From the NCBI GenBank assembly GCA_036001465.1, contig DASYUH010000060.1:1-64000 (forward strand): a DNA stretch of 64,000 nucleotides, given 5' to 3'. The position numbers and the translations under genes are program-made. The DNA comes from Candidatus Polarisedimenticolia bacterium (GTDB taxonomy: Bacteria; Acidobacteriota; Polarisedimenticolia; Gp22-AA2). The number at the start of each line of letters is the position of its first letter. The stretch's first letter is position 1. The notes beneath the pieces were generated by a model, which was given only the letters and a program-made list of their open reading frames with translations, ran no database searches and was not told the DNA's origin. This document shows, piece after piece, positions 1 through 64,000 of this stretch.

Positions 1-378
1 GCCGGGAATCTCCTCTCCGAAGAAGACCCCTTCCTTGCACAGGGTCGAGCGGCCGCGCTTGCACAGGTCGCAGCGTCCGCAGTGGACCCGCTGGATGGTG
101 GCGACCCGGTGGCCCGGGCGGAGCGCCGGCACGCCGGTCCCAACCGCGACGATCTCCCCGGCGATTTCGTGCCCCAGGATCGACGGGAGCTTGGTGCGCG
201 GCAGGTTGCCGAGACGGTTGATGATGTCGTGGTAGCACACCCCGACCGCCTTCACCCGGATCAGGACCTCGCGCTCGCGAAGCGAGCCCGGTTCCGGGGC
301 GGGGACTTCTTCGAGGCGCAGCGCATCCGGCCCGCCGAACTCCCGCATCACGACCGCCCGCATCATCCGCTCTCCCAT
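1..378 (-). CDS. Zinc-dependent medium-chain alcohol dehydrogenase, N-terminal part (cut by window edge)
   Basis: The first 126 residues of an MDR-family NAD(P)-dependent dehydrogenase are present; the rest lies beyond the left edge. The GroES-like zinc domain is clear: Cys48, His70 and Glu71 (in ILGHE) match the catalytic-zinc ligands, and Cys100, Cys103, Cys106 and Cys114 match the structural-zinc lobe. Family members oxidise alcohols or reduce aldehydes. The Rossmann fold and substrate pocket are not visible, so the substrate is unknown. The ATG at 378 follows a GGAGG-like sequence. It lies 43 bases after the CoA-transferase fusion on the same strand and probably ends the TetR-controlled operon. 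Confidence 0.88.
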   Translation of the reverse strand, partial: MGERMMRAVVMREFGGPDALRLEEVPAPEPGSLREREVLIRVKAVGVCYHDIINRLGNLPRTKLPSILGHEIAGEIVAVGTGVPALRPGHRVATIQRVHCGRCDLCKRGRSTLCKEGVFFGEEIPG

Positions 379-421
379 CGCACTCCTCCCCTGTCCGTCG
401 AGCCGCGCCTTTCGGCGCCCG

Positions 422-2050
422 TCACACCATGGCGTGCCGGATCCCGGCGGGATCCAGCAGGGCCAGGGCGTTCAACTCGTTCTCGGTCGGCCCCGGCGCC
501 GCGTCCCCGTCACCCGCGAACGCGAATCCGGTCTGCGCGCGCACCTCGTCCGGCCGCACGCCATCGCGCCTTGAGACCAGGGCGAGCCGGCCCGATTGCA
601 GCCTGAAAAGCCCGAGGTCGGTGACGACGCTCGTGTCGCGGTTCGCCGGGGCCGCCGCGGTCGTGGCGAAATCGACGGACTCGACGAGCGCGCGCTGCGA
701 GTGCCGCGGCACCGTGATCACGATCTTCGGGACGTGCGAGCGCATCGACGACGATCCCGCCGGCCCGGGCAGCTTCACCCGGGGCCGGTCGTATTCGCCG
801 ATGCAGGTCAGGTTCGTGCGGCCCAGGGCATCCACCTGGGCCACCCCGAAGAACATCAGGTCGATGCCCCCCCGGTGGGCCAGGTCGAAGAGTCCCGGCA
901 GGGACACCCGACCTTCGCAGCGCTCGAGGAGCCGCGGGTCGACGGACGTCGGCGAGGCGGACCGGATGTCGGGATCAACCGCCCCCACGCAATTGAAGTA
1001 GGTCAGGCCGCGGGCGTGGGTGGCGCGCGCCAGGGCGACGGCCAGCATCGGCAGAGCGGACGCCACGCCGGTGGCCACGACGTCCCCGTCCTTGATGAGG
1101 CGCGCCATCTCGACGACCAGACGATCGGCCGGCCGTGCGGCGTCCCACGCGGTCCCGGTCGGCGGGCGAGCGGATGGTGATGTGGACACCCCGCCCGGCG
1201 CCTGGAGCGCGGGCCCGTCCCATCCTCCCGGACTCTCGACGGCCGACAGGAAGGCGGCGTGATCGCGCGTTCCGGCGACGTAGGTGCGCAGGTAGTCCCC
1301 CGGCCGGCCTGCCGACGCTGCGGCCACGTACTCGCGCAGATGCGCGAGGCCGTAGCGATAGGCGCGGTGACAGCTGGTCGGAAACGCCCCCCCGGGTGCT
1401 TCCACCACGAGATCGACGAACGCGCCGGGGATCGTCGGCTCGTCGATCCGCTCGACGATCTTCTCCGCGGAAGCGATCACCCGGAGGCTCGCGCGCGCCA
1501 GGAGCTCGTCGGCGTACGGATCGTCGATCCGCAGGTTCCCCTTCCGATCCGCCAGCTGGACGTGAAGAAGCGCCACGTCCGGGCGGATCGCCATGGAAAC
1601 CGGGATCCGGCCGCCGGTTGCGGGATCGGTGATCTCCGGCGTGCGGTTGACCCGGGCGTAGTCGGAGCCCTCGCCCCCCGGCGCCGCCAGGAACGGCAGC
1701 CCCAGGGCGGCCGCCCGCAGCCCCTGGACGATCTCGTACACGTCCCGCTCCCTGTAGAGGAGGGCCCCCTTCTCGATGGCGGTCTTGACCGTCGGCGCGA
1801 CCACGAAGCCGTCTTCGCACTGGAAGCCGATGAAGCCGAACTCCGCCTCGGCGACCGCCCCCGCCGCCACCAGAAGATCCAGCGGCAGCGGATTCGGCAC
1901 GGACACGACGCGCAGGTCGCGCCGGCCCTGCCGGATGAGCTCGAACACCAGGGCCATCGGGGCGCGGTTGAGCTGGAACCCCCCGAAGGTCAGGAGCGCG
2001 CCGTCCCCCACCGTCCCGACCGCCTCGCTGAGGGTGGCGACCAGCGTCAC
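422..2050 (-). CDS. CoA-transferase family I protein, alpha-beta fusion (IpdAB/GctAB-like)
   Basis: This 542-residue protein joins both subunit types of class I CoA transferases. The alpha-like half spans about residues 5-265 and includes EAPGGAFPTSC near 218. A linker covers about 266-308, and the beta-like half runs from about 310 to the end. Where true transferases usually have a catalytic glutamate in an E-x-G turn of the beta half, this protein reads Y-F-N-C-V-G (351-356). Loss of that glutamate is known for IpdAB, a steroid C/D-ring hydrolase with the transferase fold. A retained Glu101 in the alpha half (YRERDVYE) may be the alternative catalytic acid; that is inference. The GTG start at 2050 makes a 4-bp GTGA overlap with the upstream stop. 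A longer upstream reading would only re-read the preceding gene. Confidence 0.82.
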   Translation of the reverse strand: MTLVATLSEAVGTVGDGALLTFGGFQLNRAPMALVFELIRQGRRDLRVVSVPNPLPLDLLVAAGAVAEAEFGFIGFQCEDGFVVAPTVKTAIEKGALLYRERDVYEIVQGLRAAALGLPFLAAPGGEGSDYARVNRTPEITDPATGGRIPVSMAIRPDVALLHVQLADRKGNLRIDDPYADELLARASLRVIASAEKIVERIDEPTIPGAFVDLVVEAPGGAFPTSCHRAYRYGLAHLREYVAAASAGRPGDYLRTYVAGTRDHAAFLSAVESPGGWDGPALQAPGGVSTSPSARPPTGTAWDAARPADRLVVEMARLIKDGDVVATGVASALPMLAVALARATHARGLTYFNCVGAVDPDIRSASPTSVDPRLLERCEGRVSLPGLFDLAHRGGIDLMFFGVAQVDALGRTNLTCIGEYDRPRVKLPGPAGSSSMRSHVPKIVITVPRHSQRALVESVDFATTAAAPANRDTSVVTDLGLFRLQSGRLALVSRRDGVRPDEVRAQTGFAFAGDGDAAPGPTENELNALALLDPAGIRHAMV

Positions 2051-2883
2051 GGCTCCCCTCCGTCGGGCCGGAGATCGACCGCCGCCAGGCGGTCGAACGG
2101 ATCGACGATGTCCAGCGCCGCTTGTTCCGCCGCGCTGGGAGCCGGTGTCTTCGGCGCCGCGCCCGCCGGGAGGGGGAAGCCGGTACGCCGGCGCACGTCC
2201 TGTTCGGAGGCGTGCGGATGAACGGATCGCAGACGCATCGAGCCGTCCTCGAACGCGAACACCGCGAGCGGCGTCACGCACAGAGAGGGTCCCCCCTCGA
2301 GACCGGCGGCCGCCCGGCGGCGCCAGCCCGGCACCGAAACGTAGTCCACCCGCTCGACGAAGCGGCGCGCCGTGTGCTCTCCGGAGAACAGGATCACGTG
2401 CCGCGCCAGAGTCCCGATCGACGTCGTGCCGATCGAGCCGGGCCCGCGCACCTTCATCCGGCCGTCCTCCCCCTTGATCCCGATCAGGTTCGTGCTCCCC
2501 TCCCGGTCGATCTGCATGCCGCCGACCAGGAAGACGTCGCAGAAGCGCAGGGGGGACGCCGGGTTCGCGACGTCGAGGATGGCGTCGTGGGACTCGAGAT
2601 ACTCGATGACCTCGTGGGATCGGGAGGTGCTGTCGGCGGTCCAGGCGGCCGGCTGCAGGTCGGCGCCGCGCTCGACCCGCAGTCCATGCCTGATCACGAG
2701 GTTCGGGGCGTGCAGCCTCTGCGCCAGGAGGGCCGCCGCCAGGAGCAGCTCGGCATGGAGACCGAAGGCGACGATCTCCCCGTCGCGAAGCTCGCGCGCC
2801 AGCACGCAGGCCAGGAGGCGCGCCACTCCCAGCCGGTCCGCCGCAGTCCGGAGGCCACCCCCCGCTTCGCGCTCCGCGTTCAC
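2047..2883 (-). CDS. CoA-transferase family I, beta subunit (IpdB-like)
   Basis: A 278-residue beta-type subunit of the glutaconate CoA-transferase/IpdB group. Family landmarks are A-Q-R-L-H-A-P-N-L around 55-62, a glycine-rich GPGSIGTTSIG segment, and the C-terminal RSVHPHASEQDV pattern. At the position of the catalytic E-x-G turn the protein reads IRHGLR (64-69), so no glutamate is present there. Acyl hydrolysis or C-C ring cleavage, as in IpdAB, is therefore at least as likely as CoA transfer. It starts at GTG 2883 and overlaps the alpha gene by 4 bp (GTGA), so the two are probably translationally coupled partners of one heteromer. Confidence 0.82.
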   Translation of the reverse strand: MNAEREAGGGLRTAADRLGVARLLACVLARELRDGEIVAFGLHAELLLAAALLAQRLHAPNLVIRHGLRVERGADLQPAAWTADSTSRSHEVIEYLESHDAILDVANPASPLRFCDVFLVGGMQIDREGSTNLIGIKGEDGRMKVRGPGSIGTTSIGTLARHVILFSGEHTARRFVERVDYVSVPGWRRRAAAGLEGGPSLCVTPLAVFAFEDGSMRLRSVHPHASEQDVRRRTGFPLPAGAAPKTPAPSAAEQAALDIVDPFDRLAAVDLRPDGGEP

Positions 2884-3785
2884 GAAGGCCCCGACGCGAG
2901 CCGCTCGAGACGTTCGGGCCCGATGGCGCGCAGGTAATCCTCGGGCCCCTCGGCGCCGTACACGTAGCGCTCGAGGTAGCGCTGGAAGGGGACCGGATCC
3001 CCCTTTCGGCGGGCCTCTCCCGCCTCCGCGTACTCGCGGCAGTGCTCGAGGTCCGGCACGTACCGTCCGCTCACACCACCAGGGTGCGCGCCGCCCGGCG
3101 CCTCGACCACCAGCGCGCCGCGCACGAGCGTGCGCTCCGGCGAGCCGGTCACCTCGTCGGGGTCGACGAGCCGCTCGACGGTGGCCACCACCGGGCCGTG
3201 ACAGGCGAGCGCCAGGGCCCTCTCCGCGAAGGTCCGTCCCAGGTAGGCCTCCCGCGCAGTGCGCACGTTGCCGAAGGCATCCGCCTCGGCGGCGTGCAGA
3301 AAGACGATGTCCGGCCGCACGGGGGGCACCTTGAGGTAGCGGCGGCCCCCCTCCTGGATTTCCCGAAGCTCCGGGTTCAGCTCAGGCAGCGAGCTGCCGA
3401 CGCCCCCCCGCCAGAGGATGTACGGCATCCCCCAGGCGGCCGCCTTCAGCGCCAGGTGCCAGATGCACTCGTCGCATTCCCAGACCTCGATGTCCCCCCG
3501 CTCGGCGGCGCGCCGGAAGGCAGGGGCGATCGGCAGGACGCGCTCGAAGGCCACGCCGGCGGTCACGACACGCCGCACGCAACCGGCGCCGATCAGGAGA
3601 TCGGTCTCGAGTCCGGAGGTCGGCCCGGAGACCAGGGTCAGATCCTTCAGGCGACGGCGGATGAGGGCGCGCACCATCGCCATCGGCGGGTTCTGGTAGG
3701 AGAAACCGGACAGTCCGACGATCATGCCGTCCTGCGCCAGGGCGGCGGCTTCCTGCAGGGGGACGACGCGCTCGGCGCGGCTCAC
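2880..3785 (-). CDS. CoA-transferase family I, alpha subunit (IpdA-like)
   Basis: A 301-residue alpha-type subunit. It has the LSGFSYQNPPMAMVRALI opening (25-42), the AEADAFGNVRTAREAYLG segment and the VVEAPGGAHPGG motif typical of the glutaconate CoA-transferase/IpdA family. Glutamates in VWECDE (Glu103 and Glu106) align with the region where IpdA-type hydrolases carry their acidic residue; this alignment is by eye. The start is GTG at 3785, inside the GTGA that ends the DUF35 gene. The gene is followed by its beta partner with another 4-bp overlap. Substrate is unknown; an acyl-CoA from ring or branched-chain degradation is the working guess. Confidence 0.82.
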   Translation of the reverse strand: MSRAERVVPLQEAAALAQDGMIVGLSGFSYQNPPMAMVRALIRRRLKDLTLVSGPTSGLETDLLIGAGCVRRVVTAGVAFERVLPIAPAFRRAAERGDIEVWECDECIWHLALKAAAWGMPYILWRGGVGSSLPELNPELREIQEGGRRYLKVPPVRPDIVFLHAAEADAFGNVRTAREAYLGRTFAERALALACHGPVVATVERLVDPDEVTGSPERTLVRGALVVEAPGGAHPGGVSGRYVPDLEHCREYAEAGEARRKGDPVPFQRYLERYVYGAEGPEDYLRAIGPERLERLASGPS

Positions 3786-4201
3786 GGACCGCCGGCCCCG
3801 CCGGGCCGGAGGAGGGGCCGGAACTTGTAGCCATAGACGATGTAGCCGTGCTCCTCGGCGTCCCGGATCTTGCGCGTCACCATCTCGACCGGCATGCCGA
3901 TCGCGAGCTCCACGCCTTCCGTATCGGCGAGCTGCGCCGTGACGAGAGGACCCTCCTCGAGCCGCACCATGCCGACGTCGTAGGGGGCGAGCGAGGCGAA
4001 GCCGCGGGGCGGCTGCACGACCCGGCTCCAGGAGTACAACGTGCCGCGCCCCGAGAAGGCGACCGTACCGAGTCCCGCCGTCTTGCAGGACGGGCAGACG
4101 GCGCGCGGCGGGAAGAAGCGGCGCTCGCACCCGGGGCAGGCGCTCCCTTCGAGCCGGTAGTACGCTCCGCGCAGGCGGTGGTAGCGGGGCAGCTCCATCA
4201 T
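3782..4201 (-). CDS. DUF35 / Zn-ribbon OB-fold acyl-CoA-binding protein
   Basis: A 139-residue protein of the DUF35 family. Two CxxC pairs (Cys22, Cys25, Cys36, Cys39) form a rubredoxin-like zinc ribbon, followed by an OB fold starting around GTLYSW. Members bridge a thiolase and a partner enzyme and help bind the acyl-CoA pantetheine. The archaeal thiolase/HMG-CoA synthase/DUF35 complex and the BbsA-BbsB thiolase of toluene degradation are known examples. Here it sits directly behind a thiolase and an HMG-CoA-synthase-like gene, the same trio. The start ATG at 4201 overlaps the thiolase stop (ATGA). A second ATG follows immediately at 4198. Confidence 0.88.
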   Translation of the reverse strand: MMELPRYHRLRGAYYRLEGSACPGCERRFFPPRAVCPSCKTAGLGTVAFSGRGTLYSWSRVVQPPRGFASLAPYDVGMVRLEEGPLVTAQLADTEGVELAIGMPVEMVTRKIRDAEEHGYIVYGYKFRPLLRPGGAGGP

Positions 4202-5349
4202 GTCGCCAGGATGTGCGTGACGGCGACCGAGCCGGAGCCGCCGACGCTCTGGGCCATGCCGATCGAGGCCCCCTTGACCTGCGCGGGGCCGGCCTCGCCA
4301 CGCAGCTGCAGGACGCACTCGACGAGCTGGTAGACGCCGCTGGCCCCCACCGGGTGGCCGCGTCCCTTGAGGCCGCCCATCGTGCCGATCGGGATGTCCC
4401 CCTCGAGGGCGATCCGCCCCTCGGCCGCCAGCTTCAGGGCGCTCCCGCGGTCGGCGAAGCCGCACGCCTCGAGGGTCAGGGCCGAGACGATCGTGAAGGC
4501 GTCGTGGATCTCGAAGAGGTCGATGTCCTTCGGCTTCACCTTCGCCTGGTCGTACGCCAGGCGGGCGGAGTCGGCGACCGCCTGCCAGACCAGCGGGTCC
4601 CGGCGCTCGGCCAGTCCCAGGGTGTCGGTCGCGCAGACCGAGGCCGCGACGCGCACCGGCGGGCGGCGCGCCCGGCGCGCCTCGGACGAGGGGGCGACGA
4701 GGAGCGCCGCGGCGCCGTCGCAGATCCCGGCCGAGTCGAGGATGTTGATCGGATCGGCCACCACGGGCGATTGGATGAACTCGTCCACGGTGATCGGCGT
4801 CCGGTACATGGCGTGGGGGTTGAGCGCCGCGTTCCGGTGGGCGTTGACCGAGAACGGGGCGAACTCCTCGTGGCGCGCCCGGTGCTCGTGCATGTACCGC
4901 CGCATCAGGAGCGCGTTCAACGCGGCGAACGAGATGCCGTGCGCCGCCTCGTAGTCGGCGTCGGCCGCCAGGGCCAGGGCCGACGTCACCCCGTCCGTCA
5001 GGTGGTCGGTCATCTTCTCCACCCCCAGGACCAGGACGTAGTCGTGCGCCCCGGAGCCCACCGCCAGGCAGGCGGCGCGCAGCGCCGCCCCTCCCGAGGC
5101 GCAGGCCGCCTCGATCTTCAGCGCCTCGATCGGCAGGAGGCCGCAGGCGTCGGCGACCAGGGTCGCGAGGTTCTCCTGCCCCGCCAGCTCCCCCGACAGC
5201 ATGTTGCCGACGAAGAGCGCGTCCACCCGCTCGACGCCGGCGTCACGGCGCGCCGCCGCGATCGCCTCGACCGACAGATCGCGGATCGAGCGATCCCAGT
5301 GCTCCGCCACCGCCGTCTGCCCCACTCCGACGATGCTGACGTCCCTCAT
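4198..5349 (-). CDS. Thiolase, archaeal/SCP2-like type (acetyl-CoA acetyltransferase family)
   Basis: A 383-residue thiolase. The nucleophile Cys83 lies in E-A-A-C-A-S-G-G. The EIHDAF motif is the SCP2-type counterpart of the classical NEAF, and GRGHPVGASG carries the catalytic histidine. The usual second cysteine motif (CxG) near the C-terminus is replaced by QSVGGSGS, as in archaeal and SCP2-like thiolases. It should either condense two acetyl-CoA or cleave 3-ketoacyl-CoA. The neighbouring HMG-CoA synthase and DUF35 genes suggest the three form a complex that channels the acyl intermediate. It starts 7 bases after the synthase gene ends. Confidence 0.9.
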   Translation of the reverse strand: MRDVSIVGVGQTAVAEHWDRSIRDLSVEAIAAARRDAGVERVDALFVGNMLSGELAGQENLATLVADACGLLPIEALKIEAACASGGAALRAACLAVGSGAHDYVLVLGVEKMTDHLTDGVTSALALAADADYEAAHGISFAALNALLMRRYMHEHRARHEEFAPFSVNAHRNAALNPHAMYRTPITVDEFIQSPVVADPINILDSAGICDGAAALLVAPSSEARRARRPPVRVAASVCATDTLGLAERRDPLVWQAVADSARLAYDQAKVKPKDIDLFEIHDAFTIVSALTLEACGFADRGSALKLAAEGRIALEGDIPIGTMGGLKGRGHPVGASGVYQLVECVLQLRGEAGPAQVKGASIGMAQSVGGSGSVAVTHILAT

Positions 5350-5356
5350 CCCCTCC

Positions 5357-6409
5357 TCACAGCAGGCGAATCGTGCGCGTCGTTCTCAGGTAGGTCCCGT
5401 AGTCCTCGATGGGATGGCGGCGCCCGACATAGTCGGCCACCGACGGCGCCGCCGCGCGGACCTCCTCGAGCCTCGGCGTGGCGCACAGCGAGAAGGCGTC
5501 GCTTCCGGCCCCGCTGCCGTAGGAGCAGAAGAAGATCCGGTCCCCCGGGCGGGCGACGTCCAGAATCGCCGCCAGCCCGAGGAGCGACGCGCCGGAGTAC
5601 GTGTTGCCGATCCGATCGACCACGGCGCCCGCGGCGATCTGCGCCTCCTCGAATCCGAGCTCGGCCGCGACCCGGCGCACGAACTTCGGGTTCGGCTGGT
5701 GAAAGACGGCCCAGCGGTAGTCGGCCGGCCTCCGCCCCAGCTCCGAGAGCAGGCCCCGCGACGCCTCGAGGGAATGCCGGAAGTACGCCGGCTCGCCGGT
5801 GAACCGGTGCCCGTGCTCCGGGTAGTGCATGTGCTGGCGGCGGAAGAAGTCGGGGGTGTCGGTCACGTACGACCGCGACGCCTCGACGACGGCGAGAGCG
5901 GAGGCCGCCGGACCGAACAGGAAGGCCGCGCCCCCCGCGGCGGCGGTGAACTCCAGGTGATCTCCCGGCTTGCTCTGCGCCGCGTCCATGCCGATCGCCA
6001 GGGCGTGATCGGCCATGCCGGAGCCGACGTAGGCGCAGGCGGCCTGCATCGCCTCGGAGCCGGCCTTGCAGGCGAACTCCAGGTCGGCGGCGCTGACCCA
6101 CGGGGTCGCTCCGATCGCCTCCGCCACGATGGTGCTCGACGGCTTGACCGCATACGGCTTCGATTCCGTGCCGACCCACACGGCCCGGATCGAGTCGGGC
6201 GGGACGCGCGCGCGCCGGAGCGCCCCGCGGGCCGCCTCGATCGCCATGGTGACCGTGTCCTCGTCGGCCGACGGGACCGACTTCTCGCGCACCGGCAGGC
6301 GCGCGTCCGGCGGCCGGCCCCAGGCGGCGGCGATGATCCGGGCGGCGATGCGCGGGCGCGGGATGCAGGCGCCGTACCCGGCTATGCCGACGTCGCGCGT
6401 GGTCTTCAC
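5357..6409 (-). CDS. Hydroxymethylglutaryl-CoA synthase-like protein, archaeal type
   Basis: A 350-residue protein of the archaeal-type HMG-CoA synthase family, which condenses acetyl-CoA with acetoacetyl-CoA or runs the reverse. The catalytic residues are present: Glu82 in GTESKP, Cys114 in EFACKAGSEAMQ and His237 in FHQPNPKF. Length fits the archaeal form. No mevalonate-pathway gene is nearby. CoA-transferase-like, dehydrogenase and TetR neighbours point instead to catabolism, possibly cleavage of a branched 3-hydroxyacyl-CoA; this is inference. The GTG start at 6409 overlaps the regulator stop by 4 bp. A longer reading to 6508 only overlaps the regulator and lacks family similarity. Confidence 0.88.
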   Translation of the reverse strand: MKTTRDVGIAGYGACIPRPRIAARIIAAAWGRPPDARLPVREKSVPSADEDTVTMAIEAARGALRRARVPPDSIRAVWVGTESKPYAVKPSSTIVAEAIGATPWVSAADLEFACKAGSEAMQAACAYVGSGMADHALAIGMDAAQSKPGDHLEFTAAAGGAAFLFGPAASALAVVEASRSYVTDTPDFFRRQHMHYPEHGHRFTGEPAYFRHSLEASRGLLSELGRRPADYRWAVFHQPNPKFVRRVAAELGFEEAQIAAGAVVDRIGNTYSGASLLGLAAILDVARPGDRIFFCSYGSGAGSDAFSLCATPRLEEVRAAAPSVADYVGRRHPIEDYGTYLRTTRTIRLL

Positions 6410-7017
6410 GCCACATGCCCCGGCCGGGCCAGGATGCCGCCCAGGAAGACGTCGCTCAGGGCGTCGGCGACGGCCTCCTCGTTCAGCCGGCCCCCCGGCC
6501 GGTACCACTGGTAGATCCAGTTGATCATCCCGAGCATGGCGAAGGCGGCGGCGGACGGGTCCACCCGGCGCGCCGTACCGCTCTTGATCATCTCGCGGAA
6601 CGTCTTCTCGAGGAACTTGATGTAGCGCTTCTTGCGGGCGTTGATCCGGTCCCGGTAGCGCCCCCTGAGGGCATTGGTCTCGTGCAGGATGACGGTGACT
6701 TCTTTGGGCCTGTCGCGGATGACCAGGAGCACGTGCCCGCGCAGCGCCACCTTGAGCCTCTCGAGCGGATCGGGAATGGCCATGACGCGGTTCAGGACTT
6801 TCTCCTCGAACAGGTCCATGCCGTACGACATGATCGCGAACAACAGCTCGTCCTTGCTGCCGATGTGATGATAGAGCCCCGCCTTGGTGAGCCCCACGGC
6901 GTCCGCGACATCCTCCATGGACGCCTTGTCGAACCCCTTCTCGCAGAAGATGCGCGCGGCCGTCTCGAGGATCTGGGCCTGGCGCGTCGGCCGGTCCTGC
7001 CGCGCTCGCTTCTTCAC
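6406..7017 (-). CDS. TetR/AcrR family transcriptional repressor
   Basis: A 203-residue TetR-family regulator. The helix-turn-helix covers about residues 34-55 (EDVADAVGLTKAGLYHHIGSK), followed by an all-helical ligand domain. I prefer the GTG at 7017: it has AGAGGA four bases upstream, whereas the in-frame ATG at 7056 has no good ribosome site and lies almost at the predicted transcription start. It heads the HMG-CoA-synthase/thiolase/CoA-transferase operon and overlaps the next gene by 4 bp, so it is probably the pathway repressor, released by an acyl-CoA. The C-terminal region recalls KstR2-like regulators of steroid ring degradation, but I cannot confirm that without a search. Confidence 0.88.
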   Translation of the reverse strand: MKKRARQDRPTRQAQILETAARIFCEKGFDKASMEDVADAVGLTKAGLYHHIGSKDELLFAIMSYGMDLFEEKVLNRVMAIPDPLERLKVALRGHVLLVIRDRPKEVTVILHETNALRGRYRDRINARKKRYIKFLEKTFREMIKSGTARRVDPSAAAFAMLGMINWIYQWYRPGGRLNEEAVADALSDVFLGGILARPGHVA

Positions 7018-7058
7018 CGGTTCCTCTGAACCCGCCGGTCCCGGGGGGGCATCCATCG

Positions 7059-7080
7059 ACCTACCGACCAGTAGGTAGGT
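7059..7080. promoter_or_regulatory. Palindromic operator, probable TetR autoregulation site
   Basis: An imperfect inverted repeat with half-sites ACCTACC and GGTAGGT; 18 of 22 positions are symmetric. The core ACCGACCAGTAGGT resembles the ACCGACCGGTCGGT-type sites of other TetR regulators. It overlaps the regulator's -10 box and predicted start point, so binding should block transcription of the whole operon. Confidence 0.7.
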
Positions 7081-7105
7081 TAGCGCCGGCCCGGCCGGCT
7101 GTCAA
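7077..7105 (-). promoter_or_regulatory. Sigma-70-type promoter of the TetR operon
   Basis: On the minus strand a perfect -35 box TTGACA (7105-7100) is separated by 17 bases from a weak -10 box TAACCT (7082-7077). Predicted start point is near 7070. The -10 overlaps the operator by four bases. Confidence 0.65.
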
Positions 7106-7124
7106 GAGGCGGAGTGTACACCCG

Positions 7125-7153
7125 TTGCCAGGCGCCGCGAGGTTGCATAGACT
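7125..7153 (+). promoter_or_regulatory. Sigma-70-type promoter of the APC permease
   Basis: TTGCCA (7125-7130), a 17-base spacer and TAGACT (7148-7153). It predicts a leader of about 65 bases that contains a copy of the dispersed palindromic element. Confidence 0.5.
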
Positions 7154-7173
7154 CCCGCGGCCTCCTCGGCTGC

Positions 7174-7202
7174 GAGCCTGTCCGAGTTCCCGGATCGGCT
7201 CC
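7174..7202. repeat. Dispersed palindromic element, copy 1
   Basis: The left arm GAGCCTGTCCGAG pairs with the right arm around CGGATCGGCTCC, giving a stem-loop. It lies in the predicted 5' leader of the APC permease, 24 bases before the start codon, so it could act as an attenuator. It matches five other copies in this window. Confidence 0.65.
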
Positions 7203-7225
7203 CCAAGGGGGCCCGAGGCGCCCGC

Positions 7226-8641
7226 ATGCCGCCGACCGACGCGAAGGACGCGACTCCCGAGCTTCGCCGCGCCATGGGGTTCGGCGATGTCGTCCTCTAC
7301 CTGATCACCACGGGGATCAACCTGCAATGGGTGGCCACGGCCGCGGCCGCCGGTCCGAGCTCGATCGCGATCTGGGTCCTGGCGTTCCTCGTGATGGCCG
7401 TTCCGCTGTCCCTCTCGGTGGTGGAGCTGTCGTCCCGCTACCCGCAGGAAGGAGGCATGTACGTCTGGAGCAAGCACGCCTTCGGCGACTTCGCTGCGTT
7501 CATGACCGGCTGGACCTACTGGATGAGCAACCTCCCCTACTTTCCGGGGGTCCTCTATTTCGCCGCCGGGAACGCCCTGTACATCGCGGGGGATCGCCTC
7601 CGCGCCCTGTCGGGAAGCTCCGCCTACTTCATCATCGCCGCCCTCCTGGGGCTCGGCCTGGGACTCGTGCCGAATTTCTACGGGCTGCAGTTCGGGAAGT
7701 GGCTGAGCAACATCGGGGCGGTCGCGCGATGGCTCGCGATGGCGGCGCTCCTGATCATCGGCGGTCTCGCCTGGTTCCGCTTCGGCCCGGCGACAGGATT
7801 CACTCTCTCCACGATGACGCCGGGACTCGACATCCGGAGCCTCATCTTCTGGTCGACCATCGCCTTCGCCCTCACGGGGGCCGAGTCGGCCTCGTTGATG
7901 GGAGGCGAGATCAAAGACGCCCGGCGCAGCATCCCTCGGGCGATCTTCACCGCCGTCCCGATCGTCACGCTCACCTACATCCTGGGGACGGCCTCGGTCC
8001 TCGTCGCCCTGCCGACCGACCAGGTGCGCGGGCTCCAGGGCCCGATCGAGGCGGTCGACGCGGCGGCCCGCCGCCTCGGGCTGCCCGGGTTCACCTCGAT
8101 CGCGGCGCTTCTGTTCACCGTCAGCGCCCTCGGCAGCGTCGGCGCCTGGCTGGCCGGCGTGACCCGCCTGCCGTTCGTCGCCGGCATCGACCGTTACCTG
8201 CCCAGGTCCTTCGGCCGCCTCCACCCGCGGTGGCGCACGCCCCATGTCTCCCTGATCACCCTGGGAGTCGCCCTGGTCGTGTGCATCGTCCTCGGCCAGG
8301 CCGGCACGAGCGTCAAGGGGGCCTACGACGTCCTGGTCAGCATGACGGTCATCACGACCCTGATTCCCTTTCTTCTCGTGTTCGCCTCGCTGGTGAAGCT
8401 GCAGCGCGAGCCGGCAGGCCCCGGAGTCATCCGGGTGCCAGGGGGGCGCCCCGTCGCCGTGCTCGTCGGTGCGATTGGCTTCGCCACGACGGCGGCCTCG
8501 ATCGTCCTGTCGTTCTTCCCGGCGCCGGACGAGCCGCACAAGGCGCTCGCGGTCGCCAAGATCGCCGGGCTGACGCTCCTGAGCACCGGGAGCGGGATGG
8601 CGGTGTACGCCTGGGGGCGCTGGAGACAACGGCGGGGGTGA
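7226..8641 (+). CDS. APC superfamily amino acid/amine permease
   Basis: A 471-residue integral membrane protein with about 12 hydrophobic helices. The N-terminal MGFGDVVLYLITTGINLQW and the SSRYPQEGGMYVWSKHAFGDF segment (about 72-92) are hallmarks of amino acid-polyamine-organocation transporters. A helix-breaking glycine-rich region and the conserved ALTGAESASLMGGEIKDARR loop (about 213-232) also fit. It imports or exchanges an amino acid or amine; specificity is not readable. The gene ends 23 bases from a convergent MttB-family methyltransferase, so a methylated amine such as a betaine is a possible substrate (inference). ATG 7226 has GAGG seven bases upstream. Confidence 0.88.
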   Translation: MPPTDAKDATPELRRAMGFGDVVLYLITTGINLQWVATAAAAGPSSIAIWVLAFLVMAVPLSLSVVELSSRYPQEGGMYVWSKHAFGDFAAFMTGWTYWMSNLPYFPGVLYFAAGNALYIAGDRLRALSGSSAYFIIAALLGLGLGLVPNFYGLQFGKWLSNIGAVARWLAMAALLIIGGLAWFRFGPATGFTLSTMTPGLDIRSLIFWSTIAFALTGAESASLMGGEIKDARRSIPRAIFTAVPIVTLTYILGTASVLVALPTDQVRGLQGPIEAVDAAARRLGLPGFTSIAALLFTVSALGSVGAWLAGVTRLPFVAGIDRYLPRSFGRLHPRWRTPHVSLITLGVALVVCIVLGQAGTSVKGAYDVLVSMTVITTLIPFLLVFASLVKLQREPAGPGVIRVPGGRPVAVLVGAIGFATTAASIVLSFFPAPDEPHKALAVAKIAGLTLLSTGSGMAVYAWGRWRQRRG

Positions 8642-8664
8642 AGTCCCGCGGACCCGCCAGGCTC

Positions 8665-10125
8665 CTAGTCCAGCGACGCTTCGATCTCGCGCCGGCGGCG
8701 CGCCATGAAGTCGAGGAGCTCGTCGTCGATCGCCTGATCGAGCTTCGGCTCCTGGTAGGTGGCGAGGAGCTTCTTCCAGCGATCGGTGGCGCGCACGTAC
8801 GCGTCCCTGGAGCCCTTCTTCACCCAGGTGTCGAACGCCTCGGTGTCGGCCAGCTGCGGAAAGTAGAACTCGCTCTTGAAATGCCGGCGGGTGTGCTCCT
8901 CTCCCAGGAAGTGGCCGCCCGCCCCCACGTGCGCGATCACGTCCAGCGCCAGCGATTCCTCGTCCACCGGCACGCCGGCGAAGAAGCGCTCGGTCATCTC
9001 CAGCATCTCGGCGTCCAGGACCATCTGCTCGAAGGAGGCGGTCAGGCCGCCGTCCAGCCAGCCGGCCGCCTGCAGCACGTAGTTGCAGCCGCCCAGGATG
9101 ATCGGCCAGAGCATCATCATCTTTTCCTGGCCCGCCTGCGTGTCCGGGATCTTCGAGTTCGTCAGGACCCCGCCCGCGCGGCACGGCAGGTTGTAGCGCC
9201 GCGCCATCTGCGCCGAGCCCAGGATGCCGAGCGCCGACTCCGGCCGGCCGAAGGCCGGCGCGCCGGTGCGCATCTCGAGGCCCGTCAGGAACGATCCGTA
9301 GATGACCGGCGCGCCCGGGCGGACCATCTGCGCCAGGACGACCGCCGACAGGCACTCGGCGTTCTGCTGCGCCACGGCGGCCGCCAGGGTGACCGGACTC
9401 GTCGCCCCGGCCATGATGAACGGGGTGATGATGTTCACCTGTCCGGCGGCGGCGTACTCGATCAGCCCCTCCGCCATGTTGGAGTCGTAGCGCAGCGGGC
9501 TGTTCGAATTGATGATCCCGGTCAGGACCGGCCTGTCGAGGATCGCCTCCCGGCCGCCGAAGAGAATCGCCATCATGTCGATGTGGTCGCGCGCCCGGAG
9601 CGTGCTCCAGGCGTCGCCGATCATCCCTTTGGCGCTCAGGCGGATCTGCCAGTAGAGCATGTCGAGGTGGCGCGTCTCGATCGGGAGGTCCCGGCAGGCG
9701 ACCTCGGGGCAGCCGTGGTGCATGACGTTCAGCACTTCCGACAACCGCACCAGATTGTTCTGGTCCTCGAGCGTCCCCTCGCGCCGCCCGCCCTCGCGAT
9801 CGGCGATGAACGGCGGCCCGCTCACCGGGGCGAACACCAGGTTGCCGCCGCCGATGACCACGTCGTTCTCGGGGTTCCGGGCGTGGATGGTGAACTGGGA
9901 CGGGGCCTTCCGGATCTGCTCGTCGACGAACTCCGGCGGGAAGAAGACGCGCTGGTCGGAGTCGACCACCTTGAGCCCGGCCCTGCGGAACAGATCGAGG
10001 GCGCGAGGGTCCTCGAAGATCACGCCGTGCTCGCGCAGCATCTTGAGGGTCGCGCGGTGCACCCGCTCCTCCGCCTCGGGCGGCAGGATGTTCAGCGGCT
10101 TGAGGGTGTTCCTGAACCCGCGCAT
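8665..10125 (-). CDS. MttB-family corrinoid-dependent methyltransferase (non-pyrrolysine)
   Basis: A 486-residue member of the trimethylamine methyltransferase (MttB) superfamily. N-terminal PPEAEERVHRATLKMLREHGV, the GSFLTGLEMRTGAPAFG segment and the C-terminal VGAGGHFLGEEHTRRHF are family landmarks. No in-frame amber codon occurs, so this is the pyrrolysine-lacking type. Characterised examples (MtgB, MtpB, MtcB) demethylate glycine betaine, proline betaine or carnitine and pass the methyl group to a corrinoid protein. No corrinoid protein or reactivase is in this window. The start ATG at 10125 has AGGAA upstream and a plausible promoter 36-64 bases away. A methylated-amine substrate fits the adjacent permease. 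Confidence 0.9.
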   Translation of the reverse strand: MRGFRNTLKPLNILPPEAEERVHRATLKMLREHGVIFEDPRALDLFRRAGLKVVDSDQRVFFPPEFVDEQIRKAPSQFTIHARNPENDVVIGGGNLVFAPVSGPPFIADREGGRREGTLEDQNNLVRLSEVLNVMHHGCPEVACRDLPIETRHLDMLYWQIRLSAKGMIGDAWSTLRARDHIDMMAILFGGREAILDRPVLTGIINSNSPLRYDSNMAEGLIEYAAAGQVNIITPFIMAGATSPVTLAAAVAQQNAECLSAVVLAQMVRPGAPVIYGSFLTGLEMRTGAPAFGRPESALGILGSAQMARRYNLPCRAGGVLTNSKIPDTQAGQEKMMMLWPIILGGCNYVLQAAGWLDGGLTASFEQMVLDAEMLEMTERFFAGVPVDEESLALDVIAHVGAGGHFLGEEHTRRHFKSEFYFPQLADTEAFDTWVKKGSRDAYVRATDRWKKLLATYQEPKLDQAIDDELLDFMARRRREIEASLD

Positions 10126-10160
10126 CGCGATTCCTGTTCGTGTGGTTGATTCGCGGCGGA

Positions 10161-10189
10161 AGCGTAACAGAGGCCGCCGTCGAGAACAA
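10161..10189 (-). promoter_or_regulatory. Possible promoter of the MttB-family gene
   Basis: TTGTTC (10189-10184), a 17-base spacer and TACGCT (10166-10161) on the minus strand. Both boxes are weak matches; spacing and position fit. Confidence 0.35.
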
Positions 10190-10236
10190 GGCGGGCGCGC
10201 GACACGGCACCGCATGGTGGGACGGCCGTCCGCGCC

Positions 10237-11766
10237 TCAGCGGGGCAGGATCGGCGTCAGGAGGAGGAGCCCCGCCCAGATCACGACGAGCGCCGTCAGG
10301 TCGAGGAGGATGCCGGTGCGGATCATGCGTCGGAGCGGCACGAGCCCGGTGCCGAAGACGATGGCGTTGGGAGGCGTCGACACCGGGAAGATGAAACCGC
10401 AGGTGGCCGCGAGCCCGACGCCGAGGGCGGGGCGTACGGGGTCGAAGCCGGCCGCCGCGGCCGCGGCGATCACCATCGGCACCAGCAGCGCGGCCGCGGC
10501 GGTGTTGGAGGCGAACTCGCTGACCACGATCGTCAGGGCCACGGCGCAGAAGAGAAGTCCCGCCGGGGTCCGCGCCAGGCCGACCTCCTGGAGCCCCGCT
10601 CCGACCCAGGCCGCGACCCCGGTCGAGTCGGCCAGCGTGCCGAGCGACAGGCCGCCGCCGAAGAGCAGGATGATCCCCCAGTTGACCCTGCGGCCGTCCT
10701 CCCAGGTCAGGGTGAAACGGCGCGCCCTCCACTCCACCGGGGCTACGAACAGAAGCGTGGCGCACAGGATCGCGACCCCTGCCTCCGGCAGGTGCGCGGC
10801 AAGCGCGGCGGCGACTTGTGAAGCCGGCCCGAGGAGCATCGACGCCAGCGAGGGGAGCGTCCAGAGCGAGGCGGCAAGGAGGAACGCCAGGATCGTCCAG
10901 CGCGCCCCGGCACGCCGGGCGCCGTCCGGCGCGCCCGCGGCCGGCGCCGCGGAGGCGGGCTCCGCGGGCGCGCCGATTCCGATCGCGGCGGCCTCCGCGG
11001 GCGAGCCGGCGCCCCGCCCCAGGACCAGGTGCGTGAAGAGCACCGAAGCGGCAAGAAGCACCACGGAGATGGGCACCCCGAACAGGAGCCAGCCGACGAA
11101 CCCGACGTGCACCCCCGCGAGGCGCTCGATGAAGCCGGCGACCAGGAGGTTCGGTGGCGTGCCGATCAGGGTCGCCATCCCGCCGACGGATGCCCCGTAG
11201 GCGACCATCAGGAGCACACCGCTCACCCACTCAGGGACCCGACGTCCGTGCGCCGTCGCCGGACCGCGCACCGCGCCGATGGCGATCGGCGTCATCAGGG
11301 CGGCGGTGGCGGTGTTCGACAGGCAGGTCGAGACGAGGGCCGAGGCGCCCCCCACGCCGAGCATCCTCCCGAGCGGCCGCCGGGCGAGCGGCCCGCGACC
11401 CAGGAACCGCGCGGCCACGCGCACGTCCAGTCCATAGCGGGTGAACGCCTCGGCGAGCAGGAAGCTTCCCACGAACACGAAGATGACCGGATCGGAGTAG
11501 GGCGCCAGGACGGCCCGGACCGGCGCGACCCCCAGCACGATGCACAGGGCCGACGCGAGGAGGGCCGTGGCCGGAAGAGGGATCGCCTCGGTCACCCAGA
11601 AGGCGATGGTCAGCGTCAGGACGGCCAAAAGGCGCCTCCCTTCCGGAGGGTGGCCTCCCGGATTGGCCGCGAACACGGCGAGCGCCACGAGCGGTCCGGC
11701 GACGAGGCCGGTCGTTTTCATGCGGCGTTCGAAACGGTCGTCGCCGTCCGGCCCGCCCGCGCTCAT
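10237..11766 (-). CDS. DASS/SLC13 family sodium:anion (di/tricarboxylate) symporter
   Basis: A 509-residue membrane transporter of the divalent anion:sodium symporter family. Both diagnostic SNT motifs that coordinate sodium and substrate are present: CLSNTATAALMTP with Ser150 and FASNTAAAALLVP with Ser420. The repeat-related loops IGTPPN and STPPNAIVFGTG are also present. Family substrates are C4 dicarboxylates, citrate or sulfate; which one cannot be read. A low-complexity Ala/Gly/Pro loop of about 40 residues splits the two halves. ATG 11766 overlaps the stop of the preceding isomerase gene by 4 bp, so the two are co-transcribed. Confidence 0.9.
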   Translation of the reverse strand: MSAGGPDGDDRFERRMKTTGLVAGPLVALAVFAANPGGHPPEGRRLLAVLTLTIAFWVTEAIPLPATALLASALCIVLGVAPVRAVLAPYSDPVIFVFVGSFLLAEAFTRYGLDVRVAARFLGRGPLARRPLGRMLGVGGASALVSTCLSNTATAALMTPIAIGAVRGPATAHGRRVPEWVSGVLLMVAYGASVGGMATLIGTPPNLLVAGFIERLAGVHVGFVGWLLFGVPISVVLLAASVLFTHLVLGRGAGSPAEAAAIGIGAPAEPASAAPAAGAPDGARRAGARWTILAFLLAASLWTLPSLASMLLGPASQVAAALAAHLPEAGVAILCATLLFVAPVEWRARRFTLTWEDGRRVNWGIILLFGGGLSLGTLADSTGVAAWVGAGLQEVGLARTPAGLLFCAVALTIVVSEFASNTAAAALLVPMVIAAAAAAGFDPVRPALGVGLAATCGFIFPVSTPPNAIVFGTGLVPLRRMIRTGILLDLTALVVIWAGLLLLTPILPR

Positions 11767-13499
11767 CCGGCCCTCAGTGCCTCGAGAACGGCGGCGACCG
11801 CCGCCCGGGCGCCCCCCAGGTAGCGCACCCTCACGAGGCGGCGCCTGCGTCCCCGCAGCGCTCGCGCATCGCCCAGCGCCTGCGCCTGCTTGAACTCCTC
11901 GAATCCGAACGGCCTGCCGGGAATCGGCAGGACCGCCCGATCGTCCGGCACGATCTGGAGGAACAGCCCCTTGTCGGGGCCCCCCTTGTGGAGCTGGCCG
12001 GTCGAGTGCAGGTAGCGCGGGCCGTAGCCGACGGTGGTCGCGACTCCGGTGCCGCCGAGGATCGCGCGCAGCGTCTCGAGAGACGACGCCAGCGCGCGGT
12101 CGGCCGGATCGACGAACGCCAGGATGGCGAGGTAGTCCCCCTGCCGCGCAGCGGCCCGAAGGGCCCGCAGGGCCGCGGCGAGCCGCGGCGCCCGGGGGCG
12201 TCCGAGCCCCCCCAGGTGCACGCGCGCCCGTCCCTCGACGAAATCCGGGGTCTCCTCCCGGAAGCGCCCGGTCGCCGCACATTCCGCCAGAAGGGCCTCG
12301 GTGTTCTTCTTGCTCTCCGTGACGTTCGGCTCGTCGAACGGATTCACGTGAAGGACCGCGCCGGCGACCGCGGTGGCGATCTCCCAGTGCATCATCGAGG
12401 CCCCGAGGTCGTGCCGGTCGCGGAGGGCGAGGAGGATCCCCGGCGTGGCCCCGCCACGCCCGCGCGGCGAGCCGGCGCGCCCGGCCGCGCCGACGAGCGC
12501 CTGGATCGATCGGGCGCCGCGCGTCCCTTCGAGCGTGATTCCGACGGCGACCCGATCCGGACGCTCCAGCTCGACGCGCAGCGCCGCCGAAGCATCGCGC
12601 GCCACGACCGGCACCAGACCGCGGCCCCCCTTGCCGGTGCTCTCGGCGATCAGCTGCTCGATCCAGAGGCCGTACGACTCGAGGGCCGGATCGATCAGCA
12701 GGACGATCTTGTCGCGCCCCTGGCGCGCCAGGACTCCGAGGGCGGCGCCCAGCGCGAGGCCGGGGTTCTCGGCCGCGGAGACGCCCGGCGAGCACCGGTC
12801 CAGCATGGCGGCCGCGCGCCGCAGCTGCGTGCCGATGTCGACGCCGGCGAGAGCCGCGGGGACCAGGCCGAAGTAGGACAGCGCCGAATAGCGCCCGCCG
12901 ACGTCGGGAGGATTCAGGAAGACGGCACGGTAGCCGCGCGCCGACGCCTCGGCTGCCAGGGGCGTCCCGGGATCGGTGATGGCGACGAAGTGCCGCGCCG
13001 CGGCGCGGCCGAGGCGGCGCCGCGCCCGGGCCCAGAGGTAGGCCTGGAGCGCGGCGGTCTCCCCCGTCGTCCCCGACTTGCTGCTGACGACGACGAGCGC
13101 CCTGCCGGCATCGAGCCCCGCCTCGACCCGCCGCACCGCCGACGGGACGGTGCTGTCGAGGACCGTGAGCGCCGGGAACCCGCGCGGCGCCGGGAAGACG
13201 CGCGCGAACACGTCGACGCTCAGGCTCGATCCCCCCATCCCCACGAGGAGGACCTGCCTGATCCCCTCCTGGCGGACCTCGCGGGCGAACGTGTCGAGCC
13301 GCGGCACCAGGCGGATCATCCGTTCCGGCGCGCGCAGCCATCCCAGCCGGTTCCGGACGATCCGGCGGGCCGCAGGGTCGCGTCCCCACAGGGACGCGTC
13401 CCCCCGGAACAATCTCGCGATGAAGCGTGAGGCCCCGAGGGCCGCGATCCGCCGCCTCACGGCGGGCGCGGCCTGGTGCAGGTTGTAGGTATCGGGCAC
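11763..13499 (-). CDS. pgi: Glucose-6-phosphate isomerase
   Basis: A 578-residue isomerase interconverting glucose-6-phosphate and fructose-6-phosphate. It has two SIS sugar-phosphate domains. SSKSGTTGE (139-147) binds the phosphate and GGRYSALS (201-208) is a PGI signature. The C-terminal STGQLHKGGPDKGLF block, with YGPRYLHS before it, is the type seen in the PGI half of bacterial transaldolase-PGI fusions. Here the gene stands alone, 14 bases behind transketolase. The start is GTG 13499; no ATG is available without entering transketolase. Co-location with transketolase suggests joint work in the pentose phosphate/glycolysis junction. Confidence 0.92.
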   Translation of the reverse strand: MPDTYNLHQAAPAVRRRIAALGASRFIARLFRGDASLWGRDPAARRIVRNRLGWLRAPERMIRLVPRLDTFAREVRQEGIRQVLLVGMGGSSLSVDVFARVFPAPRGFPALTVLDSTVPSAVRRVEAGLDAGRALVVVSSKSGTTGETAALQAYLWARARRRLGRAAARHFVAITDPGTPLAAEASARGYRAVFLNPPDVGGRYSALSYFGLVPAALAGVDIGTQLRRAAAMLDRCSPGVSAAENPGLALGAALGVLARQGRDKIVLLIDPALESYGLWIEQLIAESTGKGGRGLVPVVARDASAALRVELERPDRVAVGITLEGTRGARSIQALVGAAGRAGSPRGRGGATPGILLALRDRHDLGASMMHWEIATAVAGAVLHVNPFDEPNVTESKKNTEALLAECAATGRFREETPDFVEGRARVHLGGLGRPRAPRLAAALRALRAAARQGDYLAILAFVDPADRALASSLETLRAILGGTGVATTVGYGPRYLHSTGQLHKGGPDKGLFLQIVPDDRAVLPIPGRPFGFEEFKQAQALGDARALRGRRRRLVRVRYLGGARAAVAAVLEALRAG

Positions 13500-13513
13500 G
13501 GCGCGGCTGGCTT

Positions 13514-15571
13514 TCAGGAACCGAGCCAGAGCCGGACGCGCTCGGCGATCCCCTGGCCCGTGAAGCCGAGCTTCTCCGCGATCACTTTCCAGGGGGCGGA
13601 GTAGCCGTACCTCTCGAGGCCGATCAGGAGCGCCTCCGGGCCCGCCACGCGCTCCCACCCGGTCAGACGGGCCGCTTCGATCACGACCGCCCGGGCCCCG
13701 GTCGGGACGACCGCGCGCCGGTAGTCCTCCGGCTGTTCGAGAAAGTGGCCCGGGGACGGCATCGACACGAGGCGCGATCCGATCCCCCCCGCCGCCAGGA
13801 TCTCCTGCGCCTGCTGGGCCGGCGCCACCTCGCTGCCGGTCGCGATCAGGACGACCCGGCCGGCCTGAGGCCCCGCCTCGGACAGGATGTAGCCGCCGCG
13901 AAACGGAAGGTCCTTGTCGAAACCGGCCGCGCGCTTCAGGGGCGGGACGTCCTGACGCGTCAGCACGAGCGCGGTCGGGCCGCTCCGGCGCCTGAGCGCC
14001 ACCGTCCAGGCCATGGCGACTTCGAGCCCGTCCGCGGGCCTCAGGACCGCCAGGTTCGGGACCAGCCGCAGTCCGGGGACCTGCTCGATCGGCTGGTGCG
14101 TCGGGCCGTCTTCCCCCAGGAAGACGCTGTCGTGGGTGAAGACGTAGACGACCTGGAGGCCGGCCATCGCCGCCAGGCGGATGGGAGGGCGCATGTAGTC
14201 GGAGAAGATGAGAAAAGTCGCGCCGTAGGGAATCGGCCCGCCATGGAGGGCCAGGCCGTTCAGCACGGCCCCCATGCCGTGCTCGCGGACGCCGAAATGA
14301 AAGTTGCGCCCCGCGAACGACGCGCGGCTGATCGGCGGGCTCCCCTTGATAGAGGTCTTGGTGGACGGCTCCAGGTCGGCGCTGCCGCCGCAGAGGGACG
14401 GCACGAGCTCCGCCGCCGCTTGCAGGACTCTTCCGGAGGTGACCCGTGTCGCCTCGGGCTTGCCGGCCCCGGGCAACGCACCGGACGCCGGGGCGGCGCC
14501 GGCCGCCGGTGCCACGGCCGCCAGAAGCCGCTCGAACAGGTCCTCGGGCACGGAACGCTCGTGGTAGCGGTCCCAAAGGGCCCGCTTCTCGGGATGGGCG
14601 CGGCTCCAGGCCTCGAAGCGCCTCTGCCAGTCCTGGCGCGCCCGCCCGCCCTCCTCGGCGCGCGCGGCGAACAGGGCGCGCACCTCGTCCGGCACCAGGA
14701 AGGGGGGCGCCGCCGGCCAGCCGAGCGCCTTCTTCGTCGCCGCCGCCTCGTCGGGCCCGAGAGGCGACCCGTGGGCGTCCGCGGTGTCGTGCTTCCCGGG
14801 GCTCCCCTGCGCGATGTGCGTGCGGGCGACGATCAGCCCCGGCTTCGAGGTCTCGCCCGCGGCCCGCGCGAGCGCCGCGGTGATCGCGTCGTGGTCGTGG
14901 CCGTCGATGCGCTGCACCGACCAGCCGTACGCCTCGAATCGGCGGCCGACGTCCTCGGAGAACGCCAGCTCCGTGTCCCCCTCGATGGTGATGTGGTTGT
15001 CGTCATAGAGGACCGTCAGGTTGGACAGGGCGAGGTGACCCGCGATCGACGCGGCCTCGGAGGCCACCCCCTCCATCAGGTCCCCGTCGCTGGCGATGAC
15101 CCAGATGCGGTGCGAGACGATGGGGTGATCGGGCACGTTGAACCGCGCCGCGGCCATGTTCGCGGCGATCGCCATCCCGACGGCGTTGCCGAAGCCCTGT
15201 CCGAGAGGCCCGGTGGTGGTCTCGACCCCGGGAGCGCAGCCGCGCTCCGGGTGTCCCGGCGTGCGGCTCTCCCACTGTCGGAACCTCTTGATCTCCTCGA
15301 GAGGTAAGTCGAACCCGCTGAGGTGCAGCAAGGCGTACAGGAGCATCGAGCCGTGCCCGGCCGACAGGACGAAGCGATCGCGATCGGGCCAGCCCGGGTC
15401 CCTGGGATCGAAGCGCAGATGGCGGGTCCAGAGGAAGAAGGCGTAGTCCGCGGCCCCCATCGGCATGCCCGGGTGGCCGGACTTCGCCTGCTCGACGGCG
15501 TCGATGGCCAGGGTCTTGATCGTGTTGATCGCCAGGCGCGCGATGTCCTCGCGTGCGTGCGCGGACGGCAT
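13514..15571 (-). CDS. tkt: Transketolase
   Basis: A 685-residue thiamine-diphosphate enzyme that moves two-carbon units between sugar phosphates. The cofactor-binding elements are intact: His33 in K-S-G-H-P-G, GPLGQG (121-126), DGDLMEG (162-168) with the following Asn192, and the VREHGMGA glutamate motif in the second domain. [18 protein letters not shown] marks the pyrimidine domain. Length is usual for bacterial transketolases. I chose ATG 15571, which leaves a 25-base gap to the upstream gene; an in-frame TTG at 15616 would overlap that gene. It is followed closely by glucose-6-phosphate isomerase. Confidence 0.95.
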
Positions 15572-15596
15572 GGTGACGGGCTCCGGGATCTTCCGG

Positions 15597-16562
15597 CTAG
15601 GCCGGACTCGCTCCAAGGGCCTTCTCGAGGTCGGCGGTGAACGAGCGGACGATCTCCTCGTGCTGCGGCTTGGCCGGTTTCTTGCGCATCACGACGTCCT
15701 TCATGTCGCGCGCGTAGGACGAGCGGGCGATCATCCGGCCGCCCTCGATGAGGCCGAACGTCGAGGTGATCGTCCTGCCGATCTGGAAGATCTCCGAGGT
15801 CGAGAAGCGCATCCGCTTGATGATCTCGTCGGTCAGGATCTCGTACTCGGCCCCGAGGATCTGGTTGCCCGGCATGGCGAAGTTCTCGAACACCGGGATG
15901 CACTCCTCGATCGTCTTCTTGCGATCGGTCTCGAGGTGCATCTTCAGGACGTTTTCATACCAGTGGAAGTGCCGCCACTCGTCCGCGATGATCTTGACCA
16001 GGATCTCGTTCAGGAGCGGCTCCTGGACGGTGCGCCGGAACATCTGGTAGAAGAAGGCGGTCAGGAGCTCCTGGCAGTAGGTGAAGCAGTTGGCCTGCAG
16101 CGGCGACTGGATGTACGGAACGGTGAACTTCCGCGAGCGCGGCCGCTGCAGGGCGACGCGCAGGTCCTCCCGGTCCAGCCCGACCGTCTCCAGGTACTTG
16201 ACGAGCTTCTCGGCGTGGTTCGACTCCTCCCTCTCCCAGAGCTGGAAGAAGGTCGCCATCGTGTCGTTGGTGCAGAAGTTCTCGAGGAGGAGCGACGTGT
16301 ACACGTCGGCGTACGACTCGACGAAGGTCACCAGCTTGACGACCAGGAGATTGTCGAGCGTCAGCTTGCTGCGGTCGAACTGGGACCAGTCGATCTGCAC
16401 GGGGCCCTGGTCGTCCCAGCGGATCTTCCGGGCGCCCAGCTCGAACTTGTTGAAGCGGTCAGCCAGGAGGACGTCGTCGAGCGGGATGGTCGGCCGCGCC
16501 GGGACGTAGGGCCGCGCCGCGGCGTGACCGCCGGACGCGTTCGAAGTCGCTTGCGTGGTCAT
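15597..16562 (-). CDS. Acyl-ACP desaturase-type ferritin-like diiron protein
   Basis: A 321-residue all-helical protein matching the soluble acyl-ACP desaturase family. Diiron ligands are recognisable: an early Glu near 82-94, EESNH with Glu113 and His116, Glu165, and DEWRH with Glu195 and His198. The conserved FENFAMPGN block corresponds to the ISMPAHLM segment of plant enzymes. Such proteins use O2 to insert a double bond into ACP-bound fatty acids; some homologs are oxidases or N-oxygenases, so the substrate is open. ATG 16562 has AAAGGTGA upstream. It sits between purF and transketolase on the same strand with short gaps, but a functional link is not obvious. Confidence 0.75.
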
Positions 16563-16593
16563 GGTTTCACCTTTCGTGGAAATGAAAGAGGCA

Positions 16594-18024
16594 CTACCTC
16601 CGACCCGAGACCATCCCGTGTGCCTCTTCCTCTTTGGGAAACGGGACAGGATAACTGTTCGTGTAGCAGGCCGTGCAGAACGACCGGCTCTCGCCGACCG
16701 CCCGGTACATCCCTTCCAGGGACAGGTAGCCGAGGGAGTCGGCCCGGATGTACCTCCGGATCTCGTCCACCGTGTGGGACGAGGCGATGAGCTCGGAGCG
16801 CCGCGGCGTGTCGACGCCGTAGTAGCACGGCCCGACCGTGGGCGCCGACGAGATCCGCATGTGCACCTCGCGCGCCCCCGCCGATCGGACCATCGAAACG
16901 ATCTTGCGGCTGGTGGTGCCGCGCACGATCGAGTCGTCGATCAGCACGACCCGCTTGCCTTCCAGCAGCGCCCGCACCGGGTTGAGCTTCAGCCGCACGC
17001 CGAAGTGGCGGATCGACTGGCGCGGCTCGATGAACGTGCGCCCGACGTAATGGTTGCGCACCAGCCCGAACTCCAGGGGGATGCGGGATTCCTCCGAGAA
17101 GCCGAGGGCGGCGTACATCCCCGAGTCCGGCACCGGCACCACGACGTCGGCCTCGAGCGGCTGCTCGCGGGCCAGCTCGCGCCCCAGGCGCTTGCGGATC
17201 TCGTGCACGCCGCGGCCGAAGACCCGCGAGTCGGGACGCGAGAAGTAGACGTACTCGAAGATGCACTGCGACACGGGCTCCGGCGGGAACGGGCGGTACG
17301 ACTTCACCCCGGCGGAGCTGATCACGACCATCTCCCCCGGCTCGACGTCGCGCACGAAGGTCGCGTCGATGAAATCGAAGGCGCACGACTCCGAGCTGAT
17401 GATCTGCGCGTCGCCCAGCCTCCCGAGGGACAGGGGCCGGAAGCCGCGCGGGTCGCGCACCCCGATGATCCGGTCCCGCGCGATGAAGACGAGCGAGTAG
17501 GCTCCCTTCACCTGCTTCAGGGCGTCCACGATGGCGGCCTCGAGATCGTCCTGCCGCGAGCGCGCGATCAGGTGCAGGACGACCTCGGTGTCGCTGTTGG
17601 TGCGGAAGATCGAGCCGTCCTTCTCCAGGGCGTCGCGCAGGGAATAGGCGTTGACCAGGTTGCCGTTGTGGGCGATCCCCAGCTCCCCCTTGCAGGAGTC
17701 GATGAGCAGCGGCTGGGCGTTCACCAGGCTGCTCTTCCCGGCGGTCGCGTAGCGCACGTGCCCGATCGCCAGGTCCCCCTTCAGCCGCCGCAGCTGTTTC
17801 TTCTTGAAGATGCGCGCGACGTGCCCCATCCCCTTCTCCTCGTACAGTCGGTCGCCGCTCGAGGAGACGATCCCCGCCGACTCCTGCCCGCGGTGCTGCA
17901 GGCCGTGGAGTCCGAGATACGTCAGGTTGGCGGCTTCGGGGTGGTGGAAGACGCCGAACACGCCGCATTCATCGTGGAAACGGTCGTCGTCTTCCGTGCG
18001 GGACGTCGGGGGGGTCTGGGCCAA
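16594..18024 (-). CDS. purF: Amidophosphoribosyltransferase (iron-sulfur type)
   Basis: A glutamine PRPP amidotransferase of about 476 residues, first committed step of purine synthesis. The Ntn nucleophile is Cys20 in DECGVFGVF after a short propeptide; HRGQESAG and the PRPP loop VLIDDSIVRGTTSR are intact. Four cysteines in the contexts QCIFEYVYF, GPCYYGVD and FCTAC match the 4Fe-4S ligands of the Bacillus-type enzyme, implying oxygen-sensitive turnover. I prefer TTG 18024, which has a perfect AGGAGG five bases upstream. The ATG at 18045 overlaps a consensus TATAAT -10 box and has no ribosome site. It is apparently monocistronic. Confidence 0.95.
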   Translation of the reverse strand: MAQTPPTSRTEDDDRFHDECGVFGVFHHPEAANLTYLGLHGLQHRGQESAGIVSSSGDRLYEEKGMGHVARIFKKKQLRRLKGDLAIGHVRYATAGKSSLVNAQPLLIDSCKGELGIAHNGNLVNAYSLRDALEKDGSIFRTNSDTEVVLHLIARSRQDDLEAAIVDALKQVKGAYSLVFIARDRIIGVRDPRGFRPLSLGRLGDAQIISSESCAFDFIDATFVRDVEPGEMVVISSAGVKSYRPFPPEPVSQCIFEYVYFSRPDSRVFGRGVHEIRKRLGRELAREQPLEADVVVPVPDSGMYAALGFSEESRIPLEFGLVRNHYVGRTFIEPRQSIRHFGVRLKLNPVRALLEGKRVVLIDDSIVRGTTSRKIVSMVRSAGAREVHMRISSAPTVGPCYYGVDTPRRSELIASSHTVDEIRRYIRADSLGYLSLEGMYRAVGESRSFCTACYTNSYPVPFPKEEEAHGMVSGRR

Positions 18025-18043
18025 CCGGTCCTCCTGAGCGAGC

Positions 18044-18049
18044 ATTATA
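18044..18049 (-). promoter_or_regulatory. -10 box of purF
   Basis: A consensus TATAAT on the minus strand, 14 bases before the AGGAGG and TTG start of purF. No consensus -35 box is present; an 18-base perfect palindrome begins in that region. Confidence 0.55.
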
Positions 18050-18069
18050 CTTCGGATGAGGGATACCGC

Positions 18070-18087
18070 GGCCGCCCCGGGGCGGCC
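18070..18087. repeat. Perfect 18-bp palindrome upstream of purF
   Basis: GGCCGCCCCGGGGCGGCC is fully self-complementary. It spans the -35 to -55 region of the purF -10 box and lies 31 bases upstream of the next gene's stop. It could be a regulator site or a hairpin; no T-run follows. Confidence 0.5.
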
Positions 18088-18118
18088 ACGGGCGCGACTC
18101 GACCGCCACGGAAGGAGC

Positions 18119-19018
18119 CTACTCCCAGCCGTCCACGAGCCAGCGCGATCCCTTGCGGATCATGCGCAGGGTGCGCAGCCTGCCGTCGATCGGCCCCGGC
18201 TCCCCGATCACCGTTTCGTAAAAACGCACCCGGACCAGAGCGCCCGTCATCCCCTGGGGGGTCATCCCGAGAATCTGGTACGCCGCATGGACCCTGCCGC
18301 CCGACGGCGCGAACAGCGCCGCCAGCGCCTCGTCGCGGCCGGCGTACTTCTTGAGGAAGGCGTCGCTCAGGTTGCCCCGGGCCCCCGCCACCTCGCCACG
18401 GTGCCAGGCGCGCAGCACCATGCGCAGCACCGTGACGCCGTCCACGGACTCGCCGAACCGCAGCTTCTCCGACGAGGACAGCGCGAGATTGGCGACGCGC
18501 CACAGGCCGTCCTCGCGCTGCGTCAGCGTGATCGACTCGGTGCGCTTCTCGGTCGCCTCCCCCTGCTCGGCCCACAGGCTGCGCACGGAAGCGACGTAGC
18601 CCGGCGCCGCCGTGCCCGACGGCTTGCCGCCGGCCGGCCGGGGCTTCAGGTCCTTCTCCGTGAAATCGAAGGCCACCAGCCGGTTGGTCCTCTTGCCGTT
18701 GAACGGCGCCGAGTCATGGTTGAAGCGCGCCTGGAGACTGTCGGTCATGACCCCCTTCAGCTGCCGGAGCGTCCGGTAGTCGCGCGACGCCATGAACAGC
18801 TTCAGCGCCCCCCCGGCCGTGACCGACGGGTCATCCGCCGCCGGCGCGCCCGCCTCGTCCGGCGCGAGCTCCGGCGTCTCCGTCGCCTCCTCGCCCGGAA
18901 CGGCCGGCGTGGCCGAAGGAAGCTGGGCCGCCAAAGGCGGCGCGACCGCCAGCAGCACGGCGAAGGCCGCCATCCATCCCGCGCAGGACCCGGTCGTTCC
19001 GCGATTCAGTGTGCTCAC
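18119..19018 (-). CDS. Secreted protein of unknown function
   Basis: A 299-residue exported protein. The N-terminus from GTG 19018 has a charged start and the hydrophobic stretch MAAFAVLLAVAPPLAA ending in a signal-peptidase-like Ala-x-Ala site. A Pro/Ala/Glu-rich linker of about 40 residues follows. The remainder looks like two alpha/beta modules (about 75-190 and 195-299), each with alternating strands ending in ESITLTQREDGLWRVANL and RTLRMIRKGSRWLVDGW. Such D-G-x-W-R-V endings are common in NTF2-like or lumazine-binding-like domains, but I do not recognise the family. GAGG upstream supports GTG 19018 over GTG 19027. It is 94 bases upstream of purF on the same strand. Confidence 0.75.
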   Translation of the reverse strand: MSTLNRGTTGSCAGWMAAFAVLLAVAPPLAAQLPSATPAVPGEEATETPELAPDEAGAPAADDPSVTAGGALKLFMASRDYRTLRQLKGVMTDSLQARFNHDSAPFNGKRTNRLVAFDFTEKDLKPRPAGGKPSGTAAPGYVASVRSLWAEQGEATEKRTESITLTQREDGLWRVANLALSSSEKLRFGESVDGVTVLRMVLRAWHRGEVAGARGNLSDAFLKKYAGRDEALAALFAPSGGRVHAAYQILGMTPQGMTGALVRVRFYETVIGEPGPIDGRLRTLRMIRKGSRWLVDGWE

Positions 19019-19133
19019 GTCCCGCACCTCGTACCCGCCGTCCCGCGGACGGCGGGTTGCAGACGGTACCTTGCCACAACCGGCGCGTCAAGCATCTCGT
19101 CGTCCGCGCCAGGCGCCGGTTTCCGGGCGGCGC

Positions 19134-20492
19134 TCACTGCCTCTCGCTCGCGATGAACGCCTTGAGGCGCCGCTCGACCGCGGAGCGCATCGCCGCCGGA
19201 AAGCACAGGCGCTGGAGCTTGCGCGGCTCGTTCCGGATCGAGTCGATCAGCGGCGAGACGGTGCGCTCCGACATGTAGCCGACGATCCGGCCGCGCACGG
19301 CCAGGCCGATGTCCTCCGGCGCGGTGCCCATCCGGTCGGAGTAGGCCAGATCGTGGTACGGCAGATCGCTGGCGTCGTCCTCCAGCAGATAGTATCGAGG
19401 GTCCAGGCCCCGCCGGCGGAACCGGCCGTTGAGCTCCTCGATCGCCTGGCCGAACGCCTTGTGCCGCGTGTCGGCGGTCAGTCGCACCGTCTTGAAGAGG
19501 TGCCGGCGGGTGATCCGGTCGCACAGGTCGCGCAGGATCGGATCGACCTTCCCCTGCGGCGCCAGGGCCCATTCCTGAAAGGCCGACAGGAACAGCCAGT
19601 CGTCCAGCCGGAGATAGTCGTCGACCGCGAGATTGCCGCGCGTCTCGACCAGGCGACGGATCGACCCGGGGCAGGGATCCGGGAAGCGGCCGGTCTCGCC
19701 GTGCGCGTCCACCAGCCGCTGCAGCGCGGTGCGGATCATCTGCTCGGCCGAGCGACTGGTCTTGTGGTAATACACTTGTTGATACATGAGGTAGCGCCCG
19801 ATCACGAACTGCTCGGCCGCGTGGTATCCCTTCAGGCCGTTGATCGCCAGCGCCAATTCGCCATCCCGCCCGCCGCGCCGCGCCAGCCGCAGATTGGTCA
19901 GGATCCACTCGAGGTCGTACTTGCCGTAGGCGACGCCGGTCATGAACGAATCGCGCAGAAGATAGTCGAGTCGATCGGCGTCCAGCTGCGACGAGACGAT
20001 GTCCGACACGAAGGCCGGCCGGTAGGTGCGCCCGTACACCCCGAGGACCTCGTCCACCATGCCGGCCCGCCGCAGCAGGCGACCCACCTCGCCGCGCGCC
20101 TGCCTGATGATCAGGCGCGTCCACTCTTCGTGCCGGCGGTCGTTGAACACCTTCTCGTACAGGTGGGAGAACGGCCCGTGGCCCAGATCGTGAAGCAGGG
20201 CCGCCACGATCACCACCAGCCGGGTGCGCTCCAGCGCGCGCCCCTTCTGCTGCACCTGTCCGCCGGCCAGGAGCGAATCGAAGATGCGCCGGGCCATGTA
20301 GGCGACGCCGAGCGAATGGGTGAAGCGCGTGTGCTCGGCGCCGTGGAAGGTCAGAAAGAGCGCGCCCAACTGGCGGATGCGCCGCAGTCTCTGGAACTCG
20401 CGCGTGTTGATCAGATCGATGACGAGTTTTTCTCTCTCCTTGTCGAAGCCGATCGATCCGTGGACCGGGTCGCGCAGGTACTTGCTCGCCAA
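19134..20492 (-). CDS. HD superfamily phosphohydrolase (SAMHD1/dGTPase-like)
   Basis: A 452-residue metal-dependent phosphohydrolase. N-terminal L-R-D-P-V-H-G-S-I and LQR-type REFQRLRRIRQLG lead into the HD core: AEHTRFTHSLG (His59), LLHDLGHGPFSH (His101, Asp102) and QLDADRLDYLLRDS. This layout is typical of the SAMHD1/YdhJ-like group, which removes triphosphate from dNTPs or hydrolyses nucleotide-like substrates. The start is TTG at 20492 with GAGGAA four bases upstream; no ATG is available near the conserved N-terminus. It is flanked by unrelated secreted-protein genes. Confidence 0.9.
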   Translation of the reverse strand: MASKYLRDPVHGSIGFDKEREKLVIDLINTREFQRLRRIRQLGALFLTFHGAEHTRFTHSLGVAYMARRIFDSLLAGGQVQQKGRALERTRLVVIVAALLHDLGHGPFSHLYEKVFNDRRHEEWTRLIIRQARGEVGRLLRRAGMVDEVLGVYGRTYRPAFVSDIVSSQLDADRLDYLLRDSFMTGVAYGKYDLEWILTNLRLARRGGRDGELALAINGLKGYHAAEQFVIGRYLMYQQVYYHKTSRSAEQMIRTALQRLVDAHGETGRFPDPCPGSIRRLVETRGNLAVDDYLRLDDWLFLSAFQEWALAPQGKVDPILRDLCDRITRRHLFKTVRLTADTRHKAFGQAIEELNGRFRRRGLDPRYYLLEDDASDLPYHDLAYSDRMGTAPEDIGLAVRGRIVGYMSERTVSPLIDSIRNEPRKLQRLCFPAAMRSAVERRLKAFIASERQ

Positions 20493-20592
20493 GCAGTTCC
20501 TCGCTTTGGATCCGCCCCGGGAGGGGCGGGCATGGCGTCGCCGCCGGAGCGACAGGATACGCCAGGCGGGAAAGGCTCAAGGAAAGATTTTT

Positions 20593-21966
20593 TCAGGGGC
20601 AGGCCTCGCGTGTATCGAGGCGCCGGAAGCCGGCCGTCGTCCGTCCGTAGGATCCGGGGCTTCCGTTGGCGTCGATGAAGCGCGCCAGGTAGAAGAAGAC
20701 GTGGCCGGCGGGCGGATGGTCCGGCTCCGCCACGACGCCGCCCGCGCTGCGGCTCGCCAGGCAGACCGCCGGGGCGTCGAACGACAGGTCGAGGTATCCG
20801 GCCAGCTGCGCGATGTTCCGGATGTCGCCGCGGATCACGTCCACCGCCAGATCGGGCGGGGGCACGTAGGCCCGCAGTGTCCCATCGACGGCCCACCAGA
20901 TCCCGAAGGTCCGCATGAACAGGATCTGGTTCGAGTTCGAGTCCCACGCGTACATGGCGGCGCCGTCGTAGGCCAGCCCGCCCAGGTTGGGAAAGTCCGT
21001 CATGCCGGTGTCGATCGGATCGGACAGGAGAACGTCGTCGCCAGTGGGCGAGGGCTCGATGAAGTAGAAGGACCCCGTCGCCTCCGCCCCCAGGATCCCT
21101 TCGGGGGCGGCGTCGAGGGCCAGGATCCGGCCGGGCAAGGCCCTCTGCCACAGCTTCTGATGCGTGGACGGATCGATGGCGAAAAGCGTCGGGGGGCTCT
21201 CGTAGCTTCCGTACAGGACGCCGTCCAGGCAGGCCAGCCCCTCCAGGGGGGCGCTGCCGGGCGAGACGATCGGGCTCGGGAAGACGTCCAGGACGCGTCC
21301 CAGGAGATCGAGCTTGTAGATCCGCGGCACGATGTCACGCACCGCGGCATACAGGCTCGTCCCGTCGAATGCCAGACCCCGGACGTCGCCGCTCCCCGGG
21401 GCGATGAATTCCGACAGCGGGTCGCCGGTCTTCGGATCGATGAACACGATCCTGCGTCTCAGAAGATCGCTCATCGCCAGGCGGCCCGGCAGCGCCGTCA
21501 GCGCCGCGCTCTGCGTCAGGCGCTCGTACCCGCCGTGCAGCGTCGGCCCGTCCCACCCCGCGACTGGCCCCGGGGCGACGCTCAGCGTGAAGAAGGCGGT
21601 GTCGTTCACCAGGCCGTTGTTGCGCGCCCGCACCACCCCGTCGCCCGACGCCACGACGAGCGTGCCGAAATGGGTCTCGACGGGGCAGGTCGTGACGACC
21701 GGCAGGGCTCCGTCCCGGAACTGGATGTCGATCCCCCATCCCGGCTGCCCTCCCAGCTCGGGCTGCGGCCCCCACGCCATCGTGGCGCCCTGGAATTCAC
21801 AGGAGGACGTCGACAGGATGGATGCCGTCAGGACGACCGGATCGCCGGTGTCCGGGTCGGCCGGCTGGAGGGAAAACGCCTGGATCGAAACCGTGGCCAG
21901 GGCCGGCGCCGGGACTCCCAGGACAAGGCCGAGCGCCACGGTCCCAACCCCACGCCAGGCTCTCAT
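20593..21966 (-). CDS. Secreted protein of unknown function, beta-propeller-like
   Basis: A 457-residue exported protein. ATG 21966 has GGAGGGAG five bases upstream and starts a signal peptide (MRAWRGVGTVALGLVLG, ending APALA). Residues about 25-140 look like an immunoglobulin-like beta domain with a Cys pair. From about 150 on, repeated blocks such as GLAFDGTSLYAAV, GLACLDGVLYGSY, LAYDGAAMYAWD suggest a six- or seven-bladed propeller. I do not recognise a specific function. It has its own strong promoter. The end of the protein is separated by 100 bases from the HD phosphohydrolase gene. Confidence 0.75.
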   Translation of the reverse strand: MRAWRGVGTVALGLVLGVPAPALATVSIQAFSLQPADPDTGDPVVLTASILSTSSCEFQGATMAWGPQPELGGQPGWGIDIQFRDGALPVVTTCPVETHFGTLVVASGDGVVRARNNGLVNDTAFFTLSVAPGPVAGWDGPTLHGGYERLTQSAALTALPGRLAMSDLLRRRIVFIDPKTGDPLSEFIAPGSGDVRGLAFDGTSLYAAVRDIVPRIYKLDLLGRVLDVFPSPIVSPGSAPLEGLACLDGVLYGSYESPPTLFAIDPSTHQKLWQRALPGRILALDAAPEGILGAEATGSFYFIEPSPTGDDVLLSDPIDTGMTDFPNLGGLAYDGAAMYAWDSNSNQILFMRTFGIWWAVDGTLRAYVPPPDLAVDVIRGDIRNIAQLAGYLDLSFDAPAVCLASRSAGGVVAEPDHPPAGHVFFYLARFIDANGSPGSYGRTTAGFRRLDTREACP

Positions 21967-22003
21967 GGGACTCCCTCCGAGCCGCGCCGTTCCAGGTGAC
22001 CCG

Positions 22004-22032
22004 TATATACCCCCGGGGCGGGCACCGGTCAA
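22004..22032 (-). promoter_or_regulatory. Strong sigma-70-type promoter of the propeller-like gene
   Basis: On the minus strand TTGACC (22032-22027), exactly 17 bases, then TATATA (22009-22004). This leaves a leader of about 30 bases containing the GGAGGGAG ribosome site. Confidence 0.65.
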
Positions 22033-22129
22033 CCAGCGGCTGGGGATCCGGCCTCCTCCCTGTCACGCCGGGGCGAGGTTGTGCCTATCCCTCTCGAAGC
22101 CTGTTTCCATGGAGAAGGAGGTGATAGAA

Positions 22130-22252
22130 ATGAGCCGCGTGCTCCACCGCCTGCTGCCGGTCCTCGCCCTGATGGCGATCCCGGCGGCCGCCTGGGCCGC
22201 CGACAGGGCGCTTGCGGCGGCGAGTTGCTGCTGCCCACTTTGCTGCCCCTGA
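22130..22252 (+). CDS. Tiny exported Cys-rich peptide
   Basis: A 40-residue open frame preceded by AAGGAGGTGAT, a full-length match to the 16S anti-Shine-Dalgarno, eight bases before the ATG. A classic signal peptide (MSRVLHRLLPVLALMAIPAA, cleavage likely after AAWA) leaves a mature peptide of about 17 residues ending in CCCPLCCP. Five cysteines in eight residues suggest metal binding or redox cross-linking at the cell surface. The gene is 27 bases upstream of a sigma factor gene on the same strand and is the first gene of a three-gene unit. I know of no named family for it. Confidence 0.72.
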   Translation: MSRVLHRLLPVLALMAIPAAAWAADRALAAASCCCPLCCP

Positions 22253-22279
22253 ATCGGGGCCGGACCGACTGAAGACCGG

Positions 22280-22822
22280 ATGGACCGACCGACAGTCTCC
22301 GATCTGCAACGCCACATGGAACGGCTCGCCGACGGCGACCGCGCCTCGTTCCATCCGGTCTTCGCCGTTCTCTGGCCGTTCCTCCGCCGCTTCGCGGCCC
22401 GGCACCTCGGGCCCGAGGAGGCCGAGGATGCCGCGCAGGAGGCGCTCGTGAAGGTCTTCTTTCGTGCCTCCGAGTTCGACGCATCCCGCAGCGCCCTGGC
22501 GTGGGCCCTCGGCATCACCGCGTTCGAGATCAGGACGGCCCGACGCCGGCGGCAGCGCCGACGGGAGGAGTCCTCGCCGGCAGGAATCCTGGAAGCCGCG
22601 CGCGATGCGGCGCCGACCCCCGAGGCGGAGGCGATGATCAGGGACCTGGAGGCGACGCTCGGGGACGCTCTGGGTGCGCTGCGTCCTGAAGACGCCGAAA
22701 CCCTACGCCTGTACGCGCGCGGCGATCGGCCGGCGCTCGCCGCCGCGACCTTCCGCAAGAGAGTGGAGCGCGCCCTGGCCCGGCTGCGCGCCGTCTGGAG
22801 GACGACCGATGGACGACCCTGA
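22280..22822 (+). CDS. ECF-like RNA polymerase sigma factor
   Basis: A 180-residue sigma-70-family protein with the two-domain ECF layout. Region 2 covers about 20-95 (FLRRFAARHLGPEEAEDAAQEALVKVF, then WALGITAFEIRTARRR). A basic linker follows, and a region-4 domain ends in ATFRKRVERALARLRAVWR. Region 4 is shorter than usual: the stretch that normally forms the first helix of the helix-turn-helix is reduced to YARGDRPALAA. It overlaps the membrane protein gene by 14 bases, an arrangement typical of a sigma/anti-sigma pair. Its target promoters are unknown. Confidence 0.8.
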   Translation: MDRPTVSDLQRHMERLADGDRASFHPVFAVLWPFLRRFAARHLGPEEAEDAAQEALVKVFFRASEFDASRSALAWALGITAFEIRTARRRRQRRREESSPAGILEAARDAAPTPEAEAMIRDLEATLGDALGALRPEDAETLRLYARGDRPALAAATFRKRVERALARLRAVWRTTDGRP

Positions 22823-23345
22823 GACCGGGCTGATGGAGCGCGCCCGCCGCTCCTACGAATGGGGACGCCTCGCCGGCGCCACGCGCCTCAGCGTCCTGCT
22901 GCTGCCGGTGGTCTGGGCGGCCACGCTCTGCTGTCCCAATCCCGGCGGCACGCTCGCAGGCGGGGCCGGTCTCTTCGTGGTCGTCACGACCTGCCTGTGG
23001 CGCGGCCAGGACCTCCGCCGCGGAGTCCGGCCCGGCCTCGTCGCCGGCTTCGTCCCGCTCCTCCTGCCGATCCTCGTGCAGGCGATCGGGCACGTGTGCG
23101 TCCCCGGCCGCTGCCTGCTGTTCCCCGCGGTCTGCGGACTGGGGGGCCTCGCCGGGGGCGTCGCCCTCGGGATCCTGGCTCCGCACCCGCGGGATGGCCG
23201 AGGCATCCCCTTCGTCACCGCCTGCCTGATCGCCGCCCTCGCCGGATCGGTCGGGTGCCTGCTGTACGGACTCTTCGGGCTGGGAGTGATGGCCCTCGGC
23301 CTCGTGGTGGGGGCGGGTCCGGTCCTCGCGGCCCGCCGCGTCTGA
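22809..23345 (+). CDS. Cys-rich membrane protein, possible anti-sigma or sensor
   Basis: A 178-residue protein with a 25-residue charged cytoplasmic start and about six hydrophobic helices. It carries eight cysteines (41, 42, 62, 97, 102, 109, 139, 150), including a C-C-P at 41-43 that echoes the C-C-P ends of the exported peptide two genes upstream. Coupling to the sigma gene (14-base overlap) suggests it binds the sigma factor at the membrane and releases it in response to a metal or redox signal. This role is inferred from context; I recognise no family. Confidence 0.72.
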   Translation: MDDPETGLMERARRSYEWGRLAGATRLSVLLLPVVWAATLCCPNPGGTLAGGAGLFVVVTTCLWRGQDLRRGVRPGLVAGFVPLLLPILVQAIGHVCVPGRCLLFPAVCGLGGLAGGVALGILAPHPRDGRGIPFVTACLIAALAGSVGCLLYGLFGLGVMALGLVVGAGPVLAARRV

Positions 23346-23354
23346 CTTTCCCCC

Positions 23355-23384
23355 GGAACCCGGCCGAATCCTCGGACAGGCTCC
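23355..23384. repeat. Dispersed palindromic element, copy 2 (reverse orientation)
   Basis: Read on the minus strand: GGAGCCTGTCCGAG, then a loop, then TCGGCCGGGTTCC. It fills the gap between two convergent genes; its first base is part of the TAG stop of the hydrolase gene. It may act as a bidirectional transcript end. Confidence 0.7.
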
Positions 23385-25333
23385 TATCGATCCCCCGCGC
23401 GCGGGATGATCGGGAGGATGACGCGGGACGGGTGTGCGGCGTCGTGCAGGACGGTCTGGCGGGCGGCGGTCATGCGGGCGGAGGTCCCGAACGGCTCGCC
23501 GGTGTTCGGATTGCGGTCGAAGGAGGGGAACCGGCTGCTCGTCACGTCGAGGCGGATGCGATGGCCCCTCTTGAAGACGTTGCTCGTGACCATCTGGTCG
23601 ATGACGAACTCCACCGGCTCGTTCGGGGTCAGAAGGGTGGGGGCGGATTCGGACGCCCGGTAGCGGGCGCGGACGACCCCCGCCTCGTTCGGCATGAGGT
23701 TGAAGGCGCGGCCGTCGGGATGCACGTCGTAGAGCATGACGCAGAAATCGGTGTCGACCGCGCTCGAGGCCGCCCACAGGTGCACGGTGATCGGCCCGGT
23801 GACCTCGATGTCCTCGAGGAGCGGCTCGGAGGTGTAGACCAGGACGTCCTGGCGCGACTGGAGCTTCGAGCGGTCGTACGGCCCCATCACCTCGAAGTTG
23901 TCGATGACCACGGGACGGCCCGGATCGTACAGGTAACGGTCCGGCGGCTCGGTCGCCGGGGCGGCGCCGCCGGCTCCCGCTCCGCCGGCCGGTGGGACCA
24001 TGGACAGTCGCCCGTCCCCCGAGGCGGTGTTGGCGCGGCCCCCGCTGCGCAGGTAGTACGGCGTGTACACGGTGCGCGCCAGGGGCCACTCGTTCTCGTC
24101 GCGCCAGCGGTTCTCCCCCATCACGAACAGGCGCACCGGCGGCCCCTCGTCGATGCCGTTCCTGATCCCCTTCAGCCAGCGGTCGTGCCAGCGGATCACG
24201 AGCCCGTAGTAGTCGAGCGTCATGCTGGGCCCGAAATCGAGCTCCCCCACCTTGGTCTCGCTCTCGGAGGGGTCGCCGTGATCCCAGGGGCCCAGGATGA
24301 GGCGCTGGCCGCGGCGCGCCACCTCGGTCGCCCCGTTCCGGCGCATCCCGCTCCAGTTGGCCGTCGCCCCGAGCGGCCCGTAGTTGCTGTCGTACCAGGC
24401 GGAGAAATTGAGCGCCGGAACGGCGATCTTCGAGTGCGCCCTGACGACGTCGGCGAAGGCCCAATAGTCCGAATCGTCGGGATGCGCCAGCCAGTCGTAG
24501 TACCAGGGGGCGACCTCCTTGAGCACCGGGAAGTCGCGGATCGGCAGAAAGTATTCCCACTGCCACTTCAGGCGGTTCCAGCCGGCCGCGGCCTCCTTCT
24601 CGGTCGTCGCGCCAGGCAGGCCCTTCCTGAGCCTCAGGTCGGGGGCGATGTACATCTCGATCCAGCGCATCCAGTCGTGATTGAACGCACCGCCGAAATA
24701 GAAGAAATGCCGGCCGGTCGCGAAGGTCATCGCGGGGAAGATCGAGAGCAGGTGCGGCGGGGCCTCCATCGCCGCCAGCCACTGGACCGCACCCGGATAG
24801 GACAGGCCGAAGGTGCCCACGCGCCCGTTGCTCCATGGCTGCGCCGCGGCCCATTCGATGGTGTCGAACCCGTCCTTCCCTTCCTGGTGGTACGGCCGGA
24901 ACTCGCCGTCCGAGTGGTATCGGCCGCGCACGTCCTGGACCACGACGGCGAAGCCCGAGTGCGCCGCCCGGCCGATCGTCGGCTCCGAGCCCGAGTCGAG
25001 CAGGTCGTCTTTCCCGTAAGGCGTGCGGTAGACTAACGTCGGGTACTTTCCCGGCGTCTCCGGCCGGTAGACGTCGGCGCGCAGCAGGATGCCATCGCGC
25101 ATCGGTACCGGCACGTTCTTCTCGACCGTCAGGTTGGGGAAAAAAGTGTCCGGCGCGGAGCCCCCGTAGGGGACGGCCGGAGACGCCCCGCCGGCAGCCG
25201 GCGCCGCGCCTCCCGTGCCGGCCGGAGGTCGCTCCGCCCGGCACGCCGAGACGAGGATCCCGGCGAGGACCGTCCCCGCGAGGGCGGCGTTGCGCCGCAT
25301 GCGGCTGTCGCGAACGACGCGAAGCTCCGGCAT
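23384..25333 (-). CDS. CocE/NonD family hydrolase, X-Pro dipeptidyl-peptidase S15-like lipoprotein
   Basis: A 649-residue predicted lipoprotein: positively charged start, hydrophobic run and lipobox V-S-A-C with Cys31. The alpha/beta-hydrolase fold opens with VPMRDGILLRADVYRP. The serine nucleophile is Ser178 in G-L-S-Y-P-G, the acid is probably Asp315 in SAWYDSN and the histidine His352 in LGPWDHGD. The C-terminal jelly-roll (about 500-640) with DTDFCVMLYDVHPDGRA is the XPP_C domain. Family members cleave X-Pro dipeptides, cocaine esters or beta-lactam esters; the substrate here is unknown. The ATG at 25333 lies eight bases after a -10 box and may be translated leaderless; ATG 25300 is an alternative. 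Confidence 0.88.
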   Translation of the reverse strand: MPELRVVRDSRMRRNAALAGTVLAGILVSACRAERPPAGTGGAAPAAGGASPAVPYGGSAPDTFFPNLTVEKNVPVPMRDGILLRADVYRPETPGKYPTLVYRTPYGKDDLLDSGSEPTIGRAAHSGFAVVVQDVRGRYHSDGEFRPYHQEGKDGFDTIEWAAAQPWSNGRVGTFGLSYPGAVQWLAAMEAPPHLLSIFPAMTFATGRHFFYFGGAFNHDWMRWIEMYIAPDLRLRKGLPGATTEKEAAAGWNRLKWQWEYFLPIRDFPVLKEVAPWYYDWLAHPDDSDYWAFADVVRAHSKIAVPALNFSAWYDSNYGPLGATANWSGMRRNGATEVARRGQRLILGPWDHGDPSESETKVGELDFGPSMTLDYYGLVIRWHDRWLKGIRNGIDEGPPVRLFVMGENRWRDENEWPLARTVYTPYYLRSGGRANTASGDGRLSMVPPAGGAGAGGAAPATEPPDRYLYDPGRPVVIDNFEVMGPYDRSKLQSRQDVLVYTSEPLLEDIEVTGPITVHLWAASSAVDTDFCVMLYDVHPDGRAFNLMPNEAGVVRARYRASESAPTLLTPNEPVEFVIDQMVTSNVFKRGHRIRLDVTSSRFPSFDRNPNTGEPFGTSARMTAARQTVLHDAAHPSRVILPIIPRAGDR

Positions 25334-25341
25334 GGTGGCGG

Positions 25342-25370
25342 ACTCTAACACCGGCGGATGCGCCGATCAA
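25342..25370 (-). promoter_or_regulatory. Promoter of the CocE-like gene, probably leaderless
   Basis: TTGATC (25370-25365), 17 bases, TAGAGT (25347-25342) on the minus strand. The ATG at 25333 is eight bases after the -10 box, so the transcript would begin at or next to the start codon. Confidence 0.5.
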
Positions 25371-25384
25371 GAACGGGAGGTGCC

Positions 25385-25415
25385 GGGAGCCCGTCCGAGA
25401 ATCCGGCCGGCTCCC
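25385..25415. repeat. Dispersed palindromic element, copy 3
   Basis: GGGAGCCCGTCCGAG, a short loop, then CCGGCCGGCTCCC: a near-perfect stem. It lies between two divergent genes, upstream of both promoters, so it cannot be a terminator for either neighbour. Confidence 0.7.
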
Positions 25416-25567
25416 AGGGTTTCAAATTCGTGATTGCGGAAAAGGCAGGGTGGGCGCGGCCTGCCGTGACACCGGTCGCGTAACGCCTGTGATTTCCGGC
25501 ATTTTCCGGGGTGGACGCGCGGATGCCTCTTCATCATATTAAGAGGAAGGACGAGGGAGAGTCACCG

Positions 25568-26485
25568 GTGCAGAGGACGGGACATTTCGTTAGTGTTCTT
25601 CTGGGCGTGTCGCTCGCCGCGGTCGCATGTGGCGGGAAGGCCAGGTCGCGCCCGGCCACCACGCCGCAGCCGCCGGTCTCCGAATGGAAGCGGCCCTCCC
25701 GGATGAGCGCGGGCGTGCCCGCCGTGCGCCTCGACCGGAAGCCCGTGCGGGAGGAGGAGGTCGCCCGGGAGGAACCGGAGAATGAGGCTCGGGATGGCTC
25801 CGAGGAGATCCAGGTGAGCCTCGAGCCCGGCATGACCCTCTATTCCCTGGCGCTTGGCTACAAGGTGACGCTGTCGAGCCTGATGCAGGCGAACGGAATC
25901 AGCGACCCGACCAGCATCCCCGCGGGGACGATGATCACCATTCCCGATGCGTCGGGTGCAGAGCCGCGGCCGCGGTCCAGGAAGGCCGCGCGCGCGCCGG
26001 CCGCCCCCGCGCCGCCCCGCGACGAAATCGATTCGTCCCCCGCCACCCTCGGCATCGCCTGGCCGCTGATCGGGCAGATCACCGCCGGCTTCGGCCTGCG
26101 CGGCCGTCATAGTCACCATGCGGGGGTCGACATCGACGGCGTCACCGGCGAGGAGGTCCGGGCGGTCGCCGCCGGGATCGTCGTGGCCTCAGGCAGCGAG
26201 GGGAAATACGGGCGGACGGTCGTCATCGATCATGGCAGCGGGCTCACGACTCTGTACGCCCACGCGAGCCGGCTTCTGGTCCATGAAGGCGACCGCGTCG
26301 GACAGGGCGACGCGATCGCGGAGGTCGGCGCGTCCGGCAACGCGCACGGCTCTCACCTGCATTTCGAAGTCCGACGAAACGGCCATCCCGTCGACCCCAC
26401 GCCGTACCTGCGCTCCGGGAACGTGCCTCTGCCCGGCGGGCAGCTCCCGGCCGGTGCCGGAATGACGTCTTCCGGATCCCACTAG
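25568..26485 (+). CDS. LysM and M23 peptidase lipoprotein (murein hydrolase or activator)
   Basis: A 305-residue envelope protein. GTG 25568 has GGGAGA upstream and starts a lipoprotein signal with lipobox A-V-A-C (Cys21); longer starts at 25511 or 25523 would disrupt the signal. A disordered region follows, then one LysM domain (81-127, with YKVTLSSLMQANGI) and an M23 domain (about 165-275). Zinc ligands appear as His184 and Asp188 in HHAGVDIDG, and HGSHLHF (His263, His265), with His232. It should bind murein and cleave peptide cross-links, or activate amidases as NlpD does; since ligand residues are intact, catalysis is likely. Confidence 0.9.
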   Translation: MQRTGHFVSVLLGVSLAAVACGGKARSRPATTPQPPVSEWKRPSRMSAGVPAVRLDRKPVREEEVAREEPENEARDGSEEIQVSLEPGMTLYSLALGYKVTLSSLMQANGISDPTSIPAGTMITIPDASGAEPRPRSRKAARAPAAPAPPRDEIDSSPATLGIAWPLIGQITAGFGLRGRHSHHAGVDIDGVTGEEVRAVAAGIVVASGSEGKYGRTVVIDHGSGLTTLYAHASRLLVHEGDRVGQGDAIAEVGASGNAHGSHLHFEVRRNGHPVDPTPYLRSGNVPLPGGQLPAGAGMTSSGSH

Positions 26486-26513
26486 GAGCCTGCGCGAGTA
26501 TCGGACGGCTCCC
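26485..26513. repeat. Dispersed palindromic element, copy 4
   Basis: GGAGCCTGCGCGAG, loop, CGGACGGCTCCC. It fills the whole gap between two convergent genes; its first base is the last base of the LysM gene's TAG stop. Confidence 0.7.
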
Positions 26514-26515
26514 GC

Positions 26516-27490
26516 TCACGGCCCGATGCGGCGGCCGTGCTCCGACGAGGCCGCGAGCCGGCTGACGTGGTCGTAGGCCGCCCGCGTCACGTCGCTGATG
26601 AACGCTTCTCCCGCCTGGTCGTTCCCGAGGTAGGCGGTCATCACGGAAATCAGCAGGGGCCTGACCGGAGCGGCCCCGTTCCCTCCTTCCCGCGGCGGCC
26701 CCGCCGGGATGAAGACGAGCCCCGCGCAGGCGCGCACCCCGTCGAGCTCGCCGCTCTTGTCGGCCGCAGGGACGTCCGGCGGCAGTCCCCGCTTGATCGG
26801 CGTGCCTTCGTTGCGCTTCATGATGTCGATCGCCTGCCGGGTGTTCGCGGCGCCCAGGAGGCGGCCCGCATGGAGCCGCTCGAGAAGCGCCGCCAGATCG
26901 CGCGGCGTCGTGACGTTCTCGCGACCGGCGCGCGCCGCCGCCACGTCCATCATCCTGCGCCTCAAGCGCGTGTCCTTGAGGCCCCAGCCCAGGAGACGCC
27001 GCCCGACCGCGTCCATGCCGACCAGGTCGATGAGCAGATTGGCCGCGTAGTTGTCCGAAAAGTCCATCATCAGGACGGAAAGCTGGAGCGCCGTCAGCGC
27101 GGGGTACGGCGCGGCCCACTTCTCCAGCACGCCGCCCCCCTCGACGCGCGCCTTCGGATCGATGGGGACCGGTCTCGACAGATCGATCGTCCCCTCCTCC
27201 GCCCGCTTGTACAGCTCGAGGAAGACCGCCAGCTTGATCGTCGAGGCCGCGGGGAACACCGAGTCGGCGTCCTTCTCGAACGTCTCGCCGCTCTCCAGAT
27301 CGCGCAGGACGTAGCCCGAGGCGCCGTCGAGACCGGTTGCGAGGCGCGCCAGCGTCGCCTCCAGCTTGCCGTGCAGCTCGCTCCGCTTCGGGTCGCCCGA
27401 TCCCGGCGCCGCCGCACGCGCGACGACGCCCGACGTCAGGATCGCGACCAGGGTCGCGCCGCAGAGCGCCGCGCGCGCCGGGGTCACCAT
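26516..27490 (-). CDS. Class A beta-lactamase-like serine hydrolase, secreted
   Basis: A 324-residue exported protein with a signal peptide ending A-R-A-A-A. The penicillin-binding fold is marked by S83-T-I-K86, S145-D-N147 and K245-S-G247. The omega-loop Glu of real class A beta-lactamases (ExxLN) is not evident, so antibiotic hydrolysis is doubtful; a D,D-peptidase or esterase role on murein peptides is more likely. It belongs with the dipeptide epimerase and HAD genes upstream: their coding regions overlap by 4-7 bp, implying one transcript. This supports a role in murein peptide processing (inference). Confidence 0.85.
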   Translation of the reverse strand: MVTPARAALCGATLVAILTSGVVARAAAPGSGDPKRSELHGKLEATLARLATGLDGASGYVLRDLESGETFEKDADSVFPAASTIKLAVFLELYKRAEEGTIDLSRPVPIDPKARVEGGGVLEKWAAPYPALTALQLSVLMMDFSDNYAANLLIDLVGMDAVGRRLLGWGLKDTRLRRRMMDVAAARAGRENVTTPRDLAALLERLHAGRLLGAANTRQAIDIMKRNEGTPIKRGLPPDVPAADKSGELDGVRACAGLVFIPAGPPREGGNGAAPVRPLLISVMTAYLGNDQAGEAFISDVTRAAYDHVSRLAASSEHGRRIGP

Positions 27491-28509
27491 GCGCCCAGGA
27501 CCCCGAGCCCCGGTCGGTCGGGAAGAAACAGCCGCCCTTGCCGCACCTGCACGCCGTCGAACGGGTCGTCCGCGATCAGCAGGTGACCGTCCAGGTCGGC
27601 GAGATCGGCCAGGGGGGACAGGTGCGCCGCCGCGGTGATGCCGATCGAGGTCTCGATCATGCAGCCGAGCATGACCTTCAGGCCGGACTCCCGGGCCGCG
27701 TCGATCATGCGCCGGGCGGCGCGCAGGCCGCCCGCCTTCTGCAGCTTGATGTTGATCCCGTCGAACGCCTCCGCCAGCCGCGGGATGTCGCCCGGGGCCA
27801 GGGCCGCCTCGTCGGCATACACCGGCAGGTCCACCCGCTCGCGCACGAATCGGGCCCCTTCCAGGTCGGCGGCCGGCAGCGGCTGCTCGACCAGCACGAC
27901 ACCCATCCCCTGCATCCACCGGATCATCTCGACCGCCAGGGCGGGGTCGGTCCAGCCTTCATTGGCGTCGACCCAGAGCGGCTTGCCGGTGACGCTCCGG
28001 ATGCCCTCCAGGATCTCACGGTCGTTCGTCAGGCCCACCTTGATTTTGAGGACCGGGGCGTCGCCGGCCTCGCGCACCTTCTCCTGCATCACCGGGATCG
28101 CGTCGATGCCGATCGACATCGACGTCGACGGCGTCCTGCGCGGATCGGTCCCGAGCAGGCGGTAGAGCGGCTGGCCAGCCAAGCGGCCGGCCCAGTCGTG
28201 AAGCGCGATGTCGATCGCCGCCCGGGCGGCGGGGCTCGAAGGCAGGGCCGCCTCGACCCGATCGAGGATCGCATCCAGGCGCCCGGGATCGTCCGGAAGC
28301 CGCGGCGCCAGGGTGTCGAGGGCCCGCGCGACCGACTCCGCGTCCTCGCCGTAGCGCGGGTTGGGGGCGGCCTCGCCATACCCATCGGTCCCGCCGTGCC
28401 GCAGGCGCGTCAGGACGTTGCGCTTCACGCGGCTCGAGTTGCGGGCGATCGTCCAGGTGTGCCTGAGCCTCAGCTCGACCGGCTTGTGGTCGAGGAGGAG
28501 GGGGGTCAT
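27484..28509 (-). CDS. Dipeptide epimerase (enolase superfamily, L-Ala-D/L-Glu epimerase-like)
   Basis: A 341-residue member of the muconate-lactonising/dipeptide-epimerase group. The acid-base pair is K155-I-K157 and the KLQK motif (Lys255, Lys258); metal ligands are Asp181 (WVDANEGW), Glu208 (VEQP) and Asp233 (YADE). CMIETSIG near the end matches dipeptide epimerases. The typical reaction flips L-Ala-D-Glu to L-Ala-L-Glu during murein recycling; other dipeptides are possible. ATG 28509 overlaps the HAD stop by 4 bp and its own stop overlaps the beta-lactamase-like gene by 7 bp. Confidence 0.9.
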   Translation of the reverse strand: MTPLLLDHKPVELRLRHTWTIARNSSRVKRNVLTRLRHGGTDGYGEAAPNPRYGEDAESVARALDTLAPRLPDDPGRLDAILDRVEAALPSSPAARAAIDIALHDWAGRLAGQPLYRLLGTDPRRTPSTSMSIGIDAIPVMQEKVREAGDAPVLKIKVGLTNDREILEGIRSVTGKPLWVDANEGWTDPALAVEMIRWMQGMGVVLVEQPLPAADLEGARFVRERVDLPVYADEAALAPGDIPRLAEAFDGINIKLQKAGGLRAARRMIDAARESGLKVMLGCMIETSIGITAAAHLSPLADLADLDGHLLIADDPFDGVQVRQGRLFLPDRPGLGVLGAW

Positions 28510-29222
28510 GCGTGGGGCGCCGGCAGGAGGGCCGCGAGGGCGCGCCCGGTGTCGGACAGGTCGGCCAGAAGGGCGTGCGGCCGGAGGGCCCGCAGGACGG
28601 TCACGGAAGTCCAGCCGGTGCAGACCGCGACGGCGCGGGCCCTGATCGATCGCCCGCACAGAACATCGTGCTCGCTGTCCCCCACCACGACCAGCTGGCT
28701 CCCTTCCATCACGGGATCCAGCGCGCGGCGGGCGCGCTCGAGCGCCAGGGCCGGGAGCCGGTATCGGTCGGAGTCGTCGCTGCCGAAGCAGCTGATCGAG
28801 AAGTCGAAGTAGCGCGTGATGTCGAAGAGGCCGAGCTTCAGCCGGGCCCCCGCCTCGACATTGCCGGTCAGAAGCGCGGTCCGGACGTCCGGACGTCCCG
28901 CCAGGGCATCCAGGAGCTCCCGCACTCCCGGGAGGAGCCGCGCCTTCCCGGCGCCCCCCTGCTCCGCGAAGTAGTGCAGGTAGAGGCGGATCGATTCCGG
29001 AATCGCGGCTTCCAGGAGCGCCCCCGACACCCCGTTCCCCGCGAGGATGTCGCGCGCGATCTGCGGATCGGTCCGGCCGGAGAAGGAATAGCCGTCCGGA
29101 TGAATCGGCCGCCCCGCGGCCTCCGACAGCGCCCGGGTGAACGCCTCGCGCGCCGCCCCTGCCGTGGTCAGGAGCGTGCCGTCGATGTCGAACAGGATGA
29201 CGCGAGAGGCGGAGTGGCTCAT
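28506..29222 (-). CDS. HAD-superfamily hydrolase, phosphoglycolate phosphatase-like
   Basis: A 238-residue HAD phosphatase. Motif I is DIDGT (Asp12, Asp14), motif II the TALLTGN threonine, and motif IV GDSEHD. A helical C1 cap between about 20 and 90 is the Gph/beta-phosphoglucomutase type. It removes phosphate from a small metabolite; the exact one is not predictable. It is the first gene of a tightly overlapping three-gene unit with the dipeptide epimerase and serine hydrolase, and starts 12 bases from the stop of the upstream membrane protein gene. Confidence 0.88.
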   Translation of the reverse strand: MSHSASRVILFDIDGTLLTTAGAAREAFTRALSEAAGRPIHPDGYSFSGRTDPQIARDILAGNGVSGALLEAAIPESIRLYLHYFAEQGGAGKARLLPGVRELLDALAGRPDVRTALLTGNVEAGARLKLGLFDITRYFDFSISCFGSDDSDRYRLPALALERARRALDPVMEGSQLVVVGDSEHDVLCGRSIRARAVAVCTGWTSVTVLRALRPHALLADLSDTGRALAALLPAPHA

Positions 29223-29233
29223 GAGCCTTCAGT

Positions 29234-29902
29234 CTAGCGGGCGGGGTGGCGGAGTGTAAAGCGCGCGGCGCGCCACAGCGCGAGGGACATCAGAAGAAGC
29301 CCGGCCGAATAGACGGGCCACGGGAACGGCGAGGGCCTCAGGCGACTCAGGGCCTCGGGGCTCGCGGGCAGGGCCTTCAGGGCGTCGGCCATGAAGGCGT
29401 ACAGGGCGGCCAGCACTCCCCCCGCCACACAGGCCCAGCCGGCCCGTCCCGGGTCGAGGCCGATCCCCCGGTCGTCGCGCGCGACCGCCAGCCATCCGGC
29501 CGCGATCGAGAGGACGGAGATCAGGACCGGAGCGAGGACGGGGCCCCACCACGGAAGCGGGATCAGGAACAGGAGGTCCGGATCCAGCAGGGTCCTCGGC
29601 CATCCGATGAGGATTCGGAGCCAGGAGTAATACAGGATGTCCCAGAGTCCGAAGGCGAAGAGCGTGAATCCCGCCCGCGCCTGCGCCGATCGCCCGGCCG
29701 CGAGACCGACGGCGAGGAGCATCACCAGGGTCGCGGCCTCCCGTCCCACCTCGATCGCCGCCAGGGCGGGATCGTAGGCGGCCACGTCCCGGACGAGGTC
29801 GGTGATTCCGTAGACGAGCCTGAGGTACACGACGACCGCGGCCTCCACGTAGGCCATCGCCAGGGCGAACAGCGCGACGTAGACGAGACGGCGAGCCTGC
29901 AC
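29234..29902 (-). CDS. Membrane protein of unknown function
   Basis: A 222-residue protein with about six hydrophobic helices. Conserved-looking features are AMAYVEAAVVVYLR (15-28) in the first helix, GREAATLVMLL and the aromatic FGLWDILYYSWLRILIGWP segment. I do not recognise the family's function. The start is GTG 29902, seven bases after a CATAAT box on the minus strand, which suggests a leaderless mRNA. The gene is divergent from arginase with only 25 bases between the two start codons, and it reads on into the HAD/epimerase genes. Confidence 0.78.
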   Translation of the reverse strand: MQARRLVYVALFALAMAYVEAAVVVYLRLVYGITDLVRDVAAYDPALAAIEVGREAATLVMLLAVGLAAGRSAQARAGFTLFAFGLWDILYYSWLRILIGWPRTLLDPDLLFLIPLPWWGPVLAPVLISVLSIAAGWLAVARDDRGIGLDPGRAGWACVAGGVLAALYAFMADALKALPASPEALSRLRPSPFPWPVYSAGLLLMSLALWRAARFTLRHPAR

Positions 29903-29909
29903 CGGCGCG

Positions 29910-29921
29910 ATTATGTATCAT
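29910..29921. promoter_or_regulatory. Back-to-back divergent -10 boxes
   Basis: CATAAT on the minus strand (29915-29910) directly abuts TATCAT on the plus strand (29916-29921). Each is followed by a start codon after 7 and 6 bases, so both transcripts would begin at their start codons. The two polymerase sites overlap and should exclude each other. Confidence 0.55.
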
Positions 29922-29927
29922 GGGCGG

Positions 29928-30863
29928 ATGCCGGCTGACGTGCAGCGCGCGGGTCACGGTCGCGGGGTGGATCTCATCGGCGTGCCGCTCGATCTCGGCG
30001 CCGGTCGACGCGGCGTGGACATGGGGCCCTCTGCCTTCCGCCTGACCGGGCTCGCCGGGCGCATCCGGGCGCTCGGATTCGACGTGCGCGACCGCGGCAA
30101 CGTGCCGGTGCCCAACCCCGAGGGGCTGGACCCGGGTGATCCCAGGAAGCGCTACATCGGTCCGATCGCGGCCGCGTGCCGCCAGGTCGCCGACCTGACC
30201 TCCGAGGCGGCCGCGGCCGGGCGGATTCCGATCTGCCTGGGGGGCGATCACTCGCTCGCGGCCGGCTCCATCGCCGGCGTGGCGCGCGCGCTCAAGAGCC
30301 GCGGGGAGCAGCTCGCGGTCGTCTGGGTCGATGCCCACGCCGACATGAACACCCCCGGAACGAGCCCCTCCGGCAACGTCCACGGCATGCCGCTCGCCGC
30401 CTGCCTGGGCCAGGAGCCGGAGGAGCTCGTGGCGCTCGGAGGGGGCGCGAGCGTGACGCCGGGCCACGTCGCCCTCGTCGGCATCCGCAACCTGGACGAA
30501 AGGGAGAAGGACCTGGTCGGCCGGAGCGGCGTCCGCGCCTATACCATGTCGCACATCGACCGCCGCGGCATCGGCGCCATCGTCGAAGAGGTGCTGTCGG
30601 CCTTCGCCGGGATCACCGGCGGGATCCACCTCAGCCTCGATCTCGACGGCCTCGACCCGGAGGTGGCCCCCGGGGTCGGCACCCCGGTGCGGGGCGGGCT
30701 GTCCTACCGGGAAGCCCACCTCCTCTGCGAGACGATCGCCGAGAGCCGCCGCCTCGTCGGCATGGACGTCGCCGAGCTGAACCCGACTCTCGACGTCCGC
30801 AACCACTCGGCCGAGGTCGGCGCCGAGCTGGTCCTCTCCGCCCTGGGTCAGCGCATTCTCTGA
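29928..30863 (+). CDS. rocF: Arginase (ureohydrolase family)
   Basis: A 311-residue manganese ureohydrolase. Metal ligands are all visible: His108 in GGDHSL, Asp135, His137 and Asp139 in VDAHADMNTP, and Asp238, Asp240 in SLDLDGLDP. GNVHGMPLA and GMDVAELNP are arginase-type rather than agmatinase-type. It converts arginine to ornithine and urea. I chose ATG 29928 because it lies six bases after a TATCAT box; ATG 29913 overlaps that box. No arginine permease or ornithine enzyme is adjacent. Confidence 0.93.
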   Translation: MPADVQRAGHGRGVDLIGVPLDLGAGRRGVDMGPSAFRLTGLAGRIRALGFDVRDRGNVPVPNPEGLDPGDPRKRYIGPIAAACRQVADLTSEAAAAGRIPICLGGDHSLAAGSIAGVARALKSRGEQLAVVWVDAHADMNTPGTSPSGNVHGMPLAACLGQEPEELVALGGGASVTPGHVALVGIRNLDEREKDLVGRSGVRAYTMSHIDRRGIGAIVEEVLSAFAGITGGIHLSLDLDGLDPEVAPGVGTPVRGGLSYREAHLLCETIAESRRLVGMDVAELNPTLDVRNHSAEVGAELVLSALGQRIL

Positions 30864-30873
30864 ACGGAGCGCT

Positions 30874-30904
30874 GGAGCCTGTCCGAGTATAGGGACCGGC
30901 TCCC
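30874..30904. repeat. Dispersed palindromic element, copy 5
   Basis: GGAGCCTGTCCGAG, loop, GGGACCGGCTCCC. Both the outer GGAGCC/GGCTCC and inner GTCC/GGAC arms pair. It starts 11 bases after the arginase stop and could end that transcript. Confidence 0.72.
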
Positions 30905-30935
30905 GGGATCCCTCCTCTCCGGGGCCGGGATGGCG

Positions 30936-30941
30936 TACAAT
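30936..30941 (+). promoter_or_regulatory. -10 box of the DUF349 gene
   Basis: TACAAT lies 24 bases before the ATG at 30966, with CGGAG as the ribosome site between. This makes the upstream in-frame ATG at 30930 unlikely. Confidence 0.45.
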
Positions 30942-30965
30942 TCACTTTCCTCGGAGCATGACTCG

Positions 30966-33674
30966 ATGGGCCTCTTAGAGCGCCTTCGGCCGCAGCCCGG
31001 CTGGAAGGATCCGGACCCGAAAGTGCGGCGGGCCGCCGTCGGCCAGATCGCGGATGTCGCCCTGATCGTCGATCTGGCGCGCACGGACCCCGATCCCGGC
31101 GTGCGGGAGGAGGCCCAGGCGGCGCTCCTGTCCCACGCCCTCGAGGGCACGGACGAGGCGGCCGGCCGGAAGGCGGTCGAGGCGATCGAGGATGCGCGGA
31201 TCCTCCTTCAGATCGCGAGGCAGGCGGCCCACGAGCAGGCCAGCCGCGCCGCGCTGTCCCGCCTCTCGGAACCGAAGGCGCTCGCCAGCGTGGCGCGACA
31301 CGGCCGGCATGCCGCCGTCCGGCTCGAGGCCCTGGCGCGGGTTGTCGAGCTTCCCGCGGCGGACGGCGTCGTGCGCGACGAGCTCGCCGCGATCGCCCTG
31401 AAGAGCCCGCACGATGACGCCGCCCTGTCGGCCCTGGAGCATCTGACCGGATCGGATCGCTTCGGATCGTCGGGCGAATCCCCCGCGGGCGACTTCCTGG
31501 ACGCCGTCGCGCAGCACGGCAAGAGCCGCGCCGCCGTCAGGCGCGCCCGCACGATCCTGCACGAACGGCAGGCGGCCGGCGCCGCCGTCCGCCCCCCGAC
31601 CGACCGGCGGGCGCAGATCCGCCTGTGCGAGAAGGCCGAGGCCCTCGCACGCTCGGGTGAGTGCGAGACGCTGTCCGCCGAAATCGCGGCGATCCAGGAT
31701 GCCTGGACCGATCTGGTGCCCCGGGTGGACGACGATCTCGACGAGCGCTTCCAGGCGGCGATGCCGAAGGCGCGCGAGAGGCTGCGCCATAACCTGACGG
31801 AGCGGGAGGACCGGCGCCGCCACGCGGAGCTCCTGCGCGCCCGCCGCGAGCGGCACATCGTGCCGCGCATCCTGATCCTCGAGACGCTCGAATCAGCCGA
31901 AGGGGACAGCCTGCCGCGGGCGATCGAGGATGCCACCTGGGAGTGGGAGCACCTCGGCCCGCTCGCCGGCCTGCGGCCGGACGATCCGGTCGACTCCGAG
32001 GTCCTGGCCGAGGCGCGCGGCCTGGAAGCCAGGTTCGAGTCCGCGCGCGCTTCCGGACGGACCCGCTTCGAGACCTGGCAGCAGGATCGGGAGCGGCATC
32101 GTCTTGAGGAGATCGACCTCGCCGCCCGCCAGGACAAGCAGCGCCTCCGGGAGGAGGCGGCGCAGGAGAAGCGGGATCACCTGGCGCGGCTCCAGAAGCT
32201 GTGCGAGCGCGCCGAACGCCTGCTGAAGTCGGCCGCCCTGTCGCTCGGCAAGGCCGAGCCCGCGCTGCGTGAGGTGCGCGCCGTCCTCGACACTATGCCT
32301 CCGCTTCCTACGCGGCGCGACCACGACACGCTGCTCGAGCGCCTCAAGGCGATCCGCGCGGCGCTCGCCCCCCGGCTCCAGGAGGCGCGGGAGTCCGACA
32401 AGTGGAAGCGTTGGGCCAACACCAACGTGCAGGAGGAGCTGTGCGCCCGGGCCGAGGCGCTCCTCCCCATCGCCGACCCCGAGGAGGCCGCCCGCCGTCT
32501 TCCGGATCTCCTGGAGCGCTGGAAGACCGCGAGCGTCGCCGAGCCCGACAGGGCGCAGGCCCTGTGGCAGCGCTTCAAGACCGCGACCGATGCCGTGCGC
32601 GCCCGCCACGAGTCGCTCCTGCAGGAGCGCACCGACTTCAAGCACGCGCTGTGCGAGAAGGCCGAGGCGCTCGCCGCCTCCACCGACTGGATCAAGACGG
32701 CGGAGGCGATCAAGGGGCTTCAGGCCGAATGGAAAACCGCGGGAACGGCCGCCCGCGGCCAGGAGAAGGCGCTGTGGGAGCGCTTTCGGAGGGCCTGCGA
32801 CGAGTTCTTCACCCGCCGCGACCAGGACCGCTCGAAGCGGAAGGAGGAGTGGGCGAAGAACGTGGAGAGCCGGGAGGCGCTCATCGCCCGCGCCGAGTCC
32901 CTGGCCGAGTCCACCGACTGGAAGCCCACGGCCGCCGAATTCAAGAGGCTCCAGGCGGAGTGGAAGACGATCGGCCCCGCCCGCCCGAGCCGCTCCGAGG
33001 CGCTCTGGCGGCGCTTCCGTGCCGCCGGCGATCGCTTCTTCGATCGGTACAAGCGCCGGGAGCAGATCGACAGGGACATGGCCCTGGCGGGGCGCGAAGC
33101 GATTTGCGCGGAGGTGGAGGCGTTCCAGATGGACGTCCCCGCCGAGGGGCTGCTGCCCCGTCTGGAGGCCGCCTGGGACCGCTGGAAGAAGAGCCCATCC
33201 CTGCCGGACGCTCTCGCCGGACCGGTCGGCGAGCGCTTCCAGGCGGCTCTCGACGGCCTGGTCGTCAGGAATCCGGAGGCCCTGAAGGGAACGGCGTTGG
33301 ACGCAGAGACCAACCGGAGCAGGATGGAAGATCTGTGCGTCCGATTGGAGCGGCTCCTGCCGGGCGGCGGCCCCGCCTCGGCGGACAACCTCTCACCCGT
33401 GACCCGGCTGGCGACGATGTGGCGCGAGGCCCTCGCCTCCAACACCATCGGCGGCAAGGTCGCCGAAGAGGCCCGGCAGCGCGCCGACGCCGAAGAGGTC
33501 AGGAAGGCGCGCGATGCCTGGCAGAGGATCGGCTATGCGCACGAGAACGACCGCCGGACGCTCGGGGCGCGCTTCGAGCAGGCGTGCCGGCGCCTGGCGC
33601 CTCCGCCGGCGGCCGAGCGCGGCCCCGCCCCGTCCCGGCCGCCACGACGGACCGTCGCCTCGGGCAAGCGCTAG
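30966..33674 (+). CDS. Large DUF349-repeat coiled-coil protein
   Basis: A 902-residue, highly charged, mostly helical cytoplasmic protein. The N-terminal 200 residues contain HEAT-like repeats (KVRRAAVGQIADVALIVDLA, GRHAAVRLEALARV). Several DUF349 repeats follow, recognisable by the LQAEWKTxG and ALWxRFRxAxDxFF motifs: two very similar copies lie at about 32640-32800 and 32890-33050. Function is unknown for most of the family. It is longer than typical members of 400-650 residues, and the HEAT part suggests a scaffold. It is a single gene with its own -10 box; the preceding gene is arginase. Confidence 0.85.
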   Translation: MGLLERLRPQPGWKDPDPKVRRAAVGQIADVALIVDLARTDPDPGVREEAQAALLSHALEGTDEAAGRKAVEAIEDARILLQIARQAAHEQASRAALSRLSEPKALASVARHGRHAAVRLEALARVVELPAADGVVRDELAAIALKSPHDDAALSALEHLTGSDRFGSSGESPAGDFLDAVAQHGKSRAAVRRARTILHERQAAGAAVRPPTDRRAQIRLCEKAEALARSGECETLSAEIAAIQDAWTDLVPRVDDDLDERFQAAMPKARERLRHNLTEREDRRRHAELLRARRERHIVPRILILETLESAEGDSLPRAIEDATWEWEHLGPLAGLRPDDPVDSEVLAEARGLEARFESARASGRTRFETWQQDRERHRLEEIDLAARQDKQRLREEAAQEKRDHLARLQKLCERAERLLKSAALSLGKAEPALREVRAVLDTMPPLPTRRDHDTLLERLKAIRAALAPRLQEARESDKWKRWANTNVQEELCARAEALLPIADPEEAARRLPDLLERWKTASVAEPDRAQALWQRFKTATDAVRARHESLLQERTDFKHALCEKAEALAASTDWIKTAEAIKGLQAEWKTAGTAARGQEKALWERFRRACDEFFTRRDQDRSKRKEEWAKNVESREALIARAESLAESTDWKPTAAEFKRLQAEWKTIGPARPSRSEALWRRFRAAGDRFFDRYKRREQIDRDMALAGREAICAEVEAFQMDVPAEGLLPRLEAAWDRWKKSPSLPDALAGPVGERFQAALDGLVVRNPEALKGTALDAETNRSRMEDLCVRLERLLPGGGPASADNLSPVTRLATMWREALASNTIGGKVAEEARQRADAEEVRKARDAWQRIGYAHENDRRTLGARFEQACRRLAPPPAAERGPAPSRPPRRTVASGKR

Positions 33675-33707
33675 GAGTGTGTCGGGGTATTCGGAGGAAG
33701 AGCCACC

Positions 33708-33986
33708 GTGAAGACGATCAGGAACAAGACGTACAAACCCCTCAAGCTCACCTTTTCCGGCGGGAAGGTCCTCTACCTCGGTCCGGGCAAGACCGGCCAG
33801 GTCCCCGATGACGCGATCCTGCAGAGGTCGATCCAGGCGTTGATCAGCGCCGCCACCATCGAGGTCCTCGACGGCGGCAATGCGCACTCCCAGGACAGCG
33901 GCGGGAACAAGGCGGCGCCCCACGAGGCCACGCGGGGCCACAAGCCGGGAATGTCCACGCCGACGAAGAGCCAGCGCGGCGGATGA
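33708..33986 (+). CDS. Small protein of unknown function
   Basis: A 92-residue protein starting at GTG 33708 with GGAGGA nine bases upstream. Residues 1-55 look like a compact beta domain (YKPLKLTFSGGKVLYLGPGKTG); the remaining third is polar, rich in Gly, Ser, Lys and probably disordered. No signal peptide or membrane helix. It follows the DUF349 gene by 33 bases on the same strand and may be co-transcribed. I do not recognise it. Confidence 0.65.
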   Translation: MKTIRNKTYKPLKLTFSGGKVLYLGPGKTGQVPDDAILQRSIQALISAATIEVLDGGNAHSQDSGGNKAAPHEATRGHKPGMSTPTKSQRGG

Positions 33987-34005
33987 GATCGGCGGCGCGG
34001 TCCGC

Positions 34006-36210
34006 CTACTTGATGATCGAGATGATCACGTCGTGGACCGATCCGTCGTCGATCCGGGTGCGGACCACGTAGCTGGTGTTGATCGACAGGGACAGCGTGC
34101 CGAGGTTGTAGATGTACTGGCGGCCCGCGGCGTCGTAGCGGTAGATGTTGTCGGTGTTCGCCTGGCCCGGTGACGTCACGTCCTTCACCTTGTTGCCCAC
34201 CACGCCGTCCCGATAGAAAAACACCTCGATCGTGGCGAACGCGCCCGCCACGTTCGCGCCCGCGCAATTGCGGATGGAGAACTTGAAGGGGATCACCTGC
34301 CTGCGGTGGAACACGCCGCTGCCGTCGTCCTCCACCGGCTGCCCGAAACCGGAGAAGACGTAGGCCTCGTCGATCAGGCCGTCGCAATCGTCGTCCACGC
34401 CGTTGCAGATTTCAGGTCCGGGCTCCACCGGGACGCAGACCTGGGGGATTCCGCCGATGCAGGCGCTGATGGTGCGGACGCAGGCGCCGCTGCCGCACGT
34501 GATCGTCCCCAGTCCCTCGTCCACGGCGCCGTCGCAGTCGTTGTCGACTCCGTCGCACACCTCCCCGGTCGGCTCGCTCGACGGGTTGCAGACCAGGTGC
34601 CCCTCGAAGCAGGCGGTCGTCCCGGTGGCGCAGGCTCCCAGCCCCCCGGCGACCTGGCATGCCTGGCCCCCGCCGGGGTTGCCGTCGTCGACGAGCCCGT
34701 CGCAATCGTCGTCCATGCCGTTGCAGATCTCCGCGGCGCCGGGATGGATGGTCGGGATCTGATCGTTGCAGTCCGCCAGAATCCCCGAGCCCGCGGCGGG
34801 ACAAAGCGGGTAGCCGTCCTGGTCGAAATCGAACGTCGGATCGATGGACGAGCAGTCGACGACTCCCTGGATCGCGCAGGCCACCTTGACAGGGGACCAC
34901 GCCACCGACCCGCCGACGCGGGTGGGATCCGGAACGATGGTGAGGATCGGCTCGACGGAGGTGGTGACGTCGGTGAACGGCGGGAAGGTCAGCCCGCCGT
35001 CGGTCGATCGGGAGAACAGGAGCCGCAGGCGCGGCTCGAAGGCCGCGTCCTTCTTGTAGACCATCTCCGTGAGGCCGGAGATCGGCGATTCGATCGTGAG
35101 CACCCGGCACGGGAAGGGGTCCTCGGGGGGAGACGGCTCGTAACCCGGCGGGAACGGGGGCTCCGAGGGACCGGGCAGGGTGGCGCTGCACGCCGCGGTC
35201 CCCGCCGGGAGGTTGTTCTCGTTCGTGACCTGTAAGAGGAACCCGTCGCCGCAGCAGACGACCTGGTCCACGACCGGCCCGCCAGGCAGCGCATGGAAGC
35301 AGACCGGCAGCGCGCAGGTGTTGCCCGCGCCGTCGGTGGCGATCACCGTCGCCTGCCCGTCCAGGGAGAAGTCGGTCTGGGCCGCCGTGAAGCCCGCGAC
35401 GGGATCCCCGGTCTGGAAGGCCGGATCGAGGCTCACGGAGACGTTCGTCCCGCCCGGCCGCAGCGCCACGCTGGCGATTCCGGAGTCGCACGCCTGGTCG
35501 TCGGTCGCCGTGCCGGCGATGACCACGGTGCTCCCCTGCTCGACCGGGTGGCCGGTGCACACGGGCGGCGTGACGTCCAGCGGACAGGAGCGGCCGAAGA
35601 ACAGGTTGTCGATCGTGAACTCCTCGTAGCCGCCCTGGCCGCCGTTCTTGAACCCGGCCGTCAGGGTGACCCTCACGATCGGCGTGTCCGAGGTGGCGCC
35701 GAAGAAGATGGGGGCCGCTTGGCTCGGGTGCGGGTTGACGACGGAACGGGTGACGAAGGTCTGGCCGGCGAGCTCGAACCGGACCGTGACGTTGGTGGCG
35801 GCCGGATCCTGGTCGGTCAGATAGAAGGAGAAGGCCGCGGTGGTCGGCGCGAACTCCAGGACGATCGCCTGCGGAGGCTTGGTCGTGCTCCGCGCGAAGC
35901 CGCCCCCCAGGACGTTGGGGACCGACTTGGCCCCTCCGGTCGTCATCACCTGGATAGGGATGAAGTTCCGGAGGCCCGAATTCGGGGAGGAAATCGTCAC
36001 GCCCGGGATCTGATCGGTGATCCGCCGGCCCGCCGGGAAGGAGTCCCAGTTCTCCAGGGTGTGCGGGGTGACGACAGCCGCGCGAAATGCGGCCTCGTCC
36101 TGGTAGTCGAGCAGGGTCGCCGCGTCCGCTCGTGCGGCGCCGGCGGCCACCCACAGGACCATGGACAGGGACAGCTGCGCTCTAGACCAGACAGACCCCG
36201 ATTGGGGCAA
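34006..36210 (-). CDS. Secreted MopE-like protein with putative metal-binding repeats
   Basis: A large secreted protein of about 734 residues. Three MopE-type repeats of the pattern E-(I/V)-C-(N/D)-G-x-D-(D/N)-D-C-D-G are encoded near 34710, 34540 and 34390; such acidic Cys pairs bind calcium or copper in related proteins. The N-terminal part (about 30-210) is a beta-sandwich with Y-E-E-F-T-I-D-N-L-F-F, a typical PEP-like/carbohydrate-binding fold. The last 110 residues form a separate beta domain. A strong promoter ends at 36275, so the ATG at 36273 cannot be used; TTG 36210 with GAGGAG eight bases upstream opens a good signal peptide. ATG 36255 is possible. Confidence 0.8.
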   Translation of the reverse strand: MPQSGSVWSRAQLSLSMVLWVAAGAARADAATLLDYQDEAAFRAAVVTPHTLENWDSFPAGRRITDQIPGVTISSPNSGLRNFIPIQVMTTGGAKSVPNVLGGGFARSTTKPPQAIVLEFAPTTAAFSFYLTDQDPAATNVTVRFELAGQTFVTRSVVNPHPSQAAPIFFGATSDTPIVRVTLTAGFKNGGQGGYEEFTIDNLFFGRSCPLDVTPPVCTGHPVEQGSTVVIAGTATDDQACDSGIASVALRPGGTNVSVSLDPAFQTGDPVAGFTAAQTDFSLDGQATVIATDGAGNTCALPVCFHALPGGPVVDQVVCCGDGFLLQVTNENNLPAGTAACSATLPGPSEPPFPPGYEPSPPEDPFPCRVLTIESPISGLTEMVYKKDAAFEPRLRLLFSRSTDGGLTFPPFTDVTTSVEPILTIVPDPTRVGGSVAWSPVKVACAIQGVVDCSSIDPTFDFDQDGYPLCPAAGSGILADCNDQIPTIHPGAAEICNGMDDDCDGLVDDGNPGGGQACQVAGGLGACATGTTACFEGHLVCNPSSEPTGEVCDGVDNDCDGAVDEGLGTITCGSGACVRTISACIGGIPQVCVPVEPGPEICNGVDDDCDGLIDEAYVFSGFGQPVEDDGSGVFHRRQVIPFKFSIRNCAGANVAGAFATIEVFFYRDGVVGNKVKDVTSPGQANTDNIYRYDAAGRQYIYNLGTLSLSINTSYVVRTRIDDGSVHDVIISIIK

Positions 36211-36274
36211 CTGGGTGACTCCTCGCTCGTTTCCTGTTCCGGGGCTTCCGAGCATCCCGGGGAAAAGATGCAAG

Positions 36275-36303
36275 AATATGCGTTAAGAGCATGCCCGTGT
36301 CAA
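36275..36303 (-). promoter_or_regulatory. Strong sigma-70-type promoter of the MopE-like gene
   Basis: On the minus strand a perfect TTGACA (36303-36298), 17 bases, then CATATT (36280-36275). Predicted start point is near 36268, which removes the ATG at 36273 as a start codon. Confidence 0.7.
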
Positions 36304-36356
36304 TCATTATTCTGGGGTGAATGACCGCCAGGCCGGCCCGGGAATCCTTGCCGCGC

Positions 36357-38234
36357 CTATCTTCCCAGCCACTCCGGCAGCGCCGTGGTCAGGGCGGGGA
36401 CGTAGGTGATGACCAGGACCCCCGCCAGGAGGACCAGGAGCATCGGCACGACGGCGCGGTAGACCTCGAGAAGCGGCTTGTCGAAACGGTAGGAGGACAG
36501 GAACAGGTTCATCCCGACGGGCGGCGTCAGGTAGCCGAGCTCCATGTTGGCCAGGAAGATGATCCCGAGGTGGACCGGGTCGATGCCGAACGCCTCCCCC
36601 ATCGGGACGATCAGGGGGGCCACGACGACGATCGCCGAGAAGATGTCCATGAGGCACCCCACGACGAGCAGGAACAGGTTGAGTACCAGGAGGAACACGA
36701 GGGGCGAGTCGATCGCCCCCTTTACCCAGGTCACGGCGCGCGCCGGGACCTCGGCGTCCACCAGGTAGGACGTGAACCCGAGCGCCACGCCGAGAATGAG
36801 CAGCACCCCGCCGACCAGGACACCGCATTCGGTCATGGTGTGCAACAGGTCGCTCCTGAGCTTCAGGTCGCGGTACACGAAGGCCTCCACGACGAAGGCG
36901 TACAGGGCGGTCAGGGCCGCCGCCTCGACCAGGGTGGCGAACCCTCCGTAAAGCCCGACGAGGACGACGATCGGCAGGAGCAGCTCCCATTTGGCCTCGA
37001 GGACGGCAGCCCACGCCTCGCGCCGGTCGAATCGCCGTCCCCCGGCTGCCCCGCCGGCCCGGCGGCTTCCCCACCAGCCGGCAAGCAGGAGCATCAGCAC
37101 TCCCGGCAGAAATCCTCCCAGGAACATCCGGTCGATCGGGGTGTGCGCCACGATGCCGTAAAGGATCACGGGCAGGCTCGGCGGGAACAGAAGCCCCAGC
37201 GATCCCCCCGCCGTCAACAGGCCGAGCGAGTCCTTCTCGGAGCAGCGCGCCGCCAGGAGCACCGGCATCAGGAGACCTCCCAGGGCAAGGATGGTGACAC
37301 CGGAGGCCCCGGTGAACGAGGTGAAGAAGGCGCACACCAGGACCGTGGCGATCGCCGGCCCGCCCCGGATCCAGCCGGCCAGGGCCTGGAAGACGCGCAC
37401 CAGGCGCTTCGAGGCCCCCCCTTCCGCGAAGAAATACCCGGCCAGGGTGAACAGGGGGATCGTCGGCAGGGTGGGCGACACGACGAGCCTGTAGGTCTCG
37501 ACCGGGATCGACGCGATCGGCACCCCTTCCCCCCAGAACAGGATCAGGGCCGCGCCTCCCAGCGCCGTGAACACCGGTGCGCCCACGGCCGTCGCCAGGA
37601 CGAGCGCCACGAAGGCCGGCACGACGAGCTGCGCGGGCGGCAGGGGCGGTCGCACCATGAGGTAGAGAGCGATGGCGACGAGCAGCAGCGTCATGCCCCG
37701 TCCGGTCCTTGAGTAGGATGAGTGCCGCAGGAGGCGCCAGGCGACCAGGGCGAACCCCAGCGGGAGCATCGCCTCGACGACCCAGAGCGGCAGGCTGCCG
37801 ACCAGGAGCTTCCCGCCCTGACGCTCGGACAGGACGAGCTGCACGCTCGCGACGCACAGGAGCGCGGAGACCGTGGTCGCGAACGCGCCGCCGAAGACGC
37901 GCACCGCGGAGCGCGCCCACCCGGTCAGGAGCGTCGCGCCGGTCGACAGCGAGAGGAGACGCGCCTCGCGCGCCGCCACGGCGCCTCCCAGCATGCCGAT
38001 GGCGAGAGTCAGGTGCTGCACGATCGCGCTCGATCCGGGGATGCCGAACCCCGCCGAAGTGCGCAGCACGATTTCGGCGATCGGGATGATCGCCATCGCG
38101 GCGAGGAACAGGGACAGGAGGCCGTTCTCGGTGGTGAGCGCCGCCCGTCGCCAGCCGGCCCGGCGGCGCTCGCGCGTGCGCCTCACCCCCGTGCCGGCGA
38201 GGATCTCGGGTGAGTCGCTCCAGAGAGAGCTCAT
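36357..38234 (-). CDS. TRAP transporter fused permease (DctQ-DctM)
   Basis: A 625-residue membrane protein joining both TRAP membrane subunits. Residues about 30-180 form the four-helix DctQ part; from about 190 on comes the 12-helix DctM part, with P-L-F-T-L-A-G-Y-F-F, GLLFPPSLPVILYG and GYLTPPVGMNLFL as landmarks. It drives sodium-dependent uptake of an organic acid delivered by the binding protein. ATG 38234 overlaps the dctP stop by 4 bp. With DctP and the TatT lipoprotein upstream it forms a TPR-associated TRAP system. Confidence 0.93.
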   Translation of the reverse strand: MSSLWSDSPEILAGTGVRRTRERRRAGWRRAALTTENGLLSLFLAAMAIIPIAEIVLRTSAGFGIPGSSAIVQHLTLAIGMLGGAVAAREARLLSLSTGATLLTGWARSAVRVFGGAFATTVSALLCVASVQLVLSERQGGKLLVGSLPLWVVEAMLPLGFALVAWRLLRHSSYSRTGRGMTLLLVAIALYLMVRPPLPPAQLVVPAFVALVLATAVGAPVFTALGGAALILFWGEGVPIASIPVETYRLVVSPTLPTIPLFTLAGYFFAEGGASKRLVRVFQALAGWIRGGPAIATVLVCAFFTSFTGASGVTILALGGLLMPVLLAARCSEKDSLGLLTAGGSLGLLFPPSLPVILYGIVAHTPIDRMFLGGFLPGVLMLLLAGWWGSRRAGGAAGGRRFDRREAWAAVLEAKWELLLPIVVLVGLYGGFATLVEAAALTALYAFVVEAFVYRDLKLRSDLLHTMTECGVLVGGVLLILGVALGFTSYLVDAEVPARAVTWVKGAIDSPLVFLLVLNLFLLVVGCLMDIFSAIVVVAPLIVPMGEAFGIDPVHLGIIFLANMELGYLTPPVGMNLFLSSYRFDKPLLEVYRAVVPMLLVLLAGVLVITYVPALTTALPEWLGR

Positions 38235-39286
38235 CCGCCCGGTCCGCCTCCCGCCGGTTTCAGCGCGGACGAGCGGTAGGCGTTGCGCAGGCGCAGCGCC
38301 TCGTCGAACACCTTGTCCGGCACGATGGGGCCGCGGATCCGGGGATAGGCGGTCTCGGCCGCGCGTCGCCAGGCTGCCTCGATCTCGGGCGAGCTCGGGA
38401 TGACCTTGAGACCGCGCTTCTTCATCGCTTCGATCGCCTGCTCGTTCCCGGCCCGGATCTCTCCCCGCAGCCTCTCACCCGCATCCGCCGCCGCCTTCAG
38501 CAGCACGGGCCGCGCCGGCGCCGGGACCCTGTCCCACGCCTTCCGCGTCACGACCGTGGCGCCGACGAGGGGCGCCCATTTCAGGTCGAGCATGTAGGGC
38601 GCCGGACCGAACCACTGCGACGCCAGAGCCAGCAGAGGCGTCGTGTCGAAGGCGTTGATCAGGCCGGATTGAAGGCCGGGCAGGATATCGGTTGCCGCCA
38701 GAGGGACCGGGTGGAACCCGGAGGCCTTCCACACGTCGACCGCCTCGTTGTCGCCGGCCCACACGAAGAGCTTCATCTTCCGGACGTCGTCCGGGGTCCG
38801 AAAGGGCTCCTTGGCGAAGAACATCACCCACCCGGCGTCGCCCCAGTTCAGCACCACGAAGTCCTTCTCTTCGAGGCGCCGCTCGAGGGCGGGGCGCAGC
38901 CCTTCGCGCACGTGGTCGAGCTCCTCGTACGAGCGGTACAGCATCGGGATCGTGAGGGCCGCCGCCGATTCGTCGATGTCCGAGAGGCCCACCGACGTCA
39001 GGGCGGCCGCCTGGATCTGCCCCACGCGCATCTTGCGCACCAGGTCGGGCTCGTCCCCGAGGACCCCGCCGGGGTAGATGCGCAGCGTGACCCCTCCGCC
39101 GGGCGCCTGCTTCCACTTGTCCCCCATCTCCTTGAAGATCTGGTGCCAGGAGGAGCCCTCCGGCGCGCTCGTCCCCATCTTCAGGACGACCGGAGGATCG
39201 GCCGCGACGGGGCCGAAGCCGGCGCTGCCGAGAAGCCCCGCAATCGCCAGGCGTGCGGCGGCCGGTCCTGCCATTCGGGACCTCAT
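38231..39286 (-). CDS. TRAP transporter solute-binding protein (DctP family)
   Basis: A 351-residue periplasmic binding protein with a signal peptide ending around PVAAD. LKMGTSAPEGSSWHQIFKEMGDKW (about 35-58) and the DILPGLQSGLINAFDTTP block are DctP family features. It captures a carboxylate, perhaps hydrophobic as in other TatT-linked systems, and hands it to the DctQM permease. ATG 39286 overlaps the TatT gene stop by 4 bp and its stop overlaps the permease start by 4 bp. Confidence 0.92.
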   Translation of the reverse strand: MRSRMAGPAAARLAIAGLLGSAGFGPVAADPPVVLKMGTSAPEGSSWHQIFKEMGDKWKQAPGGGVTLRIYPGGVLGDEPDLVRKMRVGQIQAAALTSVGLSDIDESAAALTIPMLYRSYEELDHVREGLRPALERRLEEKDFVVLNWGDAGWVMFFAKEPFRTPDDVRKMKLFVWAGDNEAVDVWKASGFHPVPLAATDILPGLQSGLINAFDTTPLLALASQWFGPAPYMLDLKWAPLVGATVVTRKAWDRVPAPARPVLLKAAADAGERLRGEIRAGNEQAIEAMKKRGLKVIPSSPEIEAAWRRAAETAYPRIRGPIVPDKVFDEALRLRNAYRSSALKPAGGGPGG

Positions 39287-40215
39287 CCGAGAGGCTCCTG
39301 GATGACGAACAGCTGGTCGGCGCGCGCCAGAAGCCAGCGGGCTCGCCTCTGCATCGACAGGTTGGCGAGCCGCCACTCGGGGCGCGCATCGGCGTCGATC
39401 GCCAGCGCCCGCTTCAGCAGATCCTCGAATTCGGCGCGGTCCTGCAGGCGCACCGCCACGGTCTCCGCCAGATCCACCAGGGGGGCGGCCCGCATTCCGC
39501 CCGAAAGCCGGAGCGCTTCCCGGAAATGCGCCCGCGCCCGCTCGACCGATCCCCCCATCGCCTCCGACCGGCCGCCCTCGAAGGCGATCAGGAATTCGTG
39601 GATGGCGCCATGATCGAACGCCGGGTCGAGCGCCAGGCCCCGCTTCATGAGGGCCTCGACGACGGGGAGGTCGGCCAGCAGCTCGGGGTCGTCCTTCTTC
39701 ATGGCGATCGCCCCGCCCCAGGCCGCCGCCGTCCAGTAGAGCAGGGGCACATCGTCGCGCTCCGCCTGCGCCGCGGCCGCCACGCTCCCGGAGCGCAGCG
39801 CCGGGGCGATGCCGTCGTGGCGGACCTCGAGCCCCCGCAGGCCGTAGTCCCGGGCCCGGAGGTAGAGCTTGCGCGCCCGCTCCCGCAGTGTCGCGGCCGC
39901 CGCCATGTCTTCGTCTTCCGCCTCGTCCGCCTCCTCCTGGACGAAGGCGTACGTGTACTGCGTGAATCCTCCCGCCGCCGCCAGGAGCAGTCCCCGATGC
40001 CTCGGGCTCTGGTCGAGGAGGCTTTCGATGAGCTTGAGCGCGAACGGAAGCGCCTCGCGGACGAGCGTCGGGTCGTTGTCGGACGCGTAGGTGGCGCCGC
40101 TTTCGGCCAGGGCGTCCCCCAGCCGGTTGATGGCGAAGGTCCTCATGGAGCAGGCGTTCCCCACGGCCAGGGCGCAGGCGCCGGTCAGGAGGAGCGCTCC
40201 GGCTGGGAGCCTCAT
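39283..40215 (-). CDS. TatT-like TPR lipoprotein of a TRAP transporter
   Basis: A 310-residue predicted lipoprotein (lipobox G-N-A-C, Cys22) whose body is a helical TPR bundle. GGFTQYTYAFVQEEADEAE, YTAAAWGGAIA and DHGAIHEFLIAFEGGRSEAMGGS are typical of the TRAP-transporter-associated TatT family, described in Treponema pallidum (Tp0956), where a trimer docks with the DctP-type protein. The gene is first of three overlapping TRAP genes; ATG 40215 has GAGG eight bases upstream. It may help collect hydrophobic ligands for the binding protein. Confidence 0.88.
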   Translation of the reverse strand: MRLPAGALLLTGACALAVGNACSMRTFAINRLGDALAESGATYASDNDPTLVREALPFALKLIESLLDQSPRHRGLLLAAAGGFTQYTYAFVQEEADEAEDEDMAAAATLRERARKLYLRARDYGLRGLEVRHDGIAPALRSGSVAAAAQAERDDVPLLYWTAAAWGGAIAMKKDDPELLADLPVVEALMKRGLALDPAFDHGAIHEFLIAFEGGRSEAMGGSVERARAHFREALRLSGGMRAAPLVDLAETVAVRLQDRAEFEDLLKRALAIDADARPEWRLANLSMQRRARWLLARADQLFVIQEPLG

Positions 40216-40307
40216 TCAGCGGGCCTCGTCTTAGAGCGGGAGGAACGGCTGCAGCCGAACGGCACCGTATCACGAGCCGCAGCGGCCTGCAAATCCCCGT
40301 GGGACCC

Positions 40308-40336
40308 GGGAGCCTGTCCGAGGATTCGGCCGGGCC
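40308..40336. repeat. Dispersed palindromic element, copy 6
   Basis: GGGAGCCTGTCCGAG, loop, TCGGCCGGGCC; the outer right arm is partly lost. It lies between divergent genes, 11 bases upstream of the DUF1028 gene's -10 box, at the usual -35 area. Confidence 0.65.
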
Positions 40337-40346
40337 GCGCGTGAGG

Positions 40347-40352
40347 TAAGAT
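40347..40352 (+). promoter_or_regulatory. -10 box of the DUF1028 gene, probably leaderless
   Basis: TAAGAT is followed after seven bases by the GTG start at 40360, so transcription would begin at the start codon. No ribosome site is visible. Confidence 0.45.
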
Positions 40353-40359
40353 CCGCCGC

Positions 40360-41472
40360 GTGATCCGACGCCTCCGCTCCGCCACGCCGGTTCTCCTCTT
40401 CGCCCTCGCGCTTGCGGGCGTCGCTCCCGCCGGCGAGCCGGACCCCGCCGGACTCCTGCACTCGACCTTTTCGATCTGTGCCATCGATCCGAAGACCGGC
40501 GAGAGCGGCGTGGCGGTGACGACGCGCGTGCCGTTCGTCGGGCGCGCGGTCCCCTGGGTGCGGTCCGGCGTCGGCGCGGCGGCGACCCAGGCCTGGACGG
40601 TGGTCGAATACGGCCCGCAGGCGCTCGATCTCCTCGAGAAGAAGGTGGAGCCCAAGGAGGTCATCGAGCGCCTGCTTGCGGACGACAAGGGGCGGGAGCG
40701 CCGGCAGATTGGCGTGATCGACATGCAAGGGCGCGCGGCGGCGTTCACCGGCAAGGAGACGAGCGCCTGGGCCGGCAGCCGCCAGGGCCCGAACTACACC
40801 GTGCAGGGGAACATCCTGGTCGGCCGGCAGGTCGTCGACGCCGTGGCGCAGCACTTCGAATCCACCGAGGGATCCGGGATGCCGCTGGCCGAGCGGCTGA
40901 TCCTGGCCCTGGCGGCCGGTCAGAAAACGGGCGGCGACAAGCGCTGGGGCTACTTCCAGTCCGCCGCCATCCGCATCGCCGATCCGAAGGACCCCGGCCG
41001 TGGGGGCGATCACATCAGCCTGTCGATCGACGTCGGCGAGCATCCCGAGCCGGTCGCCGAGATGAAGCGCATCTACGACACGACGTCCCGCCGCCTCGGA
41101 TACCGCTCCTTCTCGGCCGTCGAGGGGGACGACGTGGTCGAGCTCAAGAGGATGCTGCAGAAGACCGGCTATTTCCGGCCCGGCTCACCGCCGATTCCCG
41201 TGCTGCCGCCGCTCGACTTCGATCGGACCCTCATCCGTCGCGATCCGGCCCGCCTGAGGACACTCTTCGAAGCGTACGACAAGAAGGAAGAAGAGTTCAC
41301 GAAGGCCTGGGGGGTCTACGACGCCGAGGCGATGGATGCCGTCGATGCCTTCCGCAAGGATCACGACCTGGTCCACGAGGGGGACGCGCGCGGCCTGGTC
41401 GACCCCGTCCTCGTGGAGGCCTTGGGAAAGGCGTTCTACGCCGGCGAACGGAAACAGGCCCCGCCGGGCTGA
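40360..41472 (+). CDS. Secreted DUF1028 family protein (Ntn-hydrolase-like)
   Basis: A 370-residue exported protein. The signal peptide (MIRRLRSATPVLLFALALAG) is followed by a DUF1028 domain of about 200 residues: HSTFSICAIDPKTGESGVAV, WVRSGVGAAATQAW, IGVIDMQGRAAAFTG, QGNILVG. The family has an Ntn-type fold with unknown natural substrate. The C-terminal third (about 240-370) is a helical domain containing a possible peptidoglycan-binding-like repeat (DDVVELKRMLQKTGYF). The GTG start at 40360 lies seven bases after TAAGAT. It is divergent from the TRAP genes and abuts the IS91 remnant downstream. Confidence 0.87.
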   Translation: MIRRLRSATPVLLFALALAGVAPAGEPDPAGLLHSTFSICAIDPKTGESGVAVTTRVPFVGRAVPWVRSGVGAAATQAWTVVEYGPQALDLLEKKVEPKEVIERLLADDKGRERRQIGVIDMQGRAAAFTGKETSAWAGSRQGPNYTVQGNILVGRQVVDAVAQHFESTEGSGMPLAERLILALAAGQKTGGDKRWGYFQSAAIRIADPKDPGRGGDHISLSIDVGEHPEPVAEMKRIYDTTSRRLGYRSFSAVEGDDVVELKRMLQKTGYFRPGSPPIPVLPPLDFDRTLIRRDPARLRTLFEAYDKKEEEFTKAWGVYDAEAMDAVDAFRKDHDLVHEGDARGLVDPVLVEALGKAFYAGERKQAPPG

Positions 41473-41707
41473 TCGAGGAGGCGTCGGGATCCTTACTGGA
41501 TGCGGACGAGGGTTGCCTGGTTCGCTCCGTTCATACTCGTGCCACACCCTCTGGACACCGGGCCCGCTGACCACTTCAGCTGGGCCCCGAGTGCACGTCG
41601 GATCCCCCCCAGGTCCGTCTGCGCGGTGTCCGCCTGCCCGCGGTGGCCGTTCACGGCGTCACGGTTCGTGACACCGAGGGGACGGCGGTGGATCACCTCG
41701 CCATGGA
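41473..41707. other. Intergenic region with a possible truncated gene end
   Basis: This stretch links the DUF1028 gene to the transposase remnant. On the minus strand an open frame ending at 41493 finishes with GANQATLVRIQ, which looks like the C-terminus of a secreted protein whose body is missing, possibly removed by the insertion. No start, signal peptide or domain is visible, so this is only a suggestion. Confidence 0.3.
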
Positions 41708-43057
41708 ACGAGCCGCAGTGGGTCCTGACACTTCCCTTCGCCCTGCGCTACCGCCTGGCGTACGACGCCGCCCTCACCTCGGTCGTTCTGCGGGAGTTCG
41801 TCCGCGGAGTGTTCGCCTCCTACCGCCGCCGTGCCCGGCAACACGGCCCGATCCGGCGGCCCCGGGGGGGGCGCCGTGACCTTCATCCAGCGCTTCGGCG
41901 ACGCGCTGAACCTCAACGTGCACTTCCACACCCTCTTGCTCGACGGCGTCTACGAGCGCTACGGCGAGCCGGGCATGCACTTCCGGGCGCTGCCCCCTCC
42001 GCACGACGACGAGGTGCGCCGCGTCGTCGAGCGCGTCGCCGGCCGGGTGGCGCGTCTCATGGAGCGCCGCGGCTTCGGCACGGACGCCGACCCCTCCGAC
42101 GCCGACCTTCTCGCCGTCGCCCAGCCCCACCTCGCCGGCCTCGCCGCAGCCTCGGTCCGCGGATTGGCCCCCGGCGGCTGGCGCCCCGCCCGGCGCGGCG
42201 ACTGCATCGACCCCGAGGATCTGTCGGCACCCGCAACACCCCGCTGCGCCGCCGCCATGGGCTTCACGCTGCACGCCGACGTCGCCGTCCCGGCCCGCGA
42301 TCGCCGCCGTCTTGAGCGCCTCTGCCGCTATGTCGCGCGACCGCCCGTGGCGACCGATCGCCTCGAACGCCTGCCCGATGGCCGGTTGCTCTACCATCTG
42401 CGCCATCGCTGGCGCGACGGCACGACGCAGATCGTGTTCGAGCCGCACCAGCTCCTCGCGCACCTCGTCCCCCTCATTCCGGCCCCACGCGCGCACCAGG
42501 TCCGCTATCACGGCGTGCTTGCCCCCTGCACCGGCTGGCGCGATCGGGTGGTCCCCCTGGGCCGCGCGCCGGCGAGGCCGCACGGTCCGCGCGCTGCACT
42601 GCACCGTAATGAGGAGACTGGCCCAGGCGGCTCGGCCGGGAACAGCCGCTCGATGCGCCGCTACCCCTGGGCGAATCTCCTGCGCCGCGTGTTCGCTCTG
42701 GACATCCTGGAGTGTCCAGACTGCGGCGGACGAATGCGGGTCCTCGCCGCGATCCATCCGCCTGACGCCACCCGCGCCATTCTGGAGTGTCTCGGCCTGC
42801 CGTCGCGCGCCCCGCCCGATCGCCCCTACCCGGCCCGGGCCCGAGCCCATGGAGCACGTGCCGTCAGACTGGTAGGACGCAAGCGCGGGACCGGTCTTCA
42901 ATCCCCGCCCAATCTCGTCGCCGGCCTGTCCGGCGAAGGTGGGCGTGTGTCGACCCGTCGCCTGGCGACCCCGCGCCAACCCTGCCACCCGCCCGCCGCG
43001 CAGCTTGAATCCCCCCGCAGCCCGGTCCCCCGCCCCGTTTCCCGGTTGACGGAATAG
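41708..43057 (+). pseudogene. IS91-family transposase remnant (N-terminal loss and frameshift)
   Basis: Homology begins at PQWVLTLPFALRYRLAYDAA (near 41710) in one frame and continues in another frame from GGAVTFIQRFGDALNLNVHFHTLLLDG (from about 41870). The switch falls in a run of eight G bases at 41864-41871. The later part is intact through RRYPWANLLRRVFALDILECPDCGGRMRVL, typical for the C-terminus. The N-terminal zinc-binding domain of IS91/ISCR transposases is missing. These enzymes use rolling-circle transposition from a replication-origin-like end. The reading frame is broken, so the copy should be inactive unless the G-run is a sequencing error, and even then the N-terminus is lacking. 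Confidence 0.8.
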
Positions 43058-43105
43058 ACCTAACCGGGCGTAACATGCAGCTTGTTTCGCCTATGCGCCC
43101 TGCAA
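43021..43105. repeat. IS91-like end, copy A
   Basis: The sequence CCCGGTCCCC..ACGGAATAGACCTAACCGG..CAGCTTG..CCTATGCGC..TGCAA spans the transposase stop and about 48 bases beyond. It is matched by a diverged copy about 840 bases downstream in the same orientation. Position just after the transposase gene fits an IS91-type terminus. Confidence 0.6.
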
Positions 43106-43122
43106 CCGGGAAGTCGGGCCCT

Positions 43123-43686
43123 TCACGGCCCCGGATCGATGTGGATCTTGTAGATGAGCGTGGCGCCTTGGACCCACTTGTTGAAGTTGAGGCCGCTGTC
43201 CGCGATTACGACGCGCGCCTCAAAGGCCGATTCGGGAGAAGGGCTTCCGGGCCGGGAGACCACCTGCATGTTGGCGGGAATCCCGGCCGAGAGGCCTTCG
43301 GGGGTCAGAACGATGCGCAGCGCGAGCTTGCCGCCGAAGGAGCTTCCCGCCTCGTAGGTCATGAAGCTCACGAAATCTACCGCCCTCCAGGAGCCTCGTT
43401 CGAGCTCGTTCCCTGAGACGTCCGTGTGCACGTAGGTTCCCGCACCCCCGGCCTCACGAGACGGGAGGGAGAACCAGCCGTCCCCCTGGATCTCGATCCG
43501 GTCGCCGTTGTCGGCGGACATGACGACCGTCCCGATGTTCGGGTCGGACTGGGGAAAGCCGATAAGATACTGATAGTCTCCTACGAACGGGCTGCCGCCG
43601 CCTTCAGGGTGCACTCGTTGTGCCGCCTCCGGGGCCGGCACGAGAGGGAGCAGGACCAAAGCGAGGAGCAGAACGGGGTTTCGCAT
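43123..43686 (-). CDS. Small secreted protein of unknown function, flanked by IS91-like ends
   Basis: A 187-residue exported protein. ATG 43686 has GGAGG six bases upstream and opens a signal peptide (MRNPVLLLALVLLPLVPAP, site after PEAA). The mature part is a predicted beta protein with DGWFSLPSREAGG and SGNELERGSWRAVDF; no family recognised. Longer in-frame starts up to 43887 lack a signal and run into the IS-like end. It lies between two similar IS91-type ends, so it may have moved with the element. Confidence 0.72.
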   Translation of the reverse strand: MRNPVLLLALVLLPLVPAPEAAQRVHPEGGGSPFVGDYQYLIGFPQSDPNIGTVVMSADNGDRIEIQGDGWFSLPSREAGGAGTYVHTDVSGNELERGSWRAVDFVSFMTYEAGSSFGGKLALRIVLTPEGLSAGIPANMQVVSRPGSPSPESAFEARVVIADSGLNFNKWVQGATLIYKIHIDPGP

Positions 43687-44150
43687 AGCGCACCTCCGAC
43701 GGAGGGATCCGCAAAGATAACGATTGGAGACATTGTACGTCGAGGTGGCCGGGGCGCAACCACGATCAACCGAAAAAGCGCTGGCCGATAAGCAATTTCC
43801 GCAGTACAAGACTCCCATACGTCGAACCGAGGGACCACGGGGACGACCCACGCCGCCGCCCGGTCCCCTACCCCGTTCCGCCACCAACCAGCAGAGCCGA
43901 GGTCGACGGAATAGGCCTTACCGGACCAAAAATCTCAGCTTGAACTCCCTATGCGCTGCAAGGCGGATCGCCGTCTCGGTTCCGGAAGGGCTCGTCCCAG
44001 AAACGAACAGCCGGGAACCGCCGTTCCGCACCCCCCGCCAGGTATCACACTCTGCGCCAGCCATTTACGCCCGGGACGTCGGTTGGTACGGATTTCGCTT
44101 AAGTCACCGCCAGCAGGCGACTGTAAAGCTGAACCCAGGGGATTCGATCC
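43687..44150. other. Intergenic region upstream of the ABC array
   Basis: No gene is supported here. It holds the upstream part of the small secreted gene, the second IS91-like end (43859-43961) and about 190 bases before the ABC adaptor gene. I saw no confident promoter; an AGGGGA ribosome site lies eight bases before ATG 44151. Confidence 0.6.
43859..43961. repeat. IS91-like end, copy B
   Basis: Same order of blocks as copy A: CCCGGTCCCC, CCCCGTT, GACGGAATAG, CTTACCGG, CAGCTTG, CCTATGCGC, TGCAA, with an 18-base insertion after the second block. No transposase precedes it, so it is a solo end or the far end of a mobilised segment. Confidence 0.6.
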
Positions 44151-45404
44151 ATGGACGTAGCGCGCCCGATCAACAAGCGCAAGCGCACCATCACCCGCAC
44201 ACTGTACGGCATCGGCGGGGTGACCGTGCTGGCCGCCATCACCGTCGGGCTGTCGCACCTGAAGCCGGCCGCCCCTTCTGTGTCGCGCGCCACCGTGTGG
44301 GTCGACACGGTGAAGCGCGGGCCGATGCTCAGGCAGGTGCGCGGGCTCGGGACGCTCGTGCCGGAGGAGATCCGCTGGATACCGGCCGCCACCGAGGGCC
44401 GGGTCGAGCGGATTCTGATCAAACCGGGGTCCCCCGTGACGCCGGACTCGGTCATCGTCGAGCTGAGCAATCCCGAGCTGGAGAACACCGCCAACGAGGC
44501 GGAATGGCAGATGAAGGCGGCCGAGGCGGACTACACGACGCTGAAGGTGAGGCTCCAGAGCCAGTTCCTCGATCAGAAGGCGGAGTTCGCGACGGTCGAG
44601 GCGAACGCCAGGCAGGCCAAGCTGCAGGCCGCGGCCGACGAAGAGCTGGCGACGCACGGTCTCATCTCGGACCTGGCGCTGAAGCTGTCGAAGTCGCGCG
44701 CCGAAGAGCTGGACACGCGGCAGAACCTCGACCGGGAGCGCCTGGAGATCGCCGCCGAATCGACCCAGGCGGAGCTGGCGTCGCAGACGGCGCGGCTCGA
44801 GCAGCTGCGCGCCCAGACGGCGCTGCGGCGCAACCAGGTCCGCCAGCTCCGGGTGCGCGCCGGGATCGAGGGGGTGCTGCAGCAGCTCCCGGTCGAGGTC
44901 GGCCAGCGCCTGGCGCCCGGCGCGACCCTCGCCAAGGTGACGGTGCCGGGGCGTCTCAAGGCCGAGCTCAAGATTGCCGAGACCCAGGCCAAGGACATCC
45001 AGATCGGCCAGCCCGCCTCGATCGACACGCGCAACGGCGTCGTCAAGGGGAGCGTGTCGCGCATCGACCCGGCGGTTCAGGGCGGGACCGTCACGGTGGA
45101 CGTGGCCCTCGCGGGGACCCTCCCGAAGGGGGCGCGCCCCGACCTGAGCGTCGAGGGGACGATCGAGCTCGAGCGGCTGAACGAAGTCCTGTACGTCGGC
45201 CGCCCCGCCTTCGGGCAGGAGCAGGGCGTCGTCGGGCTGTTCCGCCTGGCGGACGAGGGCAACAGCGCCGTCCGCGTCCAGGTGAAGCTCGGTCGCTCGT
45301 CCGTGAACACCGTGGAGATCCTCGAAGGTCTCGACGCCGGCGACCAGGTGATTCTGTCGGACACCTCGGCGTGGGACGCTTTCGACAGGCTTCGACTGAA
45401 CTGA
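44151..45404 (+). CDS. MacA/HlyD-type periplasmic adaptor of an ABC export system
   Basis: A 417-residue membrane-fusion protein. One N-terminal membrane helix (about 17-36), a lipoyl half-motif (ATEGRVERILIKPGSPV, 79-95), a long coiled-coil hairpin (about 110-230, rich in Glu, Gln, Ala, Leu), then the second lipoyl half (AGIEGVLQQLPVEVGQRLAPG) and beta-barrel domains. It bridges an inner-membrane permease to an outer-membrane channel. It is the first gene of the plus-strand ABC array, 20 bases before the first ATPase gene. No TolC-type gene is in the window. Confidence 0.9.
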   Translation: MDVARPINKRKRTITRTLYGIGGVTVLAAITVGLSHLKPAAPSVSRATVWVDTVKRGPMLRQVRGLGTLVPEEIRWIPAATEGRVERILIKPGSPVTPDSVIVELSNPELENTANEAEWQMKAAEADYTTLKVRLQSQFLDQKAEFATVEANARQAKLQAAADEELATHGLISDLALKLSKSRAEELDTRQNLDRERLEIAAESTQAELASQTARLEQLRAQTALRRNQVRQLRVRAGIEGVLQQLPVEVGQRLAPGATLAKVTVPGRLKAELKIAETQAKDIQIGQPASIDTRNGVVKGSVSRIDPAVQGGTVTVDVALAGTLPKGARPDLSVEGTIELERLNEVLYVGRPAFGQEQGVVGLFRLADEGNSAVRVQVKLGRSSVNTVEILEGLDAGDQVILSDTSAWDAFDRLRLN

Positions 45405-45424
45405 ACCCCGTTCCAGGAGACTGC

Positions 45425-46132
45425 ATGAGCGCAAACGGCCGCCCGTTGATCCAGCTGGAGGGAGTGACCAAGGTCTTCTATACGGACGAAGTGGAGACGC
45501 ACGCCCTCGCGACCATCCACTTGGAGATCAAGAAGGGAGAGTACGTCTCGATCGCCGGGCCGTCCGGCTGCGGCAAGTCGACCCTCCTGTCGCTCCTGGG
45601 GCTCCTCGACTCCCCGACCGACGGGAAATACTGGCTGGACGGGAAGCAGGTCGCCGACCTGACTCTCGCGGACCGGGCCCGCATCCGCAACCTCCAGATC
45701 GGGTTCATCTTCCAGTCGTTCAACCTGATCGGCGACCTGACGGTGTTCGAGAACGTCGAGCTCCCCCTGACGTACCGCGGCATGAAAGCGGCGGAGAGGC
45801 GCCAGAAGGTGAACGAGGCGCTGGAGCGGGTCGGCATGGCGCATCGCGCCCGGCACCTCCCGAGCCAGCTCTCGGGCGGCCAGCAGCAGCGCGTCGCCGT
45901 GGCCCGCGCCGTCGCCGGCAGTCCGCTCATCCTCCTGGCCGACGAGCCGACCGGCAACCTCGACTCCAAGAGCGGCGAGGCGGTCATGGACCTTCTGCGC
46001 GAGCTGCACCGGGCCGGCGCCACGTTGTGCATGGTGACGCACGATCCGCGCTATGCGCGGCACGCCGAGCGCAGCATCCACCTGTTCGACGGCCGCATCG
46101 TCGAGGAAAGCGCCGCCATCGCCGCGTCCTGA
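45425..46132 (+). CDS. ABC transporter ATPase, MacB/LolD type (first of two)
   Basis: A 235-residue nucleotide-binding subunit. Walker A GPSGCGKS (45-52), Q-loop FIFQSFNL, signature LSGGQ (149-153), Walker B LILLADEPT with Glu174, D-loop GNLDSKSG and H-loop MVTHD are all intact. This sequence type serves FtsX/MacB-like permeases that couple ATP use to mechanical work in the periplasm rather than classical transport. It lies between the adaptor and the first ADOP permease, so these three are the natural complex. ATG 45425 was chosen; the open frame extends far upstream but without similarity. Confidence 0.94.
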   Translation: MSANGRPLIQLEGVTKVFYTDEVETHALATIHLEIKKGEYVSIAGPSGCGKSTLLSLLGLLDSPTDGKYWLDGKQVADLTLADRARIRNLQIGFIFQSFNLIGDLTVFENVELPLTYRGMKAAERRQKVNEALERVGMAHRARHLPSQLSGGQQQRVAVARAVAGSPLILLADEPTGNLDSKSGEAVMDLLRELHRAGATLCMVTHDPRYARHAERSIHLFDGRIVEESAAIAAS

Positions 46133-46163
46133 TCCTCAACCCGCGAGCTCGAGGGGCCCGCCC

Positions 46164-48616
<2,453 letters not shown>

Positions 48617-48617
<1 letters not shown>

Positions 48618-51028
48618 TGGACTCCCTGCTCCAGGATCTGCGCTACGGCCTCAGGACGCTCTACAAGAGCCCCGGTTTCGCCGCGGTCGCGGTGGTGGCG
48701 CTGGCGCTCGGCATCGGCGCCAGCACGGCGATCTTCAGCGTCGTCAACGCGGTCCTCCTGAGACCCCTGCCCTTCCCCGAGCCGGAGCGCCTGATGCTCC
48801 TCCTCTCGAGCAATCCGGGGAAGGGGTTCCAGAGATTCGCGGTCTCCCCTGCCGATTTCAACGACTGGCGCGCGCAGAACCACGAGTTCGAGGCGCTGGC
48901 GGCCATGGACGGCAATCCCTACAACCTGACGGAGGGGACGGAACCGGAGCGCCTGAACGGGACGCGCGTGTCCGCGCCGTTCCTCGGCATCGTGGGGATC
49001 AAGCCGATCCTCGGCCGTGATTTTCTCCCGGAGGAGGATCGCGACGGGGCCGAGCCGGTGGTCCTCATCGGCCACGGGCTGTGGACGCGGCGCTTCGGAT
49101 CGGATCCGGGGATCGTCGGCCGGGCGATCGGGCTGAACGGCAGGAAGCGGACCGTGGTCGGAATTCTCCCGCCCGGGTACACCTTCCCGAACCGCTCCGA
49201 GGTCTGGGCCCCCATGTCCTTCGACAAGGACGAGCTCGCCAGCCGGGGCGGCCACTTTCTCACCGTGGTCGGGCGGCTCCGGCCGGGCGCCACCCTGGAG
49301 TCCGCGCGCGCCGAGATGGAGACCATCGCCGCGCGCCTGCGGACGCAATACCCCGATTCGAACAAAGGGTGGACCGCGATCGTCTCCCCGCTGACCGAGG
49401 CGATCGTCGGCGACGTCCGGCCGAGCCTCCTGGTCCTCCTCGGCGCGGTCGCTTTCGTCCTCCTGATCGCCTGCGCCAACGTGGCGAACCTGCTCCTGGC
49501 GCGCGCGACGGAGCGCCAGAAAGAGGTCGCCATCCGCCTCGCGCTCGGCGCCGGCCGCCGGCGCCTGGTGCGGCAGCTGCTGACCGAGAGCGCCATCCTG
49601 GGCATCCTCGGCGGCCTCTGCGGGCTGCTGATCGCCCTGTGGGGGACCGATCTCCTGGTGGCCGCCGGCCGCGAGCAGCTGCCGCGCTTCCGCGACATCA
49701 ATCTGGACGGCCGCGTGCTGCTGTTCACTCTGGGGCTCTCGCTCCTCACCAGCCTGATCTTCGGCGTGATCCCGGCCCTGCAGGCGTCGCGGCCGGACCT
49801 CAACGAGACCCTCAAGGAGGGGGGACGCGGCGGGACGGCCGGACGGGCGCGCCACCGCCTGCGCAGCGGGCTGGCGATCGGCGAGATCGCCCTGGCCCTG
49901 GTCCTGCTCACCGGCGCCGGCCTCATGCTTCGGAGCTTCATGCGCCTGCAGTCCGTCGATCCGGGGTTCCGGACGGACCACGTGCTGACCCTCGAGGTGG
50001 CGCTGCCGGACGCCAAGTACCCGGACGAAGCGCGGCAGACGGCGTTTCTGCACGAGTCCCTGGAGCGCCTCGGGGCGCTTCCCGGAGTCGAATCGGCCGC
50101 GGCGGCCACCACGATGCCGTTGTCAGGAAGCATGACCTCCTACTCGTTCAATATTCAGGGACACCCCGACAAGCCGCCGTCCGACCGGGACTCCACGCGC
50201 TACGACGGGGTCAGCCCGCGATACTTCCACGCCATGGGGATCCGGATCCTGCGAGGGCGAGGTTTCACGGAAGCGGACGCCGCCGGCGGCGCGCGCGTGG
50301 CGGTGGTCAGCGAGGCCATGGCGCGCAAGTTCTTCCCCGGCGAGGATCCGATAGGCCGGCGGATCGACATCAACAACAGCCCCGACGCCTGGCGGGAGAT
50401 CGTCGGGGTGGTCGCCGACGTGAAGCACGCGTCGCTCGACGGGGAGTTCAAGCCGCACACGTACGAGCCGCTCCTCCAGGTCCCGTCCTCGTGGCTCACG
50501 TTCGTCCTGAAGACCACGGTCGAGCCGCTGTCGCTCGCCACCGCCGCGCGCCAGGCGATCCTCTCGGTCGACCGGGAGCAGCCGGTGTCCGACATCCGTA
50601 CCGCGGAGGCGCTGGTCGCCGATTCGATCACCCAGCCGCGCCTCGCCATGATCCTGCTGGCGGTCTTCGCCGCGGTCGCCCTCCTCCTGGCCGGCGTCGG
50701 CACCTACGGGGTCATCGCCTACTCGGTCAGCCAGAGGACGCATGAATTCGGCGTGCGCATGGCGCTCGGCGCCGGACGCCGCGAGGTGCTCGGGCTGGTC
50801 GTGCGCCAGGGGCTCGTCCTGGCCGCCGTGGGCGTGGCGCTCGGGCTCCTGGCGGCCGCCGGAGCGACCCGGCTGATCGCAGGACTCCTGTTCGGCGTCA
50901 GCCCGGGCGATCCGCTGACCTACACGGTCGTGGCCGCCCTCCTGACTCTCGTGGCGCTCCTCGCCTGCCTCGTGCCGGCGCGCCGGGCGACGCGCGTCGA
51001 CCCGATGACCGCGCTCCGGTGCGAGTGA
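48617..51028 (+). CDS. ADOP-family ABC permease 2
   Basis: An 803-residue duplicated permease. It has the [20 protein letters not shown] start, [13 protein letters not shown] after helix 1, the block [20 protein letters not shown] with [13 protein letters not shown], and a second FtsX module [20 protein letters not shown]. Two large periplasmic domains lie at about 50-270 and 440-650. ATG 48617 shares a base with the preceding stop, so translation is coupled. Its final 80 bases of coding sequence are nearly identical to those of permease 3, which suggests a recent duplication or gene conversion. Confidence 0.93.
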
Positions 51029-51035
51029 GGTCGGC

Positions 51036-53432
51036 ATGGATACCCTGATCCAGGATTTGAGGTACGGCTCCAGGACGCTTCTCAAGGCCCCCGGATTCAC
51101 CGTCCTGGCCGTGCTGACCCTGGCCATAGGAATCGGTGCCAACACCGCCCTGTTCAGTGTGGTGAATGGAGTCCTGCTGCGCCCGCTCCCGTATCCCGAT
51201 CCGGAGCGGCTCGTCATGGTCCACGGGACCGACGTGCCGCGCGGCAATGAGAGCGCCAATGTGTCCCCCCCCGATGTGGTGGATTTCCGGACGCAAAGCC
51301 GGTCGTTCGAGGGGATCGCCGCGCTCAGCCAGGGGGACATCGTCCTGACGGGACGCGGCGAGCCGGTCCGCCTTGCGGTGATGATCGCCACGGCCAACGT
51401 CTTCGGGGTGCTGGGGGCCCGCCCGCTCGTCGGCCGCTTCTTCCTGCCCGAGGAGGAGCAGCCGGGAAGGCACCGCGTGGCGGTCCTCGGCCACCGCTTC
51501 TGGACGCGGCGATTCGGCGCGGACCCGGGCATCGTCGGCCGGACGCTGACGCTCGCAGGGCACCCGTACACGGTGGTCGGCGTCCTTCCCGCAGGGTTCA
51601 TCCTGCCGGACGCGGACCCCGATCTCTGGCGGCCCGTGCCGATCGATCCGGAGTCGCGCGGCGGACACTGGCTGAACGCCATCGGCCGGCTCAGGCCTGG
51701 AGTCAGCCTGGAGCAGGCGCAGGTGGAGATGGACACGATCACCCGCCGCCTCGAGCAGCAGCATCCCGACACGAACACCGGCCGCCACACGCGCCTCGAG
51801 CCGCTCAAGGATGCCGTGGTGCGGGACGCCCGCGCCGCGCTCTACGCCCTCTTCGGCGCGGTGGGGTTCGTGCTGCTGATCGCCTGCGCCAACGTGGCCA
51901 ACCTGATCCTGGTCCGCGCCTCCGGTCGCCGCAGGGAGATCGCCGTCCGCGCGGCTCTCGGAGCGGGACGTCTGCGGATCGTCCGGCAGCTGCTCACGGA
52001 GAGCCTCCTGCTCTTCCTGTGCGGCGGACTGGCGGGAACGCTGCTGGCCCTCTGGGGGACCGACCTGGTCGTCGCCCTCGCCTCGGAGTCGCTCCCGCGC
52101 TCGGGGGAGATCGTGATGGACCTGAGCGTCCTGGCTTTCTCGCTGGCGCTCTCGACGGTCGCCGGAATCCTCTTCGGCCTGGCGCCGGCGCTGCAGCACT
52201 CCCGCGTGGACGTCGAACGGGCGCTCCGGGATGACGGCCGGAACGCCACCGCCGGCCGGGGTCGATCACGCGTCCTGGGCGCCCTGGCCGTGACCCAGGT
52301 CGCGCTGTCCCTCGTCCTGTTGACGGGGGCGGGGCTGCTCATCAAGAGTCTCTGGACGCTGCTCAGGGTCGACCCGGGCTTCCGGGCGGAGCGCGTCCTG
52401 ACGCTCGACCTGGCCCTCCCCGAGAGTCGTTATCCCGACGAGGGCCGGATGTTCGCCTTCTACACGAGCCTCCTCGATCGGCTCGACGCCCTGCCCGGAG
52501 TGCAGTCCGCCGGCGCCGTGAACATCCTCCCTCTGAGCGGATCGAACTCGTGCGACGGGTTCAGCGTCATCGAGCATCCGCCCGCCGCCGTCGGCCGGCA
52601 GCCTTGCGCCGAGGCCCGCTACAGCACACCGGGGTATTTCCCGGCGCTGGGCATTCCCCTCGTCCGCGGACGGAGCTTCACCGAGGCGGACGATGGCAAC
52701 GCTCCCCGCGTGGCTCTGATCAACCAGGCCATGGCCCGTCTCTTCTTCCCCGGCGAGGATCCCATCGGCAAGCACGTCGTCTACAACGCGGCCCCGAGGG
52801 CGATCGTCGGCATCGTGGGGGACGTGAGGCACTTCGGGCTCGACACCGAGGCGCCGCCCGAGTTCTACCTGCCCCACCAGCAGCTGCCGATGTGGGAGAT
52901 GACCCTCGCCGTGCGCGCCTCGTCCGATTCCGTTCCCCTCGTGGCGGCGGTGCGCGGCGCGATCGCGGCGCTGGACCGGGATCTCGCCGTGGCCAACGTG
53001 CGCACCATCTCCGATCTCCTGCATCGATCGGTCGCGCGACCCCGCTTTCGCGCCGTCCTGCTCGGCGCCTTCGCGGCCACCGCCCTCGCCCTCGCGGCGA
53101 TCGGGATCTTCGGCGTCCTGGCGCACGGAGTGGCGCAGCGCACGCGCGAGATCGGCATTCGCATGGCGCTGGGCGCCCGACGGCGGGCCATCCTGGGGAT
53201 GATGCTGGGGCAGGGCATCCGCCTGACGCTCGCCGGTGTCGGCCTCGGGCTGGCCGCCTCGATCGTCCTGACCCGGTTTCTCTCCGGGCTCCTCTTCGGC
53301 GTGAGCCCCACCGATCCGATCACCCTGTCCGGCGTGACGCTCCTGCTGACTCTCGTGGCGCTCCTCGCCTGCGTGGTGCCGGCTCGCCGGGCGACCCGCG
53401 TCGATCCCATGACCGCGCTCCGGTGCGAGTAG
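51036..53432 (+). CDS. ADOP-family ABC permease 3
   Basis: A 798-residue duplicated permease with [57 protein letters not shown] and [20 protein letters not shown]. Periplasmic region 1 carries the F-E-G-I-A-A-L-S pattern of the W-R/F-R-x(5)-F-E-G subgroup shared with permeases 2, 4 and 7. Seven bases separate it from permease 2. No ATPase domain is present, so it must borrow one of the two ATPases in the array or an unlinked one. Confidence 0.93.
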
Positions 53433-53440
53433 AGGACCGC

Positions 53441-55858
53441 ATGGACACGCTCCTGCAGGACCTGCGCTTCGCGATGCGGATGCTGGTCAAGAATCCCGGC
53501 TTCACCGCGGTGGCGGCGCTCACCCTGGCCCTCGGGATCGGGGCGAACACCGCGATCTTCAGCGTGGTCAACGCGACCCTGCTGCGGCCGCTCCCCTACG
53601 CCGAGCCGGACCGCCTGTCGTTCGTGACGATCGACAGGATGGAGCACGGCCGTCGCTTCACGGTGTCCAAGGCCGACTTCCTGATTCTCAAGGAGCAGAT
53701 GCAGGGGTTCGAGACCCTGGCGGCGGTCACCGCGGACCGGCTCAACCTGACGGGCGTGGAGGAGCCGGAACGGGTGTCCGCCCTGTGGGTGACGGCGGAT
53801 TTCTTCTCGGTTCTCGGCGTGCCGCCGGTGCTCGGACGCGGGTTCGCGGCGGACGAAGATCGCCCCGGCAGGCCGCCCGTGGCGGTGGTGAGCCACGGGC
53901 TGTGGCAGCGCCATCTCGCCGGCGACCCCGGGGCGATCGGCCGCGCCATCACGCTCAACGATCAGACCTTCACGGTCGTCGGCGTGATGCCGAAGGACTT
54001 CACCTTCCTCCGCCCCAACGACGTCTGGCCGATTCTCCAGCTGACCCCGCCGACGAAGCGGCCGCCGTTCCTCTACCGCCTCGTGGGCCGTCTCAAGCCG
54101 GGGGTCGGCGAGCCGCAGCTGCGCGCCGAGCTCGCCGCGATGCACGACCGGGTCGAGGCCGTCTGGCCCGACCCGCAGAAGACAGGCTGGTCCTTCGAGG
54201 CCGAGCCGCTCAAGGAGTTCATCACGGGCGGGGCGCGACCGGCGCTCCTGGTCCTCTGGGTGGCGGTCGGGTTCGTGCTCCTGATCGCGACGGCCAACGT
54301 GGCCAACCTGCTGCTGTCGCGGGCGGCGACGCGCGAACGGGAGATCGCCGTGCGCACGGCCCTCGGTGCGCCGCGGCGTCGTCTCGTCCGGCAGCTTCTG
54401 ACGGAAAGCGTCATCCTGGCGGGACTGGGCGGAGGGCTGGGCCTGATGCTCGCCCTGTGGGGCATCGATCTGCTGTCGGCGCTCGAGCCGGGGACTCTCC
54501 CGAGGATGAGCGAGGTCCGGATCGACGGGGGCGTGCTGCTCTTCACCTTGCTCCTCTCCCTGGCGAGCGGCGTGCTCTTCGGCCTCGCCCCGGCGCTGCA
54601 GGTCTCGCGCGCCCGCGTGAACCAGACACTCAAGGAGGGGGGGCGGGCCGCGACCGAGACACGCGGGCGGCGGCGGCTGCGCGGCCTCCTGGTGATCGGG
54701 CAGATGGCCCTGGCCCTGATGCTCCTGGTCGCGGCGGGACTGATGGTCCGGAGCTTCATGCGCCTGCAGCGGGTCGATCCGGGCTTCGATCCGGAAGGGC
54801 TCCTGACGGTCCAGCTGTCGCTGTCGCAGGCCCGCTACCCGGAGGCGCAGCAGAAGACCGCCTTCTACCGCCGGCTGCTCGAGCGCGCCCGGAGCCTGCC
54901 GGGAGTCCGGGGGGCCAGCGTGAGCGACTCGATCCCACCGGACAGGCTGGGCATCCTGGAGATGTTCGAGGTGGAGGGGCAACCGGTGCCGACCGGACAG
55001 AGCCTGCCGATGGCGGAGGAGGTGCTGATCGGGACCGATTATTTCCGCACCCTGGGGATCCCCCTCCTCAAGGGGCGCCCGCCGGCGCCTCAGGACAACG
55101 CCGACGCGCCGCCGGTCGCGTGGATCAACGAGACCATGGCGCGGCGCTACTTCCCGGACGGCGACGCGGTCGGGAAGCGACTCCACGCCGGCGGCTTCGG
55201 GCCGGAGGATCCCTGGATCACCGTGGCCGGCGTGGCGGGAGACGTGAAGTACAACGGCCTGGCGGCCGATCGGGCCCCCACCATCTACGTCCCCTACGAG
55301 CAGCAGCCTTTCTGGGATGGAGAGATGCACCTCGCGGTGCGATCGTCGGCGGAGCCGGCGAGCCTGATCGAGACGGTGCGGCGGGAGGTGCGGGCCCTGG
55401 ACCCGGGCCTGCCCCTCGCCAGCGTCAAGACGGGCGAGCAGCTCCTCGCCCAGGCTGTTGGACGGCCGCGCTTCCAGACCCTGCTGATCGGGATCTTCGC
55501 CCTGGCGGCGCTGCTCCTGGCGGCCGTGGGGATCTACGGCGTGATCTCCTATTCCGCGACGCAGCGGACCCAGGAGATCGGCCTCCGCATGGCGCTGGGA
55601 GCGCGGTCGCGCGACGTGATCCTGATGGTCGTGGGCCAGGGGATGAGGCTGGCGCTCGCCGGCACCGGCCTGGGGGTCATGGGCGCCCTCGGCCTCACCT
55701 GGCTGATGCGCGGCCTGCTCTTCGGCGTCAGCGCCACCGATCCGCTGACCTTCGCCCTCATCGCGGCGATCCTGGCGGGCGTCGCGCTTCTGGCCAGCTA
55801 CCTCCCGGCGCGCCGGGCCTCCGGCGTCGACCCGATGATCGCGTTGAGGAGCGAGTGA
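53441..55858 (+). CDS. ADOP-family ABC permease 4
   Basis: An 805-residue duplicated permease with [34 protein letters not shown], the block [28 protein letters not shown] (Thr replaces the usual Cys of CANVAN) and [20 protein letters not shown]. It ends DPMIALRSE. Start ATG 53441 follows GAGGA by four bases. Its stop codon overlaps the start of the second ATPase gene (TGATG at 55856-55860), which binds the two translationally. Confidence 0.93.
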
Positions 55859-56529
55859 TGGAGCCTCTCATCCGGCTGATCGACATCGAGAAGTCGTTCG
55901 CCCACGGGCCGGGGCGGACGTTCGTCCTGCGCCGCATCAGCCTCGACATCCAGGACGGCGACTTCGTGTCGATCATGGGGCCGTCCGGGGCCGGCAAGTC
56001 CACGCTCCTGCACATCCTCGGGATGCACGACTCCGCCTTCGCCGGCGAGTACCACCTCATGGGGGAGCCGGTCCACGAGCGGCCGCCGAAGCGCCGCGCC
56101 GAGCTGGGCAAGGAGCACATCGGCTTCGTGTTCCAGAGCTATCACCTGCTCGACGACATGACCGTGTACGAGAACCTCGAGGTGCCCCTGACCTACAGGA
56201 ACATCAAGAGGTCCGAGCGCCAGGGGATGGTGGCCGACATCCTGGACCGGTTCCACATCGTCGGGAAGAAGGACCTCTACCCGAACCAGCTCTCCGGCGG
56301 GCAGCAGCAGCTGGTGGCGGTGGCGCGGGCCGTGATCGCCCGCCCCAAGGTCATCCTGGCCGACGAGCCGACCGGCAACCTGCACTCCTCGCAGGGGAAA
56401 GAGATCATGGACCTGTTCAAGGCGCTCAACGACCGGGGGACGACGATCGTGCAGGTGACCCACTCCGACGTAAACGCGACGTACGGACGGCGGATCGTCA
56501 AGCTGTCCGACGGCTGGATCGTGGACTGA
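55858..56529 (+). CDS. ABC transporter ATPase, MacB/LolD type (second of two)
   Basis: A 223-residue nucleotide-binding subunit. Walker A GPSGAGKS (41-48), Q-loop FVFQSYHL, signature LSGGQQQ (145-151) and Walker B VILADEPT with Glu170 are intact, and the H-loop histidine is in V-T-H-S. Two deviations from the first ATPase stand out: Arg after the signature is Leu (QQQLVAVARA), and the D-loop aspartate is His (GNLHSSQG). The second may affect cooperation between the two ATP sites. It lies between permeases 4 and 5 and probably powers 5 and 6. Confidence 0.93.
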   Translation: MEPLIRLIDIEKSFAHGPGRTFVLRRISLDIQDGDFVSIMGPSGAGKSTLLHILGMHDSAFAGEYHLMGEPVHERPPKRRAELGKEHIGFVFQSYHLLDDMTVYENLEVPLTYRNIKRSERQGMVADILDRFHIVGKKDLYPNQLSGGQQQLVAVARAVIARPKVILADEPTGNLHSSQGKEIMDLFKALNDRGTTIVQVTHSDVNATYGRRIVKLSDGWIVD

Positions 56530-56538
56530 GGAGAAGAT

Positions 56539-59049
56539 ATGGACGGGATCGTGGCCGACCTGAGATACGCCCTGCGGACGCTCGCCAAGAATCGCGGCTT
56601 CGCGCTCGTTGCGATCCTGACCCTGGCCCTCGGGATCGGCGCCAACACCGCGATCTACTCGCTCACGGACCAGATCCTGCTGCGCCTCCTCCCGGTGCGG
56701 GACCCGGACCGCCTGGTCGTGCTGCGGCTGCCGGGACCTCAGGCCGGGCACCTCTGGAGCGACATCGACGACGGGGCGCAGTCGTTCTCCTACCCGTTCT
56801 ACAAGGGGCTGCGCGACCAGAGCCCGCTTCTGAGCGGCCTCGCGGCGCGCTTCGCGATTCCGGTAAGCGTCGCCGACCGCGATCGGACCGAGCGCGCCAG
56901 CGGCGAGCTGGTCTCCGGGAACTACTTCGACGTTCTGGGGGTCCGCCCGGCCCTCGGCCGCCTGCTCACTCCCGAGGACGATCGCCAGCCGGGTGCCAAT
57001 CCGGTCGTGGTCCTGAGCCACGGCTACTGGACCCGCCGCTTCGGCGCGAGCCCGGCGATCCTCAACCAGGGGCTGGTCGTCAACGGCCGCACCCTCACCG
57101 TGGTCGGCGTGGCGCGTCCCCCCTTCAGCGGGATCCAGCTGGGACAGCCCGCGGACCTGTTCGTCCCGATCACCCTGAAGGCGCAGATGACGCCGAACTG
57201 GGACGGTCTCGACGACATCAACGATTACTGGCTGCAGGCCATCGGCCGGCTCGCCCCCGTCGTCTCCCGGGAGCAGGCGGAGGCCAGTCTGCAGCCGATC
57301 GTCAACGGGCTCCTCGAACAGCAGGTCCAGAGCCTGACGGGACTGACGGCCGAGAAGCGGGCCCACCTCCTCGGACGCAAGCTCCTCCTCGCGCCCGGGG
57401 CCCAGGGGCGCCTGGTCCTTCAGGACGAGGCGCGCGGCGGGCTCTTCCTGCTCTCGGCGCTGGTCGGCCTGGTTCTCCTGATCGCCTGCGCCAACGTCGC
57501 CAACCTGCTCATCGCCCGGGGGGTCGCGCGCCGCCGGGAGATCGCGGTGCGCCTGGCCCTGGGGGCGCGGCGCATCCATCTGATGCGGCAGCTCCTGTCC
57601 GAGAGCCTGCTGCTCGCCCTCGCGGGGGGCGCCATCGGCCTGCTGGTCGCCGCCTGGTCGATCGATTCGATCCTCCTGATGTTCCCGCAGGACGACGGCA
57701 CGGCGGCTCTGTCGTCCCACCTCGATCTCCGTCTCCTGGCGTTCAACTTCGGCGTGGCGCTCCTGACCGGACTGGGGTTCGGCCTGCTGCCGGCCCTGCG
57801 GGCGACCCGGCCCGACCTGGTCTCGGCGATCAAGGACCAGAGCGCCGGGGCCGGGACGGGGGCCGGGCACGTCCGTTTGCGCAAGGGGCTGGTCGTGGCC
57901 CAGATCTCCCTCACCGCGGTCCTTCTGATCACCGCGGGGCTCTTCACCCAGAGCCTCCGCCGGCTCAAGCAGGTCGACCTGGGGTTGTCCATCGACAACC
58001 TGCTGGCCGCGTCCATCGAGCCGCAGCTGAACGGCTACACGCCCGAGCGGACGATCGCCCTCGTCGATCGGATGAGCCGCGATCTCGCGGCCCTCCCCGG
58101 CGTCACCTCGGTCTCGGCCGCGAAGATTGCCCTCCTGACCGACAGCAACGAGGGCTCGAACGGGACCATCGAAGGCCTCACGCCCCAGGAGAACGAATCG
58201 TTCCATCCCCTCAAGAACTGGGTCGGGCCGGGCTACTTCGCGACCCTCGGCATTCCGCTTCTCGCCGGCCGCGAGTTCAGCGAATCCGATTCCGCCGGGA
58301 GCCCCAAGGTCGCTGTGATCAATCAGACCATGGCCCGGAAGTTCTTCGCGGGCCGGGATCCGATCGGCGTGCGGTTCGCCTTCGGCGCGGGAAACGGCGT
58401 CAAGCCGGACATCGAGATCGTCGGCGTGGTGCGGAACAGCAAGCACAGCACGGTGCGCCAGGAGGAGCGCCCCTTCGTCTGCATGCCGTACGCGCAGCAT
58501 CCGGGCCTCGGGGAGGCGACCTTCTACCTGCGATCGGCGCTCCCCGCCACAACGCTCGCCCCGGCCGTGCGGGAGGCGGTGCGCCGGATCGACGCCAATC
58601 TCCCGGTGTTCGACGTGCGGACACTGGCCCTGCAGCTCGACCAGTCGCTCTACGGCGAGCGGCTGCTGATGGCGCTGTCGATCAGCTTCGGTCTCCTGGC
58701 GGCCCTCCTGGCCTCGATCGGGCTCTACGGGATGATGGCCTACAGCGTGGCGCGGCGCACCTCCGAGATCGGCCTGCGCATGGCCCTCGGGGCGAGCGCC
58801 CGGCACGTCCGGGGCCTGGTGCTGCGCGAGGCGATGACCATGGCCGCGATCGGCCTTTCGATCGGCCTCCCGGCGGCGTTCGCGGCCGGACGCCTGGCCC
58901 GCTCGCTGCTGTTCGGCGTCGAACCCGGCGACCCGCTGCTCCTGGCCGCGGCCGGCCTGCTTCTGATCGGCGTCATGCTCCTGGCGTCGTACGTGCCGGC
59001 GCGGCGCGCCACGCGGATCGATCCGATGGCCGCTCTGAGGAGCGAATGA
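56539..59049 (+). CDS. ADOP-family ABC permease 5
   Basis: An 836-residue duplicated permease, longest of the set. It starts DGIVADLRYALRTLAKNRGF and has LLRLLPVRDPDRLVVLRLPG. The first periplasmic domain opens FSYPFYKGLRDQSPLLSGLAARF, a different subgroup from permeases 2-4. The central block is [29 protein letters not shown]; the second module has [23 protein letters not shown] 56539 follows GAGGAGA. It directly follows ATPase 2 by nine bases, so the two are the likely cognate pair. Confidence 0.93.
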   Translation: MDGIVADLRYALRTLAKNRGFALVAILTLALGIGANTAIYSLTDQILLRLLPVRDPDRLVVLRLPGPQAGHLWSDIDDGAQSFSYPFYKGLRDQSPLLSGLAARFAIPVSVADRDRTERASGELVSGNYFDVLGVRPALGRLLTPEDDRQPGANPVVVLSHGYWTRRFGASPAILNQGLVVNGRTLTVVGVARPPFSGIQLGQPADLFVPITLKAQMTPNWDGLDDINDYWLQAIGRLAPVVSREQAEASLQPIVNGLLEQQVQSLTGLTAEKRAHLLGRKLLLAPGAQGRLVLQDEARGGLFLLSALVGLVLLIACANVANLLIARGVARRREIAVRLALGARRIHLMRQLLSESLLLALAGGAIGLLVAAWSIDSILLMFPQDDGTAALSSHLDLRLLAFNFGVALLTGLGFGLLPALRATRPDLVSAIKDQSAGAGTGAGHVRLRKGLVVAQISLTAVLLITAGLFTQSLRRLKQVDLGLSIDNLLAASIEPQLNGYTPERTIALVDRMSRDLAALPGVTSVSAAKIALLTDSNEGSNGTIEGLTPQENESFHPLKNWVGPGYFATLGIPLLAGREFSESDSAGSPKVAVINQTMARKFFAGRDPIGVRFAFGAGNGVKPDIEIVGVVRNSKHSTVRQEERPFVCMPYAQHPGLGEATFYLRSALPATTLAPAVREAVRRIDANLPVFDVRTLALQLDQSLYGERLLMALSISFGLLAALLASIGLYGMMAYSVARRTSEIGLRMALGASARHVRGLVLREAMTMAAIGLSIGLPAAFAAGRLARSLLFGVEPGDPLLLAAAGLLLIGVMLLASYVPARRATRIDPMAALRSE

Positions 59050-59070
59050 AACCCTCGTGAAGGAGGCTTC

Positions 59071-61536
59071 ATGGAGAGCTTGATCCAGGACGTGCGCTAC
59101 GGCTTGCGGATGCTCGTGAGGAACCCCGGCTTCACCCTGGTGGCGGTGGTGTCTCTCGCCCTCGGGATCGGGGCCAACACGACGATCTTCACCCTGGTGA
59201 ACACCGTCCTGCTCCACCCGATTCCGGTGCGCGATCCGCAGCGCCTGGTGTCCGTGTTCATGACGGACGAAAAGAACAAGGACAACCAGTTCAACCTGTT
59301 CCAGATCTCGCACCTGAACTACAACGACTACCGCGACCAGAACACCGTGTTCGAAGAGACGACCGCATACCTGGGATCCGCCATCAACCTCTCGGGCGGC
59401 GGGGAGCCGGAGCAGATCGGCGGCGATCTCGTCTCCTGGAACTTCTTCTCCCTCCTCGGCGTCCGGCCGGCCGTCGGCCGCGCCTTCCTGCCGGAGGAGG
59501 ACAAGGTGGACGGCGCCAATCCGGTCACGGTCCTGAATGATCGGCTCTGGCGGCGCCGCTTCGCCGCGGACCCGGCCATCCTCGGAAAGCCGATCACCCT
59601 GAACGGGCACAGCTTCACCGTCGTCGGCATCGCTCCGCCCGGCTTCGAGGGGGTCAACACCCTCGGCGGGCCCGACCTGTGGGTCCCGCTCGCGATGCAT
59701 GATCAGATCCTGACTGGCTTTCTGGCCGAGAACTTCAACGACCGCCGCGCCCTCCTGTTCAACGTCGTCGGCCGCCTGAAACCGAGGGTCACCATCCAGC
59801 AGGCCGAGAGCGAGCTCCGGACGATCGCGTCGCGGCTCGAGAAGGAGTACCCGGCGCCGAACGCCGGCCGGAGCATCACGCTCATCCCCATGTCGCAGGC
59901 CACGGTGAACCCGAACATCAGGCGCGTGTTCGTCGTCGCCGGCGGCCTCCTGATGACGGTCGTCGGCCTGGTCCTGCTGATCGCCTGCGCCAACGTCGCC
60001 AACCTGCTCCTGGCGCGCGCCACCGGCCGCCGCAAGGAGATTGCCATACGCCTGTCGATGGGGGCCGGCCGCTTCCGGCTGGTGCGGCAGCTCCTGACCG
60101 AGAGCGTCGTCCTGTCCCTCCTGGGGGGGGCCGCCGGGCTCCTGGTCGCCTTCTGGGCGCGCGATCTGCTCCTGGCCTTCAGGCCGCCGCAGTTCTTCTT
60201 CGGCGAGTTCGGGCTCAACCTGGACGCGCGCGTCCTGCTGTTCACCCTCTTCGTGTCGCTCGCCACGGGGGTGGTGTTCGGACTGGTGCCGGCCCTGCAG
60301 GCCTCGCGGTCCGATCTGGTCGTCGAGCTGAAGGAACGGACCGGACAGCCCGGTCACGCGGGGCGCCGTGTGAACCTGCGCAGCATCCTGGTGGTCGGCC
60401 AGGTGGCGCTGGCGCTCGTGTCGCTCATCGGTGCGGGGCTGTTCCTGCGCAGCCTGCGCAATACCGAGCGGATCGATCCCGGCTTCGACGCGAAGAACCT
60501 CCTCACCCTGAGGTTCGACGTCGGCGCCCTGGGGTTCGATCGGGTCCGCGGCGAGGAGTACATGCGGAACCTGCTCGAGACCGTGCGGGCCATTCCGGGG
60601 GTGCGGGCCGCCGCCCTGTCGGCCAATCTCCCGATGGGAGGGGGGATCGGGCGGACCGTGTTTCCCGAGGGGCAGGAGGCGGCGGCGGGGGCGGTCGGCC
60701 AGTTCACCACCGCCAACGAGATGAGCGTCGGCTATTTCGACACCGTCGGGATCGCGATCCGGCGCGGCCGGGACATCACCGAGATGGACCGCGAGGGGGC
60801 GCCCCTGGTCGTCGTGATCAACGAGGCGATGGCGAAGCAGTTCTGGAAGGACCAGGACGCGATCGGCAAGCGCTTCAAGTTCTTCGGCGACCAGGAATTC
60901 CGCCAGGTCGTGGGGGTCGTCGAGGACACCAAGATCTTCACCCTGGGGGAGGAGCCGCAGCCGCAGGCCTACATCCCGGTGCTCCAGTTCTACAACTCGG
61001 GGATGACCTTGAATGTGCGCGCCGCGGCAGACGGCGCGACGCTCCTCCCCACCGTGCGGCGCGCCGTGCAGGCGCTCCAGCCGACCATGCCCCTGACCAA
61101 CGTGCAGACGACCGAGGAGCTGATCGGGCAGGTCCTCTGGGCCCCGCGCATGGGGGCGGCCCTGCTCGGGATCTTCGGCCTGATCGCCCTGACCCTGGCG
61201 GCAATCGGGATCTACGGGGTGATGTCCTATTCGGTGAACCAGCGGACCGTGGAGTTCGGGCTGCGGATGGCGCTGGGGGCGAGTCCCCGGGACGTCCTGC
61301 GGATGGTGCTGCGCCAGGGGATGCTGATGGTGGCGTGCGGGCTCCTGATCGGCATCCTCACGGCGCTTCTCGCCACCCGCCTGGTCGGCGCGCTCCTCGT
61401 CGGCCTCAGCGCCACCGACCCTCTCACCTACGCCCTGATCTCCGCGCTCCTGGCCGCCGTCGCCGCCCTGGCCGGCTACGTCCCCGCGCGCCGCGCCACG
61501 CGCGTCGATCCGATGGTGGCGCTCCGGAGCGAATGA
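59071..61536 (+). CDS. ADOP-family ABC permease 6
   Basis: An 821-residue duplicated permease. Opening [20 protein letters not shown], then [17 protein letters not shown], a PVRDP type like permeases 1 and 5. The periplasmic part begins [23 protein letters not shown]. Central block [29 protein letters not shown]; second module [28 protein letters not shown] lies seven bases before the ATG. The stop is followed after ten bases by a 22-codon microprotein gene. Confidence 0.93.
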
Positions 61537-61546
61537 GGAGGTTGCG

Positions 61547-61615
61547 ATGATCGACAAGACCGCCTTGATCCTGATCCTGATGGCGCTGCTCATCCTCTTC
61601 CTGCTGGGACACTGA
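61547..61615 (+). CDS. 22-residue single-helix membrane microprotein
   Basis: ATG 61547 has GAGGAGG five bases upstream, as good as any ribosome site in the array. The product starts MIDKTALILILMALL and is almost entirely one hydrophobic helix with Lys4 near the front and a Leu-Gly-His end. It occupies the otherwise empty 81-base gap between permeases 6 and 7, ending two bases before the next ATG. Small membrane proteins of this size often bind and adjust a transporter; that role is inferred from position only. Confidence 0.62.
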   Translation: MIDKTALILILMALLILFLLGH

Positions 61616-61617
61616 CG

Positions 61618-64000
61618 ATGGACACGCTCGTCCAGGACATGAAGTACGCCCTGCGCGCGCTGGTGCGAAACCCCGGCTTCACCCTGGTGGCGGTGGTCGC
61701 GCTGGCCCTGGGGATCGGCGCCAACAGCGCCATCTTCAGCGTGGTGAACGCGGTCCTCCTGCGGCCGCTGCCGTATCCCGAGCCCGACCGCCTCATGTCG
61801 GTCTGGCAGAACAACCGGGTGCGGGGCTGGCACCAGGACGTGGTCACGCCGCTGGACTTCATCGAGTGGAGGGACACCAGCCGCTCGTTCGCCTCCATGG
61901 CGGCCTACTTCGGCGCCGGGTTCAACGTGAGGACCGGCACCGAGGTCGAACGACTGCGCGGGGCCGACGTCTCGGTCGATTTCTTCCGCGTGCTCGGCGC
62001 CCCCCCGGTCACCGGGCGCGATTTTTCCGCCGCGGACGAGGGAAGCTCCGGCGGCCGCGTCGTCGTCCTCGGCCACGCCCTCTGGCAGCGCCGCTTCGGC
62101 GGCGATCCGCACGCCGTCGGCTCCTCGGTGACGCTCAACAGCGAGAGCTTCACGATCGTGGGGATCGCTCCACCGGGGCTCCAGTTCCCCGAGAAGTCCG
62201 ATCTCTGGACCCTGGCGAAAAACCGCATCCCGACGAACCCGTTCGTGCCGGCCGACACCGACATCACCAAGATGAGGGGCCTCCACTACCTGTACGCCAT
62301 CGCGCGCCTCAAGGACGGCGTGCCTATGACCCAGGCCCAGGCGGAGATGGACACCATCGCCGCGCGCCAGGAGAAGGAGAACCCCCAGACCAATTCCGAG
62401 ACGGGAGTCGAGATCATTCCACTGCACGAGTCGATCGTCGGCGAGGTCCGGCCGGCGCTCCTGATCTTCCTGGGGGCCGTCGGGCTGGTCCTCCTGATCG
62501 CCTGCGCCAACGTCGCCAACATGTCGCTGGCGCGCGCCGCGGCGCGCCGGCGGGAGATCGCCGTCCGCACAGCGCTCGGCGCCTCTCGCCGGCGGATCGT
62601 CCGCCAGTGTCTGACCGAGAGCGTCCTTCTCTCCCTCGTCGGAGGCGCCGCCGGGCTCCTCTTCGCGCTGTGGGGCACGGACCTCCTGGCGGCCCTCGCC
62701 CCCGAGGCGATCCCGGGGGGCCAGTCGGTCGGCATCGACCTGTGGGTCCTCGGCTTCACCCTGGCCCTGTCGGTCCTGACCGGCGTCCTGTTCGGCCTGC
62801 TGCCGGCCCTGCAGGCCTCCGCCGCCGAGCCCCAGGACGTGTTGCGCGAGGGGGGACGCACGTCGTCGGCCGGACGGCGCGCGCGCCTCATGCGCGGCTC
62901 CCTGGTGGTTTCCGAGATGGCGGTCGCGCTCGTCCTCTTGACGGGGGCCGGGCTCCTGGTGAAGAGCTTCCTGCGGCTGCAGCGGATCGACCCGGGGTTG
63001 GCGATCGACCGGCTGCTGACGCTCCGCATCCGGATTCCCGACGCGCGCTACAGTCAGCAAGAGAAGCAGATCCGCTTCTACGACGACGTCCTGCGACGGA
63101 TCCAGGGACTACCCGGCGTCACGGCGGCCGGTCTCACCAGCGATCTTCCGCTCGGCGGCACCGACTCCTTTCTGGGCTTCGGGATCGAGGGAAGACCCCA
63201 GGAAAAGCTGGGCCAGGGGCCCGAAGGGGGATGGCACCAGGTCAGCCCCGACTACTTCCGGACCATGGGCATTCCGCTGCTGCGCGGGCGCGGGTTCGAT
63301 GCGCGCGATCTGCGGCAGGCGCCGGGGGTCGCCGTCGTGAGCCAGACGCTCGCCAGGCGCTACTGGCCCGGAGAGGACCCGATCGGCCGGCGCATCACCT
63401 TCGGGACCGACGACAAGGGGGAGTCCTACTGGACCACCATCGTCGGTGTTGTGGCCGACGTGCGCCAGAAGGGCCTGCACGCGGAGCCCCGGCCCGAGAT
63501 CTACGTGTCGTCCATGCAATCACCGTCGCGCTACGCCACTCTGATCGTGCGGAGCGGCCTCGACCCGGCGGGCCTGGCCGCCTCGGTGCGCCGCGAGGTG
63601 CAAGGGGTCGACCCTGACATCCCCCTGTACGACGTCAAGACCATGCGCGAGGTGCTGGACGGATCGCTCGCCGCGCGGCGTTTCAACATGGCGCTTCTGG
63701 CCTTGTTCGCCGCGGTGGCGGTCCTTTTGGCAGGCGTGGGGCTGTACGGCGTCCTGGCGTACATGGTCACCCAGCGCACGCACGAGATCGGGGTCCGCAT
63801 GGCGCTCGGCGCGAGGCCTCGCGACGTCCTCCGGCTGGTCGTCGGACAGGGGATGGCGCTGGCCCTCGGAGGCGTTCTCCTCGGGATCCTGGGCGCCCTG
63901 GCCCTGACGCGCGTCCTGTCGACCCTCCTGGTCGGCGTCGCGGCGACCGATCCGTGGACGTTCGGGATCGTGGTGCCGCTCCTGTCGGCGGTGGCCCTGC
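61618..64000 (+). CDS. ADOP-family ABC permease 7 (cut by window edge)
   Basis: An open frame from ATG 61618 runs without a stop to the window edge (794 codons). It starts DTLVQDMKYALRALVRNPGF and has [13 protein letters not shown]. The first periplasmic domain includes DFIEWRDTSRSFASMAAYFGAG, grouping it with permeases 2-4. Central block [27 protein letters not shown]; second module [20 protein letters not shown]. Only the last helix and the DPMxALR tail should be missing. It follows the microprotein gene by two bases. Confidence 0.92.
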   Translation, partial: MDTLVQDMKYALRALVRNPGFTLVAVVALALGIGANSAIFSVVNAVLLRPLPYPEPDRLMSVWQNNRVRGWHQDVVTPLDFIEWRDTSRSFASMAAYFGAGFNVRTGTEVERLRGADVSVDFFRVLGAPPVTGRDFSAADEGSSGGRVVVLGHALWQRRFGGDPHAVGSSVTLNSESFTIVGIAPPGLQFPEKSDLWTLAKNRIPTNPFVPADTDITKMRGLHYLYAIARLKDGVPMTQAQAEMDTIAARQEKENPQTNSETGVEIIPLHESIVGEVRPALLIFLGAVGLVLLIACANVANMSLARAAARRREIAVRTALGASRRRIVRQCLTESVLLSLVGGAAGLLFALWGTDLLAALAPEAIPGGQSVGIDLWVLGFTLALSVLTGVLFGLLPALQASAAEPQDVLREGGRTSSAGRRARLMRGSLVVSEMAVALVLLTGAGLLVKSFLRLQRIDPGLAIDRLLTLRIRIPDARYSQQEKQIRFYDDVLRRIQGLPGVTAAGLTSDLPLGGTDSFLGFGIEGRPQEKLGQGPEGGWHQVSPDYFRTMGIPLLRGRGFDARDLRQAPGVAVVSQTLARRYWPGEDPIGRRITFGTDDKGESYWTTIVGVVADVRQKGLHAEPRPEIYVSSMQSPSRYATLIVRSGLDPAGLAASVRREVQGVDPDIPLYDVKTMREVLDGSLAARRFNMALLALFAAVAVLLAGVGLYGVLAYMVTQRTHEIGVRMALGARPRDVLRLVVGQGMALALGGVLLGILGALALTRVLSTLLVGVAATDPWTFGIVVPLLSAVAL

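Follow-up and report, generated by a model that had tools for sequence, protein, structure and literature searches.

CarQ-CarR of Myxococcus xanthus is an autoregulated ECF sigma factor with a polytopic membrane anti-sigma factor that responds to light and singlet oxygen. As judged from descriptions and not from sequence, our locus shares with it the autoregulated sigma factor and the polytopic membrane protein; we know of no Cys-rich peptide associated with CarQ-CarR. In Caulobacter crescentus, the gene for the ECF16 sigma factor SigF is followed by that for NrsF (DUF1109/PF06532), a six-TM anti-sigma factor in which two Cys, C131 and C181, are functionally important; sigma-F is released under chromium stress, and the system answers soft metals (Cr, Cd) and has a regulon that is small and carries a distinct promoter motif (PMC3511200). 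Clusters encoding the bufferin Buf1 can also hold sigma and NrsF genes (PMC12452194). In the ECF16 system BcrS-AbcS of Brucella melitensis, a sigma factor and a six-TM DUF1109 anti-sigma factor with two conserved Cys drive the adjacent gene for a Met-rich peptide, in the bcrXQP operon, in the response to oxidants (PMC8315932). The combination of an ECF sigma factor, a polytopic anti-sigma factor with Cys, and a sulfur-rich peptide as target is a known kind of system. Exported ORFs with a Cys motif can also come first in an operon: CutF in Rhodobacter capsulatus and CruR in Bordetella pertussis head operons of metal-related genes (PMC9973294, PMC9426467), and in CruR 45 residues separate the metal motif from the arrest motif (PMC9426467).

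The locus described here lies in a 64,000-nt stretch of DNA from an Acidobacteriota genome (the window). As the initial annotation had proposed, three genes follow one another on one strand, the first with a strong ribosome site; a predicted promoter ahead of them is new to the present analysis:

22062..22088, + strand: predicted ECF-type promoter, GTCAC-N16-GCCTAT, with invariant GTCAC and GCC-AT and fixed spacing in 12 aligned loci
22115..22125, + strand: Shine-Dalgarno site AAGGAGGTGAT of the peptide gene, the strongest of 49 starts tested
22130..22252, + strand: gene for an exported Cys-rich peptide of 40 aa, upstream of the sigma gene in 13 of 15 loci, dN/dS about 0.3-0.4
22280..22822, + strand: gene for an ECF sigma factor of 180 aa with region 4 one helix short (Pfam Sigma70_r2, PDB profile matches, AF2 and Foldseek)
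22809..23345, + strand: gene for a predicted six-helix membrane protein of 178 aa with eight Cys, a probable anti-sigma factor, adjoining the sigma gene in homologous loci, with C42, C97, C102, C109 and C150 conserved

The locus resembles SigF-NrsF in that an ECF sigma factor is followed by a membrane protein with six predicted TM helices and conserved Cys, and BcrS-AbcS in that both are joined by a sulfur-rich peptide. The membrane protein, however, is unrelated to NrsF by profile comparison, and the promoter reads GTCAC-N16-GCCTAT as opposed to GTAACC-N16-CGAA for SigF. Unlike in the SigF-NrsF and Buf1 systems, the sigma operon itself begins with the gene for an ultrashort peptide, no modification enzymes are linked to it, and sigma region 4 is shortened. 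Whereas the Brucella peptide is Met-rich and encoded in a different operon, together with a methionine sulfoxide reductase system, the peptide here is Cys-rich, and the membrane protein is not a DUF1109 protein.

The sigma and membrane protein genes overlap, by 14 nt, and the membrane protein has exactly eight Cys; the initial annotation had noted the overlap and the eight Cys. Directly after the membrane gene, at 23358-23389, lies a short interspersed repeat, CCCGGCCGAATaCTCGGACAGGCTCCTA, which occurs again in the window at 40309-40334 (- strand) and some 15 times elsewhere in the genome (L002, L003, L005, L006, L008); in L003 it forms a head-to-head pair, like REP elements.

Given that the membrane protein has no significant match in Pfam, NCBIfam or PDB sequences, we used it as the handle in the search for homologous loci. 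Homologues were found in 12 of 396 sampled Acidobacteriota genomes, with two further from the class of G343 and one more in a MAG labelled Pseudomonadota (L059). In the contig search, a single-sequence query found no locus and an alignment query gave four; a tblastn search of plasmids with the membrane protein gave no match. The order peptide-sigma-membrane protein recurs in 13 of the 15 loci (12 of the 14 from Acidobacteriota, plus L059). The peptide orthologues in these 13 loci are 37-43 aa long, with a hydrophobic signal peptide and then 4-7 clustered Cys; the gap between the peptide and sigma genes varies from 7 to 153 nt. The C-terminal parts of the peptides in other genomes are:

G003: ...STACCCCPFCCP
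G001: ...AASHCCCPICCP
G005: ...AACCCCPLCCP
G009: ...SCCPCSGCPFCCWM
G011: ...AACCCCPLCCG
G343: ...RDCPPDCPICPHCPGC
G397: ...ESCPSGCPCCPCPGC
G101: ...SCCCSCPACPCEGQ
G385: ...PSCCGGGCPFC
G384: ...ACCPGCGCC
G408: ...CCAACAACAGCGCC
L059 (Pseudomonadota-labelled MAG): ...SCCPGPCCESGCPMCP

In G024 and G018, the sigma factor and membrane protein are kept and the peptide is absent; the first genes there encode an exported RCC-like (GCCP) protein and a Thioredoxin_7 protein. Loci without the peptide, on which the initial annotation let its proposal hinge, are confined to these two, and in both a larger exported Cys protein comes first. The membrane homologue was not found in six relatives from the same order (G002, G004, G006, G007, G008 and G010; completeness 63-100%); given these six, some of them incomplete genomes, the distribution of the unit is patchy.

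The full 40-codon peptide is MSRVLHRLLPVLALMAIPAAAWAADRALAAASCCCPLCCP, a signal peptide followed by a C-terminal ...AASCCCPLCCP; its mature portion is probably ADRALAAASCCCPLCCP, roughly 17 residues. Pairing of AAGGAGGTGAT with the anti-Shine-Dalgarno sequence (-13.0 kcal/mol) is the most stable among the 49 window starts tested, in keeping with the earlier description of this site as the best in the window; on the same scale the sigma gene ranks 38 (-3.2 kcal/mol) and the membrane gene 10 (-9.3 kcal/mol). The peptide's site is stronger than that of the sigma gene in 12 of 13 peptide-bearing loci, in most of them by far, and equal to it in L036, as expected if an effector exceeds its regulator in amount.

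We asked how often such an ORF arises by chance among 227 called genes from the window and 14 homologous regions. Thirteen genes have an upstream ORF of 30-60 aa with at least four Cys near its end; 11 of them are these sigma genes, every one with an ORF that has a hydrophobic N-terminus, which the remaining two ORFs lack. The predicted mature peptide is far richer in Cys than the proteome (binomial P 1e-5 to 2e-9), and the residues between the Cys are variable. Most order-level pairs have a pairwise pN/pS of 0.39-0.54; the L011-L012 pair and the comparisons that involve the divergent L013 give 0.69-1.10. Between the closest orthologues, dN/dS after correction is about 0.3-0.4. By these substitution ratios, the peptide is under purifying selection, signal sequence included. 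A search of the 396 Acidobacteriota genomes for the CCCPxCC DNA pattern returned five exported ORFs, all inside this operon; its six further matches lie in unrelated places and are not signal-peptide ORFs.

The protein encoded at 22280-22822 matches Pfam Sigma70_r2 (E 4.5e-10), scores 47.4 bits against NCBIfam sigma70-ECF (cutoff 42.9) and has profile matches in the PDB to SigW, SigK and other ECF sigma factors; by its region 2 homology it belongs to the ECF sigma factors. The shortened region 4 noted in the initial annotation is also found here: no region-4 model in Pfam matches even at E<=1, and the AF2 model (mean pLDDT 84) is one helix short, with C-terminal helices at 114-133, 136-147 and 155-177 and a loop at 148-154 between the last two region-4 helices. 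Canonical sigma-4 has the first helix of its helix-turn-helix at the place matching this loop, and from the model we take this to be the missing helix. The shortening is common to the sigma family of these loci. The recognition-helix end of the protein aligns with solved ECF sigma factors and the -35 element is conserved, yet Pfam matches no region 4.

The model of the membrane protein has six helices at low confidence (pLDDT 61); as expected at this confidence, a fold search with it gave no significant match. Hydropathy and positive charges in a 13-sequence alignment are consistent with both termini being inside. Five Cys are conserved (C42 in 11 of 13 sequences, C97 in 11, C102 in 9, C109 in 12 and C150 in 12), and all five are predicted at or near the periplasmic face. 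The gene adjoins this sigma gene in every homologous locus, and the protein is probably an anti-sigma factor, an assignment that draws on gene order and topology given that there is no profile similarity to NrsF. Homology to NrsF was rejected (hhalign probability 0.4% against nine Acidobacteriota NrsF proteins); PF06532 (NrsF/DUF1109) has no Pfam match in any of eight members of the membrane protein family, and a PF06532 search of the window's own genome likewise gave none. What the two share is a plan, a likeness and not homology: six predicted helices, two Cys (C109 and C150) present in 12 of 13 sequences, and a gene that follows an ECF sigma gene. At a profile probability of 0.4%, the protein is at most an analogue of NrsF.

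The loci share an upstream motif, GTCACgc-N14-GCCTAT, with the peptide start 18-64 nt further on; L059 reads GCCCAT, and in L036 the motif is present in imperfect form only (GCCTAG). The motif also lies ahead of the first gene in G024, which has no peptide, and a second copy in G384 lies ahead of a downstream gene for an RCC protein. Searching 12 genomes for GTCAC-N16-GCCTAT returned mostly the operon itself and 0-3 other matches (reversed control, 0-2); in G018 and G385 the exact pattern occurs in other places only. The promoter is probably read by the operon's own sigma factor. Given that it occurs almost only ahead of the operon, we infer a self-activating unit that is its own main target and has almost no other. 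These searches did not support a wide regulon; extra matches in L020, L027 and L028 looked incidental. Separately, G003 has an exported Cys-rich ORF, ...SPFCCVRGGPSCRAGLPSFCHKGN..., downstream of its membrane gene (L039; L010 reverse strand 2100-2500); in L039 it lies roughly 2.1-2.3 kb ahead of the left end of the membrane gene's 3' side. It might be a further target.

The genes around some of these loci may bear on what the unit responds to. No metal gene adjoins the window's own operon. The G384 locus adjoins ACR3-, ArsC- and ArsD-like genes (ArsD by Pfam; ACR3 and ArsC by eye). Relatives of the RCC protein are found on plasmids of other phyla, in Peribacillus beside merA/merR and an arsenic resistance gene and in Adhaeribacter beside ACR3, arsN2 and an arsenite methyltransferase; a Rhodococcus match falls inside a MerR-type regulator. 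The G024/G018 protein was grouped with the RCC protein of G384 and G408 by eye, on common motif spacing. By association, the neighbourhood of the RCC proteins and the G384 locus point to soft metal(loid)s.

Small exported C...RCC/GCC proteins of this type, with no Pfam family, were seen at L048 (8228-8602), L103 (after the membrane gene), L043 (6782-7198) and L044 (7241-7690). Their plasmid relatives, L106, L107 and L108, lie in mercury and arsenic gene clusters, and those of G384 and G024 stand behind the operon's promoter motif.

We favor, with a probability of roughly 0.55, a thiol-sensing, self-activating sigma/anti-sigma stress unit that chiefly makes an exported thiol peptide, which would buffer soft metals or oxidants. 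This reading builds on the operon and its conservation, the dedicated promoter, the strong Shine-Dalgarno site, selection on the peptide, the conserved Cys and the predicted topology, all read from sequence. At rest, the six-helix membrane protein would use its short N-terminus, on the cytoplasmic side, to hold the ECF sigma factor. A periplasmic soft metal(loid) or thiol oxidant, the putative inducer, would react with Cys on the outer face of the membrane protein and thereby release the sigma factor, which would read hardly any promoter but its own. The product translated first and best would be the exported peptide of roughly 17 residues with 4-7 thiols; by binding metal or scavenging oxidant, it may close the loop. 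A thiol peptide in the periplasm might itself get oxidized, and a feedback role for it is possible.

The initial annotation had the signal run the other way, with the peptide binding a metal or oxidant outside the membrane and the membrane protein passing this on to the sigma factor. Its metal or oxidant theme gained support from the five conserved Cys predicted at the periplasmic face and the ars/mer context of a second target gene; the direction, in which the peptide senses and the membrane protein relays, did not. In such a scheme the loaded or unloaded peptide would act on the membrane protein, and the sigma factor would be released or re-bound. The peptide and the switch are constantly paired in one operon, the Cys of the membrane protein are predicted on the side that would face the peptide, and, promoter targets being few, most genomes offer no obvious partner other than the peptide. 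Yet the sigma factor and membrane protein exist without it in G024 and G018, the Cys spacing diverges more in the peptide than do the conserved Cys of the membrane protein, and little peptide would be present before induction, its gene being under the promoter of the switch itself. Given this promoter and the strongest ribosome site of the operon, the outside-sensing peptide is not favored and we regard it as unlikely; the peptide looks like the main product of the switch and not its sensor.

We think it quite unlikely that the short ORF serves as a regulatory leader, whether a poly-Cys attenuator responsive to charged tRNA-Cys or a nascent exported metal sensor that stalls to control sigma. 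The sigma gene does have a weak start and is closely preceded by a short Cys-rich ORF with a strong one, and mycobacteria have poly-Cys leader ORFs. Exported leaders with a Cys motif also exist, namely CutF and CruR (PMC9973294, PMC9426467). Both are longer, however, and their metal motif stands at a distance from the Pro-rich arrest motif at the C-terminus, whereas here the Cys are C-terminal, all within the last 10-20 residues, and the C-terminal ends differ among peptides with no common arrest motif. Given the length of the ribosome tunnel, Cys so near the C-terminus would still be inside it at termination. The lack of a common stall motif, the variable gap to the sigma gene (7 to 153 nt) and Cys that would not leave the ribosome before termination make leader models less likely; in addition, no common hairpin was found between peptide and sigma genes, and selection covers the whole peptide, including its signal sequence.

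That the peptide is a bufferin-like RiPP precursor, its Cys modified to a copper ligand (e.g. by an MNIO in trans), is very improbable: although a Cys precursor with a signal peptide sits in a sigma/six-TM operon, much as Buf1 clusters with sigma and NrsF (PMC12452194), and an MNIO occurs in 7 of 12 genomes searched, the window's own included, none was found in the peptide-bearing G005, G009 (listed as 100% complete), G011 and G385, none lies near any locus, no modification enzyme adjoins the three-gene unit, the window genome's MNIO adjoins a Cys-rich gene of its own, and the peptide has no match to DUF2282 or another Pfam family. Modification by a linked MNIO was rejected by co-occurrence. 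The window genome's MNIO gene (PF05114; L050, contig C72, about 500-2600 of the locus) has a Cys-rich ORF (...KCAGANSCKGHGECG...) before it and a 294 aa gene after it, and this looks like a separate bufferin-type locus.

The proposed self-activating stress unit with an exported thiol peptide differs from described systems in a few respects. In the open-access literature we found no description of a gene for a small Cys-rich peptide heading an ECF sigma operon; the locus stands apart by its apparently unrelated membrane protein, its unusual sigma region 4 and an ultrashort peptide as first product. A bolder claim, which we consider doubtful, is that this is an undescribed class of sigma system, in which a sigma factor with a partial helix-turn-helix is paired with a six-helix Cys membrane protein that has no relation to known anti-sigma factors, and an exported thiol peptide of about 17 residues serves both as effector and as the cue by which the membrane sensor is reset. 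On that reading, the bacteria would have a genetically encoded thiol buffer in the periplasm that is governed by its own state, free-thiol or metal-loaded.

The locus adds a family of conserved exported Cys peptides of fewer than 45 residues, recognizable by their constant operon order and distinct promoter, and the promoter motif is a handle for finding further members. It also suggests that the logic of a polytopic Cys anti-sigma factor, a sigma factor and a sulfur-rich exported peptide, as in SigF/bufferin and BcrS/BcrX, has more than one origin, with unrelated membrane proteins. The recurring gene order suggests that soil Acidobacteria have a hitherto undescribed defence against toxic metals or oxidants, centred on a peptide so short that most gene finders would miss it.
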